Below, piece by piece: positions 1-64,000 of a stretch of 64,000 nucleotides of DNA. The translations under genes were made by a program, and so were the position numbers. Numbering within the stretch: the first letter of the stretch is position 1; every line of letters starts with the position of its first letter. The notes under the pieces were generated by a model that did not search any database, was not told the origin of the DNA, and worked only from the letters and a program-made list of their open reading frames with translations. Origin of the DNA: Aequitasia blattaphilus. Its GTDB lineage: Bacteria > Bacillota > Clostridia > Lachnospirales > Lachnospiraceae. The stretch spans positions 1 to 64,000 of the forward strand of contig NZ_JAMXOD010000009.1 in NCBI RefSeq assembly GCF_024721305.1, in the 5' to 3' direction.

Positions 1-45
1 ATGGTACTGCACTGGAGACGGTGTGGGAGAGTAGGTGGCTGCCGG
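1..45 (+). rRNA. rrf: 5S ribosomal RNA, 3' end (partial)
   Basis: The first 45 bases match the conserved 3' half of bacterial 5S rRNA: the stretch from 'actggagacggtgtggga' to 'gtaggtggctgccgg' is characteristic. The gene starts outside the window. It is followed within 40 bases by tRNA-Ile and then tRNA-Ala and 23S, so the 5S lies before the 23S here. The identity is confident. Whether it belongs to the same transcript as the 23S cannot be seen directly, but I see no terminator between them. Confidence 0.85.
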
Positions 46-82
46 TTTTTAAAAATGAATAAAGCACAACATATATAAATGA

Positions 83-156
<74 letters not shown>

Positions 157-165
157 CTGGCAGAG

Positions 166-207
166 AACTTGATGAAAGCGAGTCTCAGACGAAGCTTGAA
201 TCTAGTC
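166..207 (+). repeat. Spacer element, copy 1 of 2
   Basis: This 42-base segment between tRNA-Ile and tRNA-Ala is nearly repeated at 3550-3591, after the 23S. Both copies contain the core 'atgaaagcgagtc' and 'agacgaagcttgaat', and differ by a few substitutions and a one-base indel. Since both copies flank the mature RNAs of one rRNA transcript, a role in rRNA processing or recombination between rRNA operons is possible. The function is unknown. Confidence 0.7.
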
Positions 208-299
208 GTAGCCGTGTCACCACAGTTGGCGAGGTTTTTAACGAGCCTGCTAAGAGTGACCTGACAGTAACTCTGTAAAAAGAATAAATAGCAACACCT

Positions 300-372
300 G
301 GGGGATTAGCTCAGTTGGGAGAGCGCCTGCCTTGCAAGCAGGAGGTCACGAGTTCGAATCTCGTATTCTCCA
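300..372 (+). tRNA. tRNA-Ala (TGC)
   Basis: A full cloverleaf folds here. The acceptor arm GGGGGAT pairs with ATTCTCC (two G-U pairs) and the discriminator is A. The anticodon loop CTTGCAA gives TGC, and the T-loop is TTCGAAT. No CCA is encoded. It is the second tRNA of the rRNA spacer, in the order Ile-Ala common to many bacteria. Confidence 0.97.
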
Positions 373-589
373 TTTGAACTTCTTAAGAGGTTCAAATGAT
401 AATAAATGTACCTTGAAAACCGCATACAAGAGAAATGATAAAATATTTTATCAAGACATCCGAGGTGACATCGAAAGATGGAACTTTAACTTCGAGAAAA
501 CGAAGAAAAAAAACAACCTAACCAAACATCTTCAACGCTATGAAGATGTGAATAATAACCACCCGTAAAAGAGGTTATTGTTCGAGTTT
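373..589 (+). other. 23S rRNA leader / internal spacer
   Basis: This stretch between tRNA-Ala and 23S encodes no convincing protein. It holds an inverted repeat right after tRNA-Ala (373-396), the phrase 'ccttgaaaaccgcata' (411-426), similar to Firmicute rRNA spacers, and two further hairpins: an ACATCTTC/GAAGATGT stem near 526-550 and an AATAACC/GGTTATT stem near 552-579. These would serve rRNA antitermination and RNase III processing, which is inferred. Confidence 0.6.
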
Positions 590-3483
<2,894 letters not shown>

Positions 3484-3549
3484 AAATCTAGAGCACTTAG
3501 CGAGCTAAGCGAAGCGAAAGCCGAGCTTAGTGGGAAGATTGTTCGAAGG

Positions 3550-3591
3550 AACTTAATGAAAGCGAGTCGAAAGACGAAGCTTGAATTTAGT
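3550..3591 (+). repeat. Spacer element, copy 2 of 2
   Basis: This is the second copy of the element at 166-207, lying 67 bases after the 23S 3' end. It shares the same 'gaagcttgaat' core with a few changes. It sits where a 5S gene would normally lie; no 5S is present between here and the terminator at 3699. Confidence 0.7.
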
Positions 3592-3698
3592 GAATCGAAC
3601 TTCCTTATGAAAAGTGCCTAGGCAAATGGATAGGTAGGATGTTCTATTTTCTTGTATGCAGTTTTGAAGGTAGGTTAGAATTAAATGAGTTTATTTAG

Positions 3699-3734
3699 TA
3701 GTATTGAATGTAAAGTTCAATACTATTTTTTATT
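3699..3734 (+). terminator. Intrinsic terminator of the rRNA operon
   Basis: A 10-bp perfect stem, TAGTATTGAA with its complement, closes a 7-base loop and is followed by ATTTTTTATT. It lies after the 23S and just before the ribosome site of the next gene, so it ends the rRNA transcript. It also shows that the in-frame ATG at 3685 of the downstream frame is not a real start. Confidence 0.8.
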
Positions 3735-3750
3735 AGGAAAGGAGAATTCC

Positions 3751-4284
3751 ATGGTAATCAAAACAGAACGGTTAATACTCCGTCCTTGGGAAGAAAAGGA
3801 TGCAGCTGATTTGTACGAATACGCAAAAGATGAACGAGTTGGACCAAGTGCAGGCTGGATACCCCATACCAGTGTTGAAAATAGCAAAGAGATTATTCAG
3901 ACAATTTTTTCGGCACCAGAAACATATGCAGTAGTATTAAAAGAGACAAACCAGCCAATAGGAAGCATAGGCTTAATGATTGGAGAAAATAGTAATCTGG
4001 ATATTCTTGAGGATGAATGTGAGATTGGTTATTGGATAGGTGTCCCTTATTGGGGAAAAGGACTAATCCCAGAGGCAGTAAGAAGATTAGTAGACTATGG
4101 ATTTACTGACTTAAAGATGAAAAAAATATGGTGTGGTTATTTCGATGGAAATGAAAAGTCGCGTCGCGTTCAGGAAAAGTGTGGATTTCAATATCATCAT
4201 ACGAATAAAGATATTAAGTGGGAGATAACAGGAGAAATACTAACGGAGCATGTGACGTGCTTAACAAAGGAAATGTGGGAATAG
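3751..4284 (+). CDS. GNAT acetyltransferase (RimJ/RimL type)
   Basis: This 177-residue protein opens with IKTERLILRPW, the typical entry of the RimJ/RimL (Acetyltransf_3) group of GCN5-related N-acetyltransferases. It continues with EIGYWIGVPYWGKGL, the acetyl-CoA-binding segment, and a C-terminal NEKSRRVQEKCGF motif. Such enzymes transfer acetyl groups to ribosomal protein N-termini, antibiotics or metabolites; the substrate here is unknown. The ATG at 3751 is chosen because it follows AAAGGAG with good spacing, whereas the earlier in-frame ATG at 3685 lies before the rRNA terminator. It is monocistronic, ending in a terminator at 4289. Confidence 0.88.
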   Translation: MVIKTERLILRPWEEKDAADLYEYAKDERVGPSAGWIPHTSVENSKEIIQTIFSAPETYAVVLKETNQPIGSIGLMIGENSNLDILEDECEIGYWIGVPYWGKGLIPEAVRRLVDYGFTDLKMKKIWCGYFDGNEKSRRVQEKCGFQYHHTNKDIKWEITGEILTEHVTCLTKEMWE

Positions 4285-4288
4285 AATA

Positions 4289-4348
4289 AAAAGTCCGTAG
4301 CTGTGTGTATGAGCCTGAGCCGACCCGCAAAAGCTATGGACTTTTTTT
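4289..4348. terminator. Bidirectional terminator between GNAT and AraC genes
   Basis: AAGTCCgTAGCT pairs with AGCTATGGACTT across a 27-base loop. The stem is flanked by A-runs on the left and a T-run on the right, so it can end both the rightward GNAT gene and the leftward AraC-family gene. Confidence 0.8.
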
Positions 4349-4351
4349 GTG

Positions 4352-5200
4352 TTATACTGTTTTTTTGTAGGTAGAAGGAGGGATTCCAAAATGCTTTTTA
4401 AAGAGTTTGCTAAAGTGATATGCATCCTCGTATCCCACTGATTGGGCAATAGTTTGAATGCTTAAGGCTGGGTTTTCTTTCATTATATTCCTTGCTTTTT
4501 CCATACGCAGTCCTATGAGATAGCTTATAGGAGTGTCGCCAGTTTCACTTTTAAAAATCTTTGACAGATAAAAAGGGCTTAGATACATATTTTGTGCAAT
4601 GCACTCCAGGGAAATTTTCTCGGGGTAATGTTCGGTAAAGTACCGGATCATTTGATCTACAACGTATTTTTTGTTAGGAGAGGCAAAAATATATCCCTCC
4701 TGAGCGTGCTTAATAAATTGCTGGCCTCGTAAAAGAGTTACAAGGAATTCTATTAAGTATGCCTTGAGCATGAAGTAACGCCCAGGTTTATTACTTTGTG
4801 ATTCCTTATTCATGGAGTTACAAAGGTCTAAAACATGTTCCTTTATCTCACCACTTAGGGAATAGATGAAATCGTGATCTGGAAAAGGAACCGTATTGGG
4901 TTCGCAGTCTCGGAAGTTAATATCTGTAAAGGCGATATAGTACTCTGTCATTAATTCTTCCTTGTTCGTCATTACGCTTTTATGATAAGTTCCGGGATTG
5001 AAAATCAGAAGATCTCCTGCTTTTACAGGATAGTCTTTCCCGTCTACATGAAAAGTTCCTTTGCCCTTGGCAATAATAGAAATCTCGATGTGTTCATGGC
5101 TATGGTAGCAGACCTCATTTTCAGTACGTACCAGGTTACACACATAAAGAAAGGTTGGGTTCAAATCATTATAGGTCAAATCATAATCTTGTATTTTCAT
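4352..5200 (-). CDS. AraC-family transcriptional regulator
   Basis: This 282-residue protein has an N-terminal cupin-like sensor domain containing HSHEHIE (residues 33-39) and a C-terminal pair of helix-turn-helix motifs (about 185-280) typical of AraC/XylS activators (LSPFYLSKIFKSETGDTP, then SVGYEDAYHFSKLFKKHFG). The start at 5200 follows GAAAGGAAA with good spacing; a longer frame reaching 5314 would overlap the csoR operator. It is divergent from the csoR-MATE operon with 125 bases between, so it may regulate that operon, itself or a distant sugar locus. The ligand is unknown. Confidence 0.88.
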   Translation of the reverse strand: MKIQDYDLTYNDLNPTFLYVCNLVRTENEVCYHSHEHIEISIIAKGKGTFHVDGKDYPVKAGDLLIFNPGTYHKSVMTNKEELMTEYYIAFTDINFRDCEPNTVPFPDHDFIYSLSGEIKEHVLDLCNSMNKESQSNKPGRYFMLKAYLIEFLVTLLRGQQFIKHAQEGYIFASPNKKYVVDQMIRYFTEHYPEKISLECIAQNMYLSPFYLSKIFKSETGDTPISYLIGLRMEKARNIMKENPALSIQTIAQSVGYEDAYHFSKLFKKHFGIPPSTYKKTV

Positions 5201-5285
5201 AGGCATTTTCCTTTCTATGTTCTCTAATAAGAATACTCCAATAAAGCAAACTTGTAAATAAAGAAGAAGTATGATATTCTTATTT

Positions 5286-5310
5286 TTGACAACCCCCATA
5301 GGGGGATATT
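5286..5310 (+). promoter_or_regulatory. Candidate CsoR-family operator
   Basis: A C-run and a G-run form the dyad CCCCCATAGGGGG at 5293-5305, flanked by A/T bases. This is the kind of G/C-tract palindrome bound by CsoR/RcnR/FrmR repressors (known for the family). It starts inside a TTGACA-like hexamer (5286-5291) and lies about 20 bases before the csoR start, which fits autoregulation. Binding is inferred. Confidence 0.65.
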
Positions 5311-5325
5311 GCAAAGGAGAAAATT

Positions 5326-5601
5326 ATGGAGCAAATACATGATATGCAGGACAAAAAAGCAATTATTCATCGCCTTTCCAGAGCAATTGGGCATTTGGAT
5401 TCCGTTCGTACAATGGTCTTAAACGATAAGGATTGTACAGAGATATTGATACAGTTGGCTGCAGTTCGTTCTGCACTGGCTGGTACAGGTAAAACGATTT
5501 TGAAAGATCATATTCACAACTGCATTGCAGAGGCAGTTGAAAATGGGGATCAGAAAAAGATTGATGCACTAGACGAAGCAATTGATCAGTTTATTAAGTA
5601 A
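5326..5601 (+). CDS. CsoR/RcnR-family metal- or thiol-responsive repressor
   Basis: The protein has 91 residues and is all-helical, of the DUF156 family. The ligand triad Cys37, His62, Cys66 has the same spacing (24 and 3 intervening residues) as copper-sensing CsoR. That favours Cu(I) over formaldehyde (FrmR), nickel (RcnR) or sulfane sulfur (CstR), but cannot settle it. CsoR repressors are tetramers that release DNA on ligand binding. The gene follows a G/C dyad operator and its stop codon abuts the start of a MATE transporter, so the two are translated together. No copper ATPase or chaperone is nearby, which is unusual for a copper sensor. Confidence 0.88.
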   Translation: MEQIHDMQDKKAIIHRLSRAIGHLDSVRTMVLNDKDCTEILIQLAAVRSALAGTGKTILKDHIHNCIAEAVENGDQKKIDALDEAIDQFIK

Positions 5602-6909
5602 ATGAAAGAGACTAAGACCGTCTTAAAGCTATCCATACCAATCATTATAGAGACAATTCTTCAAACCCTTTTAGGGACCACAGATGTCTACTTTGCTGGC
5701 AGAGTTGGGGATGTGGCAATTGCGGGAATCAGTATTACGAATCTGATTATGAACATTTTTATTGCCTTCTTTTCTGCTGTAAGTGTGGGAAGTATTGCAG
5801 TTGTTTCCAGATATTTCGGGAAAAAGGATAATCCGAAAGTAAAGATGGCAGTCATGCAATCAATATTGGTTGCAATTTTATTAGGAATTATAGCCGGAAT
5901 TATTAATCTACTATTTCCATCCTTTATATTAAGGCTTTCCAGGGCAGATAAGGCTATTATTGCCTCAGCCCTGCCTTATTATCGGATTGTAGGTATTCCG
6001 GTTGTTTTTCTTGCCCTCCAAATGACTTTGTCCAGTTGCCTCAGAGCAATGAAAAATACAAAAGCACCTATGTATATTACGGGGATATCTAATGTTTTAA
6101 ACATCGGTTTGAATACGATCTTTGTTTCTATGGGAATGGGAGTCTTCGGCCTTGGGTTGGCAACGACACTTTCCAGAGCTGTAGGAGTTGTACTGTTATT
6201 TTTCAGCTTGAGAAAGCAGAATCAAAGTCTCTATTTTAGCTATAAGGATTTATTTGTTCATACCCAAACGATGAAGCAGATTCTGTCCATTGGTGTTCCA
6301 GGAGGAATTGAGAAGCTGGTGATGCGGATGGGGCAGCTTTTATATAATGGAATGATTCTCTCTATTGGAGTGCATGCATACGTAGCTCATAACATTGCAG
6401 GAACGGTGGAAAATTATACGTATATTCCATCAACAGGTTTTGGATTGGCAGTTTCTACTTTGGTTGGAGTGTCCTTGGGAGAGAGGAATCCCCAACAGGG
6501 AAGAAGCTACGTCTATAAAAGCTATTTTATATCGGCTTTTTTAATGCTTCTAATGGGTGTGGGCTTTTTTCTTTTTGCACCGGAGCTGGCAAATTTTTTC
6601 ACCAATACAAAAGAAGTGCAGGTACAAGTAATAAAAGTTCTTCGTTTTATTGCTTTTTTTCAACCCTTTTCAGCCTTAGTTCAGGTATTGACCTGTGCTC
6701 TTCAAGGTGCAGGAGATACAAAGTTCTCAATGTATACTACCTTTGCTGGAATATGGGGGATTCGTCTTTGCCTTGGATATTATCTTGGAGTTGTTTTAGA
6801 ACTGGGATTAATGGGAGTTTGGTATGCATATGCGTTGGATTTGGTGTTGAGGGGGACAATTCTTTATTGGCGATTTCGCAAAGGTAAATGGATGAATATA
6901 GAGTTATAA
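5602..6909 (+). CDS. MATE-family efflux transporter
   Basis: This 435-residue integral membrane protein has about 12 hydrophobic segments. The N-terminal phrase IPIIIETILQTLLGTTDVYFAGRVG is typical of the MATE (NorM/DinF) family. These antiporters export cationic drugs or metabolites using Na+ or H+. Its ATG is immediately adjacent to the csoR stop, with no strong ribosome site of its own, suggesting translational coupling. Regulation by the CsoR-type repressor is inferred from the shared operator. The substrate is unknown, and it is a different sequence from the MATE gene that follows. Confidence 0.9.
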   Translation: MKETKTVLKLSIPIIIETILQTLLGTTDVYFAGRVGDVAIAGISITNLIMNIFIAFFSAVSVGSIAVVSRYFGKKDNPKVKMAVMQSILVAILLGIIAGIINLLFPSFILRLSRADKAIIASALPYYRIVGIPVVFLALQMTLSSCLRAMKNTKAPMYITGISNVLNIGLNTIFVSMGMGVFGLGLATTLSRAVGVVLLFFSLRKQNQSLYFSYKDLFVHTQTMKQILSIGVPGGIEKLVMRMGQLLYNGMILSIGVHAYVAHNIAGTVENYTYIPSTGFGLAVSTLVGVSLGERNPQQGRSYVYKSYFISAFLMLLMGVGFFLFAPELANFFTNTKEVQVQVIKVLRFIAFFQPFSALVQVLTCALQGAGDTKFSMYTTFAGIWGIRLCLGYYLGVVLELGLMGVWYAYALDLVLRGTILYWRFRKGKWMNIEL

Positions 6910-7007
6910 CAAAATAATACAAGAAAAGCACAAGAAACTACATTTTAATTCCAAATAAAACAGTTATAATAAAACAAGTTTGTAAAAATTGGAAGGATTG
7001 ATGTAGA

Positions 7008-8372
7008 ATGACAAAAGAAATGACAAAAGGGTCTCCAGCAAAGCTGATTATTGCTTTTACGATACCGCTTTTAATTGGAAATATTTTTCAACAATTTTAT
7101 AGTATGGCAGATACCCTTATTGTAGGAAGAACGATTGGAGTTAATGCACTGGCGGCAGTGGGAAGTACAGGGAGCATTAGTTTCTTGATATTGGGTTTTG
7201 TTTTTGGTGTCACGACGGGGCTTAGCATTATTGTGGCACAGCGCTTTGGAGCAGGTGATATGGCGGGGTTACGCAGAAGTGTTGCAACGGGTATATGGAT
7301 TAGCTTGATTATGACGGCAATATTAACAGCAGTATCTGTCATTTTTGCACGGCAGATTTTAGAGCTGATGAACACACCTCCAGAGATTATAGAGGACGCC
7401 TATGATTATATTATTATTATTTTTTGGGGAACCATAGCAAATATGATATTTAATCTATTCTCCAATATTATAAGAGCTTTAGGAGATAGTAAGATGCCGC
7501 TGGTGTTCTTGATTGTGGCTTGTGTTTTGAATATTATTTTAGATTTTGTGTTTATACTAGGTCTGAACAGTGGAGTAGCGGGTGCCGCATGGGCAACGGT
7601 GATATCCCAGATGGTATCAGGACTCCTTTGCATTTTTTACATTGTAAAGAAGATACCGATGATTCATCTGTCGAAAGAAGACCTAAAATCCAATTCATGG
7701 GATTTTAAACAGCATTTAGAAGTTGCTCTGCCTATGGGATTTCAGATGTCTATTATTGCCATTGGAGCAGTGGTTTTGCAGTTTGTATTAAATGGTCTTG
7801 GAGCTATATCAGTAGCAGCCTTTACGGCGGCACAAAAGATTGACCAGATTGCAACGCAGCCGATGAATTCCTTTGGAACGACAATGGCAACTTATTCGGC
7901 GCAGAACTATGGAGCCGGAAAAATTGATCGAATCAAAAAGGGAGTATTTCAATGTAGCTTGATTTCAGTAGGATTTAGTGTTTTTATGGGATTTGTCAAT
8001 ATATTTGCCGGGTACATGCTAACGGCAGTATTTGTAGGTAAAGAAAATGTAGAGGTCTTACATCTTTCTCAGGTTTATTTAAAGGTCAATGGTTCCTTAT
8101 ATTTTGTCTTGGCCTTACTATTTATATTTCGCTTTACCTTGCAGGGTCTTGGAAGAAGTGTTATGCCAACCCTTGCTGGTATTATGGAGTTGGTAATGCG
8201 AATTTTTGCAGCGGTTATTTTAACTTCCAGATTAGGCTTTTTAGGTGCAAGCTGGGCAGGGCCTCTTGCATGGATTGGAGCCTGCATTCCTTTGATTATT
8301 GGCTATTTTGTGACCATTCGGGGATTACAAAAGAAAAAGGACGAAAAAGAGCGCCTTTTAATTTCTGAATAA
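7008..8372 (+). CDS. MATE-family efflux transporter, second gene
   Basis: This 454-residue polytopic protein contains the MATE phrases FTIPLLIGNIFQQFYSMADTLIVGR and an ALGDSKMP loop, and belongs to the multidrug/NorM-like group common in clostridia. It begins at an ATG 12 bases after GGAAGG. A TATAAT hexamer at 6965-6970 may give it its own promoter, since 98 bases separate it from the previous MATE gene. The tail is lysine/glutamate-rich and cytoplasmic. Substrate unknown. Confidence 0.9.
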   Translation: MTKEMTKGSPAKLIIAFTIPLLIGNIFQQFYSMADTLIVGRTIGVNALAAVGSTGSISFLILGFVFGVTTGLSIIVAQRFGAGDMAGLRRSVATGIWISLIMTAILTAVSVIFARQILELMNTPPEIIEDAYDYIIIIFWGTIANMIFNLFSNIIRALGDSKMPLVFLIVACVLNIILDFVFILGLNSGVAGAAWATVISQMVSGLLCIFYIVKKIPMIHLSKEDLKSNSWDFKQHLEVALPMGFQMSIIAIGAVVLQFVLNGLGAISVAAFTAAQKIDQIATQPMNSFGTTMATYSAQNYGAGKIDRIKKGVFQCSLISVGFSVFMGFVNIFAGYMLTAVFVGKENVEVLHLSQVYLKVNGSLYFVLALLFIFRFTLQGLGRSVMPTLAGIMELVMRIFAAVILTSRLGFLGASWAGPLAWIGACIPLIIGYFVTIRGLQKKKDEKERLLISE

Positions 8373-8418
8373 TTAGAGTATTATAGGTATTAGAAATAAG
8401 GCATTAGGAGTAAATCAT

Positions 8419-10677
8419 ATGATTCAAATGAAAGAACGAATGGAAGCCAATCTTTCTGGGGCAATAAAAGAAAGCAGCAATGAAGAGATTTTCATTGCTC
8501 TTTTAAAATCTGTCAAGGATATGGAAGAAGAGAAGCCAGTGATTAAAGGGAACAGAAAGCTTTATTATATATCTGCCGAGTTTCTTGTGGGGAAATTACT
8601 GTCAAATAATCTAATTAACCTTGGGGTCTATGATGAGGTGAAAACCCTTTTGGCAGAGAATGGGCGAAGCATTCATGAAATAGAAGAAATTGAAAAAGAA
8701 CCTTCTCTTGGAAACGGGGGATTAGGAAGACTGGCAGCTTGCTTTATGGATTCCATAGCCACCTTGGGATTGCCTGGAGATGGGATTGGATTAAATTATC
8801 ACTTTGGTCTTTTTAAGCAAGTATTTAAAAATCACAAGCAAATGGAAGAAATTAATCCGTGGATTGAGAAGAACAGTTGGCTAAGGGAAAGTGGAGATCG
8901 TTTTTTGGTTCACTATAAGGACTTCACTTTGCAATCAAAGCTCTATGATATTGATGTAATTGGATACGAGAATAACCGCAATAAACTCCACCTTTTTGAT
9001 GTGGAAAGTGTGGAAGAATCTCTTGTGAAATCAGGAATTGATTTTGATAAAACAGATATTCCTGAAAATCTCACTCTTTTTCTTTACCCAGATGACAGTG
9101 ACGAAGCTGGACAGCTTCTCCGTATTTATCAACAGTATTTTATGGTTAGTTGTGGGGCACAATTGATTTTAAAGGAAATGGACGAAGCCGGTCATTATAT
9201 TCAAGATTTGGATAAACATGTGGTGATTCAGATTAATGATACGCATCCCTCTTTGATTATTCCGGAACTAATAAGACTTTTAATGGAACGGGGAGTGGAT
9301 AAAGAGCGGGCAATTTATCTGGTGTCCAAGGTATGTGCTTACACGAACCATACGATATTAGCAGAAGCATTGGAAAAATGGCCAATGTCTTATCTGGAGC
9401 AGGTAGTCCCTCATTTAATTCCAATTATTGAAACTTTAAATGAAAGAGCAATCAAATCCTATGGAGAAGATGTTGCTATCATAGATAAGGATCAGAAGGT
9501 GCATATGGCATATATGGACATTCACAATGGATTTAGCGTGAATGGAGTGGCAGCGCTTCATACGAAGATATTGAAAGAAACGGAACTGAGAAAGTTCTAT
9601 GAAATATATCCAGAAAAATTCAATAACAAGACGAACGGAATTACTTTCCGCAGATGGCTTTTACACTGTAACCCAAGACTTTCTGATTTTATTACAGAGA
9701 AAATTGGAAGTGGATGGAAAAAGAACGCCTGTGAATTGGAAGGCTTACTTCAGTATAGTGAAGACAAAGATGCTTTAAGTACATTGTTAGGCATTAAAGA
9801 AGCAAATAAAAAGGACTTAGTTACTTATCTGAAAAAGACACAAGATATCCAAATCTCAGAAGACTCAATTTTTGATATTCAGATTAAGCGTCTCCATGAA
9901 TATAAGAGACAGCAAATGAATGCTCTTTTTGCTATCTACAAATATTTGGAAATCAAAAAAGGAAATCGGCCATCTACACCAATTACCATCCTGTTTGGAG
10001 CAAAGGCTGCTCCGGCGTACCGAATTGCAAAAGATATTATTCACTTGATTTTATGTTTGTCTGAGTTGATTAATAATGATCCGGAAGTTTCTCCTTACCT
10101 TAAAGTAGTGATGGCTGAGAACTACAATGTCACTTTGGCAGAGAAATTGATACCTGCTTGTGATATTTCGGAGCAAATTTCTCTTGCATCGAAAGAGGCA
10201 AGTGGAACTGGAAATATGAAATTCATGCTCAACGGAGGAATTACCCTTGGAACGGAAGATGGGGCCAATGTAGAGATTAAGGAGCTGGTTGGAGAAGAGA
10301 ATATTTTTATCTTTGGTGCAAAGAGTGAAGAGGTAATTGAGCTTTATGCAAAAAGCAGTTACAAGTCTAAGGAGTATTATGAGCAGGATTCCAGAATAAA
10401 GACCTTAGTAGATTTCATTATAGATCCAAAGCTTCTTGCAATTGGAGATAAGGAACTGCTGACCCGTCTCTATGATGAAATCATAGGAAAAGACTGGTTT
10501 ATGACATTGTTAGATTTGGAAGATTATATACGAGTGAAAGAAGAGGCTTATGAGGCTTACGAAGATAAAGAAAGCTGGGCAAAGATGATGCTGTATAATA
10601 TAGCGAAGGCAGGATTCTTTTCTTCCGATCGGACAATTGAAGAATATAATAGAGACATATGGAAGTTAAATGTGTAA
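8419..10677 (+). CDS. glgP: Glycogen/maltodextrin phosphorylase
   Basis: This 752-residue GT35 enzyme releases glucose-1-phosphate from alpha-1,4-glucans. Visible motifs are [14 protein letters not shown] near the N-terminus, [10 protein letters not shown], and the pyridoxal-phosphate site [14 protein letters not shown] with Lys601 as the Schiff-base lysine, followed by [10 protein letters not shown]. It is some 50 residues shorter than the E. coli enzymes; the N-terminal regulatory part is short. The ATG follows TAGGAG. The start is 46 bases from the second MATE gene, so shared transcription is possible. No other glycogen gene is nearby. Confidence 0.95.
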
Positions 10678-10693
10678 AATAGGGAATTTTTCC

Positions 10694-10722
10694 TTGACAG
10701 TTTAGGTACTATTATGATATAA
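10694..10722 (+). promoter_or_regulatory. Promoter for tRNA-Trp
   Basis: TTGACA (10694-10699) and ATATAA (10717-10722) are 17 bases apart, giving a start a few bases before the tRNA leader hairpin. The -35 is consensus and the -10 is fair. Confidence 0.65.
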
Positions 10723-10728
10723 ATATCT

Positions 10729-10751
10729 AGTGCGATACGAGTTATCGCACT
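10729..10751 (+). other. Perfect 9-bp hairpin in tRNA-Trp leader
   Basis: AGTGCGATA pairs with TATCGCACT across a 5-base loop, starting near the predicted transcription start and ending five bases before the mature tRNA. The tail is only ATTTT, so it is a poor terminator. It may instead be a 5' processing signal, or the glgP terminator. Confidence 0.6.
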
Positions 10752-10756
10752 ATTTT

Positions 10757-10827
10757 AGGGGATTGGTCAAGTGGTATGATAGGGGTCTCCAAAACCTTTG
10801 GCGGGAGTTCGATTCTCTCATCCCCTG
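10757..10827 (+). tRNA. tRNA-Trp (CCA)
   Basis: Acceptor AGGGGAT pairs with ATCCCCT and the discriminator is G. The anticodon loop CTCCAAA gives CCA, and the 'ggtctccaaaacc' arm is typical of tRNA-Trp. The length is 71 nt and no CCA is encoded. It is a single-gene transcript with its own promoter and terminator. Confidence 0.95.
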
Positions 10828-10834
10828 CTTGATG

Positions 10835-10880
10835 AAAATGACACTGAAAGTTGAAATGACTTTTAGTGTCATTTTGTGTT
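10835..10880 (+). terminator. Terminator after tRNA-Trp
   Basis: AAAATGACACTgAAAGT pairs with ACTTTtAGTGTCATTTT, one mismatch aside, with a short loop and TTTTGTGTT after it. The A-rich left side would let it act in both directions. Confidence 0.8.
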
Positions 10881-10992
10881 AGGCTATAAAAATTGGATCC
10901 ATGTCAAAGCCTGAGCTTTATCTTTAAATCGGGATAAGGTATAATTAGGCTATCTAAGCAAAGCATTTGATGGAAAGGAAATATTGTAGAAA

Positions 10993-11256
10993 ATGATAAT
11001 CGGATACTTACTAATAATTAATCTTATTACATTTATTGCATTTGCAGTGGATAAGAACAATGCAAGAAAACAAAGATGGAGGATACGTGTCACCACCTTA
11101 TTAGGACTTTCCTTTATTGGAGGTTCTCTTGGAGGTTTATTGGGGATGTATTTGTTTCGACATAAAACCCAGAAAAAGGCTTTCACAATTGGTATTCCAT
11201 TCATGCTTATCATGCAATTGTTTATCAGTTTTTACTATTTGACAATAGAATTTTGA
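10993..11256 (+). CDS. DUF1294 small membrane protein
   Basis: This 87-residue protein has three hydrophobic segments (about 2-18, 34-52, 66-84). The loop FAVDKNNARKQRWRIRV between the first two and the GGSLGGLLGMYLFRHKTQKKAF stretch are the DUF1294 signature. The function of this family is unknown. An AAAGGA ribosome site lies upstream. It is 19 bases before the FMN-dependent dehydrogenase gene and could be cotranscribed. Confidence 0.85.
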   Translation: MIIGYLLIINLITFIAFAVDKNNARKQRWRIRVTTLLGLSFIGGSLGGLLGMYLFRHKTQKKAFTIGIPFMLIMQLFISFYYLTIEF

Positions 11257-11275
11257 AACATAAAATTGGGAGGTA

Positions 11276-12298
11276 ATGAAAGTGGCATATCAAGAAGTAA
11301 TGGAAGCAGCAAGAAAAAATGTGGGGTCTTTTTGTAAGGCCTGTCCCATTTGTGATGGACGAGCCTGTCGAAATCAGATACCGGGACCAGGAGCCAAAGG
11401 CTCAGGAGAAGGAGCAATAAGAAACTATAATAGCTGGCAAAAAATTCGTCTTAACATGGATACAATTACAGAAAACAGACCAATAAATACCCAGGTGCAA
11501 ATTTTTGACGTAAGCTTTGATTTGCCAATATTTGCTGCACCAATTGGCGCAATGAAGATGCACTATGGCGAGAAGTATACAGATATGGAATATAATGATA
11601 TTTTGATTCCTGCCTGTAGAAATGCAGGAATTGCTGCTTTTACCGGAGATGGAATGGATCCAGAGGTAATGAAAGGAGCTACAACAGCGATTAAAGCAAA
11701 CCAAGGCTTTGGTATTCCTACGGTAAAGCCCTGGGATAAGGACACCCTTTTGAGAAAACTTGAGCAAATTGAAAAGTCCAGGTCAATTGCTGTGGCTATG
11801 GATATAGACAGTGCTGGTCTTCCGTTCTTAAAGAATCAAATGCCACCAGCAGGTTGTAAGTCTGTGGAAGAATTAAAAGAAATAATCAAAAGTATTAGTC
11901 AACCTTTTATCATCAAGGGAGTTATGACGGTTAAAGGTGCAATAAAAGCCAAAGAAGCTGGGGCGGCAGGAATTGTTGTATCCAATCATGGTGGAAGAGT
12001 ATTGGATGGCTGCCCAGGTACAGCGGAAGTCTTACCAGAGATTAAAGAGGCAATAGGAGATTCCTTAAAGATCTTTATCGACGGAGGAATTCGTTCAGGC
12101 CAGGATATCTTTAAGGCGTTAGCTCTTGGAGCAGATGCCGTGCTTATTGGGCGCCCATTTGTAACAGCACTTTATGGTGGTGCAGAAGAGGGTGTGAAAT
12201 TATTGGTGGATAAGCTTGGTGAGGAGCTGAAAGATACGATGATGATGTGTGGTGCCTACGATATTGCAGAGATAACTAGAGATATGGTGAGGAATTAG
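11276..12298 (+). CDS. FMN-dependent alpha-hydroxyacid dehydrogenase with Cys-rich N-terminus
   Basis: The 340-residue TIM-barrel protein belongs to the lactate oxidase/glycolate oxidase family, which oxidises 2-hydroxy acids with FMN. Family motifs are LPIFAAPIGAMKMH near residue 90, the FIIKGVMTVKGA strand, and the active-site SNHGGRVLDG followed by IDGGIRSGQDIFKALALGADAVLIGRP. The N-terminus carries four cysteines (Cys20, 23, 26, 31), a metal or Fe-S type pattern absent from classical oxidases. The start is ATG 11276 or GTG 11282; GGGAGG is better spaced for the GTG. The substrate is unproven. Confidence 0.85.
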   Translation: MKVAYQEVMEAARKNVGSFCKACPICDGRACRNQIPGPGAKGSGEGAIRNYNSWQKIRLNMDTITENRPINTQVQIFDVSFDLPIFAAPIGAMKMHYGEKYTDMEYNDILIPACRNAGIAAFTGDGMDPEVMKGATTAIKANQGFGIPTVKPWDKDTLLRKLEQIEKSRSIAVAMDIDSAGLPFLKNQMPPAGCKSVEELKEIIKSISQPFIIKGVMTVKGAIKAKEAGAAGIVVSNHGGRVLDGCPGTAEVLPEIKEAIGDSLKIFIDGGIRSGQDIFKALALGADAVLIGRPFVTALYGGAEEGVKLLVDKLGEELKDTMMMCGAYDIAEITRDMVRN

Positions 12299-12319
12299 AA
12301 AGATAATTTCAGCACCATA

Positions 12320-12347
12320 TTGTTTGGCAAATATGATAATATATACA
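12320..12347 (+). promoter_or_regulatory. Possible promoter for the MNT-HEPN pair
   Basis: TTGTTT (12320-12325) and TATACA (12342-12347) with 16-base spacing lie 30 bases before the MNT gene. It is a moderate match only. Confidence 0.4.
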
Positions 12348-12377
12348 AAAGGATTGAGTTTGAAAGGAGTGGGTTGT

Positions 12378-12719
12378 ATGCAGGTGACAATTCAAACTTT
12401 ATTGGAGCAATATGTAGAACGATTAGTAGAAATCTATGAATCGCATTTAAAGAGCGTTATCTTGTATGGTTCCTATGCCAGGGGAGATTACTCAAAGGAT
12501 TCAGATATAGATATTATGTTACTTTTGGATTTGACGGATATGGAACTGAAGGAATACCGTCATCAATTATCGGAACTTACTTATGATTTTTTAATGGATT
12601 ATGATGTGGATATTAAGCCAATTGCGAAAAACATAGACCACTTTGAAAAATGGATATCAGCGTATCCATTTTATTATAACGTAAGAGAAGAGGGAGTGAG
12701 TTTATTTGATGCAGCATAA
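12378..12719 (+). CDS. MNT-domain nucleotidyltransferase (antitoxin-type)
   Basis: This 113-residue minimal nucleotidyltransferase has the pattern GSYARGDYSKDSDIDIML: Gly31-Ser32 and the metal-binding Asp43 and Asp45 are intact. MNT proteins paired with HEPN partners act as antitoxins; in studied cases they transfer AMP to a tyrosine of the HEPN toxin. The start at 12378 follows AAAGGAG; a longer frame from 12324 lies within the probable promoter. The following HEPN gene overlaps its last codons, as expected of a toxin-antitoxin operon. Confidence 0.85.
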   Translation: MQVTIQTLLEQYVERLVEIYESHLKSVILYGSYARGDYSKDSDIDIMLLLDLTDMELKEYRHQLSELTYDFLMDYDVDIKPIAKNIDHFEKWISAYPFYYNVREEGVSLFDAA

Positions 12720-13122
12720 AGAAGAAGGTACAAGAAAAGATTTAGTTGGATACAGGATTACAACTGCAAAGAGTGATTTGAAATCGGCAATATTATTGTG
12801 TGACGCAAAAGAATATAGAGGTGCGAATAATAGAGCCTATTATGCAATTTATCATGCTATTTCAGCTATTCATGCAATGAGTGGAGACGCTTATAAGCGA
12901 CATAAAGATGCATTAGCCAATTTTAATAAGAAGTATGTTAAAAGCGAAATATTTCCACGTGCTTTAGGAAGGAAGGTTGCACAGGCTGCTGAGATAAGGC
13001 ATGCAAGTGATTATGATGATTTTTATATTGCGACGAAAGTTGAAGCCCAAGAACAAATTGAAACAGCTAAAGAAGTAATAAATTCTATTGAGGATTATTG
13101 TACTAAAAAATATCTTGAGTAA
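12709..13122 (+). CDS. HEPN-domain protein (toxin-type RNase)
   Basis: This 137-residue helical protein contains RAYYAIYH (Arg42 to His49), the R-x(4-6)-H motif of HEPN ribonucleases, followed by a second helical bundle. With the overlapping MNT gene it forms a HEPN/MNT toxin-antitoxin module. The start is ATG 12709, or TTG 12706, which is better placed behind AGGGAG; both lie inside the end of the MNT gene. Activity as an RNase is inferred from the family. Confidence 0.83.
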   Translation: MQHKEEGTRKDLVGYRITTAKSDLKSAILLCDAKEYRGANNRAYYAIYHAISAIHAMSGDAYKRHKDALANFNKKYVKSEIFPRALGRKVAQAAEIRHASDYDDFYIATKVEAQEQIETAKEVINSIEDYCTKKYLE

Positions 13123-13147
13123 TAGTCAAAATTGTAGGGATGAGGTG

Positions 13148-13188
13148 TAGACACAACTATATCGTGTAATAATAGCACGATATGTCTA
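13148..13188. repeat. Interrupted inverted repeat after HEPN gene
   Basis: TAGAC...ATATCGTG pairs with CACGATAT-GTCTA, with a six-base bulge on one side and a 9-base loop. There is no proper T-run, so a terminator role is weak; it could be an operator or mRNA-end hairpin. Confidence 0.5.
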
Positions 13189-13230
13189 TACCTGTTTGTT
13201 AAGTGTTTTTGAAAATGTTATAAAATTTTG

Positions 13231-13259
13231 TTGACAGGGAAAAACAGCAATGCTATAAT
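13231..13259 (+). promoter_or_regulatory. Consensus promoter of the urea/urease operon
   Basis: TTGACA (13231-13236) and TATAAT (13254-13259) are both perfect hexamers at the ideal 17-base spacing. Transcription should start near 13266. Such a strong promoter before a leader terminator suggests that control is exerted after initiation. Confidence 0.88.
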
Positions 13260-13269
13260 TTCCCCGTGA

Positions 13270-13321
13270 TGACAAAGAGGTCAAATCCAAGAGAATTTGG
13301 ATTTGGCCTTTTGTTTTTTTG
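13270..13321 (+). promoter_or_regulatory. Leader attenuator: small hairpin overlapping a strong terminator
   Basis: GGTCAAATCCAA (13279-13290) pairs perfectly with TTGGATTTGGCC (13297-13308) around a six-base loop, followed by TTTTGTTTTTTT, so it is a strong intrinsic terminator. It begins only about 12 bases after the predicted start. An alternative hairpin, TGAC-AAAGAG-GTCA (13270-13283), uses the same left arm. Its six-base loop has A at position 1 and G at position 4, as in the loops recognised by ANTAR-domain antiterminators that control nitrogen genes in clostridia. The terminator is well supported; the ANTAR link is a hypothesis, because a second matching loop was not clear. Confidence 0.75.
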
Positions 13322-13348
13322 TATTTTGTATAAATATATTATCAAGAC

Positions 13349-13384
13349 AATGGGGTCTGGTTTCGTTTGAAACCGGACCCCATT
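13349..13384 (+). other. Long 16-bp hairpin before urtA
   Basis: AATGGGGTCTGGTTTC pairs with GAAACCGGACCCCATT (one G-U pair) across a GTTT loop. It has no T-run and sits eight bases before the AAAGGAG of urtA. It may stabilise the mRNA or mark a processing end after the leader terminator. Confidence 0.8.
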
Positions 13385-13409
13385 AACCATTTAAAGGAGA
13401 CGATGAAGG

Positions 13410-14645
13410 ATGAAAAAAAAGAGAATTATGGCACTTTTGATGAGTATTGTTATGACAGGGGCACTAGTAGGCTGTAGTGGGGCACAAGCAAAAGATGCAG
13501 ATAGCGATGAAGCTTCAAGCGTAAAGGTTGGTATTCTTTATTCAGCCACAGGCTCAATGGCAATCAGTGAAGGTGCAGTAAAAGACGCAGAAGTGCTCGC
13601 AATTGAGGAGATTAACGCAGAGGGTGGCATACTTGGAAAACAGATTGAATACGTAGCGGAGGACGGTGCCTCAGAGCCATCAACATTTGCTACAAAAGCA
13701 GAAAAATTAATTGATCAAGATAAGGTTAGTGCGGTGTTTGGTTGTTGGACATCGGCATCCAGAAAAGCGGTTAAGCCAGTATTCGAAGAATATGAAAATC
13801 TTCTTTTATACCCAGTACAATATGAGGGGATGGAAGAATCATCAAACATTGTATATACAGGTGCAGCACCAAACCAACAAATCGTTCCAGCAATTGATTA
13901 TTTGATTGAACAAGGCTATAAAAAATTCTTCCTGTTAGGTTCAGATTATGTATTCCCAAGAACAGCTAACATGATTATTAATTCACAATGCGAAGCAAAG
14001 GATGTTGAGGTTGTTGGCGAAGAATATGCACAAATGGATCAAACAGACTTTGGCTCAATTATTGCTAAGATTGAAGCGGCAAAGCCTGATGTAATCATAA
14101 ATACCCTAAATGGTACAGGAAATCTCTCATTCTTTAAACAAATGAACGAGAAGAACTATACTTCAGAAGATTACATGACAATGTCTTTTTCAATTGCAGA
14201 AGAGGAAGTGAAAACAATTGGTGCAGATATTTTAAAAGATCATATGGTTTCATGGAATTATTATATGACAACAGATACCCCAGAAAATGAGAAGTTTGTT
14301 GAAGCGTATAAAAAGGAATACGGTACAGATCGTGTAACATCAGACCCAGCGGAAGCAGCATATGATGCAGTATACTTGTGGAAAGCAGCGGTGGAAAAAG
14401 CGGAAAGTTTTGAACCAGCCGACGTTATTGCAGCAATCGAGGATGGAGGTATTAGCTTTCTTGCCCCGGAGGGTATAGTAGAGATTGATGGTACCAATCA
14501 TCATTTAATCAAACCAGTAAGAATTGGTGTAATTGCAGAGGATGGGAAAATCAACATAGTTAAGGAAACAGAACCGGTAAAGCCAGACCCATACTTGGAG
14601 TCATACGATTGGGCTGTAGACTCAAATCTTAAACCTCTTGAGTAG
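13410..14645 (+). CDS. urtA: Urea ABC transporter substrate-binding lipoprotein
   Basis: This 411-residue exported protein has a lipoprotein signal (lipobox LVGC, Cys22) followed by an acidic linker and a periplasmic-binding type 1 fold of the branched-chain amino acid/amide group. KVGILYSATGSMAISE, FGCWTSASRKAVKPVFEE and LLYPVQYEGMEESSNIVYTGAAPNQQ are characteristic of UrtA rather than LivK. It captures urea outside the membrane for UrtBCDE. It is the first gene of an unbroken operon with the urease genes, which makes the urea assignment strong. Confidence 0.94.
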   Translation: MKKKRIMALLMSIVMTGALVGCSGAQAKDADSDEASSVKVGILYSATGSMAISEGAVKDAEVLAIEEINAEGGILGKQIEYVAEDGASEPSTFATKAEKLIDQDKVSAVFGCWTSASRKAVKPVFEEYENLLLYPVQYEGMEESSNIVYTGAAPNQQIVPAIDYLIEQGYKKFFLLGSDYVFPRTANMIINSQCEAKDVEVVGEEYAQMDQTDFGSIIAKIEAAKPDVIINTLNGTGNLSFFKQMNEKNYTSEDYMTMSFSIAEEEVKTIGADILKDHMVSWNYYMTTDTPENEKFVEAYKKEYGTDRVTSDPAEAAYDAVYLWKAAVEKAESFEPADVIAAIEDGGISFLAPEGIVEIDGTNHHLIKPVRIGVIAEDGKINIVKETEPVKPDPYLESYDWAVDSNLKPLE

Positions 14646-14703
14646 TTCGTATATAGGTTTGTATCGAAGATATTAATTTGTTCAATGGAAGTGAGGACAT
14701 AAC

Positions 14704-15609
14704 ATGGCACAATTTATAAATACAGCCTTTAATGGACTGAGTCTTAGCTCTATAATATTGCTTACTTCGCTAGGACTGGCTATTACGTTTGGTCTAATGC
14801 GAGTAATCAATATGGCGCATGGTGAATTTTTGATGATTGGTGCGTACATCACATATGTAGTACAAACCATATTTGAAAAAGTCTTTCCTGACAGTTTATT
14901 TAGCATTTATTATTTTTTGGCTCTTATTGTTGCATTCGGAGTAACGTTTTTGTTGGGTATGCTTATGGAGAAATTCATTATTTCAAGATTATATGGGCGT
15001 GAGGTAGACAGTTTGCTTGCAACGTGGGGTGTTAGTATTATTTTACAACAAGCAGCCAGAAGTGTATTCGGCATGCAAGGTGTTAATGTTAAAGCACCGT
15101 CATTTTTAAACGGAGGTATGACAGTTGGTCGTTGTACTTTTTCATACAACCGTCTTTTCATTATCGGATTAGTTATCCTGTGTATGATATTAGTTTGGTA
15201 TATTATGTACAAATCAAATTTTGGCAAACAGATGCGTGCTGTTATGCAGAACAGATCAATGGCTCAGTGTATGGGAATCAACTCACGTGAGGTGGATACA
15301 TTGACCTTTGCATTCGGTTCAGGACTTGCAGGACTTGCAGGCTGTTCGGTAGCACTGCTTGGTTCGATTGATTCAACAATAGGGCAAAGTTACATTGTAA
15401 ATTCATTTATTGCTGTTGTACTTGGCGGTGTAGGAAAACTTATTGGTACAGTATTTGGTTCTTCAATTATTGGTTTTGCAAATATTGGTATAGAAAATTA
15501 TACCTCAGCAAGTATTGCAAAGGCAGCAGTGTTACTGCTTGTAATCATCGTATTACAGTTTAGGCCTCAGGGTTTATTTGCAATTAAGAGCAGAAAACTA
15601 GACGAATAA
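14704..15609 (+). CDS. urtB: Urea ABC transporter permease UrtB
   Basis: This 301-residue polytopic permease of the LivH type carries INMAHGEFLMIGAYITYVVQ near the N-terminus and a VLGGVGKLIGTVFGSSIIG loop toward the end, which contacts the ATPase subunits. With UrtC it forms the membrane channel of the urea importer. The ATG lies 58 bases after urtA, behind GAAGTGAGGA. UrtB of cyanobacteria carries a longer N-terminal part; this shorter form is common in Firmicutes. Confidence 0.92.
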   Translation: MAQFINTAFNGLSLSSIILLTSLGLAITFGLMRVINMAHGEFLMIGAYITYVVQTIFEKVFPDSLFSIYYFLALIVAFGVTFLLGMLMEKFIISRLYGREVDSLLATWGVSIILQQAARSVFGMQGVNVKAPSFLNGGMTVGRCTFSYNRLFIIGLVILCMILVWYIMYKSNFGKQMRAVMQNRSMAQCMGINSREVDTLTFAFGSGLAGLAGCSVALLGSIDSTIGQSYIVNSFIAVVLGGVGKLIGTVFGSSIIGFANIGIENYTSASIAKAAVLLLVIIVLQFRPQGLFAIKSRKLDE

Positions 15610-15624
15610 GGAGAACATACAAAT

Positions 15625-16701
15625 ATGAAGATAAAAAAACAAGGCTATAATATCTGTTTTGCAGTTATTGTGGTAATACTGGCACTAATGCCTGTACTTT
15701 TGAATGCTGGAGTTATTTCAAGCAACTCGTTCATTCTGTTTCTTGGAAAATGTATTGCATTTTCAATTGTAGCAATTGGACTTGATCTCATCTGGGGTTA
15801 TACCGGTATTTTATCGCTAGGACATGGGTTGTATTTTGCACTTGGAGGATATGCAATGGCTATGTTTTTAAAATTGCAGGCAACTGATGGCAACATCACA
15901 TCGTTTATGCAAACTGGTGGCATGACGAAATTACCACTCATGTGGAAACCATTTCTTTCAGGTTATCTTTCTGTAATTTTGATTATTGCAATTCCGGCTG
16001 TACTGGCAGCGACAATAGGATATTTCATATTCAGAAATAGAATTAAAGGGGTATATTTTTCAATTATATCTCAAGCACTTACGTGGGCAGCGTATTCACT
16101 ATTTACAGGATTACAGTCATATACAGGTGGAAATGTGGGGATTACAGAAATCAAATCAATTATTGGAAGTATAAAGGGTGATGCAAATACGGGTAAGATG
16201 TTTATCCTATTTTATATTTCACTTGCAATACTTGTCTTGATTTATGGAATATCGTATTTTCTTACACACAGCAAATTTGGAAAGATATTAATAGCTATTC
16301 GTGATGGTGAAAACAGAACATATTTTTCTGGCTATTGCGTAAGTACGTACAAAAACTTTATTTATGTTTTATCTGCAATATTCGCAGCAGTTGCAGGTGC
16401 CATATTTGTAAATTTTAACGGATCAATCACTCCTACTCAAATGACTATATCGTACTCAATTACAATGGTGATATGGGTAGCCGTTGGTGGACGTGGAACA
16501 CTTGTGGGTGCTGTAATGGGTGCGTTTCTAATAAACTTATGCGACTATCACTTCAGCTCAGGTGTGATGGTAGAAGCATGGCAGTACATACTTGGCACGA
16601 TTTTTGTTGTTACAATCTTATTCTTCAAGGGCGGCTTGGTTGGAGTTATTCGTGATCAGCTTCCTATACTTATAAGAAGAGTGGCACATAAGGAGAGGTG
16701 A
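15625..16701 (+). CDS. urtC: Urea ABC transporter permease UrtC
   Basis: This 358-residue LivM-type permease has GLDLIWGYTGILSLGHGLYFALGGYAMAM near residue 55 and VAVGGRGTLVGAVMGAFLIN near residue 290. An insert between the second and third membrane segments (QATDGNITSFMQTGGM) is seen in UrtC proteins. It begins 15 bases after urtB with AAGGAGAA upstream and is followed after 4 bases by urtD. Confidence 0.92.
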   Translation: MKIKKQGYNICFAVIVVILALMPVLLNAGVISSNSFILFLGKCIAFSIVAIGLDLIWGYTGILSLGHGLYFALGGYAMAMFLKLQATDGNITSFMQTGGMTKLPLMWKPFLSGYLSVILIIAIPAVLAATIGYFIFRNRIKGVYFSIISQALTWAAYSLFTGLQSYTGGNVGITEIKSIIGSIKGDANTGKMFILFYISLAILVLIYGISYFLTHSKFGKILIAIRDGENRTYFSGYCVSTYKNFIYVLSAIFAAVAGAIFVNFNGSITPTQMTISYSITMVIWVAVGGRGTLVGAVMGAFLINLCDYHFSSGVMVEAWQYILGTIFVVTILFFKGGLVGVIRDQLPILIRRVAHKER

Positions 16702-16705
16702 TAAA

Positions 16706-17485
16706 GTGACAAATGATACAGTTTTGAACATTCAAGATGTGACAGTGGACTTTGATGGGTTTTGTGCTCTTTTGCGAGTGAACGTTGCTGTTAAGAGGAA
16801 TACAATTCATTTTTTTATTGGACCTAATGGAGCAGGAAAAACAACTCTTTTGGACATTATATGTGCAAAAACAAAAGCGACAGATGGTGAATGTACTTTT
16901 TATCCAGAAAATCGCTCACCAGTCAAATTGACAGGCATGAAGGAATACAAAATCGTCGGTGAAGGCATAGGACGTAAGTTTCAGGTGCCGTCGGTGTTTG
17001 TGAATTTAAGCGTTATAGAAAATATGGTTTTGTCATTAAAGGACAACAAAAGTATTTGGCAGTCTATTTTTTATCGAATCTCTAAGGAAGAAGAAAAAAG
17101 TATAAATGAAATATTAGAAGCCGTTGATTTACTTGACAAAAAGGACGAAAAGGCAGGTTCGCTTGCACATGGACAAAAGCAATGGTTAGAAATTGCTATG
17201 CAACTTGTCCAAAAACCAGAAATCATTATGCTGGATGAACCAGCAGCAGGAATGGGTAAACCAGAAACATATAAAACAGGTGAAATTCTAAAGAAAATAA
17301 AAGATCAATGTACAATCATAATCGTAGAACATGACATGGATTTTGTAAAACAAATTTCCGATTGCGTAACGGTATTGCATGAGGGAAAGGTGCTTTTGGA
17401 AGGCGATTGTGATTTGGTACTTGCCAATAAAACGGTACAGGAAGTATATCTTGGTAGGGGAGGAGAAAGAAATGCTGAAAATTAA
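16706..17485 (+). CDS. urtD: Urea ABC transporter ATPase UrtD
   Basis: This 259-residue LivG-type ATPase has Walker A GPNGAGKTT near residue 40, the signature LAHGQKQWLEIAM in place of the usual LSGGQ (LAHG is typical of UrtD), Walker B IIMLDEPAAGM, and a switch His in IIIVEHDMDF. It couples ATP hydrolysis to urea import with UrtE. Its start overlaps nothing but is 4 bases after urtC; its end overlaps urtE by 14 bases, indicating coupled translation. Confidence 0.92.
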   Translation: MTNDTVLNIQDVTVDFDGFCALLRVNVAVKRNTIHFFIGPNGAGKTTLLDIICAKTKATDGECTFYPENRSPVKLTGMKEYKIVGEGIGRKFQVPSVFVNLSVIENMVLSLKDNKSIWQSIFYRISKEEEKSINEILEAVDLLDKKDEKAGSLAHGQKQWLEIAMQLVQKPEIIMLDEPAAGMGKPETYKTGEILKKIKDQCTIIIVEHDMDFVKQISDCVTVLHEGKVLLEGDCDLVLANKTVQEVYLGRGGERNAEN

Positions 17486-18164
17486 AGGTATAGATTCTTA
17501 TTATGGTGAAAGTAGAATCATATCCTCATTAGACTTGGAATTTGAGAAAGGCAAAATCACCTGTTTAATTGGCAGAAATGGTGTAGGGAAGAGTACAACA
17601 CTAAAAAGTATTATGGGATTGGTCAAGACACCAGAAGGTAATATTTGTTTTGATGGAGATGAAATTATAAAAATACCAACCTATAATCGCGTTAAGCAAG
17701 GGATAGGATATGTACCTCAAGGACGTGAGATTTTTCCACAGATGACTGTATACGAAAATCTAATGCTTGGCATATGGGCAAATGGTGGAAAGGGCGAGTT
17801 ACCTAAATATATTTATGAACTTTTTCCGATTTTGAAGCGTTTTGAAAAACGAAAGGGGGGCGATTTGTCTGGTGGACAGCAACAACAGCTTGCTATTGCA
17901 AGGGCTCTTGTTAGTGAACCTAAAATCTTGATTTTAGATGAGCCGACGGAAGGGATACAACCGTCTGTTATTCAAGATATCGGAGAGGTGATCAAAAAAA
18001 TAAATAAGGAAATGGGCTTGACGGTATTAATCGTAGAGCAATATCTTGATTTTGTACTTGGAATTTCGGACTATCTATACATAATGGAAAAGGGTGAAAT
18101 TATTCTAAAGGGAAATACGGCTCAATTAGATTCGAAAAAAGTTCAAGCTGCAATGACACATTAA
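17472..18164 (+). CDS. urtE: Urea ABC transporter ATPase UrtE
   Basis: This 230-residue LivF-type ATPase has Walker A GRNGVGKST, signature LSGGQQQQLAIA, Walker B ILILDEPTEGIQPS and switch IVEQYLDF. The ATG at 17472 is chosen because it follows GGAGAAAG and starts LKIKGIDSYYGESRII, the family N-terminus; a longer frame from 17379 only shadows urtD. It is the last transporter gene, with 41 bases before the urease structural genes. Confidence 0.92.
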   Translation: MLKIKGIDSYYGESRIISSLDLEFEKGKITCLIGRNGVGKSTTLKSIMGLVKTPEGNICFDGDEIIKIPTYNRVKQGIGYVPQGREIFPQMTVYENLMLGIWANGGKGELPKYIYELFPILKRFEKRKGGDLSGGQQQQLAIARALVSEPKILILDEPTEGIQPSVIQDIGEVIKKINKEMGLTVLIVEQYLDFVLGISDYLYIMEKGEIILKGNTAQLDSKKVQAAMTH

Positions 18165-18205
18165 ACAAGGATACCTAAATAAAAGAAGGAGTTAGTAATT
18201 AGAAT

Positions 18206-18886
18206 ATGCACTTAACTACAAGAGAACAGGAACGATTATTGTTGCATTATGCAGGTGAATTAGCAAAAGCAAGAAAGGATCGTGGTCTAAAGCTAAACTA
18301 TCCTGAAGCAATTGCTTACATAACCTCCGAATTGCTTGAATTAGCAAGGGATGGAAAAACGGTTACCGAGCTTATGCAATTAGGTAGAAAAATACTAAAA
18401 GATGATGATGTGATGGATGGTGTTGCAGAAATGATTCATGAAATACAGCTCGAAGCGACTTTTCCAGATGGGACAAAGCTTGTTACCGTTCATTCTCCTA
18501 TACAGGGAAATGAAAAAATTATCCCCGGTGAAATGATTTTTGATGAGGGTGAGCATGTTATTAATGAAGGGAAAACGACTGTCGAAATGTATGTTACAAA
18601 CACCGCAGATAGGCCAATACAAGTGGGTTCACACTACCATTTTTTTGAAGTAAATAAACAGCTTAAGTTTGAACGCTCAAAAGCATATGCAATGAGATTA
18701 GACATACCATCTGGTACGGCTGTACGATTTGAACCAGGTGAAACAAAGCTTATACGATTGGTTCAAATTGGGGGGAATAGATGTGGACACGGTTTAAATG
18801 ACCTAGTACAGGGCAGCTTTGATGATGATAATGTGAAAATAAAAGCACTCGAAAAAGCAATCAAGCTAGGATTTAAAGGAGATTAG
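18206..18886 (+). CDS. ureAB: Urease gamma-beta fusion subunit
   Basis: The 226-residue protein joins the urease gamma subunit (residues 1 to about 100, with [25 protein letters not shown]) to the beta subunit (about 105-215, with [17 protein letters not shown] and [11 protein letters not shown]). Separate genes are usual in Bacillus and Klebsiella; the fusion resembles Helicobacter UreA. It supplies the structural frame around the UreC active site for hydrolysis of urea to ammonia and carbamate. The ATG follows AAGGAG. UreC begins only four bases after its stop codon. Confidence 0.93.
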
Positions 18887-18890
18887 AACA

Positions 18891-20603
18891 ATGTTTAAAT
18901 TAAGTAGAAAGCAGTATGCTGACATGTACGGTGCAACAGTTGGCGATAGAATCCGACTTGCTGACACATCATTAATCATAGAAGTTGAAAAAGATTTGAC
19001 CGTAAAAGGTGATGAAGCTAAATTTGGTGGTGGTAAATCCCTTCGTGATGGAATGGGGCAATGTTCCACAATACCAGATGATAAATGCCCGGATACAGTT
19101 ATCACGAATGCGGTAATTGTTGACTATACGGGTATTATTAAAGGGGATGTCGGGTTGAAAAAAGGGAAAATTTGCGGAATTGGAAAAGCAGGTAATCCCG
19201 ATATAATGGATGGTGTATCCCCTGAATTAATTGTAGGTGCATCTACCGAAATAATTGCTGGTGAAGGTCTGCTATTAACTGCTGGCGGAATTGATACGCA
19301 TATTCATTTTATAAGTCCAACACAAATTGAAACAGCATTGTACTCAGGTATCACGACAATGATAGGAGGAGGAACGGGACCTGCCGATGGAACAAATGCG
19401 ACCACCTGTACTCCAGGTAAATTCAATTTGGAAAAGATGATAGAAGCGGCAGAGGCATATCCTATGAATCTTGGTTTTTTGGCCAAAGGAAACTGTGCAG
19501 ATATAAATGCACTTGCCGAACAAGTTGAGGCAGGTGCGTGTGGGCTCAAAATTCATGAGGATTGGGGGTCAACTCCTTCGGTAATTAACAAAGCATTAGA
19601 AACCGCAGATAAATACGATGTTCAGGTATCCATTCATACGGATACCTTAAATGAAGCTGGATTTGTGGAAGATACTCTAAATGCAATTGACAACCGAACA
19701 ATTCACACATACCATACAGAAGGTGCAGGTGGCGGTCATGCACCAGATATTATAAGAGCAGCAGCTTTTCCAAATATATTGCCCTCTTCCACAAATCCAA
19801 CAATGCCATTTACAATCAACACAGTCGATGAACATTTAGATATGCTTATGGTATGCCATCATTTGGACAATCGTGTTAAGGAAGATGTAGCCTTTGCAGA
19901 TTCAAGAATTCGTCCTGAAACGATAGCTGCGGAAGATATACTTCATGATATGGGTATTTTTTCGATGATGAGCAGCGATTCGCAAGCCATGGGTCGTGTG
20001 GGTGAGGTTATAACAAGAACGTGGCAAAGTGCTTCAAAGATGAAAACACAACGTGGAGTATTACTAGAGGACAATGAAAGAAACGATAATTTTCGAGTGA
20101 AACGCTATATCTCAAAATATACAATAAACCCTGCAATCACTCATGGCTTATCAAAATATATTGGATCAGTCGAACAGGGAAAGTATGCAGATTTGGTTTT
20201 ATGGAAACCAGCCATGTTTGGTGTTAAGCCAGAAATGATAATAAAAGGTGGAATGATTACTGCTTCGAAAATGGGAGATGCAAATGCATCTATTCCGACT
20301 CCGCAACCAATAGTGTACACAAAAATGTTTGGAGCATATGGCCTTGCAAGAAAAAGAAGCTGTATAACATTTACATCAAAAATAGCACATGAGCAGGGCA
20401 TAAAAGAACGGCTTGGACTTTCAAGAGTTGTGCTTCCTGTTGAAAATTGTCGTGACATTCGCAAGTCAGATATGAAATTTAATAATCGTTGCGGTGATAT
20501 ACAGGTGGATGCTGAAACATATAAGGTTACTGTAGATGGTGAGGAAATTATTTGTGAAGCGGCAACAGAATTACCACTTACTCAGAAATATTATCTGTTT
20601 TAA
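18891..20603 (+). CDS. ureC: Urease alpha (catalytic) subunit
   Basis: This 570-residue amidohydrolase has an intact nickel site: His137 and His139 in DTHIHF, the carbamylated Lys220 in GLKIHEDWG, and downstream histidines in SIHTDTLNE and [13 protein letters not shown]. The active-site flap is [22 protein letters not shown], with its catalytic His retained, followed by [13 protein letters not shown]. Nothing suggests loss of activity. It is cytoplasmic and needs UreDEFG for Ni(II) insertion; all four follow in the same operon. Confidence 0.97.
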
Positions 20604-20617
20604 GAAAGGATATATAA

Positions 20618-21055
20618 ATGATTATCGAGAAAATAATAGGCAGTATCGGTGATACGAATAAAAAAATAGATTATGTAAATGTCGAATGGTTTGAAAGAGA
20701 TAAACGTCTTTTAAAAAAAGTATCAGAAGAAGGCGTTGAGATAGGACTTCGTTTACACAAGCCACTTAATGATGGTGATATTTTGTTTGAAGATGACGAA
20801 AAAATCATTGCAGTACAGCTTACTCCAACGGAATTAATCAAGATTAGGATTAATGACATTAAGGAAATGGGCAGAGCTTGTTTTGAAATTGGTAACCGCC
20901 ATATTTCTCCAGCTATTGAAGCTGATTGCGTAAAGATACCTTTTGATGAACCGACTCTGGCATATTTAATAAAATTGGGATTTTCGGCAGAAAAAGTGAT
21001 AGAGAAGTTTGTTGGATTTATTGAGTGTCAAGGGCATTCCCATCACCATGAATAA
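20618..21055 (+). CDS. ureE: Urease accessory protein UreE (nickel chaperone)
   Basis: This 145-residue protein has the UreE N-terminal peptide-binding part (RLHKPLNDGDILFEDDEKIIAVQ) and the metal-binding C-domain with the conserved GNRHISPAIE. The C-terminus ends in a short histidine tail, HSHHHE, likely to bind nickel; it is much shorter than the tail of Klebsiella UreE. It delivers Ni(II) to the UreDFG-apourease complex. It overlaps ureF by eight bases. Confidence 0.9.
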   Translation: MIIEKIIGSIGDTNKKIDYVNVEWFERDKRLLKKVSEEGVEIGLRLHKPLNDGDILFEDDEKIIAVQLTPTELIKIRINDIKEMGRACFEIGNRHISPAIEADCVKIPFDEPTLAYLIKLGFSAEKVIEKFVGFIECQGHSHHHE

Positions 21056-21716
21056 TCAAAATATTTTAAAACTTGTGCAGACCCTTGACCCTCTATTTCC
21101 TATTGGCGGATACACGCTATCAAATGGAATGGAAACTTATGTTCAAAAGGGAATAGTGTATGACTATAAAACCCTCGCCGCATATCTTGATTCGTATTTG
21201 TATATGCTGTCCTTTAATGACCTTGCATTTGCTGCAAAAGCATATGAAGTTGAGGATATTGCTAAGTTGGATTTACTATGTTCTTCTTTAAAAGCACCGA
21301 TTGAAATACGCCAAGGCAGTATCAAGCAATGTTCACGTTTTTTAAAATTGCATACCAAAATGAATTCATATCCAAGATTAATTCAATATCAAAATCAGAT
21401 TAAAAATGGGGAATGTGAAGGACATTATGGGATTTCGATGGGACTGTTTATAAAGGAGCTTAATATTAATCTCCAAGAGGCTTTGGAGTTATATTGTTAC
21501 AGTTTAATATCTACGGCTGTAAACCATGCTGTTAAAATGGTGCCTCTAAGGCAGCTTGACGGACAGATAGCCATTTATGAATTGATGGAGCATATCCCAA
21601 AAGCAGTCACAACTGCAATTAACACAAAAATGATGGATTTGGGTGCTTCAGGTTGTGGATTTGATATCCGGTCAATGCAACATGAAACATTATATACCAG
21701 GCTATATATTTCTTAA
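21048..21716 (+). CDS. ureF: Urease accessory protein UreF
   Basis: This 222-residue helical protein contains QTLDPLFPIGGYTLSNGMETYV, the conserved UreF N-terminus, and ends near SMQHETLYTRLYIS, typical of the family. UreF bridges UreD and UreG and gates nickel transfer. The ATG at 21048 overlaps the ureE stop and gives the standard N-terminus; an upstream TTG at 21009 is rejected. There is no clear ribosome site, so coupling to ureE is likely. Confidence 0.9.
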   Translation: MNNQNILKLVQTLDPLFPIGGYTLSNGMETYVQKGIVYDYKTLAAYLDSYLYMLSFNDLAFAAKAYEVEDIAKLDLLCSSLKAPIEIRQGSIKQCSRFLKLHTKMNSYPRLIQYQNQIKNGECEGHYGISMGLFIKELNINLQEALELYCYSLISTAVNHAVKMVPLRQLDGQIAIYELMEHIPKAVTTAINTKMMDLGASGCGFDIRSMQHETLYTRLYIS

Positions 21717-21751
21717 TCAAATTTTGAACCAAGAAAGGAATGAATATAAAT

Positions 21752-22360
21752 ATGAGCTATATAAAAATTGGTGTCGGGGGGCCAGTAGGTTCAGGGAAAA
21801 CGGCTTTGATCGAAAGATTGACCCGAAAAATATCAGATGAATATAGTATTTGTGTTGTAACAAATGACATATATACAAAAGAGGATGCGGAGTTCCTTAT
21901 CAAAAATTCCAAACTGGATTCAGAAAGAATTGTAGGTGTGGAAACAGGAGGTTGTCCGCATACTGCTATACGAGAGGACTGCTCAATGAATCTGGAAGCC
22001 GTTGAAGAAATGGCAGCAAAGTTTCCAGATGTGCAGATTATCTTTATTGAAAGTGGTGGTGATAATCTAAGTGCAACCTTTTCACCAGATCTTGCGGATG
22101 CCTCTATTTATGTCATTGATGTGGCACAAGGCGAAAAAATCCCCAGAAAGGGTGGTCCAGGAGTTACACGTTCAGATTTGTTAGTGATTAACAAAACGGA
22201 TCTTGCAACTATGGTTGGTGCAGATTTATCAATCATGGAAAGTGATTCAAAGAGAATGCGTGGCGAAAGACCATTCTTGTTTACAAACTTGATAAGTATG
22301 GATGGTGTAGATGAGGTAATTGAATGGATAAAAAAATCTGTTCTATTTGAGGGGTTATAA
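21752..22360 (+). CDS. ureG: Urease accessory GTPase UreG
   Basis: This 202-residue SIMIBI GTPase has the P-loop GGPVGSGKT, then [13 protein letters not shown], the Cys-Pro-His nickel motif in [30 protein letters not shown] and the guanine-binding NKTD. GTP hydrolysis drives nickel insertion into urease. The ATG at 21752 is preferred over 21740 because the AAGAAAGG upstream is too close to the first ATG. It ends one base before the ureD start. Confidence 0.95.
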
Positions 22361-22361
22361 T

Positions 22362-23105
22362 ATGGGGAAATTGCGTATTGAAGCTCATGTACATAATGGA
22401 AGAACAGTTATCACAGATTGCTTTTTTACCGCTCCATTTAAGATTGTAAAACCGTATTATGACAAGAATCGAGCAGAAGTTATGATTATGCAAGCATCAG
22501 CAGGGATTTTAGAAGGCGATAAATACGAGGTGGAAATAGTTGTAAAATCAGGTGCTTCCTTGATGGTAACAGGGCAATCATATACAAAGCTGTTTAAGAT
22601 GGATAGTGGCTATGCAACGCAAAATGTAAAAATCACAGTAGAGAGTGGAGCATCATTGTTTTACTTGCCTTGTCCAATTATTCCTTTTGGTGGAAGTAGT
22701 TTTGTAAGCGAAAATGAAATACATCTTCAAAAAGGTTCGGAATTTATTATGCAGGACATTTTGGCATGTGGCAGAAAAGGTATGGGTGAGGAATTTAAGT
22801 TTCGAAAATATCATTCACGAGTGGTTGTATATGAAAATGAAAGGCTGATTTTTGTAGACAATACCCGGTTGATACCCAAAGAATATGAATATCACAAAAT
22901 GGGATATTTTGAAGGCTGTTCGCATCAAGGTGTGGCATATTTCTATGGACGAAAACAAATAAAATCCATTAATAAGAGCGAAAGCATTACGGCAGCAATC
23001 ACAAATCTGCGAAAGGGTCAGATTTTGCGCATTCTTTCCGATAGTGGTGATCGAATAGTAAACTATATAAAAACATATGTAGAGGAGGAGAACGATGGGA
23101 CATAA
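22362..23105 (+). CDS. ureD: Urease accessory protein UreD (UreH)
   Basis: This 247-residue beta-rich scaffold protein shows family motifs AGILEGDKYEVEIVVKSGASLMVTGQSYTK and LPCPIIPFGGSSFVSENEI. UreD binds apourease and recruits UreF and UreG. Placing ureD last, after ureG, is the order seen in many clostridia and streptococci. The ATG follows GAGGGG. Its end overlaps the next gene by 11 bases, so that kinase-like gene is part of the same operon. Confidence 0.9.
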   Translation: MGKLRIEAHVHNGRTVITDCFFTAPFKIVKPYYDKNRAEVMIMQASAGILEGDKYEVEIVVKSGASLMVTGQSYTKLFKMDSGYATQNVKITVESGASLFYLPCPIIPFGGSSFVSENEIHLQKGSEFIMQDILACGRKGMGEEFKFRKYHSRVVVYENERLIFVDNTRLIPKEYEYHKMGYFEGCSHQGVAYFYGRKQIKSINKSESITAAITNLRKGQILRILSDSGDRIVNYIKTYVEEENDGT

Positions 23106-23709
23106 AATTATCACGGTAACCCGGCAATTTGGCAGTCTTGGTAGAAAAATTGCAAAATCAGTTGCGGACGAATTAGGATATGAATATTATGACCGTGACA
23201 TAATAGAATATTCAATTAAGGAGATGCGTGGTGATATCGAAAAACTTGCTGCATTTGATCAAACACTGTCATCACCATTTGAAAGAATGATGTATCCATT
23301 GGGAAGAGGCAATGCAGCAATGAAAAAGGCTTTGTTTGAGATGGAAAAAAGCATAATGGTTGATCTTGCAACAAGAAATAATTGTGTTATTGTAGGACGT
23401 TGCTCGGATTTTGTGTTAAGACAATATGGAATACCTGAAGAGGATATGCTTAATGTATTTATATATTCACCAATCGATAAACGACTTTTGAATTGTAAAG
23501 ATGAATTAGATATAGATAATCCAGGTAAGGCGTATACATATCTAACCAAGGTAGACAAAGCACGTGAGGATTTCTACAAGCATTACACAAAACATAAATT
23601 CACATCAACGAGATTTCGCCATCTAATGATTGATAGTTCCATAGCAGACTTTGATAAGGTAGCTAAGTCTATAAGTGATACAGCGAGGATTAAGTTTGGA
23701 ATTTGCTAA
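23095..23709 (+). CDS. Cytidylate kinase-like protein in the urease operon
   Basis: This 204-residue protein of the cytidylate-kinase-like P-loop family starts with ITVTRQFGSLGRKIAKSVADELGYEYYDRDII. The P-loop is altered to QFGSLGRKIAK rather than GxxGxGKS, as in this group. A NNCVIVGRCSDFVL strand and a lid region with KVDKAREDFYKHYTKHKF follow. These proteins are widespread in clostridia but their substrate is not established. Overlap with ureD (11 bases) ties it to urease expression, yet no known urease needs a kinase. Confidence 0.83.
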   Translation: MGHKIITVTRQFGSLGRKIAKSVADELGYEYYDRDIIEYSIKEMRGDIEKLAAFDQTLSSPFERMMYPLGRGNAAMKKALFEMEKSIMVDLATRNNCVIVGRCSDFVLRQYGIPEEDMLNVFIYSPIDKRLLNCKDELDIDNPGKAYTYLTKVDKAREDFYKHYTKHKFTSTRFRHLMIDSSIADFDKVAKSISDTARIKFGIC

Positions 23710-23744
23710 TTAGTAAATGTAAAAATAATGAGGAGGAAATTATT

Positions 23745-24152
23745 ATGGGATGTTTTATAGCTCCAGCTGCTGAGGCGGTTGTAACGACAATTGTAAAGAA
23801 AAGATTAGACTTCAAAGAGGTAGGAGAAGATGGTGAAATAAAGATAGAGTGCAAATCGAAAAACATGTTTTTAAGAAGGCTTAATTGGCTTAATACAATG
23901 CTTTGGGGTGGTAGTGCTTTATTAGCCTTTGAACATGTTTGGCATGGGGAGGTAGTTCCATGGTTTCCATTTTTGACAGCGATATCAAATCCAACAGACA
24001 CGGCACAAATGCTTGCCGAAATGTCAACGGTAGGCGTATCTATGTCGGTGTTTGTAACTGCCGTATGGGCAGGAGTTGTTCTTGTCACCAATTCTATTGA
24101 AAAAGCACCTATGAGTAATATACGTGTGGCCGAAGGAGGTGCTAGAAAATGA
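23745..24152 (+). CDS. Unknown membrane protein in urease operon (135 aa)
   Basis: I do not recognise this family. After a cytoplasmic N-terminus of about 45 residues with charged strands (RLDFKEVGEDGEIKIECKSK) there are two hydrophobic segments, about 47-63 (TMLWGGSALLAFEHVWHG) and 92-112 (VGVSMSVFVTAVWAGVVLVTNSI). A His/Trp-rich extracytoplasmic loop, EHVWHGEVVPWFPFL, lies between them. A strong AGGAGG precedes the ATG at 23745. It overlaps the following small membrane gene by four bases (ATGA), so the two are probably partners. A metal- or substrate-handling role is only a guess. Confidence 0.7.
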   Translation: MGCFIAPAAEAVVTTIVKKRLDFKEVGEDGEIKIECKSKNMFLRRLNWLNTMLWGGSALLAFEHVWHGEVVPWFPFLTAISNPTDTAQMLAEMSTVGVSMSVFVTAVWAGVVLVTNSIEKAPMSNIRVAEGGARK

Positions 24153-24451
24153 CATTATTAATCACGGTTTTTGCATCGATTATATCTACAATTCTTTGGT
24201 ATATAAATTCAGAAAGAAATGATCTGAGGCTTGGTACACTTTCTCTTATGTATTGGGGTGCAGCACTTATGTGGTTTGTTGATGCAATATTTGAATATGT
24301 GGAAATGGGAGAAGAATTCTTCACACCACCATCATCAGATATGCTCAATGATGGGTATCTTGGACTATCGGTGGTGGCATTAGGACTTATGATTTGGTTG
24401 GTGATAGTAATCACAAAGTCAAGCATTTTGAAACAATCCTTAAATAAGTGA
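24149..24451 (+). CDS. Unknown membrane protein in urease operon (100 aa)
   Basis: I do not recognise this family. The protein has three hydrophobic segments, about 1-19, 32-48 and 75-93. The loop between the second and third is acidic and aromatic (DAIFEYVEMGEEFFTPPSSDMLND), and the tail is short and basic. It overlaps the 135-residue membrane gene by four bases and is the last gene before the operon terminator. The tight coupling suggests a two-component membrane complex made with urease. No catalytic motif is visible. Confidence 0.7.
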   Translation: MTLLITVFASIISTILWYINSERNDLRLGTLSLMYWGAALMWFVDAIFEYVEMGEEFFTPPSSDMLNDGYLGLSVVALGLMIWLVIVITKSSILKQSLNK

Positions 24452-24482
24452 AACATTAGCCCAGGCTTTCTCTAGGGTTTTT

Positions 24483-24522
24483 GAGAAGAGTTTTATTCAA
24501 TTAAAATTCTTCTCTTTTTTTT
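24483..24522 (+). terminator. Terminator of the urea/urease operon
   Basis: GAGAAGAGTTTTA pairs with TAAAATTCTTCTC over 13 positions (one G-U) with a six-base loop and is followed by eight T residues. It closes the roughly 11-kb unit that begins at 13266. Confidence 0.92.
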
Positions 24523-24568
24523 AGAGAAGATGCTATAATAGAAAACAAAATGTGTCAGGGAGGAAAAG

Positions 24569-26281
24569 ATGTTTCAAAGCAATGATTTACGAAAAAAACT
24601 ACAAGAAATCAACAGAAGAAGTTATCCAGCTTATAAAGGAGTAAAAGGAAGTTATCGATTTGATGGATTCTTATTAAATATAGAGCATGTACAAGGAGAC
24701 CCCTTTGCAGCCCCCTCAAGTTTAAGTATAACCGTAGCACACCAAGTAAATAAAATCCCAGAAGAATACTATGGAAAAGGATTTGAGAAAGCTACACTGT
24801 CAGATTATCTCCTTCGTCGATTCAAAAAAGAAATTGGGAAGTTTTCTTATCAAGCCAAGGGATCCGGAAAAAGTGGTTTGATTAGCATTAGTGGCTGCGG
24901 ACAAGAGGTATTACAACGATCTGCCTGTGAAGTCAGAGAAAAAGATATTATCCTTCGGTTTCAGGTTGGATTTCCGGCAAGAGGCAGAACCATTGACTCA
25001 ACGGAATTGATCAAAATACTCTTTGACTATTTGCCTGTTTGCGTGGATAAAAGTTTGTATTACAGAAATCTTCCCCAAAATGAACTTCAGGAAACGATTC
25101 AGTTAGCGAGAGATCAGCAAGTGGTTCGAGAAGAACTTAAAAAGAGAGGGCTGGTGGCCTTTATTGCAAATAACTCAATCCTGCCAAGAGAAAGTGGAAT
25201 TTCCAATAAACCAATGAAAGGCGGGATTCCTTTTGTTACCCCAGATTCTATGAAGGTGGTTATGGATTTGCCCTATAAAGGTGAGATTATCGGAATGGGC
25301 ATCAAAAAAGGAATCACAGTCATTGCCGGGGGAGGATATCACGGTAAATCTACGATTTTGAAAGCAATTGAAAGAGGAGTTTACAATCATATAAAAGGGG
25401 ATGGAAGAGAGTTTGTTATAACAGATGATACTGCCTTGAAGGTGCGGGCAGAAGACGGACGTAAGATTACGGATGTGGATATTTCCCTCTTTATTAATCA
25501 TCTTCCAAATGAAAAGGATACCAAAAGCTTCTCAACTTTGGATGCCAGTGGAAGTACTTCTCAGGCCGCGAATATTGTAGAAGGCATTGAGGCTGGAAGT
25601 AAGCTTCTGCTTATTGACGAAGATACATCGGCTACGAACTTAATGGTCCGGGACGAATTGATGCAAAAGGTGGTGGCAAAGGACAAAGAGCCTATTACAC
25701 CTTTCTTAGAAAGAGCGAAAGGCTTATATAAAGAGGAAGATATTTCCACGATTTTAGTGGTAGGAAGCAGCGGAAGCTTTTTCCAGATAGCCGATAAAAT
25801 CATTCAAATGGACACATACAAAGCATACGATATTACGGAACGTGCAAAGGCGGCTGCAAGTGAATTCAAGAAGGATACCCTGGAGGAATCTTATATTTCT
25901 CGGACAGAAAAGAAAAGGTACAAGGATTTTCAGGGAAGTACGCAAAAAAGAAAAAGCTATCGCGGAGATAAAGTAGTAGAGTCCAGACTGAAAATCAAAC
26001 AGTGGGATGACTTCTCGTTCAGCCTTGGGAATGAAAAAATCGATTTGAGATATGTGGAACAGATTGTAGACAAAGAACAAACCCAGACGTTAGCCTATGT
26101 GTTAAGGTACATCAAAGAAAATAGCAATCAGAAAGAACAGGATTTAAAGAAACGTATACAAGAAGTTATAGGAGAACTAAACGAAAAAGGATTTTCAATG
26201 TTCTTTCAAAATGATAATGTATCATCAGGACTTGCATATGTAAGGGAGCAGGAAGTGTTTGCATGTATAAATCGTTACTAA
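24569..26281 (+). CDS. ABC-class predicted ATPase (PF09818-type)
   Basis: This 570-residue soluble protein belongs to the 'ABC-class ATPase' family (PF09818). It has an N-terminal domain with YKGVKGSYRFDGFLLNIEHVQGDPFAAPS, a P-loop in AGGGYHGKSTILKAIERGVYNHIKGDGRE, and a signature-like SGSTSQAANIVEGIE followed by LLIDEDTSATNLMVRD. There are no membrane segments or transporter partners; the family's role is unknown, with nucleic-acid links suspected. The ATG follows GGGAGG. It overlaps the next gene by 19 bases. Confidence 0.87.
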   Translation: MFQSNDLRKKLQEINRRSYPAYKGVKGSYRFDGFLLNIEHVQGDPFAAPSSLSITVAHQVNKIPEEYYGKGFEKATLSDYLLRRFKKEIGKFSYQAKGSGKSGLISISGCGQEVLQRSACEVREKDIILRFQVGFPARGRTIDSTELIKILFDYLPVCVDKSLYYRNLPQNELQETIQLARDQQVVREELKKRGLVAFIANNSILPRESGISNKPMKGGIPFVTPDSMKVVMDLPYKGEIIGMGIKKGITVIAGGGYHGKSTILKAIERGVYNHIKGDGREFVITDDTALKVRAEDGRKITDVDISLFINHLPNEKDTKSFSTLDASGSTSQAANIVEGIEAGSKLLLIDEDTSATNLMVRDELMQKVVAKDKEPITPFLERAKGLYKEEDISTILVVGSSGSFFQIADKIIQMDTYKAYDITERAKAAASEFKKDTLEESYISRTEKKRYKDFQGSTQKRKSYRGDKVVESRLKIKQWDDFSFSLGNEKIDLRYVEQIVDKEQTQTLAYVLRYIKENSNQKEQDLKKRIQEVIGELNEKGFSMFFQNDNVSSGLAYVREQEVFACINRY

Positions 26282-27919
26282 AGAAAAGTGTTTGTATACT
26301 CTATTTTCTTCTCTTAATTGTGGTGAGTCAACTCACCTTTTTTTACAAGGTGCCCATTGGGAAAATCGTGAAAATAGAAGAAAATGAGTACGTACAAAAA
26401 TTGGAGATTCGAATCTTAAACACCAAAGACAAGGGTACAAAGATACAATTGGATAATAAGTACACCTTTGAACGAGTGGACAGTATTAAATATCGTAAAG
26501 GGAATCAGGTTATTCTATCGGTTGGAAAGGATGGAAATATTGAAGATGCAATATTAAGAGGACCAAGAAGGGATGGCTATGTTTTGATATTGCTTGGAAT
26601 TCTTTTGTTTCTGCTGATTGCTTTGGCCGGAAAAAAAGGAGTTTTATCGATTTTGTCACTGAGTATCAACACAGGAATTTTCCTGGGATGCTTAAAGTTT
26701 TTCGAAAATAGCGACACCATTTATATTGCAACAATAGCTTTGATTTTTGTGTTTACAGTCGTTACTTTGTTACTGGTTAATGGATTGAACAGACAATCTT
26801 TGGCAGGAATCGTTTCGACAATTTTAACAGTCAGTATTACGCTATTGATTTTTCAATTTGCAAGAACAGTTGGAACAAAAATTGATTATGCCGCTCTTGA
26901 TTACCTGACGGGTGATATGGATTATGAGAGCCTGTTTTTCGCCAGTATAGGGATTGCTGGACTGGGAGCGATTATGGATGTGGCAGTATCTATTGCTGCT
27001 ACATTAAATGAACTGATTGAAAAAGACCGGAATATCTCATATCAGAGTCTTTTTCAATCGGGAAGAGCAGTGGGCATGATATTATGGGAACGATGACGAA
27101 TGTTCTGTTGTTTACCTACGTTAGTGGTTTGATTCCCCTTACTCTGATTAAAATGAAAAATGATGTAGGACTTTTTACAATTATTCGCTTGCAGTCTTAT
27201 TCTTGGCAATCGGCGGGGAAAGAGGTGCCATTTCCTTAATAGCCCTAGCGGGAAATATCATTACATTTCTGATTAGTATATATGTTATGGCATGGGGAAT
27301 AAATCCCGTTCTAATTACACTGATTGCCGGAGTCATTATTAATAGTATTACCTTATATTACCAAAATAAAAAGAACGACAAGACAAAAGCAGCCTTTCTT
27401 TCAGTTGTAATCACAACAGTGGTGTTGCTTTTTGTTATGCTGCCGATTTTTCTTCAAATGCATTTAAATGGACTGGACGAAATTGAGCTTTCAGGAGACC
27501 TTTCAATCTATTATTCTTTTGCAATAAAGATTAATATGGAGCTGGTATTTTTATGTGTTGTATTGATTTGTTTTTTGGGTGCCATAATGGATACTGCTAT
27601 GGCAGTTGCCAGTGGAATGTACGAGATTAAAGCAAACAATCCAGAGATCTCAGAAATAGAATTATTTCATTCAGGAATAACAATCGGAAAAGATATTATA
27701 AACACGACAATGAACACTCTGTTTTTTGCCTATTGTGGAGAAGCATTATTTATGTTCCTGTATTTTAGGAAATATCAGTATAAAATGATGACCATTATGA
27801 ATTCCAAGGCATTACTTTTAAATCTTGCAGCTATCGTTACCAGTGGAATTGGATGCATTGCCATTATTCCACTTTGTGCGAAAATATGTGCAAAATTAAT
27901 AAAAAGTACTGGAAAATAA
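26263..27919 (+). pseudogene. Broken YibE/F membrane protein pair
   Basis: YibE/F (PF07907) proteins occur as two adjacent genes. The first here (from 26263) reads normally for 271 residues to LFQSGRAVG and then stops at 27096. One extra G in the GGG near 27079 restores HDIMGTMTNVLLFTYVSGLIPLTLIK, so a one-base deletion is likely. That restored frame ends prematurely near 27240, before the usual C-terminal membrane segments. The second gene's frame is open from about 27180 to 27919 (LAVLFLAIGGERGAISLIALAGN onward) but has no ATG, only TTG 27203, and its N-terminus is cut. A deletion joining the two genes, plus the frameshift, explains this. The second half might still be made from TTG. Confidence 0.72.
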
Positions 27920-27976
27920 CAGACAAATATAGTATTATAATAAATACTTCAAAAGATTTAAAATCAATTCTTTAAG

Positions 27977-27997
27977 AAAGCCTTGTTCTAAGGCTTT
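27977..27997. other. Hairpin in the 27920-28192 gap
   Basis: AAAGCCTT pairs perfectly with AAGGCTTT across a five-base loop, but without a T-run. The rest of this 273-base gap is AT-rich; a second small dyad (CAAGG...CCTTG, near 28040-28064) is present. I do not see a recognised riboswitch. Confidence 0.45.
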
Positions 27998-28192
27998 AAT
28001 TACCCAATGAAGGCACATTGATAACTGAAAAAAGCAACAAGGTTTCCGATACCTTGCGTAGTAAGTGACTATAAAATCGGATGTGTAAATAAAAATGAAT
28101 AACTAATAGAAAAAATAATTTTACAATTAAATATGATTATGATATATTGTAGTAAATATGAATGCAAAAAGAGTAGAAAGGAGGATAATGAT

Positions 28193-29041
28193 TTGAAAAC
28201 GAAGCACATAATTGCTACTGTAATTACGATTGTAATAGTATCTGCACTGTCCATAGGGAGTGGGGTATTAGCGGCACCATCCAATGCATGGTATAACGAG
28301 GGAAATACGTGGTGGTATTATAATGGGGCAGGAGAAAATGTAATCGATGATTGGGTATGGTATGGCAGTCAATGGTACTATTTAGGAGCAGATGGAATCA
28401 TGGCAGATAATACATTTGTCGAAGAGGGCGGAAAAACATATTTTATACAGCCTGGCGGTGCAATGAAACGAGGGTGGCTGGATCGAAGTAATGGAGATTG
28501 GAATTTCTTCAATGACTCCGGAGATCTGGCCAAAAATCAATGGGTACTTTCTTCAGGACGCTGGTATTATATGGATAAATCCGGATACATGGTTCGGGAT
28601 AAATTTTTGACCGTTGATACAGAGTACTACATAAACAATGATGGAGTAATGCTTACAGGCTGGATTAATTGTGGTAATGGTGACTGGAAACATTTTGGCT
28701 CGGATGGGCGTATCACAAAAGATCAATGGGTAGGGAACTACTACCTGGGCTATGACGGATGGATGTGGCGAGACGTATGGATTGGCGATTGGTATGTGGA
28801 TGATTCGGGAAAATGGATACCAGATGCCAAGAAGGATGTGATAGAAGACGATGCCGCAAAGTGGGAATTCAGAGACTTTTACATGTATTATTCTGTGAAA
28901 CGTACCGATGAATGGGAAAGGATTCAAAGGGCTGATTATTATAAAAACGATCGCGAATTTTATGATGCAATTGTAAACAAAACCTTGGATAAATGGTATC
29001 CTGGTTGTTATGATTGGGGAATGCTGAGAACAGATTTGTAG
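28193..29041 (+). CDS. Secreted aromatic-repeat (choline/glucan-binding-like) protein
   Basis: This 282-residue protein has a signal peptide ending around VLAAPSNA and then roughly eight Trp/Tyr-rich repeats of the cell-wall-binding type (WYYNGAGENV, WYYLGADGIM, WYYMDKSGYMV, YYINNDGVMLTGW). The last 75 residues (from about DDAAKWEFRDFY) have no repeat and no domain I recognise. It likely binds wall or surface glycans. The start is TTG 28193, eight bases after AAAGGAGG; the upstream ATG at 28133 would bury that ribosome site. Terminated at 29058. Confidence 0.8.
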   Translation: MKTKHIIATVITIVIVSALSIGSGVLAAPSNAWYNEGNTWWYYNGAGENVIDDWVWYGSQWYYLGADGIMADNTFVEEGGKTYFIQPGGAMKRGWLDRSNGDWNFFNDSGDLAKNQWVLSSGRWYYMDKSGYMVRDKFLTVDTEYYINNDGVMLTGWINCGNGDWKHFGSDGRITKDQWVGNYYLGYDGWMWRDVWIGDWYVDDSGKWIPDAKKDVIEDDAAKWEFRDFYMYYSVKRTDEWERIQRADYYKNDREFYDAIVNKTLDKWYPGCYDWGMLRTDL

Positions 29042-29057
29042 TTCGTAAAATAGAAAG

Positions 29058-29091
29058 GACTTGAGTGAATGAATCACTTGAGTCTTTTTTT
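29058..29091 (+). terminator. Terminator after the aromatic-repeat gene
   Basis: GACTTGAGTG pairs with CACTTGAGTC (ten positions, two G-U) over a seven-base loop and is followed by seven T residues. Confidence 0.82.
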
Positions 29092-29115
29092 ATATGTATT
29101 TGAAAGGAGGAAAAA

Positions 29116-32100
29116 ATGAATTGTAAGACATTCGCAAAAACAAACTGTTTCCTGGGAATAATTGTAGTGATACTATCCATTTCTTTCGCTGGAATGAGGA
29201 TGGTAAAAGCAGCAGATCAAACTTATCCGCCAGGAATGTTTGAAAGATGGAGAAATAAAGTGCTTCCAGGAGTTAATGATGGAATGTCTGCCAGTAGTGA
29301 TGCCATCGAGCATATCACGCTGACGGAAAGTGACCGTACAAAGTTTAGCATTGATCCCCGGCATTATCATGGCTTTGGAGCGGACAGAGCAGAAAGCTTT
29401 TTTGTGACAGGTAATGCAGGGACTATAGAAGTTCGATACACTGGAGTAATGGAGTCACTGGATAATCGTCAAATTGGGCTCAAGCTTACAGTAACCAATT
29501 TTACTCTTACAGAGCCAAGTAAGGGTGGGATTGAGGAGCCCATTCCCTATCTGTCATTTTCGGAAAATATTAGAGAGGGACACTCATCACAAGGAATTAG
29601 TTCTTTTGATATTCACGCAGAGTTTTTTTATGAAGATACGGGAGAGAAATTTCAGGGAAAAGGAATGTATTTTTTCTATGGTTCCTTAAATCTTGGAGAA
29701 GGTGTTATTTTCAAATCCAATAACCTTGTTCATACGAAAAGACTCACCAATACCAATGTACAAAATTCTGATCTGGGGTGGGAAGGCAAGAATGATGAAT
29801 TTAAGGATTACTTAGAAGAAGATACCTTTAATTATAATTCAATTGTGGCGGAAACGAATACTCCGGAGTTGTTGTACACAGTGTATACAAGATCCTTGAA
29901 ATATACACAAGGACCAGGGCTGCTTGAACCAGGGACGGAAGTTCCCGACCCTGATTTAGTCAAAGAATGGTCTGGATATAATTCGGATTTATGGTGTGCG
30001 ATTAGTTTTTCACCAATGGCAGCGACTGCGCCAATACCGGAAAAGGATTTGAAAGTCTCAGGAAGTGACTGGGTGAAAGATTACGATGGAGTAAAAATCG
30101 GGGATACAGTTTTATATCGAGTCAAACAAAAAGTGCAGATACTTGGTTATAGCGGAGCATATAAGTATACATCCTTTTCTTTTTCAGACACGCTTCCCAA
30201 AGAAGTGGATTATATAGAAGCATCTATTTGTAAAAATGGAAATGATATTGGCTTAGAGCATTATACCATTGACTATGATAAAAATAACCATAGTGTAACT
30301 GGGGTAATTCGCTCAGAATATTTAGCGGATGGTATGGAATATAAGGGTGAGACTTATCAACTTGTGATAAAAACAGAGGTTAATAAAAAGGCCTTTGATA
30401 CTGGAAAAGCATTTTCGAACAAAGGTACCACAACAATAAACGGTGATACAGCAGAGACAAACGGAACAACAACAAAACCGATTGCACCTGTGCTTTCGAT
30501 TGAAAAGACTGTAAATGGAAAGAAATATGAAGAATATAAAGTGGGAGAGAAAATACCATATCGACTTGTTATAAAGAATACAGTGGCAGGTTCCCTTGGA
30601 AAAGAGGTGATTGTGAAGGATTATTCTCTTCCAGAAGATTTGAAAATCGATGCTTCCAGTGTCAAGGTCTCTGGAATCAAAGATGCAAAAGCAAAGGTGG
30701 TTCATAATAAGTTGACTGTTAGTGTAAGTGAATTGGCAGATGAAGTCATGATTGTATCCTTTAATGGGATTGGAAATAAGACCTTAAATGGAAAGGAAAT
30801 AATCAATACGGCAAGTGCTGCCGCAAAAAATGTTTCAAAGGAAGTACAAGATAACAGTAAAGTTTATATCAATTCCCCGGAAATTTCCCTTACAAAGGAG
30901 GTAAAGAAATATGAATATCAAGTAGGTGAAGAAGTGGAATATACCATAAAAGGGCGGCAGACGATACCAGGTGGAACGGGGAGAGACATTGTGATTATGG
31001 ACGAAAGTCTGCCGAAAGATATGATAATCAATCCGAAATCTGTAAAAGTAACTGGACAGGCAAAGGTGGTTCTAAATGGACAGGTGATTGACAATGAGCC
31101 CTCTATCAAAGTGAAAGATAATAAAATCTCCGTTCAATGGAAATATTTGCAAAATGAAGTTGTTAGCATAACATTTACAGTGAAAGTACCTGCTGAAAAG
31201 AACGGAATGGAAATCATTAATACAGGGAAAATGTCTGCATCAAATGTTGAGAAAAACAATATGGAAGCAAAGGCAAAGATTTGGGTTAATTCTCCTCAGT
31301 TAACCTTAAATAAAAGAGCAGATCGTGAATCGAAAAAATATAAAGTGGGTGATTTGGTGACTTATACCGTTGATTTATCAAATAAGCAGGCTGGAACGAT
31401 TGCACGAAATGTTGTTTTTAAGGATGAGATTAAAACAAAAGGTGTTAAGCTTCAAAAAAACAGTATTGTGTTTACCGATTCGGGAGGAAAAGTGATTCAA
31501 CCAGCCAGTCTTGAAATTATTGGGAATTCTTTTACAGCAGTGTTAGAAAGAGACTGTGTAAATACAGACAACTATATCCTTTGTGACAATGGTAAAGAAA
31601 CGAGGCAAGAGAAGCAAAATCCAAAGAATCAAAAAACGGAAAACTTAATCACGTTGGAATATCAGGCTGCGATAGTAGAGGAAGCATTAGTGGGAAAGTC
31701 CGTTGAAAATGTTGCTGTGGTATCTGGGGATAACACACCAGAAGAAAAGGCTGATGAAGTAATTATTGTTCCAAAAGATGATACCTATCCAGGACTGTCG
31801 ATTCGGAAAACGGCAGATAAGGCATGGTACAATGTAGGGGATCGCTTCTATTATCAATTAGATGTGACAAACAAAATACCGGGAACGGAAGCAAAAGACG
31901 TAATCATTGAAGATACTTTCCAAACAGAGGGGGCAGATGTTGAAAAAGAAAGTCTGAGGATTACTTTCAACGGAGAAGTTTTTGAACCAAAGGAAGTGAT
32001 TTTTCATGAAGATAAAAAGAAAATTCAAATCAGAACCGGTAAGAATCTGTCTGGGGAGGATCAAATTCGGGTTTGCTACCAAGGAACATTTAATGAGCGG

Positions 32101-33144
32101 GCATTATTACAAGAGAAAGGAGTTCTTAACTGTGGAGCGGTCAGCGCCAAAAACATTCCACCTGTTACCGATGATAATACCGTTGAAATTATGCAAAAAT
32201 CAGGGATTCTTAACGTTCGGAAAAAGGCAGATAAAGAGGCGTATTACGTAGGAGAAACTGGAAAGTACAGTATTGTTGTAACGAATCCTCAAAAGGATTC
32301 GGTTGTGAATAAGGTTGTAATCGAAGACCGAATGAAGACCAAAGGAATGATAAGTCATATGGATTCGATTAAAATGAAATTGAACGGTAAAGAAGTTGAA
32401 ATAGGAAAAGATAAGCTCCAGGTTCAGAAGGGGAAATCTTTTCAATTGATGACAGGATTAGATATTACGGACAAAGATACCCTGGTCATAACATATGATG
32501 TTACTTATACAGAAGCATCAGCTGTGGGACAGGCTGAAAACAGGGTGACGGTTCGTGGTGATAAGATTCCCCCTTTTACAGATGAAGAAATTGTGGATTT
32601 GGTTCCCCCAGAGTTAACCCTAGAAAAAACCGCTGATAAGAAAGAGTATTCGTTGGGTGATGTGGCAGAGTATTCATTACGGGTAACAAACAAGTTTAAA
32701 GAGGCGACAGCCCTGGACGTCATCATTTATGATAAGCTTATTACGAAAGGAGCAAGAGTGATTGCCGATTCCTTTCATCTTTTCTATCAGAATGAGGAGG
32801 TAACAATAACAGATCAAATGCTCTTGTTAAGAGAAGACGGCTTCGAAATTAGAACGGGTATTAATCTAAAAGAAAATGAGGAGATAAAGCTAAAATATAA
32901 AGTGAAGTTCACCGAGATAATGAAAGAAGAATGTGCTGAAAATAAAGCATCAGCTCAAGGTGATAATACATTGCAGACGGAAACAGAGCTGAAAGTTCCC
33001 GTTGCAATCACCAAACCTCTATTCAGTCCGAAGAAAGAAATTTCCACAGGAGTACGCACGGGAGATGGCAGCAGTGTAGTGTTATACGCACTGATGATTT
33101 TTTTGGCGCTGTTGGCAGGAGTGATATGGTATCGAAAAAGATAA
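29116..33144 (+). CDS. Wall-anchored surface protein with six DUF11-like repeats
   Basis: This 1342-residue protein has a signal peptide (residues 1 to about 34, ending VKAADQ), a unique N-terminal region (35-330), a first beta domain (330-450) and six related domains. These start near 458, 588, 727, 892, 1030 and 1165, each opening with a version of 'L-x-KxADKxxYxVGDxxxYxLxVTN', the DUF11 isopeptide-like fold. The C-terminus has RTGDGSS (about 1313), a hydrophobic helix and WYRKR, a sortase-type sorting signal of the TGD rather than LPXTG kind. It is an adhesin-like stalk; no sortase lies nearby. AAAGGAGG precedes the ATG. Confidence 0.87.
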   Translation: MNCKTFAKTNCFLGIIVVILSISFAGMRMVKAADQTYPPGMFERWRNKVLPGVNDGMSASSDAIEHITLTESDRTKFSIDPRHYHGFGADRAESFFVTGNAGTIEVRYTGVMESLDNRQIGLKLTVTNFTLTEPSKGGIEEPIPYLSFSENIREGHSSQGISSFDIHAEFFYEDTGEKFQGKGMYFFYGSLNLGEGVIFKSNNLVHTKRLTNTNVQNSDLGWEGKNDEFKDYLEEDTFNYNSIVAETNTPELLYTVYTRSLKYTQGPGLLEPGTEVPDPDLVKEWSGYNSDLWCAISFSPMAATAPIPEKDLKVSGSDWVKDYDGVKIGDTVLYRVKQKVQILGYSGAYKYTSFSFSDTLPKEVDYIEASICKNGNDIGLEHYTIDYDKNNHSVTGVIRSEYLADGMEYKGETYQLVIKTEVNKKAFDTGKAFSNKGTTTINGDTAETNGTTTKPIAPVLSIEKTVNGKKYEEYKVGEKIPYRLVIKNTVAGSLGKEVIVKDYSLPEDLKIDASSVKVSGIKDAKAKVVHNKLTVSVSELADEVMIVSFNGIGNKTLNGKEIINTASAAAKNVSKEVQDNSKVYINSPEISLTKEVKKYEYQVGEEVEYTIKGRQTIPGGTGRDIVIMDESLPKDMIINPKSVKVTGQAKVVLNGQVIDNEPSIKVKDNKISVQWKYLQNEVVSITFTVKVPAEKNGMEIINTGKMSASNVEKNNMEAKAKIWVNSPQLTLNKRADRESKKYKVGDLVTYTVDLSNKQAGTIARNVVFKDEIKTKGVKLQKNSIVFTDSGGKVIQPASLEIIGNSFTAVLERDCVNTDNYILCDNGKETRQEKQNPKNQKTENLITLEYQAAIVEEALVGKSVENVAVVSGDNTPEEKADEVIIVPKDDTYPGLSIRKTADKAWYNVGDRFYYQLDVTNKIPGTEAKDVIIEDTFQTEGADVEKESLRITFNGEVFEPKEVIFHEDKKKIQIRTGKNLSGEDQIRVCYQGTFNERALLQEKGVLNCGAVSAKNIPPVTDDNTVEIMQKSGILNVRKKADKEAYYVGETGKYSIVVTNPQKDSVVNKVVIEDRMKTKGMISHMDSIKMKLNGKEVEIGKDKLQVQKGKSFQLMTGLDITDKDTLVITYDVTYTEASAVGQAENRVTVRGDKIPPFTDEEIVDLVPPELTLEKTADKKEYSLGDVAEYSLRVTNKFKEATALDVIIYDKLITKGARVIADSFHLFYQNEEVTITDQMLLLREDGFEIRTGINLKENEEIKLKYKVKFTEIMKEECAENKASAQGDNTLQTETELKVPVAITKPLFSPKKEISTGVRTGDGSSVVLYALMIFLALLAGVIWYRKR

Positions 33145-33207
33145 TGTGCAAGAAAGAAAGGAGTGTGATATGATATATTTGTTGTAGATTTTTAGTTAGG
33201 AGAGAAA

Positions 33208-34155
33208 ATGGAAAGTATTTATTTGGGAATTAGTGTAGTATTTCCGTTATTAGTATATATGGTAATCGGATTTACAGTACGAAAAATAGGGTGGGTAAGC
33301 CGTCAAGCACTAGCAGAAATTAATAAAGTTGTTTTTCGGATATTAATGTTTATTTTAGTGTTTTTAAATGCATATACGGCAGACATGGAAAAAGTATTTC
33401 AAAAGGAGAGCATGAAATTAATTGCTCTAGCAGTTATTTCGTTGCTGGTTGTTTTTGCAATTGCATGGATTATAACAGGAAAAACAGTAGAAGACAAAAA
33501 GAGACGAAGTGTGATTTTTCAAGGAATCTACAGAAGCAATCTGATTCTATTTGGTCTTCCAGTTAGTATAGCAGTGTATGGAGAGGGCGGAGTTAGTGTT
33601 ATCAGTATATTGATTGTTATACTGATTCCCATCTATAATATAGTAGCTGCATTCGTGCTAAATGGAGCCAAAAGGGGCCAAGGAGGAATACTGAATTGTG
33701 TGGGGGCAAGCTTAACGAATCCAATGGTTTTAGGCGCTGTAGGCGGGATTCTTTTTAATGCATTACAGATTCATGTTCCAGAAATTATATATACACCCTT
33801 GTCGGCTCTTTCAAAGACGGCAACACCTCTTGCATTTATTATTCTTGGAGGAAGCTTGATGTTTTCCAAAATGAAAGCGGACTTGAAGCCCATTCTGATG
33901 GTTTCAGTGATTCGATTGTTACTCATTCCTGCCTGTGTCATAAGTATTGGACTATTTATGGGGATTCGCGGAGAAGGCATTGTAGGTTTGCTCTGTGCAT
34001 TTGCATCCCCTATCTCGGTTTCTTCCTATACCATGGCGAAAGACTTAGACGTTGCGTCGGATTTGGCAGCAGAGCTAGTGGCAGTTACCACAGTTGCTTC
34101 AATTATTACCATGTTCTTATGGATTTCAAGTTTGAATTATTTCCATATTATATAA
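33208..34155 (+). CDS. AEC-family (auxin efflux carrier-type) transporter
   Basis: This 315-residue protein has about ten membrane segments in two five-helix halves, each with the AEC pattern: LVYMVIGFTVRKIGWVSRQALAEINKVVFRILMF at the start and LIIPACVISIGLFMG...FASPISVSSYTMAKDLD toward the end. AEC carriers move malate, other organic acids or auxin-like anions. Convergence with a malic enzyme gene makes malate an attractive but unproven substrate. A TAGGAGAG site precedes the ATG; a shared bidirectional terminator follows. Confidence 0.88.
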   Translation: MESIYLGISVVFPLLVYMVIGFTVRKIGWVSRQALAEINKVVFRILMFILVFLNAYTADMEKVFQKESMKLIALAVISLLVVFAIAWIITGKTVEDKKRRSVIFQGIYRSNLILFGLPVSIAVYGEGGVSVISILIVILIPIYNIVAAFVLNGAKRGQGGILNCVGASLTNPMVLGAVGGILFNALQIHVPEIIYTPLSALSKTATPLAFIILGGSLMFSKMKADLKPILMVSVIRLLLIPACVISIGLFMGIRGEGIVGLLCAFASPISVSSYTMAKDLDVASDLAAELVAVTTVASIITMFLWISSLNYFHII

Positions 34156-34157
34156 AT

Positions 34158-34185
34158 AAAAACTCCGGAAAAATCCGGAGTTTTA
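34158..34185. terminator. Bidirectional terminator between AEC carrier and malic enzyme
   Basis: AAAACTCCGGA pairs perfectly with TCCGGAGTTTT over a four-base loop, with A-runs on one side and T-runs on the other. It serves both converging genes. Confidence 0.92.
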
Positions 34186-34202
34186 TTTATGAAATTCTTT
34201 GA

Positions 34203-35375
34203 TTAAATACGTGCTACACCACTGTCTTTTGCAGCTTGAGCTACCGCCTGAGCTACTGCTTTTGCTACATCCTTATTTAATGCACTGGGAATAATATATT
34301 CCCTACTTAGCTCTTCATCGGATACAAAGCCTGCAATTGCTTTAGCAGCCGCAATCTTCATTTCGTCGTTAATATCTGTTGCACGAACGTCTAAGGCACC
34401 GCGAAAAATTCCAGGGAAAGCCAAGACATTATTAATCTGATTTGGGAAGTCACTTCTTCCGGTACCAACAACTGCAGCGCCGGCTTCCAGAGCAAGATTG
34501 GGCATAATTTCAGGTGTTGGGTTTGCCATTGGGAAAAGAATAGGATTTGAAGCCATAGAAGCAACCATTTCCTTTGTAACAGAGCCAGGAGCAGAAACAC
34601 CAATAAATACATCAGCGCCTTTTATAACCTCGGCAAGGGTACCTTTTTCCATTTTGCGGTTTGTAATCTTTGCCATTTCTTCCTTTTCAGGATTCAAATT
34701 GTCTCTTCCTTCATAGATTGCACCGGTTCGATCCGTCATAATTACATTTTCCAGACCCATGCTAATCAGAAGCTTAATAATTGCAATTCCAGCAGCACCG
34801 GCACCACTTGTAACCACTTTGATTTTGTGGATATCCTTACCAGTGAGCTTTAAAGCATTAATCATAGCTGATAACGTAACAACAGCCGTTCCGTGTTGGT
34901 CATCATGAAAAATAGGAATATCACATTCTTTTTTGAGACGGGATTCAATTTCAAAACATCTTGGAGCTGAAATATCCTCTAAGTTTACTCCGCCAAAGCT
35001 TCCGGCAAGAAGCTTTACTGTATTTACTATATCATCAACATTTTTGGAACGAATACATAATGGAAAGGCGTCTACATCTGCAAAGGCCTTAAATAAAGCA
35101 CATTTCCCCTCCATGACAGGCATCCCTGCCTCAGGCCCAATATCTCCCAGACCAAGTACTGCAGTTCCATCTGTAACAACAGCGACAAGGTTGCCTCTTC
35201 GTGTTAGGTCATAGCTTAAGTTTACATCTTTTTCAATAGCAAGACAAGGCTCAGCTACTCCTGGGGTGTAAGCGATAGAGAGGTCATCTTTTGTTTCCAA
35301 AGGAACGTTGGTTACGACCTCGATTTTGCCTTTCCACTGAGCGTGTTTCGTCATTGCTTCTTTACTGTAATCCAT
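34203..35375 (-). CDS. NAD(P)-dependent malic enzyme
   Basis: The 390-residue enzyme converts malate to pyruvate and CO2. It shows the short bacterial malic-enzyme layout: SIAYTPGVAEPCLAIEKD near residue 35, the catalytic Lys in MEGKCALFKAFADVDAFP, the acidic metal-site run in IPIFHDDQHGTAVVT, and a Rossmann domain with VVTSGAGAAGIAIIKLL. It lacks the phosphotransacetylase extension of MaeB. The ATG follows AAAGGAG. NAD versus NADP preference cannot be read from the sequence with confidence. Confidence 0.93.
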   Translation of the reverse strand: MDYSKEAMTKHAQWKGKIEVVTNVPLETKDDLSIAYTPGVAEPCLAIEKDVNLSYDLTRRGNLVAVVTDGTAVLGLGDIGPEAGMPVMEGKCALFKAFADVDAFPLCIRSKNVDDIVNTVKLLAGSFGGVNLEDISAPRCFEIESRLKKECDIPIFHDDQHGTAVVTLSAMINALKLTGKDIHKIKVVTSGAGAAGIAIIKLLISMGLENVIMTDRTGAIYEGRDNLNPEKEEMAKITNRKMEKGTLAEVIKGADVFIGVSAPGSVTKEMVASMASNPILFPMANPTPEIMPNLALEAGAAVVGTGRSDFPNQINNVLAFPGIFRGALDVRATDINDEMKIAAAKAIAGFVSDEELSREYIIPSALNKDVAKAVAQAVAQAAKDSGVARI

Positions 35376-35565
35376 TTGTATGTTCTCCTTTCGGTGTGCG
35401 TGTTTTTTATTCCACCTGTCATTTTAGCACATATAGCGTTGAAGTCAATGCATGGTTTTATGATTGTTTAATAATTTTTCAGAGATATTTTCTTGTGAAT
35501 GGAAGAGGAAAGACATAGTATTAAGTATAGAACACATTGATATAGAAGAAAGGGGATAAAAATTC

Positions 35566-35991
35566 ATGGATAAAAAGGGGTTTATTGGAGAATTTAAGGA
35601 GTTTATTTCCAGAGGAAATGTAATAGATTTGGCAGTAGGTGTTATCATTGGAGGGGCTTTTTAAAAAATTGTCACCTCTCTTGTAGAAGATGTGATTATG
35701 CCGATTGTCACCTTAGTTACCGGAGGAGCGAATTTTCAGGACTGGCAGCTAAAGGTTGGAGGAGCCACCATAAGCTATGGAAATTTTCTGTCAGAGGTTA
35801 TAAATTTTATCTTAATGGCTCTTGTCATTTTTATTATGATTAAGTTAATTAATAGGTTCAATAATTTAAAGAAGAATCCAGCGCCGGAAGTAAAGAAGGA
35901 TACAAAAGTCTGTCCCTACTGTCTGTCGACAATTCCATTAAAAGCTGTAAAGTGTCCAGAGTGTACAGCAGATTTACCACAAACAGAATAA
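35566..35991 (+). pseudogene. mscL: mscL with an in-frame stop and a zinc-ribbon tail
   Basis: The frame from ATG 35566 (after GAAAGGGG) encodes the large-conductance mechanosensitive channel: [23 protein letters not shown], then a TAA codon at 35662-35664, then KIVTSLVEDVIMPIV in the same frame. The stop replaces the residue after GGAF in the first membrane helix, where Gly, Gln or Lys is usual. Downstream the frame stays open to 35991 with the second membrane helix and a C-terminal zinc ribbon, CPYC...CPEC. An intact channel cannot be made without readthrough. A sequencing error in the TTTTTAAAAAA run is possible. Confidence 0.85.
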
Positions 35992-36001
35992 AGAATATAA
36001 G

Positions 36002-36036
36002 AAGGTCATTATTGCAGAAATGCGGTAGTGACCTTT
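36002..36036 (+). terminator. Terminator after mscL
   Basis: AAGGTCA...TGACCTT forms a stem around a roughly 19-base loop and is followed by TTATTTA. It is moderate in strength and adjoins the first MarR-type palindrome. Confidence 0.55.
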
Positions 36037-36058
36037 ATTTAGTTAGGAAACTAAATAA
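36035..36058. promoter_or_regulatory. MarR-type palindrome, upstream site
   Basis: TTATTTAGTT and AACTAAATAA form a perfect ten-base inverted repeat with a four-base centre. It shares the TTTAGTT/AACTAAA core with the second palindrome at 36131 and lies upstream of the marR promoter, so it is a probable operator. Confidence 0.75.
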
Positions 36059-36091
36059 TGTTAAAAAAGTGTGAACTTTTACAAATCCCCC

Positions 36092-36119
36092 TTGATTTTA
36101 AATAGATATCTGTTAAAAT
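36092..36119 (+). promoter_or_regulatory. Promoter of the marR-ABC exporter operon
   Basis: TTGATT (36092-36097) and TAAAAT (36114-36119) are 16 bases apart and lie between the two palindromes. Confidence 0.6.
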
Positions 36120-36130
36120 CAACAAGTAAT

Positions 36131-36150
36131 TTAGTTAGAAAACTAACTAA
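36131..36150. promoter_or_regulatory. MarR-type palindrome, downstream site
   Basis: TTAGTTAG and CTAACTAA form a perfect eight-base inverted repeat around AAAA, just after the expected transcription start and before TTGGAGGTG. This is a classic position and shape for a MarR-family operator. Confidence 0.8.
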
Positions 36151-36164
36151 TTGGAGGTGAAAAG

Positions 36165-36650
36165 GTGGTTGAGTGTCAAGAAGAAAAAACGTTTGTGCTG
36201 TTAAAGAAATTGTTTCATATGACAGGATATTTATCAATGCAGAAAATGAGCCGTGTTGGAATTAAGCAAGGGCAGGCATGGGTGCTTTTTGCTCTTCATA
36301 GATTTGGAGAGCTGTCTCAGAAGGAACTTGCTCAAAAAGTGCATATTACTCCTCCTTCCATGACAGTTGCAGTTAAAAAGATGGAAGAAATGGGATTGGT
36401 CAAGAAAGAAATTGACGAAAAGGACAAACGGATTATACGAATCTGTATTACAGAGCAAGGTGAGAAGGTTGTAAAGAGGAGTATGTGTATAACCGACGAA
36501 ATCGATCAGATATTGCTGGAAGATATGACAGAAGAAGAGAAGCAAGAATTTCATGCCTTGTTGCATCGAGCAATGAGAAGTGTGGAAAAGAATTCGAATA
36601 TGAAAGAGCATAACCATATGTTTTTCTCGCACCATGGCGAGACAATATAA
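36165..36650 (+). CDS. MarR-family transcriptional repressor
   Basis: This 161-residue winged-helix protein has LSQKELAQKVHITPPSMTVAVKKMEEMGLVKKEIDEKDKRIIRICITEQG (about 45-95), the recognition helix and the DKR wing of MarR repressors. It ends with a His-rich tail (EHNHMFFSHHGE). MarR dimers release DNA on binding phenolic or drug-like ligands. Two palindromes flank its promoter and the ABC exporter genes follow within 20 bases, so it most likely represses its own exporter operon. The start at 36165 (GTG) follows GGAGGTGAAAAG. Confidence 0.9.
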   Translation: MVECQEEKTFVLLKKLFHMTGYLSMQKMSRVGIKQGQAWVLFALHRFGELSQKELAQKVHITPPSMTVAVKKMEEMGLVKKEIDEKDKRIIRICITEQGEKVVKRSMCITDEIDQILLEDMTEEEKQEFHALLHRAMRSVEKNSNMKEHNHMFFSHHGETI

Positions 36651-36668
36651 TATGTAGAGAGGAAAAAA

Positions 36669-38819
36669 ATGGGAAAACTAGTTAAATTTTTAAAGCCATA
36701 TATGGCAACGGTTGCAGCGATATTTGCAATTTTAATTCTGCAGGTATATTGTGATTTATCCCTGCCAACTTATACTTCCGACATTGTGAATGTGGGAATT
36801 CAACAAAAAGGTATCAGTGAAAAGGTACCTTATCATATTACAAATGAGGATTTGCAGTCCTTATTAATGCTGTCTAAGAAAGAGGATCAAGAGTTTATAC
36901 AGAAATCCTATGAAGAGGGGAATAAAGAGGGAATCTTAGAACTTAAGGAATCAGTAAAGGATAGCGAAAAAGATTTATCAAAATTGGAGAAGTCATTAAA
37001 AGGACCAATGTTTCTCGTTTTGGCTCTCCAGGAACAAGGCACGAATCAGCAAGGCGGGCAGCAAATGGCACCTGGACAAAATCAAGAGGTTCCAAGTGTA
37101 GATGAATTGCAGAAGCAATACGACATTCCAGATACAATGCTGGAACAGTCATCAGCAGCTTATATTGAGAAGGCCTATATAAACGCAGATGTAAATATGG
37201 ATAAGGTTCAGACCTCATACATCTTAAATACTGGTGGAAAGATGCTTTTGCTTGCACTTCTTGGAATGCTTGCCAGTGTTTCAGTTGGCTTCTTAGCTGC
37301 AAGAACAGGCGCAGGAGTTGGCCGGACAATCAGGAAGGGTGTCTTCACAAAGGTAGTTGGATTTTCCAATGGAGAGTTTGACAAATTTTCAACGGCATCT
37401 CTTATCACGAGAAGCACCAATGACATTCAGCAGATACAAATGATTTTGACGATTATGCTGCGTCTGGTTTTATACGCTCCCATTATGGCCATAGGTGGAG
37501 TATGGAAAGTCTTCCAAACCAATGTAAATATGTCATGGATTTTAGCAGTAGCAGTAGGTCTTGTGTTAGCAGTTGTATTCGTGCTTTTTTTGGTAGTAAT
37601 GCCGAAATTCAAAATTGTACAGAAGCAATTAGACAGGATTAACCTTGTGAGTAGAGAAATTCTTACAGGGATTCCAGTAATCAGGGCTTTCACAACACAA
37701 AGACATGAAGAAGAGCGCTTTGATGATGCAAATAAGGCATTTACCAAAACAAATCTTTTTGTAAATAGAGCAATGACTTTTATGATGCCGGCGATGATGT
37801 TGATTATGAACTGTATTACAGTCTTAATCGTTTGGGTAGGAGCCAGCGGAATAGATAGCGGAAACATGCAGGTAGGCGATATGATGGCATTTATCCAATA
37901 TACGATGCAGATTATTATGTCCTTCCTTATGATTTCTATGATATCTGTAATGCTTCCAAGAGCAGCAGTATCCGCAGAGCGTGTGGATGAGGTGTTAAGA
38001 AGTGAAACCTTAATAAAAGACCCTGAAAGGGTGAAAACCATTTCGGAAAAAGGGAATGGCAAGGTAGAGTTTAAAAATGTATCTTTCCGATATCCAGGAG
38101 CAGAAGAGGATGTACTAAGCCAATTAAGCTTTACGGCAAATCCTGGTGAGACCACAGCAATTATTGGAAGCACTGGCAGTGGAAAATCCACGATGGTTCA
38201 TTTAATCCCAAGATTCTATGATGTAACAGAGGGTTCTGTTACGGTGGACGGAGTGGACATTCGTGACATAGCGCAGCATGACTTAAGGGAACGAATTGGA
38301 TTTATACCGCAAAAGGGTGTGTTGTTTTCAGGAGATATTCGTTCCAATATTCTGTATAGTAATGAAGATGCAGGTGATGACGTAATGAAGGATGCGGCAC
38401 GAGTTGCCCAGGCCAGTGAGTTTATAGAGGAGAAGGAAGAGGGCTATGATAGTCCGATTTCCCAAGGAGGAACCAACGTTTCTGGTGGTCAGAAGCAAAG
38501 GATTTCTATCGCAAGAGCGATTGCAAAAAATCCGGAAATTTATATTTTTGATGATAGCTTTTCAGCACTTGACTATCAAACGGATGTAACACTTCGAAAA
38601 GAGCTGAAGAAAAAGACCGCAGATAGTACCGTTCTGATTGTAGCCCAGAGAATCAGTACGATTCTCCATGCAGAGAAAATATTAGTTCTTGATGAAGGGA
38701 AAATTGTGGGGCAAGGAACCCATAAAGAACTTTTGAAAAGCTGTGAAGAATACTATCAGATTGCATCTTCACAATTATCAGAAGAAGAACTAAACAGAGA
38801 TATACAGGAGGTGGGCTAA
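36669..38819 (+). CDS. ABC exporter half-transporter, degenerate-site subunit
   Basis: The 716-residue protein has a six-helix permease domain and a C-terminal ATPase (Walker A GSTGSGKST near 500, signature NVSGGQKQR, Walker B IYIFDDSFSALD near 622-633). The catalytic Glu after Walker B is Asp, as in the degenerate site of heterodimeric exporters. An unusual 130-residue hydrophilic insert (about 45-175) lies between the first two membrane helices and includes a Gln/Gly-rich stretch near 120-140. Partner: the following gene, whose start abuts this stop. Export of drugs or lipids is inferred. Confidence 0.9.
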   Translation: MGKLVKFLKPYMATVAAIFAILILQVYCDLSLPTYTSDIVNVGIQQKGISEKVPYHITNEDLQSLLMLSKKEDQEFIQKSYEEGNKEGILELKESVKDSEKDLSKLEKSLKGPMFLVLALQEQGTNQQGGQQMAPGQNQEVPSVDELQKQYDIPDTMLEQSSAAYIEKAYINADVNMDKVQTSYILNTGGKMLLLALLGMLASVSVGFLAARTGAGVGRTIRKGVFTKVVGFSNGEFDKFSTASLITRSTNDIQQIQMILTIMLRLVLYAPIMAIGGVWKVFQTNVNMSWILAVAVGLVLAVVFVLFLVVMPKFKIVQKQLDRINLVSREILTGIPVIRAFTTQRHEEERFDDANKAFTKTNLFVNRAMTFMMPAMMLIMNCITVLIVWVGASGIDSGNMQVGDMMAFIQYTMQIIMSFLMISMISVMLPRAAVSAERVDEVLRSETLIKDPERVKTISEKGNGKVEFKNVSFRYPGAEEDVLSQLSFTANPGETTAIIGSTGSGKSTMVHLIPRFYDVTEGSVTVDGVDIRDIAQHDLRERIGFIPQKGVLFSGDIRSNILYSNEDAGDDVMKDAARVAQASEFIEEKEEGYDSPISQGGTNVSGGQKQRISIARAIAKNPEIYIFDDSFSALDYQTDVTLRKELKKKTADSTVLIVAQRISTILHAEKILVLDEGKIVGQGTHKELLKSCEEYYQIASSQLSEEELNRDIQEVG

Positions 38820-40664
38820 ATGGCAGAAAAGAGACAAAGAATTGGTAGAAGAGGGGGCGGTCCACAAGGAATGATGCCCGGAGAAAAGCCAAAGAACTTC
38901 AAGTCGACCATGAAAAAGTTAATGAATTATATGGGAAGATATAAAGTCGGCTTACTGTTGGTTCTTATTTTTGCAATTGGTGGTACCATATTCAATATAG
39001 TAGGACCTAAGATACTTGGAAAAGCAACGACAGAAATATTCAATGGATTGGTTTCAAAAGTACAAGGTGGAGATGGAATTGATTTCACCAAAATCGGACA
39101 AATTCTTTTATCCTTGCTTATTCTGTATTTAGTCAGTGCATGTCTGACTTTTATGCAAGGTTATATTATGACTGGAATTTCCCAGAAACTAACCTACAGA
39201 ATGCGAAAAGAAATTTCGGAGAAGATTAATCGTCTTCCAATGAATTATTTTGATCGTATGACCCATGGAGAGATTCTATCAAGAATCACAAATGATGTGG
39301 ATACCTTGAGCCAAAGCTTGAATCAAAGTGCTACTCAAATTATTACGTCAATTACAACCATTATTGGTGTTCTGGTTATGATGCTGAGTATTAGTCCGCT
39401 TATGACGTTGATAGCGTTGTTGATTTTACCGGTTTCTATGGGAATTATATCGGTAATCATCAAGAAGTCACAAGGGTATTTCAAGAGCCAGCAGGAATAT
39501 TTGGGAAACGCAAATGGCCAGGTAGAAGAGGTATATGGCGGACACGTTATTGTAAAGGCATTTAACAAAGAAGAGGATGTGATTTCAACCTTCAGTGAGA
39601 CGAATGAAAAGCTTTATCAATCAGCATGGAAATCTCAGTTCTTATCCGGTATTATGATGCCAATCATGCAGTTTGTATCCAATCTGGGTTACGTGGCAGT
39701 AGTTGTTTTAGGAGGATATCTAACCTTGAAGAGCAAAATTGAGGTTGGTGATATTCAGTCCTTCATTCAATACGTAAGAAGCTTCACACAGCCAATTCAG
39801 CAGGTGGCTCAGGTGGCAAACATGCTTCAATCAACAGCGGCAGCATCGGAGCGCGTATTTGAATTTCTTGAAGAGGAAGAGGAAAGTCCTACATCAGAAA
39901 AGGCGGTTAAGCTTTCTGAGATGGATTTGGACAGTAGTGTTGAATTTAAACATGTCAAATTTGGTTATTTAAAGGACCAGATTATTATAAAAGATTTTTC
40001 TGCTAAGATTTTACCGGGACAAACCATTGCTATTGTTGGGGCTACTGGAGCAGGAAAGACCACGATGATTAAGCTGTTGATGCGCTTTTATGATATTAAT
40101 GCAGGTTCTATAAAGGTCGATGGTGTGGATATCAGAGATATGGATCGAGATGAGCTGCGGGAACAGTTTGGCATGGTTTTACAGGATACATGGCTTTTCA
40201 AGGGTACTATTGAAGAGAATATAAAGTATGGAAAATTGGATGCAACTCATGAAGAGGTAGTGGCGGCAGCAAAAGCAGCTCATGCCCATCGATTTATTCA
40301 GACATTACCAGGGGGTTATGATATGGAGCTGAATGAAGAGGCCTCCAATGTATCCCAGGGACAGAAACAGCTGTTGACTATTGCAAGAGCAATTCTTAAA
40401 AATCCAAAGATGCTGATTTTGGATGAAGCAACCAGTTCTGTTGATACAAGAACTGAAATCCGAATCCAAAAAGCAATGAACAACCTGATGAAAGGAAGAA
40501 CCAGCTTTGTAATTGCACACAGGCTCTCAACAATAAGAGATGCAGATCTTATTTTAGTCATGAAAGATGGAGACGTAGTAGAGCAAGGCAAGCATGATGA
40601 ATTAATCAAAGAAGAAGGATTGTATGCACAGCTTTATAATTCGCAATTTGAGCAAAGTGCTTAA
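38820..40664 (+). CDS. ABC exporter half-transporter, canonical-site subunit
   Basis: This 614-residue protein has a permease domain with six helices and an ATPase with Walker A GATGAGKTT, signature NVSQGQKQL and Walker B MLILDEATSSVD with the catalytic Glu intact. Together with the preceding subunit it forms a heterodimer with one consensus and one degenerate ATP site. The ATG follows AGGAGG directly after the partner's stop. The N-terminus is basic and Gly-rich (RQRIGRRGGGPQG), probably cytoplasmic. Confidence 0.92.
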   Translation: MAEKRQRIGRRGGGPQGMMPGEKPKNFKSTMKKLMNYMGRYKVGLLLVLIFAIGGTIFNIVGPKILGKATTEIFNGLVSKVQGGDGIDFTKIGQILLSLLILYLVSACLTFMQGYIMTGISQKLTYRMRKEISEKINRLPMNYFDRMTHGEILSRITNDVDTLSQSLNQSATQIITSITTIIGVLVMMLSISPLMTLIALLILPVSMGIISVIIKKSQGYFKSQQEYLGNANGQVEEVYGGHVIVKAFNKEEDVISTFSETNEKLYQSAWKSQFLSGIMMPIMQFVSNLGYVAVVVLGGYLTLKSKIEVGDIQSFIQYVRSFTQPIQQVAQVANMLQSTAAASERVFEFLEEEEESPTSEKAVKLSEMDLDSSVEFKHVKFGYLKDQIIIKDFSAKILPGQTIAIVGATGAGKTTMIKLLMRFYDINAGSIKVDGVDIRDMDRDELREQFGMVLQDTWLFKGTIEENIKYGKLDATHEEVVAAAKAAHAHRFIQTLPGGYDMELNEEASNVSQGQKQLLTIARAILKNPKMLILDEATSSVDTRTEIRIQKAMNNLMKGRTSFVIAHRLSTIRDADLILVMKDGDVVEQGKHDELIKEEGLYAQLYNSQFEQSA

Positions 40665-40676
40665 GAAGGAGAGAGT

Positions 40677-41267
40677 ATGGACAGGCTAAAAAAGCAATTT
40701 GATTTTATACTGGAGATTGATAAAGAAAAACAGATTGTAAGGCAAAACTATCTGGCAGATGGCAGTCGGAAAGAAAATGACTCTGAGCATGCATGGCATA
40801 TGGCAATCATGGCCTTATTACTTCATAAATATTCAACAGATGCAGTTGATGTAGGAAGAGTAATTGCGATGCTTTTAATCCATGATTTGGTGGAAATTGA
40901 TGCAGGTGATACATATGCTTATGATGAAGAAGGTCAAAGTGGGAAACAGGCAAAAGAAGAGGCAGCAGCAAAGCGCATCTTTGGAATACTTCCAGAGGAC
41001 CAGGCAGAAGATTTTATGGACTTGTGGCAGGAGTTTGAGAATGGAATTACCGCAAATGCCAGATTTGCAAATGCATTAGACAGTCTTCAACCTATGATGC
41101 TAAATGGGGCAGCCGGTGGCAAATCATGGGTGGAGCATGGTGTGAAATTGAGTCAAATTTTAAAACGAAATGATGTGACTGCGCAAGCTGCACCAGAGCT
41201 TTGGGAGTTTTGCTTTAAGGAGTTTGTAAAGCCGAACTTAGAAGCCGGTAAGATTGTGAATGAGTAA
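40677..41267 (+). CDS. HD-domain phosphohydrolase (YfbR/HDDC2-like)
   Basis: This 196-residue protein is an HD hydrolase. The metal ligands are His in SEHAWHMAIM, the His-Asp pair in LLIHDLVEIDAGD, and a distal Asp in NALDSLQPMML. The group includes 5'-deoxynucleotidase YfbR and human HDDC2, which remove phosphate from deoxynucleoside monophosphates. It starts 12 bases after the exporter gene with AAGGAG, so it is likely cotranscribed. The exact substrate is not known. Confidence 0.88.
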   Translation: MDRLKKQFDFILEIDKEKQIVRQNYLADGSRKENDSEHAWHMAIMALLLHKYSTDAVDVGRVIAMLLIHDLVEIDAGDTYAYDEEGQSGKQAKEEAAAKRIFGILPEDQAEDFMDLWQEFENGITANARFANALDSLQPMMLNGAAGGKSWVEHGVKLSQILKRNDVTAQAAPELWEFCFKEFVKPNLEAGKIVNE

Positions 41268-41274
41268 TAAAATA

Positions 41275-41316
41275 AAAGGATGTCCTGAAGGTTTCGATTT
41301 CAGGGCATCCCTTTTT
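41275..41316. terminator. Bidirectional terminator between HD gene and argG
   Basis: AAAGGATGtCCTGAA pairs with TTCAGGgCATCCCTTT around an eight-base loop, with T-runs after it and A-rich sequence before it. It ends both convergent genes. Confidence 0.88.
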
Positions 41317-41319
41317 ATT

Positions 41320-42540
41320 TTATTTATTTTCAGCTTCCTGAAGCTTCATTGCACGTACCTTTAAAGAAAGACCGAAGAGATTAATAAATCCTTCTGCATC
41401 ATGATGATCGTAAAGATCTCCAGTGGTAAAGCTTGCTAAAGATTCATTGTAAAGTGAATAAGGAGAAGTTGTACCAGCCTTAATAATATTACCTTTGTAA
41501 AGTTTGAATTTAACTTCACCTGTAACATATTTCTGAGTTGTATCAACGAAAGCCTGGATTGCTTCACGAAGAGGTGTGAACCATTTTCCTTCATATACAA
41601 TCTGAGAAAACTTATTGCCAAGATCCTTTTTCACAGCATAAGTATCACGGTCGAGAACTAACTCTTCTAATTGTTGATGAGCTTCCATCAAAATGGTACC
41701 ACCTGGAGTTTCATATACTCCTCGGGATTTCATTCCAACAACACGGTTTTCAACAATATCTATAATACCAACCCCATGTTTGCCGCCAAGAGCATTTAGC
41801 TCTTTGATAATATCTGCAACCTTCATGTCCTTACCATTCAGAGTTTTAGGCACTCCGGCTTCGAAAGTCATTGTAACGTATTCACCCTCATCCGGTGCGT
41901 TTTCAGGGGAAACACCAAGAACTAAAAGCTTGTCAAAATTTGGTTCTTCATTGGGATCTTCCAGTTCCAGACCTTCATGGCTAATGTGCCATAAGTTACG
42001 GTCACGGCTATAGCTTTGACTTGCATCGAAAGGAAGGTCAATTCCATGAGCTTTCGTATACTCGATTTCATCTTCACGAGATTCCATTGTCCAGATATCA
42101 GTCATTCTCCAAGGAGCAATAATTTTCAAATCTGGAGCAAGTGCTTTGATACCAAGCTCGAAACGAATCTGGTCATTTCCCTTACCGGTTGCACCGTGAC
42201 AAATAGCAGTTGCACCTTCTTTTCTTGCAATTTCAACAAGTTTTGCAGCGATAGTAGGACGAGCCATAGCAGTTCCAAGAAGATATTTGTTCTCATAAAC
42301 GGATCCTGCCTTTACACAAGGCATTACATAGTTTTCACAGAAATCATCAATCACATCTTCAATGTAGAGCTTGGAAGCTCCCGATAATTTTGCTCTTTCT
42401 TCTAAACCATCTAATTCTTCACCTTGTCCACAATCAATACAACAACAGATTACTTCGTAATCAAAATTTTCTTTTAACCAAGGGATGATTGCTGTAGTAT
42501 CTAAGCCCCCGGAATATGCTAAAACAACTTTTTCTTTCAT
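41320..42540 (-). CDS. argG: Argininosuccinate synthase
   Basis: This 406-residue enzyme joins citrulline and aspartate with ATP in the seventh step of arginine synthesis. Motifs are the PP-loop LAYSGGLDTTAIIPWL at the N-terminus, CHGATGKGNDQIRFE near 115 and YSRDRNLWHISHEG near 185. AGGAGG precedes the ATG. It is transcribed away from proBA, with candidate ArgR boxes in the shared upstream region. argH, usually its partner, is not in the window. Confidence 0.96.
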   Translation of the reverse strand: MKEKVVLAYSGGLDTTAIIPWLKENFDYEVICCCIDCGQGEELDGLEERAKLSGASKLYIEDVIDDFCENYVMPCVKAGSVYENKYLLGTAMARPTIAAKLVEIARKEGATAICHGATGKGNDQIRFELGIKALAPDLKIIAPWRMTDIWTMESREDEIEYTKAHGIDLPFDASQSYSRDRNLWHISHEGLELEDPNEEPNFDKLLVLGVSPENAPDEGEYVTMTFEAGVPKTLNGKDMKVADIIKELNALGGKHGVGIIDIVENRVVGMKSRGVYETPGGTILMEAHQQLEELVLDRDTYAVKKDLGNKFSQIVYEGKWFTPLREAIQAFVDTTQKYVTGEVKFKLYKGNIIKAGTTSPYSLYNESLASFTTGDLYDHHDAEGFINLFGLSLKVRAMKLQEAENK

Positions 42541-42579
42541 AATATTTTGTACCTCCTAAATACAATTTAACTAGAGATT

Positions 42580-42608
42580 ACTATACACTATAAAAAGGAA
42601 ATAAGCAA
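42580..42608 (-). promoter_or_regulatory. Promoter of argG
   Basis: On the minus strand TTGCTT (42608-42603) and TATAGT (42585-42580) are 17 bases apart, 40 bases before the argG start. The ArgR-type boxes lie just upstream. Confidence 0.55.
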
Positions 42609-42622
42609 TAAGAATTTATAAA

Positions 42623-42650
42623 TATGCATAAATATTTATAATTATACATA
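42623..42650. promoter_or_regulatory. Two overlapping ArgR boxes between argG and proB
   Basis: Bases 42623-42640 and 42633-42650 each match the 18-base ARG box pattern (WNTGNATWWWWATNCANW) with one mismatch. They overlap by eight bases and abut the TTGACA of the proB-side promoter. ArgR hexamers bind tandem boxes when arginine is plentiful. This placement could control argG and the pro-arg transcript at once. Confidence 0.7.
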
Positions 42651-42678
42651 TTGACAAGAAAGTTCAGATGTGTATAAT
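42651..42678 (+). promoter_or_regulatory. Promoter of the proBA leader transcript
   Basis: TTGACA (42651-42656) and TATAAT (42673-42678) are consensus hexamers with a 16-base spacer, 31 bases before the leader ORF. Confidence 0.82.
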
Positions 42679-42709
42679 AAAGAAAAGGTTTCAAAAAAAG
42701 GAGACGCAT

Positions 42710-42832
42710 ATGTTTGCAAAATTTAATGATGAATTAAATACTAGACAATGTTCTCTTCTGCTTTCAGCAAGCAGTGTTGTTTGTGTGCCGTGTAGCCCGA
42801 GTCCCGCTGGGGTTTTTTTTGTGCACAATTGA
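42710..42832 (+). CDS. Leader peptide ORF upstream of proB (40 aa)
   Basis: A 40-codon frame starts at an ATG nine bases after AAAAAAGGAG and has its own consensus promoter. The peptide is hydrophobic in its second half and contains three cysteines (Cys14, Cys25, Cys28) and a Pro-rich CVPCSPSPAG stretch; it is not a known protein to me. Its last codons overlap a terminator-like hairpin (42794-42820), as leader peptides do in attenuation. Only one Arg codon (AGA) and three Pro codons are present, so what it senses is unclear. It could also be a small RNA that merely contains an open frame. Confidence 0.5.
   Translation: MFAKFNDELNTRQCSLLLSASSVVCVPCSPSPAGVFFVHN
42794..42820 (+). terminator. 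Terminator-like hairpin overlapping the leader ORF
   Basis: AGCCCGAG pairs with CTGGGGTT with one mismatch and one G-U, around a TCCCG loop, and runs into eight T residues. It lies inside the last codons of the leader ORF. An upstream hairpin, CTGCTT/AAGCAG, lies near 42759-42775. Confidence 0.6.
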
Positions 42833-42882
42833 ACACTGATGAAAAGAAAGTAAAGTAATTATAGACGATAATCTTGTAAATG

Positions 42883-42921
42883 AAACAGGACTAGAGTGTG
42901 ATGCTTTAGTTCTGTTTTTTT
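42883..42921 (+). terminator. Intrinsic terminator just upstream of proB
   Basis: AAACAGGACTA pairs with TAGTTCTGTTT (eleven positions, one G-U) around a 13-base loop and continues into a T-run. It lies 28 bases before the proB start, so it either ends the leader transcript or attenuates the proBA operon. I see no separate strong promoter after it. Confidence 0.82.
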
Positions 42922-42948
42922 GTTATATTGATGAAAAGGAGAGCAAAA

Positions 42949-43878
42949 ATGGATGTAAGAGAATCATTAAAGGATAAGAAGAAAATAGTAATCAAGGTGG
43001 GGACTTCTACCATTACCCATAAGGAAACAGGAAATATAGATTTGGATAAGCTGGAAAAATTTGTACGTATCTTGACGAATTTGATTAATAAAGGAAAAGA
43101 AGTGATTGTAGTTTCTTCCGGCGCAATTGGGATTGGGAGAAATATATTGGGGTTAAAAGAACGCCCCAAGGATAAAGCAATCCGTCAAGCATGTGCAGCC
43201 GTAGGCCAGGGTAAATTGATTATGATGTACGAAAAACTATTTGCGGAGTATGGATATCTAACTGCCCAAGTACTGTTGACAAAAGAGTCTATTTCAAATG
43301 GAGTTTGTGCAAAAAATGCACGAAGCACTTTCGAACAGCTCTCAAAAATGAAGGTGATACCAATTGTGAATGAAAACGATGCAATCAGTGTAGACGAAGA
43401 GGGCTATGGAAATTTTGGAGATAACGACACCATGGCAGCAGATGTGGCTTCTTTGGTCAATGCGGATTTATTGATTTTAATGTCTGACATTAACGGGTTG
43501 TATACAGACGACCCAAAAGAGAATCCAAACGCAAGGTTTGTTCATACGGTAAGCCGTATTGATAGCGAGCTTGAAAGAATGGGAAGAGGTTCTGGGACAA
43601 GCCTTGGCACAGGAGGTATGGCAACAAAAATTAAGGCAGCAAAAATTGCAACGAACGCGAATGCAGATATGGTAATTGCCAATGGTGAGAGTATTTATAT
43701 GATTAATGACATTATGGCAGGAAAGAAAGTAGGTACTATTTTTCTATCTAAAAAGCATCCTTATAAAGGAGAAAATGAATTGGCACCAATTAAGGATATC
43801 TATCGAAAACATAGAAATAAAATAATGAAAAACACAAAAGGAGAATTAAATGATGAGCTATATGCAAGTAATTGGTAA
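42949..43878 (+). CDS. proB: Glutamate 5-kinase
   Basis: This 309-residue amino acid kinase phosphorylates glutamate, the first step of proline synthesis. Motifs are [50 protein letters not shown] and [15 protein letters not shown]. The C-terminal PUA domain of E. coli ProB is missing, as in several Firmicutes. The ATG at 42949 follows AAAAGGAG. proA starts 29 bases before its stop, so they are translated together. Confidence 0.95.
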
Positions 43879-45100
43879 GAAAGCAAAGGAAGCATCAGGA
43901 CTTATTTCGGTTTTGGGACAAGAGGTTAAAAATAAAGCATTAGAAGAAGTTGCTCAAGCTCTGATTGAAGATACGAAGGGGATATTAGATGGAAATAAAA
44001 GAGATTTAGAAAATGCAAAAGCCAGTGGAATGAAAGCTTCTTTATTAGATCGCATGCTATTGAATGAGGAACGAATAGGTGCTATGGCAGAAGGGCTCCG
44101 GGATATTGCAAAACTGAAAGACCCAATCGGTGAATTTGAGCGTGTAGAAGTGAGGCCTAATGGACTTCGTATTGGGAAAAAGAAAGTCGCTCTTGGTGTA
44201 GTTGGTATGATTTATGAGTCTCGTCCTAATGTTACCAGTGATGCATTTGGACTGTGCTTCAAAACGGGAAACGTTGCAATTTTAAGAGGGAGTAAGGATA
44301 TTATTTATTCCAACCAGGCAATTGTAGCAGCAATAAAAAAAGGACTGGAAAGAGCCTCGGTCTCAACAGATGCGGTTCTCCTTGTGGAAGATTTAAGCTA
44401 TGATACGATTGATGAGATGATGAGTCTGCGGGAATACATTGATGTGCTTATTCCAAGAGGAGGGGCGGGACTTATTAAACGCGTCACAGAAAACAGCAGT
44501 GTGCCAGTAATTGAAACAGGAACAGGGAATTGTCATCTTTATATTGATGAGTATGCAGATGAGGAAAAGGCAGTTGCCATTGTTGTGAATGCCAAGACGC
44601 AAAGGCTTGGGGTTTGTAATGCATGTGAATCTTTAGTGGTTCATAAAACCCTACTGGAAACCATCCTTCCCAAAGTATGCCAAAAGCTAGAAGAAAAGGG
44701 TGTGGAAATCAGAGGAGATGAGAGTGTAAAGAAAGCATGGGAGAATACTGTTTCTGCCACGGAAAAGGATTGGGGAGAAGAATATTTAGACTCTGTCATA
44801 TCGATAAAAACAGTAGACAGCATTGAAGATGCCATATATCATATTAATAGATATAACACGGGTCATTCCGAAGGAATTATTACAGAACACTATAATAATG
44901 CTGATTTGTTTCAGGAGCGCATTGATGCGGCGGCGGTGTATGTGAATGCTTCTACAAGATTTACAGATGGATTTGAGTTTGGATACGGAGCAGAAATCGG
45001 AATCAGTACACAGAAATTGCATGTAAGAGGCCCTATGGGACTGGATGCATTAACGACAACAAAGTATGTGATCTTTGGAAATGGCCAGATTCGAGATTAA
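43850..45100 (+). CDS. proA: Glutamate-5-semialdehyde dehydrogenase (gamma-glutamyl phosphate reductase)
   Basis: This 416-residue enzyme reduces gamma-glutamyl phosphate with NADPH to the semialdehyde that cyclises to the proline precursor. Motifs are [29 protein letters not shown], the catalytic Cys in [16 protein letters not shown], and the [21 protein letters not shown] tail. AAAGGAG precedes ATG 43850, inside the end of proB. It is followed by the ArgR-box promoter of argC. Confidence 0.95.
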
Positions 45101-45105
45101 ATAAC

Positions 45106-45141
45106 TTGCATATTATACATAAATAATGTATAATTATGCAA
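45106..45141. promoter_or_regulatory. argC promoter overlapped by ArgR-type inverted repeat
   Basis: TTGCATA-TTATACAT and ATGTATAA-TTATGCAA form a near-perfect inverted repeat of 15-16 bases around a five-base centre, resembling paired ARG boxes. TTGCAT (45106-45111) and TATAAT (45129-45134), 17 bases apart, form a promoter inside the same repeat. Repressor binding would block the polymerase directly. Confidence 0.75.
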
Positions 45142-45159
45142 AAGTTAGGAGATGATGGC

Positions 45160-46200
45160 ATGATAAAAGTAGGAATAATTGGCTCGACAGGTTACGCGGG
45201 AGCTGAATTGGTAAGGATTTTAACGAATCATAAGGAAGCAGAAATTATATGGTATGGTTCGAGAAGTTACAAAGATGAATACTATGCAGATATCTATCAA
45301 AATATGTTTCAAATAGTGGATGCAAAATGCATGGATGAAAATATGGAAGTACTGGCAAAGGAGGCAGATGTGATTTTCACGGCAACTCCTCAAGGCTATT
45401 GTGCTTCTATTATAAATGAAACCATTCTGTCAAACACAAAGATTATTGATTTAAGTGCGGACTTTCGGATTAAAGATGTGGATACTTATGAAAAGTGGTA
45501 TCAACTGAAGCATGAAAGTCCGGATTTTATTAAGGAAGCCGTATATGGACTTTGTGAGGTCAACAGAGATGGTATAAAAAAAGCAAGGCTTGTAGCAAAC
45601 CCAGGATGTTACCCGACTTGCTCTTTCTTATCTATATATCCTTTGGCAAAAGAAGGAATTATCGATATGAATTCCTTGATTATTGATGCGAAATCCGGTA
45701 CATCAGGTGCAGGGAGAGGCGCGAAAATTGATAATCTATTCTGTGAAGTTAACGAAAACATTAAGGCATATGGAGTGGGAAGTCACAGACATACACCTGA
45801 GATTGAAGAGCAACTTTCTTATGCATCAAATAAAAAGTTTGCGATAAATTTCACTCCACATTTAGTACCTATGAATCGAGGAATCTTAATCACGGCTTAC
45901 GGAAATCTTATTAAAGATGTTACAAAAGAAGAAATAAGATCTATTTACGAATCTTATTATAAGGAGGAACACTTCGTTCGTTTCCTGAAAGACAAGGTAA
46001 CGCCTCAGACAAAATGGGTAGAGGGAAGTAACTTTGTGGATGTGAACATAGAGGTGGATACAAGAACCAATCGTGTCATTATGATGGGGGCTATGGATAA
46101 CCTGGTAAAAGGGGCGGCAGGACAAGGGGTACAAAATATGAATCTGATGTTTGGACTTGATGAACAATGTGGATTAGATCTTGTACCTATGTTCCCATAG
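45160..46200 (+). CDS. argC: N-acetyl-gamma-glutamyl-phosphate reductase
   Basis: This 346-residue enzyme reduces N-acetylglutamyl phosphate in the arginine pathway. It opens with the Rossmann motif VGIIGSTGYAGAELVRIL and has the catalytic Cys in NPGCYPT and the GVGSHRHTPEIEE loop. The start at 45160 follows TTAGGAGATG; a longer frame from 45136 begins within the operator repeat. It is the first gene of the argC-GNAT-argJ-argB-argD operon. Confidence 0.96.
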   Translation: MIKVGIIGSTGYAGAELVRILTNHKEAEIIWYGSRSYKDEYYADIYQNMFQIVDAKCMDENMEVLAKEADVIFTATPQGYCASIINETILSNTKIIDLSADFRIKDVDTYEKWYQLKHESPDFIKEAVYGLCEVNRDGIKKARLVANPGCYPTCSFLSIYPLAKEGIIDMNSLIIDAKSGTSGAGRGAKIDNLFCEVNENIKAYGVGSHRHTPEIEEQLSYASNKKFAINFTPHLVPMNRGILITAYGNLIKDVTKEEIRSIYESYYKEEHFVRFLKDKVTPQTKWVEGSNFVDVNIEVDTRTNRVIMMGAMDNLVKGAAGQGVQNMNLMFGLDEQCGLDLVPMFP

Positions 46201-46659
46201 GTGAAAAAAATGATAATTCGAGAAATGACAATTGATGATTATGAGGAAGTAAGCAATCTGTGGATGACAATCCGAGGATTTGGAATTGTGAAAGTAGATG
46301 ATTCGAAAGAAGGAGTAGAGCGGTTTTTAAAAAGAAATCCTTCTACCAGTGTGGTTGCAATAGAAGATGAGAAAATAGTAGGAAGCATTTTGTGCGGGCA
46401 TGATGGACGAAGAGGTCATTTCTATCATGTGTGTGTAGCGGAAGAGTATCGACGTATGGGAATTGGGAAAAGCATGGTGGTTGAGGCAATGCAGGCACTT
46501 CGGAAGGAGAAAATTACCCGGGTGTCATTAAACGCATTTCGAGATAATGACTTAGGAAATGCCTTTTGGAACACCATAGGCTGGACGAAGAGGGAAGACT
46601 TCAACCATTACGAATTTACGCTCAATAAAGAGAATATAACAGCTTTCAATAATCAGTAG
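46201..46659 (+). CDS. GNAT acetyltransferase within the arg operon
   Basis: This GNAT protein of about 150 residues has the acetyl-CoA loop VCVAEEYRRMGIGKSMVVEAM and a distal SLNAFRDNDLGNAFWNTIGW motif. It sits between argC and argJ in a five-gene arginine operon. The position suggests a small N-acetylglutamate synthase, priming the acetyl cycle that ArgJ recycles, although general GNATs can be passengers. The start is GTG 46201, directly after the argC stop, or ATG 46210; there is no clear ribosome site, so coupling is likely. Confidence 0.8.
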   Translation: MKKMIIREMTIDDYEEVSNLWMTIRGFGIVKVDDSKEGVERFLKRNPSTSVVAIEDEKIVGSILCGHDGRRGHFYHVCVAEEYRRMGIGKSMVVEAMQALRKEKITRVSLNAFRDNDLGNAFWNTIGWTKREDFNHYEFTLNKENITAFNNQ

Positions 46660-46671
46660 GAGGAAATAGGT

Positions 46672-47892
46672 ATGAAAAAAATAGAAGGAGCTGTAACTGC
46701 AGCGAAGGGATTTGAGGCAGCAGGTGTGGCAGCAGGGGTAAAGTATAAAGACCGTATGGATATGGCAATGATTTATAGTAATGAACCTTGTGTGGCAGCA
46801 GGAGCCTTTACTCAGAATATTGTAAAAGCCGCACCAGTACTTTATGACAAAGAGATTATAGACAGCAAGAAGAAGGTCAAAGCAGTAGTGGTTAATTCCG
46901 GAATTGCAAATGCATGTACGGGCAAGGAAGGATTTGCATACTGTGAGCAGAGTGCAAAAATCACGAAAGAAGCGCTTGGATTTTCGGAGGAAGTTTTAGT
47001 TGGCTCAACAGGAGTGATTGGCATGCAGCTGCCTATGGACAAAATAGAAGCAGGTATTCTTGCTCTTGCAAAAGAGAAAAAGGAAGATGTTCAAAGTAGT
47101 ACCAATGCGGCAAATGCAATTCTAACAACGGATACGAGAAAAAAGGAAATTGCCTTTTCTTTTGAAATACAGGGAACAGAAGTAAAGATGGGAGGAATGG
47201 CCAAAGGATCAGGAATGATTCATCCGAATATGTGTACCATGCTTTCTTTTGTTACCACAGATGCGAACATTAGTGGAGATACGTTGCAGAAAGCATTAAG
47301 TGAGGATGTTCCAGATACCTACAATATGATTTCTGTAGATGGCGATACCTCAACGAATGATACGGTATTGGTGTTGGCAAATGGTCTTGCCGGCAATGCA
47401 GAAATCTGTTATGGAACGGAGGAATATAACCAATTCAAGAATGTTCTCCATGAGATTAATGTGTATTTAGCAAAGGAAATCGCCGGAGATGGAGAAGGAG
47501 CAACGGCTTTGTTTGAAGTCGAAGTAAAAGGAGCCAAAACCGAAGAAGATGCTAAGAAAATTGCGAAATCAGTAGTGTGCTCTGATTTGACAAAGACAGC
47601 AATAGCAGGACATGATGCAAACTGGGGAAGAATCCTTTGTGCGATGGGCTATTCCGGTGGAGTTTTTACTCCGGAAAATGTAAACCTTTCCTTTGTGGGT
47701 TGTGAAAATACAGTCATTATTATGAAGGATGGGGATGCTGTTTCATACAGTGAGGAAGAGGCAACAAAGATACTGTCGGAAAATCCGGTAAAGGCTCTGA
47801 TTGAGCTAAATGAAGGAAAGGGATGCGCAACAGCATGGGGATGTGACTTAACCCATGGATATATTGAAATAAATGCGGATTATAGGAGCTAG
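46672..47892 (+). CDS. argJ: Glutamate N-acetyltransferase / ornithine acetyltransferase
   Basis: This 406-residue enzyme transfers acetyl from acetylornithine to glutamate. The self-cleavage site is in GMIHPNMCTMLSF, with Thr189 as nucleophile of the beta chain after Cys188, in place of the more usual Ala-Thr. Other motifs are VVVNSGIANACTG and AGHDANWGRILCA. AGGAGG lies before the ATG. Whether it is mono- or bifunctional (acetyl-CoA use) cannot be told here, but a GNAT in the operon would fit the monofunctional form. Confidence 0.95.
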   Translation: MKKIEGAVTAAKGFEAAGVAAGVKYKDRMDMAMIYSNEPCVAAGAFTQNIVKAAPVLYDKEIIDSKKKVKAVVVNSGIANACTGKEGFAYCEQSAKITKEALGFSEEVLVGSTGVIGMQLPMDKIEAGILALAKEKKEDVQSSTNAANAILTTDTRKKEIAFSFEIQGTEVKMGGMAKGSGMIHPNMCTMLSFVTTDANISGDTLQKALSEDVPDTYNMISVDGDTSTNDTVLVLANGLAGNAEICYGTEEYNQFKNVLHEINVYLAKEIAGDGEGATALFEVEVKGAKTEEDAKKIAKSVVCSDLTKTAIAGHDANWGRILCAMGYSGGVFTPENVNLSFVGCENTVIIMKDGDAVSYSEEEATKILSENPVKALIELNEGKGCATAWGCDLTHGYIEINADYRS

Positions 47893-47895
47893 CAA

Positions 47896-48804
47896 ATGAT
47901 GGTTATGAAAAAAGAAATGCAGAAATACTTGGAAAAAGCAGAGGTTTTAATAGAAGCACTCCCTTACATACAGCGATTTAATCGCAAAATCATTGTAGTA
48001 AAATATGGTGGAAGTGCCATGGTAGATGAGAAGTTAAAAGAACAAGTTATTAAAGATGTGGCACTTTTGAAGCTGGTTGGATTTAAGCCGATTATCGTCC
48101 ATGGCGGCGGCAAAGAAATCAGCAAATGGGTTGGAAAAGTAGGGATGGAGCCGGAATTTAAGAATGGCCTTCGTGTCACAGATGAAGCAACCATGGAATT
48201 AGTAGAGATGGTTTTGGGAAAAGTCAACAAGAGTCTCGTTCAGTTAATTGAAGGTTTAGGAGTTCATGGGATAGGAATCAGTGGAAAAGATGGTGGTCTT
48301 CTAAAGGTAGATAAGAAGCTGGCAGATGGCGAAGATATTGGATTTGTAGGGGAAGTTACAAAGGTAAATACTCAGATACTGGAAGACTTAATCGAAAAAG
48401 ATTTTCTCCCGGTTATCTGTCCAATCGGAATGGACGATCAATTTAACACCTACAATATCAACGCAGATGATGCGGCATGTGTGATTGCAAAAGCTATGAA
48501 GGCGGAAAAACTTGCGTTTCTGACAGATATAGAAGGTGTATACAAAGATCCAAAGGATCCCAAAACACTGATTTCTGAATTGAGAGTAGAGGAAGCAAAA
48601 AAACTGATGGAAGATGGTTACATTGGCGGCGGAATGCTTCCGAAGCTGAATAATTGTATTGATGCCATTGAATCTGGGGTATCAAGGGTTCATATTCTGG
48701 ATGGAAGAATTCCTCATTGTTTGCTTTTAGAGATTTTCACAAACAAGGGAATTGGAACCGCTATTTTACATGGAGAAGAACCAAAGTATTATCAGGGAGA
48801 GTAA
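47896..48804 (+). CDS. argB: Acetylglutamate kinase
   Basis: The 302-residue kinase phosphorylates N-acetylglutamate. Motifs are [53 protein letters not shown] and [26 protein letters not shown]. The N-terminal helix before the kinase core is present, a feature of arginine-inhibited hexameric forms, so feedback inhibition is plausible. GGAG lies seven bases before ATG 47896. It is followed after four bases by argD. Confidence 0.95.
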
Positions 48805-48808
48805 AAGA

Positions 48809-49984
48809 ATGAAAGAATATATTGAAGCAGCAAATGAAGCATTGGTACATACTTACAACAAGTTGCCAGTGGTTTTAGATAAAGGAGAAGGGTCTTATCT
48901 GTATGATACAGAAGGGAAGGAATATCTGGATTTCTCGGCAGGTATTGCAGTATCTTCAATTGGTTATGGAAATCAAGACTTCAAAAATGCACTTACCGAT
49001 CAATTGGACCACCTGATTCATACATCGAACTTGTATCATCATTCCCAATCGCTGGAAGCAGCAAACGGACTTCGTAAGCTTTCCGGAATGGATCGCATAT
49101 TTTTTACGAACAGCGGAACCGAAGCAATTGAAGGGGCATTGAAAACAGCCAGAAAATATGGTTTTTTAAAAGATGAAAAAAAATATGAATTTATTGCCAT
49201 GGAAAATTCCTTTCATGGCCGTACTATGGGAGCCCTTTCGGTCACAGGAACAAAGGCATACAGAGAGCCTTTTGAGCCTCTCATTCCAGGGGTTTCTTTT
49301 GCCCAATATAATGACATTGAAAGTGTGAAGGAAAAAATCACGAATCAAACATGTGGAATTATATTAGAGCCAATGCAAGGAGAAGGTGGAATCCACCCAG
49401 CCACAGAAGAATTTTTAAAGGGAGTAAGAAAACTGTGCGATGAGAAGGATATTCTTTTGATTTTTGATGAGATTCAATGTGGAATGGGTCGCTGTGGCTA
49501 TCCTTTCCTTTGGCAGAAGTATAACGTTAAACCAGACATTCTTGTTATGGCAAAGGCAATTGGAAGCGGGCTGCCAGTAGGTGCATTTGGACTTACAGAA
49601 CACGTGGCAAAAAATTCCCTTGTGCCAGGAGATCATGGAACCACCTATGGCGGAAATCCTTTAGCTCTTCGAGCAATCAGTGCCACCGTATCGATATTTG
49701 AAAAAGAGAAGTTGATTGAGAATGCGAAAAGTATGGGAAAATACTTAGAAAGCAAGTTGGATGAACTAAAAGAGGAAAAAGAGGTTATAACAGACCGGCG
49801 GGGAGTTGGTCTGATGCAGGGGATTGCTCTTCGCACACCTGTTGGGGATGCAGTGAAAAAAGCTTTTGAAAGAGGACTTTTACTGATAGCGGCAGGGGGA
49901 AATGTGATACGTTTTGTACCACCTCTTACAATCCAAAAAGACGAAATTGATAAAATGGCAGAAATATTAAACGATATACTCTAG
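48809..49984 (+). CDS. argD: Acetylornithine aminotransferase
   Basis: This 391-residue class III PLP aminotransferase has LDFSAGIAVSSIGYGN, FFTNSGTEAIEGALKTARKYG, LIFDEIQCGMGRCG and the PLP lysine in MAKAIGSGLPVGAFG. It makes acetylornithine from the semialdehyde. The ATG at 48809 follows GGGAGAG; the longer frame from 48752 lies within argB. It is the last gene of the operon; argF, argH and carbamoyl phosphate genes are not in the window. Confidence 0.95.
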   Translation: MKEYIEAANEALVHTYNKLPVVLDKGEGSYLYDTEGKEYLDFSAGIAVSSIGYGNQDFKNALTDQLDHLIHTSNLYHHSQSLEAANGLRKLSGMDRIFFTNSGTEAIEGALKTARKYGFLKDEKKYEFIAMENSFHGRTMGALSVTGTKAYREPFEPLIPGVSFAQYNDIESVKEKITNQTCGIILEPMQGEGGIHPATEEFLKGVRKLCDEKDILLIFDEIQCGMGRCGYPFLWQKYNVKPDILVMAKAIGSGLPVGAFGLTEHVAKNSLVPGDHGTTYGGNPLALRAISATVSIFEKEKLIENAKSMGKYLESKLDELKEEKEVITDRRGVGLMQGIALRTPVGDAVKKAFERGLLLIAAGGNVIRFVPPLTIQKDEIDKMAEILNDIL

Positions 49985-50071
49985 AAATTATTCAGATTCC
50001 ATAGTACAATAACAACGACAAGAGCATAAGAGGGTATTTACAGGAATTCGACAGACTGTAAGGAGAAACTT

Positions 50072-50626
50072 ATGCAAATGAAAAAAAAGAGAACATTGTT
50101 TTGTATTGTCAGCATGCTAAATGTCATGCTTTTGTTGGGGTGCCAAAAGGAAGAGCTGGTTGAGCTGCAACAGAAAGAAGAAGTAAGGGATGAAGTGAAT
50201 GAGGATCAAAAGGAGATGATTTTTATTCATATTTATGGTCATGTAAATAAACCAGGTGTATATGAAATGACCTTGGGAAGCCGAATTTTTGAGGCAATTG
50301 AAGAAGCAGGCGGTGCGACGGAAGATGGAAACACCAATGCTTTAAATCTTGCAAAGCTTTTAGAGGATGGTGAACAAATTTATATTCCTTCTTTTCAAGA
50401 AGCAGAAATGCAACAGAATAAAGAACAAAATGATGGTAAAGTTAGTATTAATCATGGAACCAAAGAGGAACTCATGACTCTTACTGGAATTGGTGAAGCA
50501 AAAGCCGAGAGTATTATTGCCTACAGAGAAGAAAACGGGGGCTTTCATACTGTGGAGGAGCTGAAAAATATTCCGGGAATAAAAGATGGAGTTTATAATA
50601 AGATAGAAGACAGTATTAAGCTATAG
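50072..50626 (+). CDS. comEA: ComEA-like DNA-binding lipoprotein
   Basis: This 184-residue lipoprotein (lipobox LLGC) has an SLBB domain (about 48-110, IFIHIYGHVNKPGVYEM) and a C-terminal helix-hairpin-helix pair (KVSINHGTKEELMTLTGIGEAKAESIIAYRE...LKNIPGIKDGVYNKI). ComEA binds incoming double-stranded DNA in natural transformation. comEC lies about 3 kb downstream on the same strand, separated by three regulatory and lipoprotein genes. AGGAG precedes the start at 50072. Confidence 0.88.
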   Translation: MQMKKKRTLFCIVSMLNVMLLLGCQKEELVELQQKEEVRDEVNEDQKEMIFIHIYGHVNKPGVYEMTLGSRIFEAIEEAGGATEDGNTNALNLAKLLEDGEQIYIPSFQEAEMQQNKEQNDGKVSINHGTKEELMTLTGIGEAKAESIIAYREENGGFHTVEELKNIPGIKDGVYNKIEDSIKL

Positions 50627-50635
50627 GGGGATTGT

Positions 50636-51325
50636 ATGGCTCAAAGAGTATTGATTGTAGACGATGAAAAATTAATAGTTAAGGGGATTCGCTTTAGTCT
50701 GGAGCAAGACGATATGGAGGTGGATGCGGCATATGACGGAGAAGAGGCTCTTTCGTTGGCAAAGTCAAAGGAGTACGACATTATTCTTCTCGATATTATG
50801 CTGCCTAAATTAAGCGGACTTGAGGTTTGTCAGCAGATTCGAGAATTTTCCGATGTTCCCATTGTTATGTTAACAGCCAAGGGAGAAGATATGGATAAGA
50901 TTCTGGGACTGGAATATGGAGCCGATGACTATATTACAAAACCTTTTAATATTTTAGAAGTAAAGGCTCGTATTAAGGCAATAATGCGGCGAATTTCCAA
51001 AAATGGAAAGAAAGAAGCAACTTCCAAAAATATTGTCAAAGGTGATATGCGTATTGATGGAGACAGCAGAAGAATTTTTGTAGGTGAGCGGGAGATTAAT
51101 CTTACAGCTAAAGAATTTGATCTTTTGGAGCTTTTGGCAATGCAGCCCAATAAAGTATACAGCAGAGAAGAGCTATTAAGTATCGTGTGGGGTTATGAAA
51201 ATCCAGGAGATGCCAGAACAGTAGATGTACATATACGTCGTTTACGGGAGAAAATTGAGGCGAACCCAAGTGATCCCAAATATGTGTACACAAAGTGGGG
51301 AGTTGGTTACTATTTCAGGGGCTAG
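50636..51325 (+). CDS. OmpR-family response regulator
   Basis: This 229-residue regulator has a receiver domain with phosphoacceptor Asp53 (ILLDIMLPKLSG), conserved Thr in VMLTAKGE and Lys in YITKPF, and a winged-helix output domain (INLTAKEFDLLELLAMQPNKVYSREELL...VDVHIRRLREKIE). The following histidine kinase overlaps or abuts it, so they form a two-component pair. Ten bases separate it from comEA. Confidence 0.93.
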   Translation: MAQRVLIVDDEKLIVKGIRFSLEQDDMEVDAAYDGEEALSLAKSKEYDIILLDIMLPKLSGLEVCQQIREFSDVPIVMLTAKGEDMDKILGLEYGADDYITKPFNILEVKARIKAIMRRISKNGKKEATSKNIVKGDMRIDGDSRRIFVGEREINLTAKEFDLLELLAMQPNKVYSREELLSIVWGYENPGDARTVDVHIRRLREKIEANPSDPKYVYTKWGVGYYFRG

Positions 51326-52748
51326 AAGAGTTTGGAATTTTAAATATTTCCGCAGCATGCGTGTATTATTAATCGTTCTTTTGATTATTGCAGGCATACT
51401 TCCTGCTGTAATTATGAAGGAAGTAATTACTAGAAGCTATGAGACGAGAGCAGTCAATGTAAAGACTGCTGAAATACAAAATCAATGCAATATTCTTTGT
51501 GACCAAATAGCAGAATCTAATTATCTAAGTGAGCAGACATCGGAAGTTTTAGCGGCAGAGATTACCCAGTTGTCGAATATTTATAACGGTCGTATTATGG
51601 TCATCGACAATGATTATAAGATTGTAGAAGATACGTATGAGTTTGATGAGGGAAAGACCATTATTTCCCATGATGTTGTGACTTGCTTTAAAGGGAAGGG
51701 AACAACTAATTATGATCGGAGAAATAAGTATATTGAAGTGACTTCTCCGGTTTTGGATGAAAACAAAGAAATGGTAATGGGGGTCATGTTGGTGAGTGTA
51801 TCAACGAATTCCATTGCAGATACGATTTCACTTCTTGAAAACACAGCAAATGTTGTGATGATTATTATTGCCGTTTTTGTGGTACTATTTGCATTTATTG
51901 TAGGCACAAGGATGGTAAAACCTTTGAACCGAATTACCTCATCCATTGAAGCGGTTACAGAGGGCTATGACGAAGATTACCTTCATGAGAATGCATATCT
52001 GGAAACGAGAGTTATATCGGATTCCTTTAACAAAATGCTTGGGCGAATGAAAACGCTGGATGATACCAGAAAAGAATTTGTATCAAATGTCTCTCATGAG
52101 CTAAAAACACCGTTAACATCTATGAAGGTATTAGCGGACTCACTTCTTACGCAAGAGGATGTGCCAAACGAGCTGTATAAAGAGTTTATGGAAGATTTGT
52201 CCAAGGAAATTGAAAGAGAAAATGATATCATTAATGATTTGCTTTCATTGGTAAAGATGGATAAGACGAATCCGGATTTAAACATGAATCTGGAGAATAT
52301 CAATGAGATGATTGAACAGATTTTAAAACGTTTACGTCCGGTAGCAACGTTAAGAAATATAGAGTTGGTATTTGAGAGTCTGCGCCCGGTTACAGCTGCT
52401 GTAGATAAGGTGAAACTTTCTCTGGCAATTTCGAATCTGGTTGAGAATGCTATAAAGTATAACAATGAAAATGGTTGGGTACATGTAAGGTTAAATGCAG
52501 ATCATAAATGGTTTACCTTAGAAGTTGCGGATTCGGGAATTGGAATTCCGGAAGACAGTATTGGGAATATATTTGAACGGTTTTACCGCGTGGACAAATC
52601 TCACTCCAGAGAAATAGGAGGAACGGGACTGGGGCTGGCAATTACGAGAAGTGCAGTGCTTCTCCATAGAGGCTCCATTAAGGTATTTTCAGAACCGGAG
52701 AAGGGGACAACATTTTCACTTCGAATCCCCTTAACCTACGTTGCATAA
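51303..52748 (+). CDS. Sensor histidine kinase
   Basis: This kinase has about 481 residues. A basic N-terminus leads into membrane helix 1 (about 19-40), followed by a PAS-like extracytoplasmic sensor, membrane helix 2 (about 185-205), HAMP, HisKA with His265 in SNVSHELKTPL, and HATPase with N (LAISNLVENAIKYNNENG), G1 (ADSGIGIPEDS) and G2 (EIGGTGLGLAIT) boxes. The start is uncertain: TTG 51303 keeps the basic WNFKYFR segment before helix 1, whereas ATG 51357 lacks a ribosome site. It resembles WalK/ResE-type kinases; the signal is unknown. Confidence 0.88.
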   Translation: MVTISGARRVWNFKYFRSMRVLLIVLLIIAGILPAVIMKEVITRSYETRAVNVKTAEIQNQCNILCDQIAESNYLSEQTSEVLAAEITQLSNIYNGRIMVIDNDYKIVEDTYEFDEGKTIISHDVVTCFKGKGTTNYDRRNKYIEVTSPVLDENKEMVMGVMLVSVSTNSIADTISLLENTANVVMIIIAVFVVLFAFIVGTRMVKPLNRITSSIEAVTEGYDEDYLHENAYLETRVISDSFNKMLGRMKTLDDTRKEFVSNVSHELKTPLTSMKVLADSLLTQEDVPNELYKEFMEDLSKEIERENDIINDLLSLVKMDKTNPDLNMNLENINEMIEQILKRLRPVATLRNIELVFESLRPVTAAVDKVKLSLAISNLVENAIKYNNENGWVHVRLNADHKWFTLEVADSGIGIPEDSIGNIFERFYRVDKSHSREIGGTGLGLAITRSAVLLHRGSIKVFSEPEKGTTFSLRIPLTYVA

Positions 52749-52760
52749 GGAGTATGGACA

Positions 52761-53678
52761 ATGAAGAGAAAATCTGTAATATTTCTATTGGTCATATGTA
52801 TATTCTTGCTGGGCGGATGTAAAGACAGAGGAATTCCCCAAGGGGAAGGACCTTTTCTCTATTTTCAGAACACAGAAGGAACGAATCTGATGAAGGAAAA
52901 GTATACATTTAAAAAAGGAAGTCCCCTAAGCCAGATTCGGGAAGGGCTTGAAAAGTTAAAAGAGAATCCGGAAAATGAAGATTATATCAGTGTCTTTACG
53001 AAGGATGTATCCATTCAAAAGGAAGCCTTTGAAGAGGGAATTGCAAAACTTTATTTCTCAGACAAGTACAATAAACTAAGCAAGACACAGGAAGTGCTTT
53101 TGCGCTCTGCAATTGTACAGACCTTAACCCAGCTCGATGAAGTAAAGGGTGTGGAATTTGTGGTTGGAGAGAAGCCTCTTTCGGATAGCAAAGGGGTAGA
53201 AATTGGTGTCATGAAAGGAGAAGACTTTGTGCAAAACATAGGCTCCTCTATTCATTCAGCAGAGAAAGCGAATTTAACCATTTTCTATGGCAATGAGCAA
53301 GGGGAAAAATTGGTTCAAAAGAATATAAGCGTTCGTTACAATAGCAATATGTCTTTGGAGGAGCTGGTTATACAGCAGCTTATAAAAGGACCAAGGTCGA
53401 AAAATGCATTGAAGACCATTCCTCAAGATACAAATTTATTAAGCATCACTACAAAGGAAAACACATGTTATATCAATTTCAATGAAGGGTTCTTAAACAA
53501 TCCACTGCAAATAAATCCGGAAATCAGCATTTACTCTATTGTGAATTCTATTATTGAGAATCATCTCGCTGAGAAGGTGCAGATTTCTGTAAATGGAGAA
53601 ACAAACGTATCTTACCAGGGAGTGGTGGATTTAAGCAAGCCTTTTAGTTTAAATATGGAAAAAGTGGAGGGAAGATGA
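52761..53678 (+). CDS. GerMN-domain lipoprotein
   Basis: This 305-residue lipoprotein (lipobox LLGGC) has two GerMN domains, about 35-150 (PLSQIREGLEKLKENPENEDYISVF) and 165-290 (SLEELVIQQLIKGPRSKNALKTIPQDTNLLSITTKENTCYINFNEGF). GerM acts in sporulation and germination in Bacillus, but GerMN lipoproteins also occur next to two-component systems, as here. The position right after the histidine kinase suggests it tunes or reports to that sensor, like YycH-type partners; this is inference. Confidence 0.85.
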   Translation: MKRKSVIFLLVICIFLLGGCKDRGIPQGEGPFLYFQNTEGTNLMKEKYTFKKGSPLSQIREGLEKLKENPENEDYISVFTKDVSIQKEAFEEGIAKLYFSDKYNKLSKTQEVLLRSAIVQTLTQLDEVKGVEFVVGEKPLSDSKGVEIGVMKGEDFVQNIGSSIHSAEKANLTIFYGNEQGEKLVQKNISVRYNSNMSLEELVIQQLIKGPRSKNALKTIPQDTNLLSITTKENTCYINFNEGFLNNPLQINPEISIYSIVNSIIENHLAEKVQISVNGETNVSYQGVVDLSKPFSLNMEKVEGR

Positions 53679-55777
53679 CACACAGACCGTTAATGAGTGT
53701 TCTTCTTGGTCTGGTTGCCCTTTATCTCACTATTTATCATCTGTTTCTTTATACGCCTCCTCCCGATATGGAGGAGACGGTTATAAAGGTACAAGGAAGG
53801 GTATACAAAAAAGAAGAAACAAAAAAATCAAGTAAAATCTATATCAAATCAATATCCCCTTATTCCGGGGAGAAAATCCTAATTTACAATCAAGAAAAAA
53901 CAAATATTAAAATTGGAGAACTCTTATCCTGTACTGCAAAGGTGTCTTCTTTTGATGGAGCAAGAAATCCGGGTGCCTTCGACCAGAAGAAGTATTATGA
54001 AAGGCAGGGAATATACCGCAGAGGACTTGTGGAGACGGTAGAAGATGTTTCAGGCAAGGAGAGTTCATTAAAAGAAGCACTGTATCAATTCCGCAGGAGC
54101 TGGAAAGAAAAACTGGTAAGCACCCTGGGAGAAGAGCAGGGAAATATCTTAGCAGGAATTATACTGGGAGAAAAAGGAGAGATGAATGAGGAGATAAAGG
54201 AAGCTTACCGTCTCAGTGGTATTGGTCATATACTTGCCATCTCAGGGATTCACATTTCAATTTTAGGAATTGGATTCTATAAAATTATTAGAAGAGCCAC
54301 CGGATCCTTTGGAGTGGCAGCAATCGCAGGAATCCTTGTTCTCTTGCTTTACATTTTAATGGTTGGTTGGGGAATTTCAATCTTTCGCGCCTTTATCATG
54401 TATCTATTTCGTGTGGGTGCAGAGGTAGTGGGAAGAAAGTATGACTTAGCTACGGCGTTAGTGGTGGCAGGAAGCATCATTTTGTTCTATCAGCCCATGT
54501 GCTTATTTGATGGCGGGTTTTGGTTGTCTCATTTGGCAGTTGTGGGAATCGGTCTCTTTTCGATGTCTCTTTCTGGCTTTAGCATTTCCCTTATTCTTAT
54601 AGGACCTTGTCTGTATTTCTTTTATGAAATTCCGGTGTACTCCTTTTTCCTCAATCTCATGATTGTTCCACTGATGAGTCTCTTATTGTTTTTTGGCTTG
54701 ATAGGAAGTATAGCGGCTGGAGTTGCCTGGATACCTTGTAAATTGATTATAAGCTTTTATACATGGGTGTCGGAGTTTAGTCTGCAGCTTCCCATGGCCA
54801 GATTGATTCTGGGGCGTCCTCCTTTGTATTTGATTTTAAGCTATTACGGAATCCTGCTATTGATTTTTTTCTTTGTGAAAAAGAGAAAAGGAGTGGTTTT
54901 ACTGGGCGTCTATTTTTTATTCATTCTACTGGTGGGGACAAAATTTTATGAACCAGAATTCCAGGTTACCATGGTGGATGTAGGTCAGGGAGATGGGATT
55001 TTTATCCGGGAAAAGTTTGGAGGAAATATTTTTATTGATGGGGGCAGCAGCACAGAGGAAAAGGTAGGACAGTATCAAATGGAGCCTTTTCTAAAGTATA
55101 AGGGAGTAAGAAGCTTGGACTATGTTTTGATATCTCATGGGGACAGTGATCATTACAGTGGTATTTTAGAAATGATTCAAAGAAAAAAATCATCCATTCC
55201 CATAAGGAATCTTGTTTTACCGGCTGGATATCGGGAGGATGAGAGCTTACTTATGCTTGCAGAAGAAGGAGGGAAGGCAGGAATAAAAATATTGGAGATG
55301 GGAGAGGGAGATCGAATCCAGATTCGAAATCTTATTCTGACATGCTGGGCACCGGCTCAAGATAAAACAGGGAAAAGCAGTAATGAGGATTCCATGGTAC
55401 TTTCCCTCAATTACAAAGAATTTTCCATGCTTTTTACCGGGGATTTGGAAGGTCCCAACGAATTGCTGGTGGGGAAAAAGGTCAAAGGGAATTATGATGT
55501 ATTAAAGGTGGCACATCATGGTTCGAAAAATGGAACCAGTGCAGACTTCTTAAAGAATGTAAAGCCGAAGGTGGCACTCATATCGGCAGGAGTAAGGAAT
55601 ACCTATGGGCATCCTCATAAGGAGGTCATAGAGCGATTAAAAGAAACGGGATGCGAAATTTATTCAACGAAGGAGAGTGGTGCTGTGACGATTTTTATAA
55701 AAAACAAAGATTATCCCTTTCGGTTTTACATTTCCAAACATCTCAAGTATAATAAAGGCTATGAAAAGTATAATTGA
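53675..55777 (+). CDS. comEC: ComEC/Rec2 DNA uptake channel
   Basis: This 700-residue membrane protein has an N-terminal OB-like extracellular domain (DUF4131, about 25-130), the Competence membrane domain with GIGHILAISGIHISILGIGFY (near 185), and a C-terminal metallo-beta-lactamase domain (VDVGQGDGIFI, ISHGDSDHYSG, KVAHHGSKNGTS). It passes single-stranded DNA into the cell during transformation. The ATG overlaps the previous stop (ATGA). Together with comEA it indicates at least part of a transformation machine. Confidence 0.94.
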   Translation: MTHRPLMSVLLGLVALYLTIYHLFLYTPPPDMEETVIKVQGRVYKKEETKKSSKIYIKSISPYSGEKILIYNQEKTNIKIGELLSCTAKVSSFDGARNPGAFDQKKYYERQGIYRRGLVETVEDVSGKESSLKEALYQFRRSWKEKLVSTLGEEQGNILAGIILGEKGEMNEEIKEAYRLSGIGHILAISGIHISILGIGFYKIIRRATGSFGVAAIAGILVLLLYILMVGWGISIFRAFIMYLFRVGAEVVGRKYDLATALVVAGSIILFYQPMCLFDGGFWLSHLAVVGIGLFSMSLSGFSISLILIGPCLYFFYEIPVYSFFLNLMIVPLMSLLLFFGLIGSIAAGVAWIPCKLIISFYTWVSEFSLQLPMARLILGRPPLYLILSYYGILLLIFFFVKKRKGVVLLGVYFLFILLVGTKFYEPEFQVTMVDVGQGDGIFIREKFGGNIFIDGGSSTEEKVGQYQMEPFLKYKGVRSLDYVLISHGDSDHYSGILEMIQRKKSSIPIRNLVLPAGYREDESLLMLAEEGGKAGIKILEMGEGDRIQIRNLILTCWAPAQDKTGKSSNEDSMVLSLNYKEFSMLFTGDLEGPNELLVGKKVKGNYDVLKVAHHGSKNGTSADFLKNVKPKVALISAGVRNTYGHPHKEVIERLKETGCEIYSTKESGAVTIFIKNKDYPFRFYISKHLKYNKGYEKYN

Positions 55778-56741
55778 AGATATTAAAACAGGTGACTATA
55801 AAAGCGTGTATCTCTTCTATGGAGAAGAGAATTACTTGAAGCAACAATATAAAAAAAAGCTGATTGAAGCATTGATACCCCAGGATGACACTGTCAACTT
55901 TGCTTCCTTTGAAGGAAAAGATGTAAAGGTTGAGGAGATTATGTCTCTGGGGGACACAATGCCTTTTTTTGCTGAGCGAAGATTAATTGTAGTGGAGAAT
56001 TCAGGTTTCCTAAAACAGAAGTCAGAAGAATTGGCAAGCTACATACCAGAGATTCCTGAGTCTGCAGTTCTTTTGTTTGTAGAATCAGAAGTAGATAAAA
56101 GGGGAAAAGTATATAAAGCAATCACCAAAAAGGGAAGAGCAGTGGATATGAGTGCTCAGGATGAAAAGAGTTTGATTATGTGGCTTGCATCCTTAATCAA
56201 GGGAGAGAATAAGAAAGTAAAAGAAAGTACGCTTCGTTATTTTATTGGGAAAGCCGGTCACAATATGGATACCCTAAAAAGAGAGATGGACAAGGTGATT
56301 TCCTATGCTCTATATGAGGATGAAATTACACCTCAGGCAATAGATGCAGTCGTAACGAATCAGATTGAAAATCATATCTTTGATATGGTGGAAGCAGTTT
56401 CCCTTAAGAAACAGAAAGAAGCGCTGAGGCTTTACTATGAGCTACTGGCCTTAAAGGAACCTCCAATGCGAATTCTATATATGCTGAGCCGTCAGTTTAA
56501 ACAGCTCTTAGAAGTAAAAGGATTAAGAAAGCAAGGATATGATAAGGGGAAAATCGCAAAGGCAGCAGGAATTCATCCTTTTGTAGTGGGAAAACTTCTG
56601 AATCAGGTCAATCGTTTTCGAACCAAAGAGTTAATTTCTATTCTGGAAGGTGCGCTTGAAAGTGAAAAGGCAGTTAAAGTAGGAGATTTAAAAGATACTC
56701 TGAGTGTAGAACTCTTTATTGTAAAGAATTCTGCCTCATGA
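55761..56741 (+). CDS. holA: DNA polymerase III delta subunit
   Basis: This 326-residue clamp-loader subunit has YLFYGEENYLKQQYKKKLIEAL at the N-terminus and the AAA-like fold ending in a helical collar (ALRLYYELLALKEPPMRILYMLSRQFKQLLEVK). It opens the beta clamp ring with delta' and tau. It overlaps comEC by 17 bases. In many clostridia rpsT and the sporulation genes gpr and spoIIP separate holA from lepA; here lepA follows after only 66 bases. Confidence 0.92.
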   Translation: MKSIIEDIKTGDYKSVYLFYGEENYLKQQYKKKLIEALIPQDDTVNFASFEGKDVKVEEIMSLGDTMPFFAERRLIVVENSGFLKQKSEELASYIPEIPESAVLLFVESEVDKRGKVYKAITKKGRAVDMSAQDEKSLIMWLASLIKGENKKVKESTLRYFIGKAGHNMDTLKREMDKVISYALYEDEITPQAIDAVVTNQIENHIFDMVEAVSLKKQKEALRLYYELLALKEPPMRILYMLSRQFKQLLEVKGLRKQGYDKGKIAKAAGIHPFVVGKLLNQVNRFRTKELISILEGALESEKAVKVGDLKDTLSVELFIVKNSAS

Positions 56742-56807
56742 TATACTTATTTGTCAGGTAGAAACTGTAATTTAGTCAGAAATGTTAATTGGGAAGGAAA
56801 TAAAAAA

Positions 56808-58622
56808 GTGGCAGGAATCGAACAAAAAAACATACGAAATTTTTGCATTATTGCACATATAGATCATGGAAAATCAACCTTGGCAGATCGTATTATAGAA
56901 AGAACGGGATTGCTTACCAGCAGAGAGATGCAGTCTCAAGTTTTAGACAACATGGATCTTGAGAGAGAGCGCGGTATTACAATTAAAGCACAAACGGTAC
57001 GTACCGTTTATAAAGCAGAAGACGGAGAAGAATATGTCTTTAACTTGATTGATACTCCAGGACATGTGGATTTCAATTATGAAGTATCAAGAAGCCTTGC
57101 GGCTTGTGATGGTGCCATCTTAGTGGTGGATGCGGCACAAGGAGTAGAAGCCCAGACTCTGGCCAATGTTTATTTGGCATTAGACCATGACCTTGATGTG
57201 GTACCGGTGATTAATAAAGTGGATTTACCCAGTGCCGAGCCAGAACGGGTGATTGAAGAAATTGAAGATGTAATCGGAATAGAGGCTCAGGATGCACCCC
57301 TGATTTCGGCGAAAACAGGACTGAATATTGACCAGGTATTGGAACAAATTGTGAAGAAAATTCCGGCACCATCAGGAGATCCAAGTGCACCTTTACAGGC
57401 TTTGATTTTTGATTCCTTGTATGACGCCTACAAAGGAGTAATCGTTTTTTGTAGAATTATGGAAGGAAATGTTAAAAAGGGAGATCCCATCCTTATGATG
57501 GCAACGGGAGCAAAGGCTGAGGTTGTGGAAGTAGGATATTTCGGAGCCGGACGGTTTATTCCTTGTGATGAATTAAGTGCTGGAACCGTTGGTTATATTA
57601 CGGCAAGTCTTAAGAATGTTAAAGATACTCAAGTGGGAGATACCGTAACGAGTCCGGTAAGGCCATGCGAAGAGCCCTTGCCGGGATATAAAAAAGTAAA
57701 TCCGATGGTATACTGTGGTTTATACCCGGCAGACGGAGCTAAGTATCAGGACTTAAGAGATGCGCTGGAAAAGCTTCAGTTAAATGATGCGGCTCTTCAA
57801 TACGAACCGGAGACATCGATTGCACTAGGTTTTGGTTTCCGATGTGGATTCCTGGGATTATTGCATTTGGAAATCATTCAGGAGAGACTGGAGAGGGAAT
57901 ACAACCTGGATCTTGTAACAACTGCACCGGGAGTTGTGTACCGAGTGTATAAATCGAATGGGGAAATGATTGAGCTGACAAACCCTTCAAACTTACCAGA
58001 TCCATCAGAGATTGAATATATGGAAGAACCTGTGGTGAAAGCAGAGATTATGGTAACTTCTCCTTATATTGGCGCTATTATGGATTTGTGCCAGGAGAGA
58101 AGAGGCCAGTATGAGGGTATGGAATACATAGAGGAGACACGGGCGGTATTGCATTATCAGCTTCCGCTAAATGAAATCATTTATGACTTCTTTGATGCTT
58201 TAAAGTCTCGTTCAAAAGGCTATGCCTCTTTTGATTATGAGATGAATGGTTACCAACGATCCGAGCTTGTGAAGCTGGATATATTGATTAATAAAGAAGA
58301 AGTGGATGCCCTTTCCTTCATCGTTCATGCTGGAACAGCTTATGAGCGGGGAAGAAAGATGTGTGAAAAGCTAAAAGAGGAGATTCCAAGACAGCTTTTT
58401 GAAGTGCCGATTCAAGCAGCAATTGGAAGTAAGGTTATTGCAAGAGAAACTGTTCGTGCAATGCGAAAGGATGTGCTTGCAAAATGCTACGGTGGTGACA
58501 TTTCAAGAAAGAGAAAACTCTTAGAAAAGCAAAAAGAAGGAAAGAAACGTATGAGGCAAGTAGGAAACGTAGAAATTCCTCAGAAAGCTTTCATGAGTGT
58601 CCTGAAATTGGATGATAAATAA
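56808..58622 (+). CDS. lepA: Elongation factor 4 (LepA)
   Basis: This 604-residue translational GTPase has G1 [15 protein letters not shown]2 region [10 protein letters not shown]3 DTPGHVDF and G4 [10 protein letters not shown], plus the LepA-specific C-terminal domain with [13 protein letters not shown] and [28 protein letters not shown]4 helps stalled ribosomes back-translocate. The start is GTG 56808 after GGGAAGG, giving the standard [21 protein letters not shown]-terminus; the ATG at 56751 would add 19 untypical residues. Confidence 0.95.
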
Positions 58623-58623
58623 G

Positions 58624-59718
58624 ATGAAAAAACTAGGACTGTATATCCACATACCCTTTTGCATTAAGAAATGCAATTACTGCGACTTCCCATCTCAAAA
58701 AGGGACGCTCCAGGAGCAAAAGACTTATGTGACAAATTTGTTGAGGAAGCTTGATACGTATCGTGAAATGGCAAAAGATTATCAAGTGGATACAATTTTT
58801 ATTGGAGGGGGGACCCCCTCCATTTTAGAACCGGGAGAAATAAAAAGACTGATGGAAAAGGTTTACAGCATCTTCTCTGTTGAGGCGGATGCCGAGATTT
58901 CCATAGAAATGAATCCTGGAACGGCAACAAAGGAAAAAGTAGGAGAGTATAAGCAGGCAGGAATCAACCGATTAAGTATCGGTTTGCAATCAGCCAAAGA
59001 CGAAGAATTGAAAATCCTGGGACGGATTCACACTTTTGAGGATTTTCTACGAAGTTATGAAATGGTACGAAACGAAGGATTTTCAAATGTTAATGTGGAT
59101 CTCATGTTTGGAATCCCCAAGCAGACCAGTGATAGCTTTGTAAGCACACTTAAAAAAACGGCCGCCTTAAATCCGGAGCATCTGTCTGTTTACAGCCTTA
59201 TTATTGAAGAAGGAACTCCGTTTTTTCAATGGTATCAACAAAAGGAAATGGTACTTCCAGACGAAGAGGAAGAAAGACAAATGTATAAAGGGGCACAGGA
59301 AATTCTCTGGAATTATGGATACAATCGCTATGAAATATCGAATTATGCCAAAAACGGGTATGAATGCAGACATAACTTAAAATATTGGAATATGGATGAA
59401 TATCTGGGAATAGGAAGAAGTGCCGCGTCCTTTCTTGACAAGGAACGATTCGTGGAAAATGAAAAGCGAGAGGTATTAACCAGAGAAAGTCTTATGGAAG
59501 AGTTTATGTTTTTAGGACTTCGCAAGATGGAAGGCATTCGGGAAATGGATTTCCAAAAGAGATTTGCCCAAAATGTGGATGAAATTTATCAAAATGAACT
59601 TCTGAAATTGGTGGACAATAAGCTTCTGATGCGAGAAGAGGGAAGGATTTTTTTGACGGAGAGAGGGATTGATATCAGCAACTATGTGATGCAGCATTTT
59701 ATTTTTGACAAAGAATAG
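58624..59718 (+). CDS. hemW: HemW-type radical SAM heme chaperone
   Basis: This protein of about 364 residues starts LGLYIHIPFCIKKCNYCDFPS, with the radical SAM Cys-x3-Cys-x2-Cys motif plus the following Phe of HemW, and continues with TIFIGGGTPSILEPGEI, SIGLQSAKDEELKILGRIH and a C-terminal HemN_C domain. HemW binds heme and is often misnamed coproporphyrinogen oxidase. The gene directly follows lepA, a conserved pairing. The start is ATG 58624 or 58612. Confidence 0.92.
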   Translation: MKKLGLYIHIPFCIKKCNYCDFPSQKGTLQEQKTYVTNLLRKLDTYREMAKDYQVDTIFIGGGTPSILEPGEIKRLMEKVYSIFSVEADAEISIEMNPGTATKEKVGEYKQAGINRLSIGLQSAKDEELKILGRIHTFEDFLRSYEMVRNEGFSNVNVDLMFGIPKQTSDSFVSTLKKTAALNPEHLSVYSLIIEEGTPFFQWYQQKEMVLPDEEEERQMYKGAQEILWNYGYNRYEISNYAKNGYECRHNLKYWNMDEYLGIGRSAASFLDKERFVENEKREVLTRESLMEEFMFLGLRKMEGIREMDFQKRFAQNVDEIYQNELLKLVDNKLLMREEGRIFLTERGIDISNYVMQHFIFDKE

Positions 59719-59727
59719 GAGGTTTCT

Positions 59728-60276
59728 ATGTTAGATGCAATTAAAAACAGACGAAGTGTAAGAAAATACACAAATACACCAGTGGAAAAAGAAAAGCTTT
59801 TAGAGGTTATAAATGCAGCGCGGATGGCGCCTTCAGGACATAATATGCAGCCGTGGACATTTATTGTGATTGAAAATGAAGAGACGAAAAAAGCTCTTGC
59901 CTTTGCAGACCATGAGCAGTATTGGATGGAGGAGGCACCGGTATTAATTGCTTGTGTAGCCGATATTAGAAAATGGATTGGAGGAGAAAAGGTTTACGTC
60001 AATGAAACCAGTGATTTCTTTGCATTGAAACGTGTGATTCGTGATACCTCTATCGCAATTACCCATATTTTGTTGGAAGCAGAAAACCAAGGACTTTCCA
60101 CTTGTTGGACAGGATGGTACCAGCAGCTAGACGTCAGACCCCTTTTAGACATACCGGAAGACCAGTATGTTGTAGGGATTGTAGCATTAGGATACGGTGC
60201 GGAACAACCAGAAGAAAGACCAAGAAAAAAGCTGGAAGAAATAATCCGATATGAAACCTGGGGAGAGGAACAATAG
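59728..60276 (+). CDS. Nitroreductase-family flavoprotein
   Basis: This 182-residue protein of the nitroreductase/NAD(P)H-flavin family has IKNRRSVRKYTNTPVEKEKL and AARMAPSGHNMQPWTFIVI, the FMN-binding N-terminus, and GLSTCWTGWYQQLDVRPLLDIPEDQYVVGIVALGYG near the C-terminus. Members reduce nitroaromatics, quinones or act in cofactor metabolism. AGGAGG lies before the ATG, ten bases after hemW. It converges with the DUF4364 gene, with only two bases between the stop codons. Confidence 0.9.
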   Translation: MLDAIKNRRSVRKYTNTPVEKEKLLEVINAARMAPSGHNMQPWTFIVIENEETKKALAFADHEQYWMEEAPVLIACVADIRKWIGGEKVYVNETSDFFALKRVIRDTSIAITHILLEAENQGLSTCWTGWYQQLDVRPLLDIPEDQYVVGIVALGYGAEQPEERPRKKLEEIIRYETWGEEQ

Positions 60277-60278
60277 TT

Positions 60279-60791
60279 TTATAGAAGTTTTTGCATAATC
60301 AAAGAATAAACTTCTTCGCTGTTTTTGTACCAATTATCCGCAATTGTTTGCGCTTCTGCAATCGATGGAACGGAGACGTTTAAGTCAATCAGGGGAACGT
60401 TTCCTTCCATTACCCGCAGACGTACGGTGTATTCATGATTCACATTCTCATAATAATCTGCTTTAATCTGAGATTCTATTTTCAAATCATATTTTTTTTC
60501 GGACAGATAAACATCAATATCTGCAATGATATCTCCAGATATTTCTTTTGAAAAATAGTGGAGTGTTTTTTCACCCTCCTCTGTTAAATGGTAAAGAGTA
60601 CGATTGTGGGTGTTTTCCACACGAATAAAGCCGGAATTTTCTAGTTCCGACAAGGTTTGCTGCAGCTTAAAATATGTGGTGTAACCCTTGTCTAAGATGA
60701 AATCTGAAATCTGTGAGGTTGCCAAGGGGAAGTCCACCTTGTTTAACATGTATAATACGATTAATTTATAAAGCAAGTTTACGTCTGCCAT
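60279..60791 (-). CDS. DUF4364 family protein
   Basis: This 170-residue protein has a winged-helix-like N-terminal half (LYMLNKVDFPLATSQISDFILDKGYTTYFKLQQTLSELENSGFIRV) and a beta-rich C-terminal half, matching DUF4364, a family confined mainly to clostridia. It is a likely transcription regulator, but its targets are unknown. AAAGGAG precedes the ATG. It follows the radical SAM gene by one base in the same leftward operon. Confidence 0.85.
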   Translation of the reverse strand: MADVNLLYKLIVLYMLNKVDFPLATSQISDFILDKGYTTYFKLQQTLSELENSGFIRVENTHNRTLYHLTEEGEKTLHYFSKEISGDIIADIDVYLSEKKYDLKIESQIKADYYENVNHEYTVRLRVMEGNVPLIDLNVSVPSIAEAQTIADNWYKNSEEVYSLIMQKLL

Positions 60792-60792
60792 T

Positions 60793-61719
60793 TTATTTCA
60801 GCTCCTTTCCCTGCCAAATATCCTGTTCCTTCAAATAGTGGTGAAGTCTGTTTAATACCAGTTTTTTGTTTGCTGTCCATTTTGGCTCGATGAGTAAGTT
60901 TTTTGGGCCGTCTCCTGTTAAACGGTGTATGACAATATCAGGGTCTAAATGCCCGATGCAAAATCCGATGAAATCCAAATATTCCTCCAAGGATGGAATA
61001 CAGAAAGGAGACTGCTCAAACAGTACGCCTAAATCTGTCTGTTTTAAAATGTAGAGCAAAGAAATTTTTACCCCCCATATAGGAGACTGGTTAATGTATT
61101 GTAATGTTTCGTAAATCTCTTTCTGGCTTTCGCCGGGAAGTCCCAGTATCATGTGGACAACCACGGGAATTTTATGGATGTTCAATTGATTCAAAGCTTT
61201 ATCGAAGGTTTGGTGGGAATAGCCTCTGCGAATAAAGTCAATACTTTTCTCGTGGATTGTCTGTAATCCTAGTTCGATCCAAACCGGCTTTATTTTATGA
61301 ATGCGGCAAAGCACATCAATAATCTCATCCGGGAGACAGTCACCTCGGGTTGCAATTGATATCGCCTTAATGTCAGGATGGTTTGCAGCCTCCAGATAAA
61401 GAGATTCCAGTCTTTGAGGATTGCCATATGTATTGGTAAAGGCTTGGAAATAAGCAATATAAGAGGAACCTTTATATTTATCTCCAATCCGAAGTTTTTC
61501 TGCTTCAATTTGTTCTGTAATGGACAAAGAAGAAGAGGAAGTGAAATCCCCAGAGCCACCGCTGCTGCAGAATATACAGCCTCTTGTATCAAGAGAGCCA
61601 TCACGGTTTGGACAAGTACAGCCTGTGTTTAAGGAGACTTTGTAGACTTTTTCTCCAAAGGTCTGCTTTAAATAATAGTCCAAAGAATGGTAAGGTTTAT
61701 CGCCCCATGTTTTTTTCAT
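60793..61719 (-). CDS. TIGR01212-type radical SAM protein (YtqA/YhcC-like)
   Basis: This 308-residue protein contains KVSLNTGCTCPNRDGSLDTRGCIFCS, the unusual Cys pattern of the YtqA/YhcC (TIGR01212) group, then SYIAYFQAFTNTYG, SIATRGDCLP and IELGLQTIHEKSIDFIRRGYSHQTFD. The family is conserved in Firmicutes and enterobacteria and has no established substrate. AGAAGGGA precedes the ATG. It is divergent from rho. Confidence 0.88.
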   Translation of the reverse strand: MKKTWGDKPYHSLDYYLKQTFGEKVYKVSLNTGCTCPNRDGSLDTRGCIFCSSGGSGDFTSSSSLSITEQIEAEKLRIGDKYKGSSYIAYFQAFTNTYGNPQRLESLYLEAANHPDIKAISIATRGDCLPDEIIDVLCRIHKIKPVWIELGLQTIHEKSIDFIRRGYSHQTFDKALNQLNIHKIPVVVHMILGLPGESQKEIYETLQYINQSPIWGVKISLLYILKQTDLGVLFEQSPFCIPSLEEYLDFIGFCIGHLDPDIVIHRLTGDGPKNLLIEPKWTANKKLVLNRLHHYLKEQDIWQGKELK

Positions 61720-61851
61720 AATTTGTTAATCCCTTCTGATAGGTATATTATCATATTTTTCATTGTATTTCCAAGATTTTTGTAGTATACTTTGAGAAGT
61801 GTATTCATCCAGTCGTTTCTGACGAAAATTCCAAGGGATAAAAGATAAATA

Positions 61852-63222
61852 ATGAAAGAGAAAGGAAATAAAAACACAATGCGTGAAAAGTATGAGTCAT
61901 TACCTCTTGCGACGCTAAAAGAATTGGCAAAGGCCAGAGGGATCAAGGGTATTTCAGCTCTAAAAAAGGCAGAACTCATTGAAGTAATGTTACAAGAAGA
62001 CAAAAAGGCGGAAGTGGAGAAGGCAGAACAGGTTAAGACAGAGCCGGTTAAGACAGAGGCTGCAAAAACGGAAACAAAGGAATTTAAGGCTTTAGATAGT
62101 GGGGATAAGGCTTTTGGTATTTTAGAGGTGATGGCAGATGGTTTCGGTTTTATACGAAGCGATAATTATTTGCCGGGAGATGCGGATGTGTATGTGTCAC
62201 CTTCCCAAATTCGTAAGTTTAATTTAAAGACTGGAGATATTTTAGAGGGACATACGAGAGTAAAAACCCAACAGGAAAAATTTAGCGCTTTATTATACCT
62301 GTCCAAAATAAACGGATTATCTCCTCGTGAAATAATCGGGCGTGGAAATTTTGAGGATATGACTCCCATTTTCCCTAATAAGCGTCTGAAATTAGAGACC
62401 ACAAAAGATAATAGGGCAATGAGGGTAATGGATTTGATTTCACCAATTGGTAAGGGACAAAGAGGGATGATTGTTTCTCCACCAAAGGCTGGAAAAACAA
62501 CTCTTTTAAAACAGGTGGCCTTATCTGTGAGAGAAAACAATCCAGAAGTACACATGCTGATTCTGCTTATTGATGAGCGTCCTGAGGAAGTGACGGATAT
62601 TAAAGAAGCCATTGAGGGAGAAAATGTAGAGGTAATTTACTCGACTTTTGATGAATTGCCAGATCATCATAAGAGAGTTTCGGAAATGGTGATTGAACGG
62701 GCGAAGAGATTGGTAGAGCAAAAACAGGATGTAATGATTTTACTGGACAGCATTACAAGACTTGCAAGAGCATACAATCTAACTGTTCCGCCGTCAGGGC
62801 GAACACTTTCAGGTGGATTGGATCCGGCAGCACTTCATATGCCAAAACGTTTCTTTGGTGCGGCACGAAATATGAGAGAAGGCGGCAGTCTTACAATCTT
62901 AGCAACGGCTCTTGTAGACACAGGAAGTAAAATGGATGATGTGGTTTATGAAGAATTCAAAGGAACAGGTAATATGGAGCTTGTGTTGGATCGTAAAATG
63001 TCAGAACGTAGAATCTTCCCGGCAATCGATATTTTAAAATCTGGTACCAGACGAGATGACTTACTCTTTGAGGGAGAAGAAAAAGCGGCGACGGATTACA
63101 TGCGCCGTAATCTTAATGGGAATCGAAGTGATGAAGCAGTTGACAAGATTCTTTATATGTTCTCAAAAACAGAAAATAATGTAGAATTTATTCAATGGTT
63201 AAAAAAGACGAAATTCAACTAG
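61852..63222 (+). CDS. rho: Transcription termination factor Rho
   Basis: This protein of about 456 residues has a SAP-like Rho_N domain ([33 protein letters not shown]), then a short Lys/Glu/Thr-rich insert with a repeated VKTE unit (about 52-76). The cold-shock RNA-binding domain ([28 protein letters not shown]) follows, then the hexameric ATPase with Walker A PPKAGKTT (about 209-216), Walker [17 protein letters not shown], and the Q-loop GGLDPAAL. Start ATG 61852 or 61879; neither has ideal spacing. Confidence 0.95.
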
Positions 63223-63248
63223 ACAAAGACATGCTTTTATGATATACT
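63220..63248 (+). promoter_or_regulatory. Promoter of rpmE
   Basis: TAGACA (63220-63225) and TATACT (63243-63248) are 17 bases apart; the -35 overlaps the rho stop codon. The transcript would have a leader of about 60 bases with a small CACG/CGTG hairpin (63276-63288), where ribosomal protein L31 leader RNAs are known in Firmicutes. The match to such a leader is not established. Confidence 0.6.
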
Positions 63249-63316
63249 AACAAAGCTGTTTAAAAGTGAAACAATCACGTGTATCGTGTGAAATAATAAT
63301 TAAAAGAGGTGATACT

Positions 63317-63520
63317 ATGAGAGAAGGAATACATCCAGATTACTATCAGGCAAAAGTGACCTGCAACTGTGGAAATGAATTTGTAACAGGTTCAACAAAC
63401 AAAGAGATTCATGTGGAAATCTGTTCAAAGTGCCATCCATTCTACACAGGACAACAAAAAGCTACAAAAGCTCGTGGACGAGTTGATCAGTTTAACAAGA
63501 GATACGGAATGGACAAATAA
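63317..63520 (+). CDS. rpmE: Ribosomal protein L31 (zinc-ribbon form)
   Basis: This 67-residue protein reads [22 protein letters not shown] and then [13 protein letters not shown], holding the cysteines that bind zinc in the C+ form of L31. It belongs to the 50S subunit. The start at 63317 follows AAAGAGGTG; the upstream in-frame ATG at 63266 lies in the leader. Rho-rpmE order is common in Firmicutes. Confidence 0.96.
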
Positions 63521-63531
63521 GTATGTTACGA

Positions 63532-63568
63532 GGGTTGAGGTTTTTATAAATCTCAACCTTTTGTTTCA
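63532..63568 (+). terminator. Terminator after rpmE
   Basis: GGTTGAG pairs with CTCAACC around a 12-base loop and is followed by TTTTGTTT. Confidence 0.78.
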
Positions 63569-63598
63569 TACCAAGAAATTTGTAAAAGGTGTAATGAT

Positions 63599-64000
63599 AT
63601 GAAAAGAACATCCAACATTGGTGGACAGGCTGTTTTGGAAGGGATTATGATGCGCCACGGCAATGAGTATGCATTGGCGGTTCGTACACCTCAAGGAGAA
63701 ATAGCAGTTGAAAAGCATGAATATCAAAATTTTTTCAAATCCAAAAAGTTAACGACGACTCCTTTTATAAGAGGAGTATTTAATTTTATAGAATCGATGA
63801 TTATGGGAGTGAAAACTCTGATGATCTCAGCAAATTATGCTATGGATGAAGATGAGGAAGAAGATAAGACAGAAAAGAGCGAGAAAAAAGAAAAGCTTAT
63901 GATGACGATTACAACAATCGTATCCTTTGTTCTTGCAATTGGAATCTTTATGGTGCTTCCCTATTTGCTTATGAATTTGGTGAAACCATTCATTGCTTCC
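63599..64000 (+). CDS. DUF1385 (YqhQ-like) membrane protein, 5' part
   Basis: The frame from ATG 63599 (behind AAAAGGTG) reads KRTSNIGGQAVLEGIMMRHG, the strongly conserved start of DUF1385/YqhQ proteins, then FIRGVFNFIESMIMGVKTLMISANYA and an acidic-basic linker before a membrane helix (MTTIVSFVLAIGIFMVLPYLL-like). It runs off the window after 134 codons, so the length is unknown. The gene usually follows rpmE and precedes prmC/prfA in clostridia. The family's function is unclear. Confidence 0.9.
   Translation, partial: MKRTSNIGGQAVLEGIMMRHGNEYALAVRTPQGEIAVEKHEYQNFFKSKKLTTTPFIRGVFNFIESMIMGVKTLMISANYAMDEDEEEDKTEKSEKKEKLMMTITTIVSFVLAIGIFMVLPYLLMNLVKPFIAS

Follow-up and report, generated by a model that had tools for sequence, protein, structure and literature searches.

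A conserved pair of small membrane proteins associated with nickel genes in Clostridia, and its apparent recruitment to a urease operon

The end of the urease operon

The window, a 64,000-nucleotide stretch of the Aequitasia blattaphilus genome, contains a urease operon on the forward strand (18206..23105) in the order ureAB (fused gamma/beta), ureC, ureE, ureF, ureG and ureD. Family models identify ureAB, ureC, ureF and ureD, while ureE and ureG are presumed from their position and characteristic features. This operon, whose enzyme is a nickel user, is host to three additional genes on the same strand. By the ORF calls, ureD ends at 23105 and shares 11 nt with a gene for a cytidylate-kinase-like protein of 204 amino acids (23095..23709), followed by the genes for two membrane proteins, here called TM1 (135 amino acids, 23745..24152), which belongs to an undescribed family, and its partner TM2 (100 amino acids, 24149..24451). 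The two overlap by 4 nt (ATGA). Downstream of TM2 on the same strand lies a sequence resembling an intrinsic terminator (24483..24522), with a hairpin of 13 pairs (24483-24514) and a subsequent T tract.

The ORFs and the hairpin agree with the layout given in the first-pass annotation of this DNA, and its statement that the operon lacks a nickel transporter is true for the known families that were tested. A urea ABC transporter is already present in the same operon; UrtB exceeds its NCBIfam cut-off and the other Urt genes were named by position. By score the kinase-like protein belongs to Cytidylate_kin2 (PF13189; E 5.6e-43, 147.6 bits against a gathering cut-off of 28) and is a predicted kinase.

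Distribution of the pair

Relatives of TM1 were confirmed by tblastn at 312 database loci, mostly in gut and rumen Clostridia, and TM2 adjoins TM1 in 79 of the 80 loci that were kept. TM1–TM2 is an undescribed two-gene family. Among 299 genomes of the host family, TM1 occurs in 40 and urease in 21 (counting only matches over the cut-off; urease-alpha matches at E<=0.001 occur in 155 genomes), and the window genome is the only one with both. In the flanking DNA retrieved for the 20 other ureases, TM1, TM2 and the kinase are all absent. The refuting condition named in the first-pass annotation, that the genes occur mostly away from urease in other genomes, thus holds as far as urease is concerned (1/40 TM1 genomes, 1/21 urease genomes); we reject a urease-specific role as the general function of TM1–TM2, and the arrangement in the window looks like a single recruitment event. 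The closest relative of the window pair in the tree is lar-linked (L006, support 0.90). A role in nickel metabolism survives the failed urease linkage because the usual neighbors of the pair are also nickel genes.

Linkage to nickel-pincer genes

The genes larB, larC and larE function in synthesis of the nickel-pincer cofactor. In 53/80 loci larB/C/E share the strand of TM1 and are no more than 6 kb away from it, with representatives named by NCBIfam above cut-off, and at least 14 of the 40 TM1 genomes in the host family carry a lar-linked TM1. LarC is present in 35/40 genomes with TM1 versus 148/259 without it (p 1.8e-4, not corrected for shared ancestry). The pair is thus associated with nickel-dependent enzymes or cofactor synthesis, through lar genes in these 53 loci and through urease in the window. 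The other 27 kept loci have no lar gene nearby; many of their contexts look unrelated, some end at contig edges, and in three of them CbiM or a Nik-type gene is no more than 9 kb away. LarC is missing from five of the 40 TM1 genomes, including that of the window, and none of the five has LarB over the cut-off (two of these genomes are incomplete, G146 at 68% and G279 at 85%).

Alternation with known nickel importers

A CbiM or Nik-type permease is found within 7 kb of larC in 18/60 lar loci without TM1, but within 9 kb in 0/53 lar loci with TM1 (p 2.9e-6), so that the pair and these other importers do not share a lar locus. When only loci with 5 kb on both sides are counted, the importers occur in 16/43 loci without TM1 versus 0/33 with it (p 2.9e-5; neither p value is corrected for ancestry). 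At the genome level, full-length CbiM (E<1e-50, a threshold set for this analysis) is found in 2/35 LarC-positive genomes with TM1 versus 12/22 controls without it (p 5e-5, ancestry uncorrected), making the two largely mutually exclusive. Gene order gives the same picture: L174 reads DUF3842-CbiM-Q-O-LarB-LarC-LarE, and several TM1 loci read DUF3842-TM1-TM2-LarB-LarC-LarE, with the pair in the slot of CbiM-Q-O. TM1–TM2 occupies an importer slot, and nickel is the common factor. No ATPase or other energizing gene recurs beside it.

CbiM coexists with TM1 in the two LarC-positive genomes above and in the window genome, where CbiMNQO sits in a B12 cluster, as judged by eye. The latter genome has no NicO match and no NikB over the cut-off, with two NikB-like matches below it (the better one at 160 of 447 bits). 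Given these matches, and an importer search that covered CbiM, NicO and NikB, the organism may have a further way of taking up nickel.

A leader RNA and DUF3842

A conserved leader RNA precedes TM1 in 33/80 loci. In it, two hairpins capped by (A)NGAA loops are followed by a terminator that is exchangeable with an upstream pairing. Outside of TM1 loci, 11 of its 12 occurrences in the 299 genomes precede importers (CbiM, Nik/Opp, FecCD or ECF-type) and/or lar genes. The leader resembles known Rfam riboswitches in placing an exchangeable terminator before metal genes, but differs in that no Rfam family matches it, either at gathering thresholds across 25 TM1 loci (14 of them leader-bearing) or at E<=1 for one leader. 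Away from the leader, those 25 loci contain tRNAs, one FMN and one TPP riboswitch, and drum RNA. DUF3842 is present in 16/16 leader genomes tested and is often encoded next to the leader. Together, the leader and DUF3842 look like a new nickel regulon. The arrangement of leader upstream and lar genes downstream is found in relatives and not in the window; neither the window nor its genome has the leader, and the genome has no DUF3842. Within the open-licence literature, no paper was found that mentions DUF3842, and nothing on the pair or the leader turned up under the topics of nickel riboswitches, attenuation, new importers or the nickel-pincer nucleotide (NPN).

Sequence conservation and structural models

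At E<=1, TM1 and TM2 of the window have no match in either Pfam or NCBIfam, which covers the CbiM (PF01891) and NicO (PF03824, NiCoT/NicO permease) domains of Pfam, and no relative with an established function came to light. The best Pfam matches of their relatives (E 0.0073 and 0.01) were too weak and were taken as noise. The most conserved part of TM1 is a His/Glu/Trp segment at residues 63-76, EHVWHGEVVPWFPF (23931..23972, forward strand), which is a candidate metal site. EHxWHGE is kept in 110/110 extracted TM1 proteins (109 relatives and the window's own) and the longer EHxWHGEVxPWFPF in 92/110, bearing out the first-pass annotation's interest in this His- and Trp-rich stretch; such conservation excludes chance ORFs. 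The N-terminus reads M-A/G-C, placing a cysteine at position 3, in 109/110.

TM1 and TM2 were aligned separately (A1, 55 rows, and A2). The TM2 model is good, with three long helices (pLDDT 93.2, pTM 0.81), and the TM1 model, with helices at 5-25, 37-66, 73-78 and 83-120, is low-confidence (pLDDT 74.5, pTM 0.43); comparison of these folds with the PDB gave no outstanding match. Profile similarity between TM1 and TM2 is weak. There is one natural TM1–TM2-like fusion (L028), and in a MAFFT alignment the TM2 rows fell on its TM1 half, which hints that the two may be paralogs.

Comparison with known nickel systems

CbiMQO/NikMQO, the ECF-type nickel/cobalt importers (PF01891 CbiM, PF02361 CbiQ), share with the pair both the lar-operon slot at L174 and the leader RNA (L246, L248, L250). 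In the urease relative L151, CbiM comes straight after ureD, the position that the kinase and the pair take in the window (named by eye, and matched by phmmer). However, TM1–TM2 has neither a CbiM domain nor an ATPase or CbiQ partner. NikABCDE/Opp-type importers likewise occur beside lar genes and behind the same leader (L242, L243, L200), but are multi-component ABC systems, whereas TM1–TM2 consists of a pair of small proteins in the membrane; none of the Nik-type proteins tested reaches the NCBIfam cut-offs for nickel, which is their presumed substrate. The lar locus of Lactobacillus plantarum encodes a nickel importer, LarMNQO. No paper naming LarMNQO was found in the open-licence literature. 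NiuBDE is an importer of the FecCD type. In Helicobacter pylori it acts as an ABC importer for nickel (PMC5140060). Sets of FecCD, ATPase and binding-protein genes, putative importers, lie behind the same leader at L245 and L247, and NiuBDE is unrelated to TM1–TM2 in sequence and architecture. The secondary permeases UreH, HupE/UreJ and NiCoT are treated in PMC2667541 as nickel transporters whose function is predicted from neighborhood, their genes adjoining those of nickel enzymes. TM1–TM2 is sited in the same manner, but the window proteins match neither NicO nor another permease family (Pfam, E<=1).

Proposed function and alternatives

We hypothesize that TM1–TM2 is a small membrane complex that supplies nickel to the cell, probably as a heterodimer with pseudo-symmetry between two related subunits of three helices each, and we favor this reading with some confidence. 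Among the three roles offered in the first-pass annotation, nickel entry is the best supported, through lar linkage, importer exclusion and the shared leader, even though transport itself is deduced from gene context; the urea or ammonia channel and the sensor found no support. TM1 and TM2 would bind each other in the membrane, and nickel would cross at their interface, with TM1 His64, His67 and Glu69 and TM2 Asp45 as likely ligands. Because no energy gene is encoded alongside the pair, it may act as a channel, as a secondary transporter or with a partner encoded elsewhere. In many relatives the pair would deliver nickel to LarC for NPN synthesis, and in the window genome it would have joined the urease operon at its 3' end, where it would feed the urease maturation proteins. 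Several observations speak against this reading: the absence of a recurring energizing gene, of the pair from 20 of 21 ureases and of the leader from the window genome, the 27 loci without lar genes nearby, the five TM1 genomes without LarC, the three TM1 genomes that also have CbiM, and the rarity of LarA.

The pair could belong to a nickel or NPN regulon without being a transporter, acting in the membrane as a metallochaperone, as a scaffold for assembly or as an enzyme that uses NPN. Most TM1 genomes have LarC but not LarA (found in 1/40 at E<1e-30), leaving room for another NPN user, the conserved Cys3 and EHxWHGE could form an active site, and the energizing component is absent. Yet the pair alternates with importers, and an NPN enzyme is disfavored because the five TM1 genomes without LarC, and without LarB over the cut-off, suggest that NPN is dispensable, with the caveat of incompleteness in two of them. 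We regard a non-transporter role as unlikely. Less likely still is that the pair handles zinc, cobalt, iron or metals generally, with lar linkage reflecting a broad metal regulon. At individual loci its neighbors resemble Fur and ZnuA (L009), a ZIP protein (L010) or FeoAB (L088), all named by eye, or include a metal-sensing repressor (L078, PF02583); these are isolated cases, and L009 also has LarC, whereas the recurrent partners are LarB/C/E and, here, urease, all tied to nickel.

The kinase could offer a different connection, for instance through CTP used by LarC, and at L008 (genome G165) a second PF13189 gene lies directly 5' of TM1-TM2-LarB-LarC. This is the only other scanned locus where a kinase adjoins TM1, in a single-sequence search that divergent kinases may escape, and we reject the suggestion that the three genes form one module. 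Given that the window kinase finds no match in any remaining locus by that search, that every urease relative scanned lacks it, and that the window genome has no LarC, a functional tie to the pair or to nickel is very improbable and the kinase is probably incidental. Hardly credible at all is the idea that the pair channels urea or ammonia or works as a sensor specific to urease, for which the position in this urease operon would speak; 39/40 TM1 genomes have no urease over the cut-off, the 20 other urease stretches lack the pair, and the operon already encodes urea transport.

Implications

More tentatively, the nickel-supply hypothesis can be extended: TM1–TM2 may represent a new ATPase-free importer family of two paralogous three-helix proteins, belonging to an undescribed nickel regulon under a new structured leader RNA, with DUF3842 as a nickel- or NPN-sensing, RNA-binding regulator. 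We think this full scheme possible but doubtful as a whole. Anaerobes of the gut face a scarcity of nickel. For many Clostridia there is a gap in the account of nickel uptake that serves urease and the nickel-pincer cofactor, with full-length CbiM missing from 33/35 LarC-positive genomes that carry TM1. If true, a new importer family would help to close this gap and provide a marker of nickel use in metagenomes. The leader RNA with DUF3842 is a candidate for an RNA-based control that would adjust uptake to nickel or to the cofactor.

The gene pair at the end of the urease operon

The reading frames that the first-pass annotation described downstream of ureD are present in the window as described. 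ureD ends at 23105 and is overlapped by a 204-residue gene starting at 23095, whose product strongly matches Cytidylate_kin2 (PF13189). A gap of 35 bases separates this kinase-like gene from TM1 (23745-24152), which overlaps TM2 (24149-24451) by the bases ATGA, and 3' of TM2 lie a hairpin of 13 pairs and a T tract. At E<=1 neither small membrane protein matches any family in Pfam or NCBIfam. A 55-row profile search of PDB sequences had no hit for TM1, and its two hits for TM2 (E 0.66 and 0.67) are at chance level. TM1-TM2 is an undescribed gene pair. Within the same operon, an Rfam 5_ureB_sRNA match (19041-19335, minus strand, 75.5 bits) lies antisense to ureC; its source may be merely conserved urease coding sequence.

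By the same annotation, the linkage of the kinase-like gene, TM1 and TM2 to urease would be chance if other genomes kept them mostly away from it, and the genomes compared here go against a urease link. Urease alpha exceeds the cut-off in 21 of 299 Lachnospiraceae genomes (155 if weaker matches are included), and only one of the 21, the window's own genome (G000), also has TM1. The stretches around the 20 other ureases, some of which end at contig ends, contain no match to TM1, TM2 or the window's kinase. G077, of the same genus, is without TM1, urease and LarC. At the urease locus of G088 (L151), a CbiM-type importer gene (matched by phmmer) begins 15 nt after ureD and a UreI-like small membrane protein is encoded upstream of the urease genes, both placements read by eye.

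Distribution and conservation of TM1-TM2

A single scan across GTDB species genomes yielded 312 confirmed TM1 relatives; locus counts out of 80 refer to the best 80 of these and thus cover only the closest relatives. TM2 adjoins TM1 in 79 of the 80, the exception being L031, where TM1 stands without TM2. TM1 occurs in 40 of the 299 family genomes and, by profile search, in 10 of 398 genomes phylum-wide, a distribution that is patchy yet crosses families.

Across 55 non-redundant rows, Cys3, Glu10, Glu63, His64, Trp66, His67, Gly68, Glu69, Val70 and Pro72-Phe76 of TM1 are invariant. In a wider set of 110 proteins the EHxWHGE core is universal (110/110), the longer EHxWHGEVxPWFPF is found in 92 and an M-A/G-C start in 109. 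Conserved residues in the TM2 alignment include Trp17, Tyr18, Trp36, Gly37, Met41, Trp42, Asp45, Phe58 and Asp68. TM2 is confidently modelled (pLDDT 93.2, pTM 0.81) as three long helices (2-19, 28-58 and 62-90), and the TM1 model, of lower confidence, orders its long helices in much the same way. The two profiles match at P 1.1e-4, though with a probability of just 57%, and MAFFT lays the proteins over each other along most of their length; on this comparison TM1 and TM2 are probably paralogues. In one natural single protein (L028), TM1 continues into a TM2-like hairpin, the likeness of that second half being judged by eye.

Linkage to nickel-pincer nucleotide synthesis

Three of the commonest neighbour clusters of TM1 are LarC, LarB and LarE (representatives above curated NCBIfam cut-offs), which, in the account of PMC7583248 drawn on here, make the nickel-pincer nucleotide, with LarC inserting nickel. 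Using profiles derived from those same clusters, a lar gene lies within 6 kb on the same strand in 53 of the 80 loci (LarC 48, LarB 47, LarE 27). Gene orders differ (TM1-TM2-LarB-LarC, LarE-TM1-TM2-LarB-LarC, LarC-TM1-TM2, TM1-TM2-LarE-LarB), which favours function over one inherited block. At L008 (G165), a second PF13189 kinase-like gene (816-1454) directly precedes TM1-TM2-LarB-LarC.

In the family sample, with LarC places partly listed, at least 14 of the 40 TM1-bearing genomes show the linkage, and LarC is present in 35 of the 40 versus 148 of 259 genomes without TM1 (p 1.8e-4, ancestry uncorrected). The five TM1-bearing genomes without LarC have no LarB over cut-off either; two are incomplete (G146 68%, G279 85%). 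LarC often occurs without LarA, which at E<1e-30 is found in 1 of 40 TM1-bearing genomes and 9 of 40 controls. In the remaining 27 of the 80 loci, lar genes are absent from the 6 kb around TM1 and many neighbours look unrelated, though individual loci have, for example, ECF S components (L043, L082), HypA (L058, opposite strand) or, in L078, a metal-sensing repressor. An ArsP_1-type permease follows TM2 or LarE in L031, L043, L044 and L050 (PF03773 checked in L044, the others by resemblance).

TM1-TM2 in place of importers

TM1-TM2 replaces importers at lar loci. Of 60 larC loci without TM1, 18 have a CbiM or Nik/Opp-type permease no more than 7 kb from larC (Nik-type 13, CbiM 5), versus none within 9 kb in 53 lar-linked TM1 loci (p 2.9e-6); restricting both sets to loci with 5 kb on both sides gives 16 of 43 versus 0 of 33 (p 2.9e-5). 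Neither value is corrected for ancestry, and the comparison mixes samples: the 60 loci are a non-random set, from listed places, of 148 LarC-bearing genomes of one family, and the TM1 loci come from GTDB at large. The other 42 of the 60 have no such importer nearby either, and 3 of the 27 lar-less TM1 loci (L040, L064, L080) do have one within 9 kb. Whole genomes agree: full-length CbiM (E<1e-50) occurs in 2 of 35 TM1-bearing versus 12 of 22 control genomes among those with LarC (p 5e-5), and in 4 of 40 versus 15 of 40 overall (p 0.0075), again uncorrected for ancestry. At L174 the order DUF3842-CbiM-CbiQ-CbiO-LarB-LarC-LarE (CbiQ by eye) is the TM1 arrangement with CbiMQO replacing TM1-TM2. 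The Nik-type proteins tested score under the NCBIfam nickel cut-offs, so their nickel role is likewise presumptive. A decayed TM2 relic lies just upstream of larE in G265 (L181:4719-4838), a genome without TM1.

A shared leader RNA

Many TM1 loci are preceded by a conserved leader with two hairpins bearing (A)NGAA loops, a spacer and a terminator whose 5' arm, by eye, can pair instead with an upstream segment. An RNA model (R1) built from 20 leaders finds it at E<1e-4 in 33 of the 80 loci, including the 20 used in training, ending 21-166 nt before TM1 (L034:7449-7560 and 32 others), with no other match at this threshold in 1.29 Mb, window included; further examples are L200:8267-8396 (minus strand) and L241-L250. 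Among 42 leaders, in an alignment itself fitted to the structure, 96.2% of cells pair, and for 17 of 22 pairs at least one sequence differs at both bases; the covariation score was reached by none of 500 shuffles, and slid controls reduced pairing to 44-67%. The first hairpin, outside R1, has at least 5 pairs in 34 of 42 (shuffled mean 5.9, maximum 12). An Rfam scan of 25 TM1 loci at gathering thresholds, 14 of them with the leader, matched no family there, and one leader searched at E<=1 had none either.

In the 299 family genomes, R1 has 17 hits at E<=0.001, spread over 16 genomes; this is a lower bound under strict filters, and several hits near the threshold are marginal if taken singly. 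Of the 17, five lie before TM1. The remaining 12, whose genes were checked by Pfam (10 proteins) or NCBIfam (6) and otherwise named by eye, precede LarB-CbiM-CbiQ-CbiO (two), CbiM, Nik/Opp ABC systems (two), LarE-LarB-LarC with Nik-type genes, LarB followed by a FecCD-like system, FecCD systems (two), ECF S components (two) and, at the weakest (G214), no importer or nickel-cofactor gene. The leader also accompanies LarE-LarB-LarC-CbiM at L179. The leader is thus a mark of both importers and nickel-cofactor genes, and TM1-TM2 occupies the importers' position. The FecCD and ECF sets could serve other substrates.

DUF3842 (PF12953) is a candidate regulator: it is present in all 16 leader genomes tested (G214 left out) versus 10 of a hand-picked 44 without a detected leader (p 3.6e-8), and 23 of 24 TM1 loci with DUF3842 nearby carry the leader. 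Its gene sits beside the leader on the upstream side in L063 (145-561), L248, L250 and L243. We found no mention of DUF3842 in the open-licence papers searched.

Nickel supply in Aequitasia blattaphilus

The genome of A. blattaphilus (97.5% complete) has no match to the leader, DUF3842, LarA or LarC, and no LarB over cut-off. Its sole CbiM is part of a CbiMNQO set within a cobalamin cluster (genes named by eye) and therefore probably serves cobalt. A nickel-importer search that covered CbiM, NicO and NikB otherwise found no NicO and two NikB-like matches under the cut-off (160 and 28 bits versus 447). In a mixed clade, the window's TM1-TM2 groups with the lar-linked L006 (support 0.90).

We consider it very probable that TM1-TM2 is part of nickel supply, and lean towards the pair being itself the importer, in which case it might act as a heterodimer with a metal site at EHxWHGE. 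The kinase-like gene probably only rides along. Most simply, the window's pair would be a nickel importer of lar operons that this genome recruited into its urease operon.
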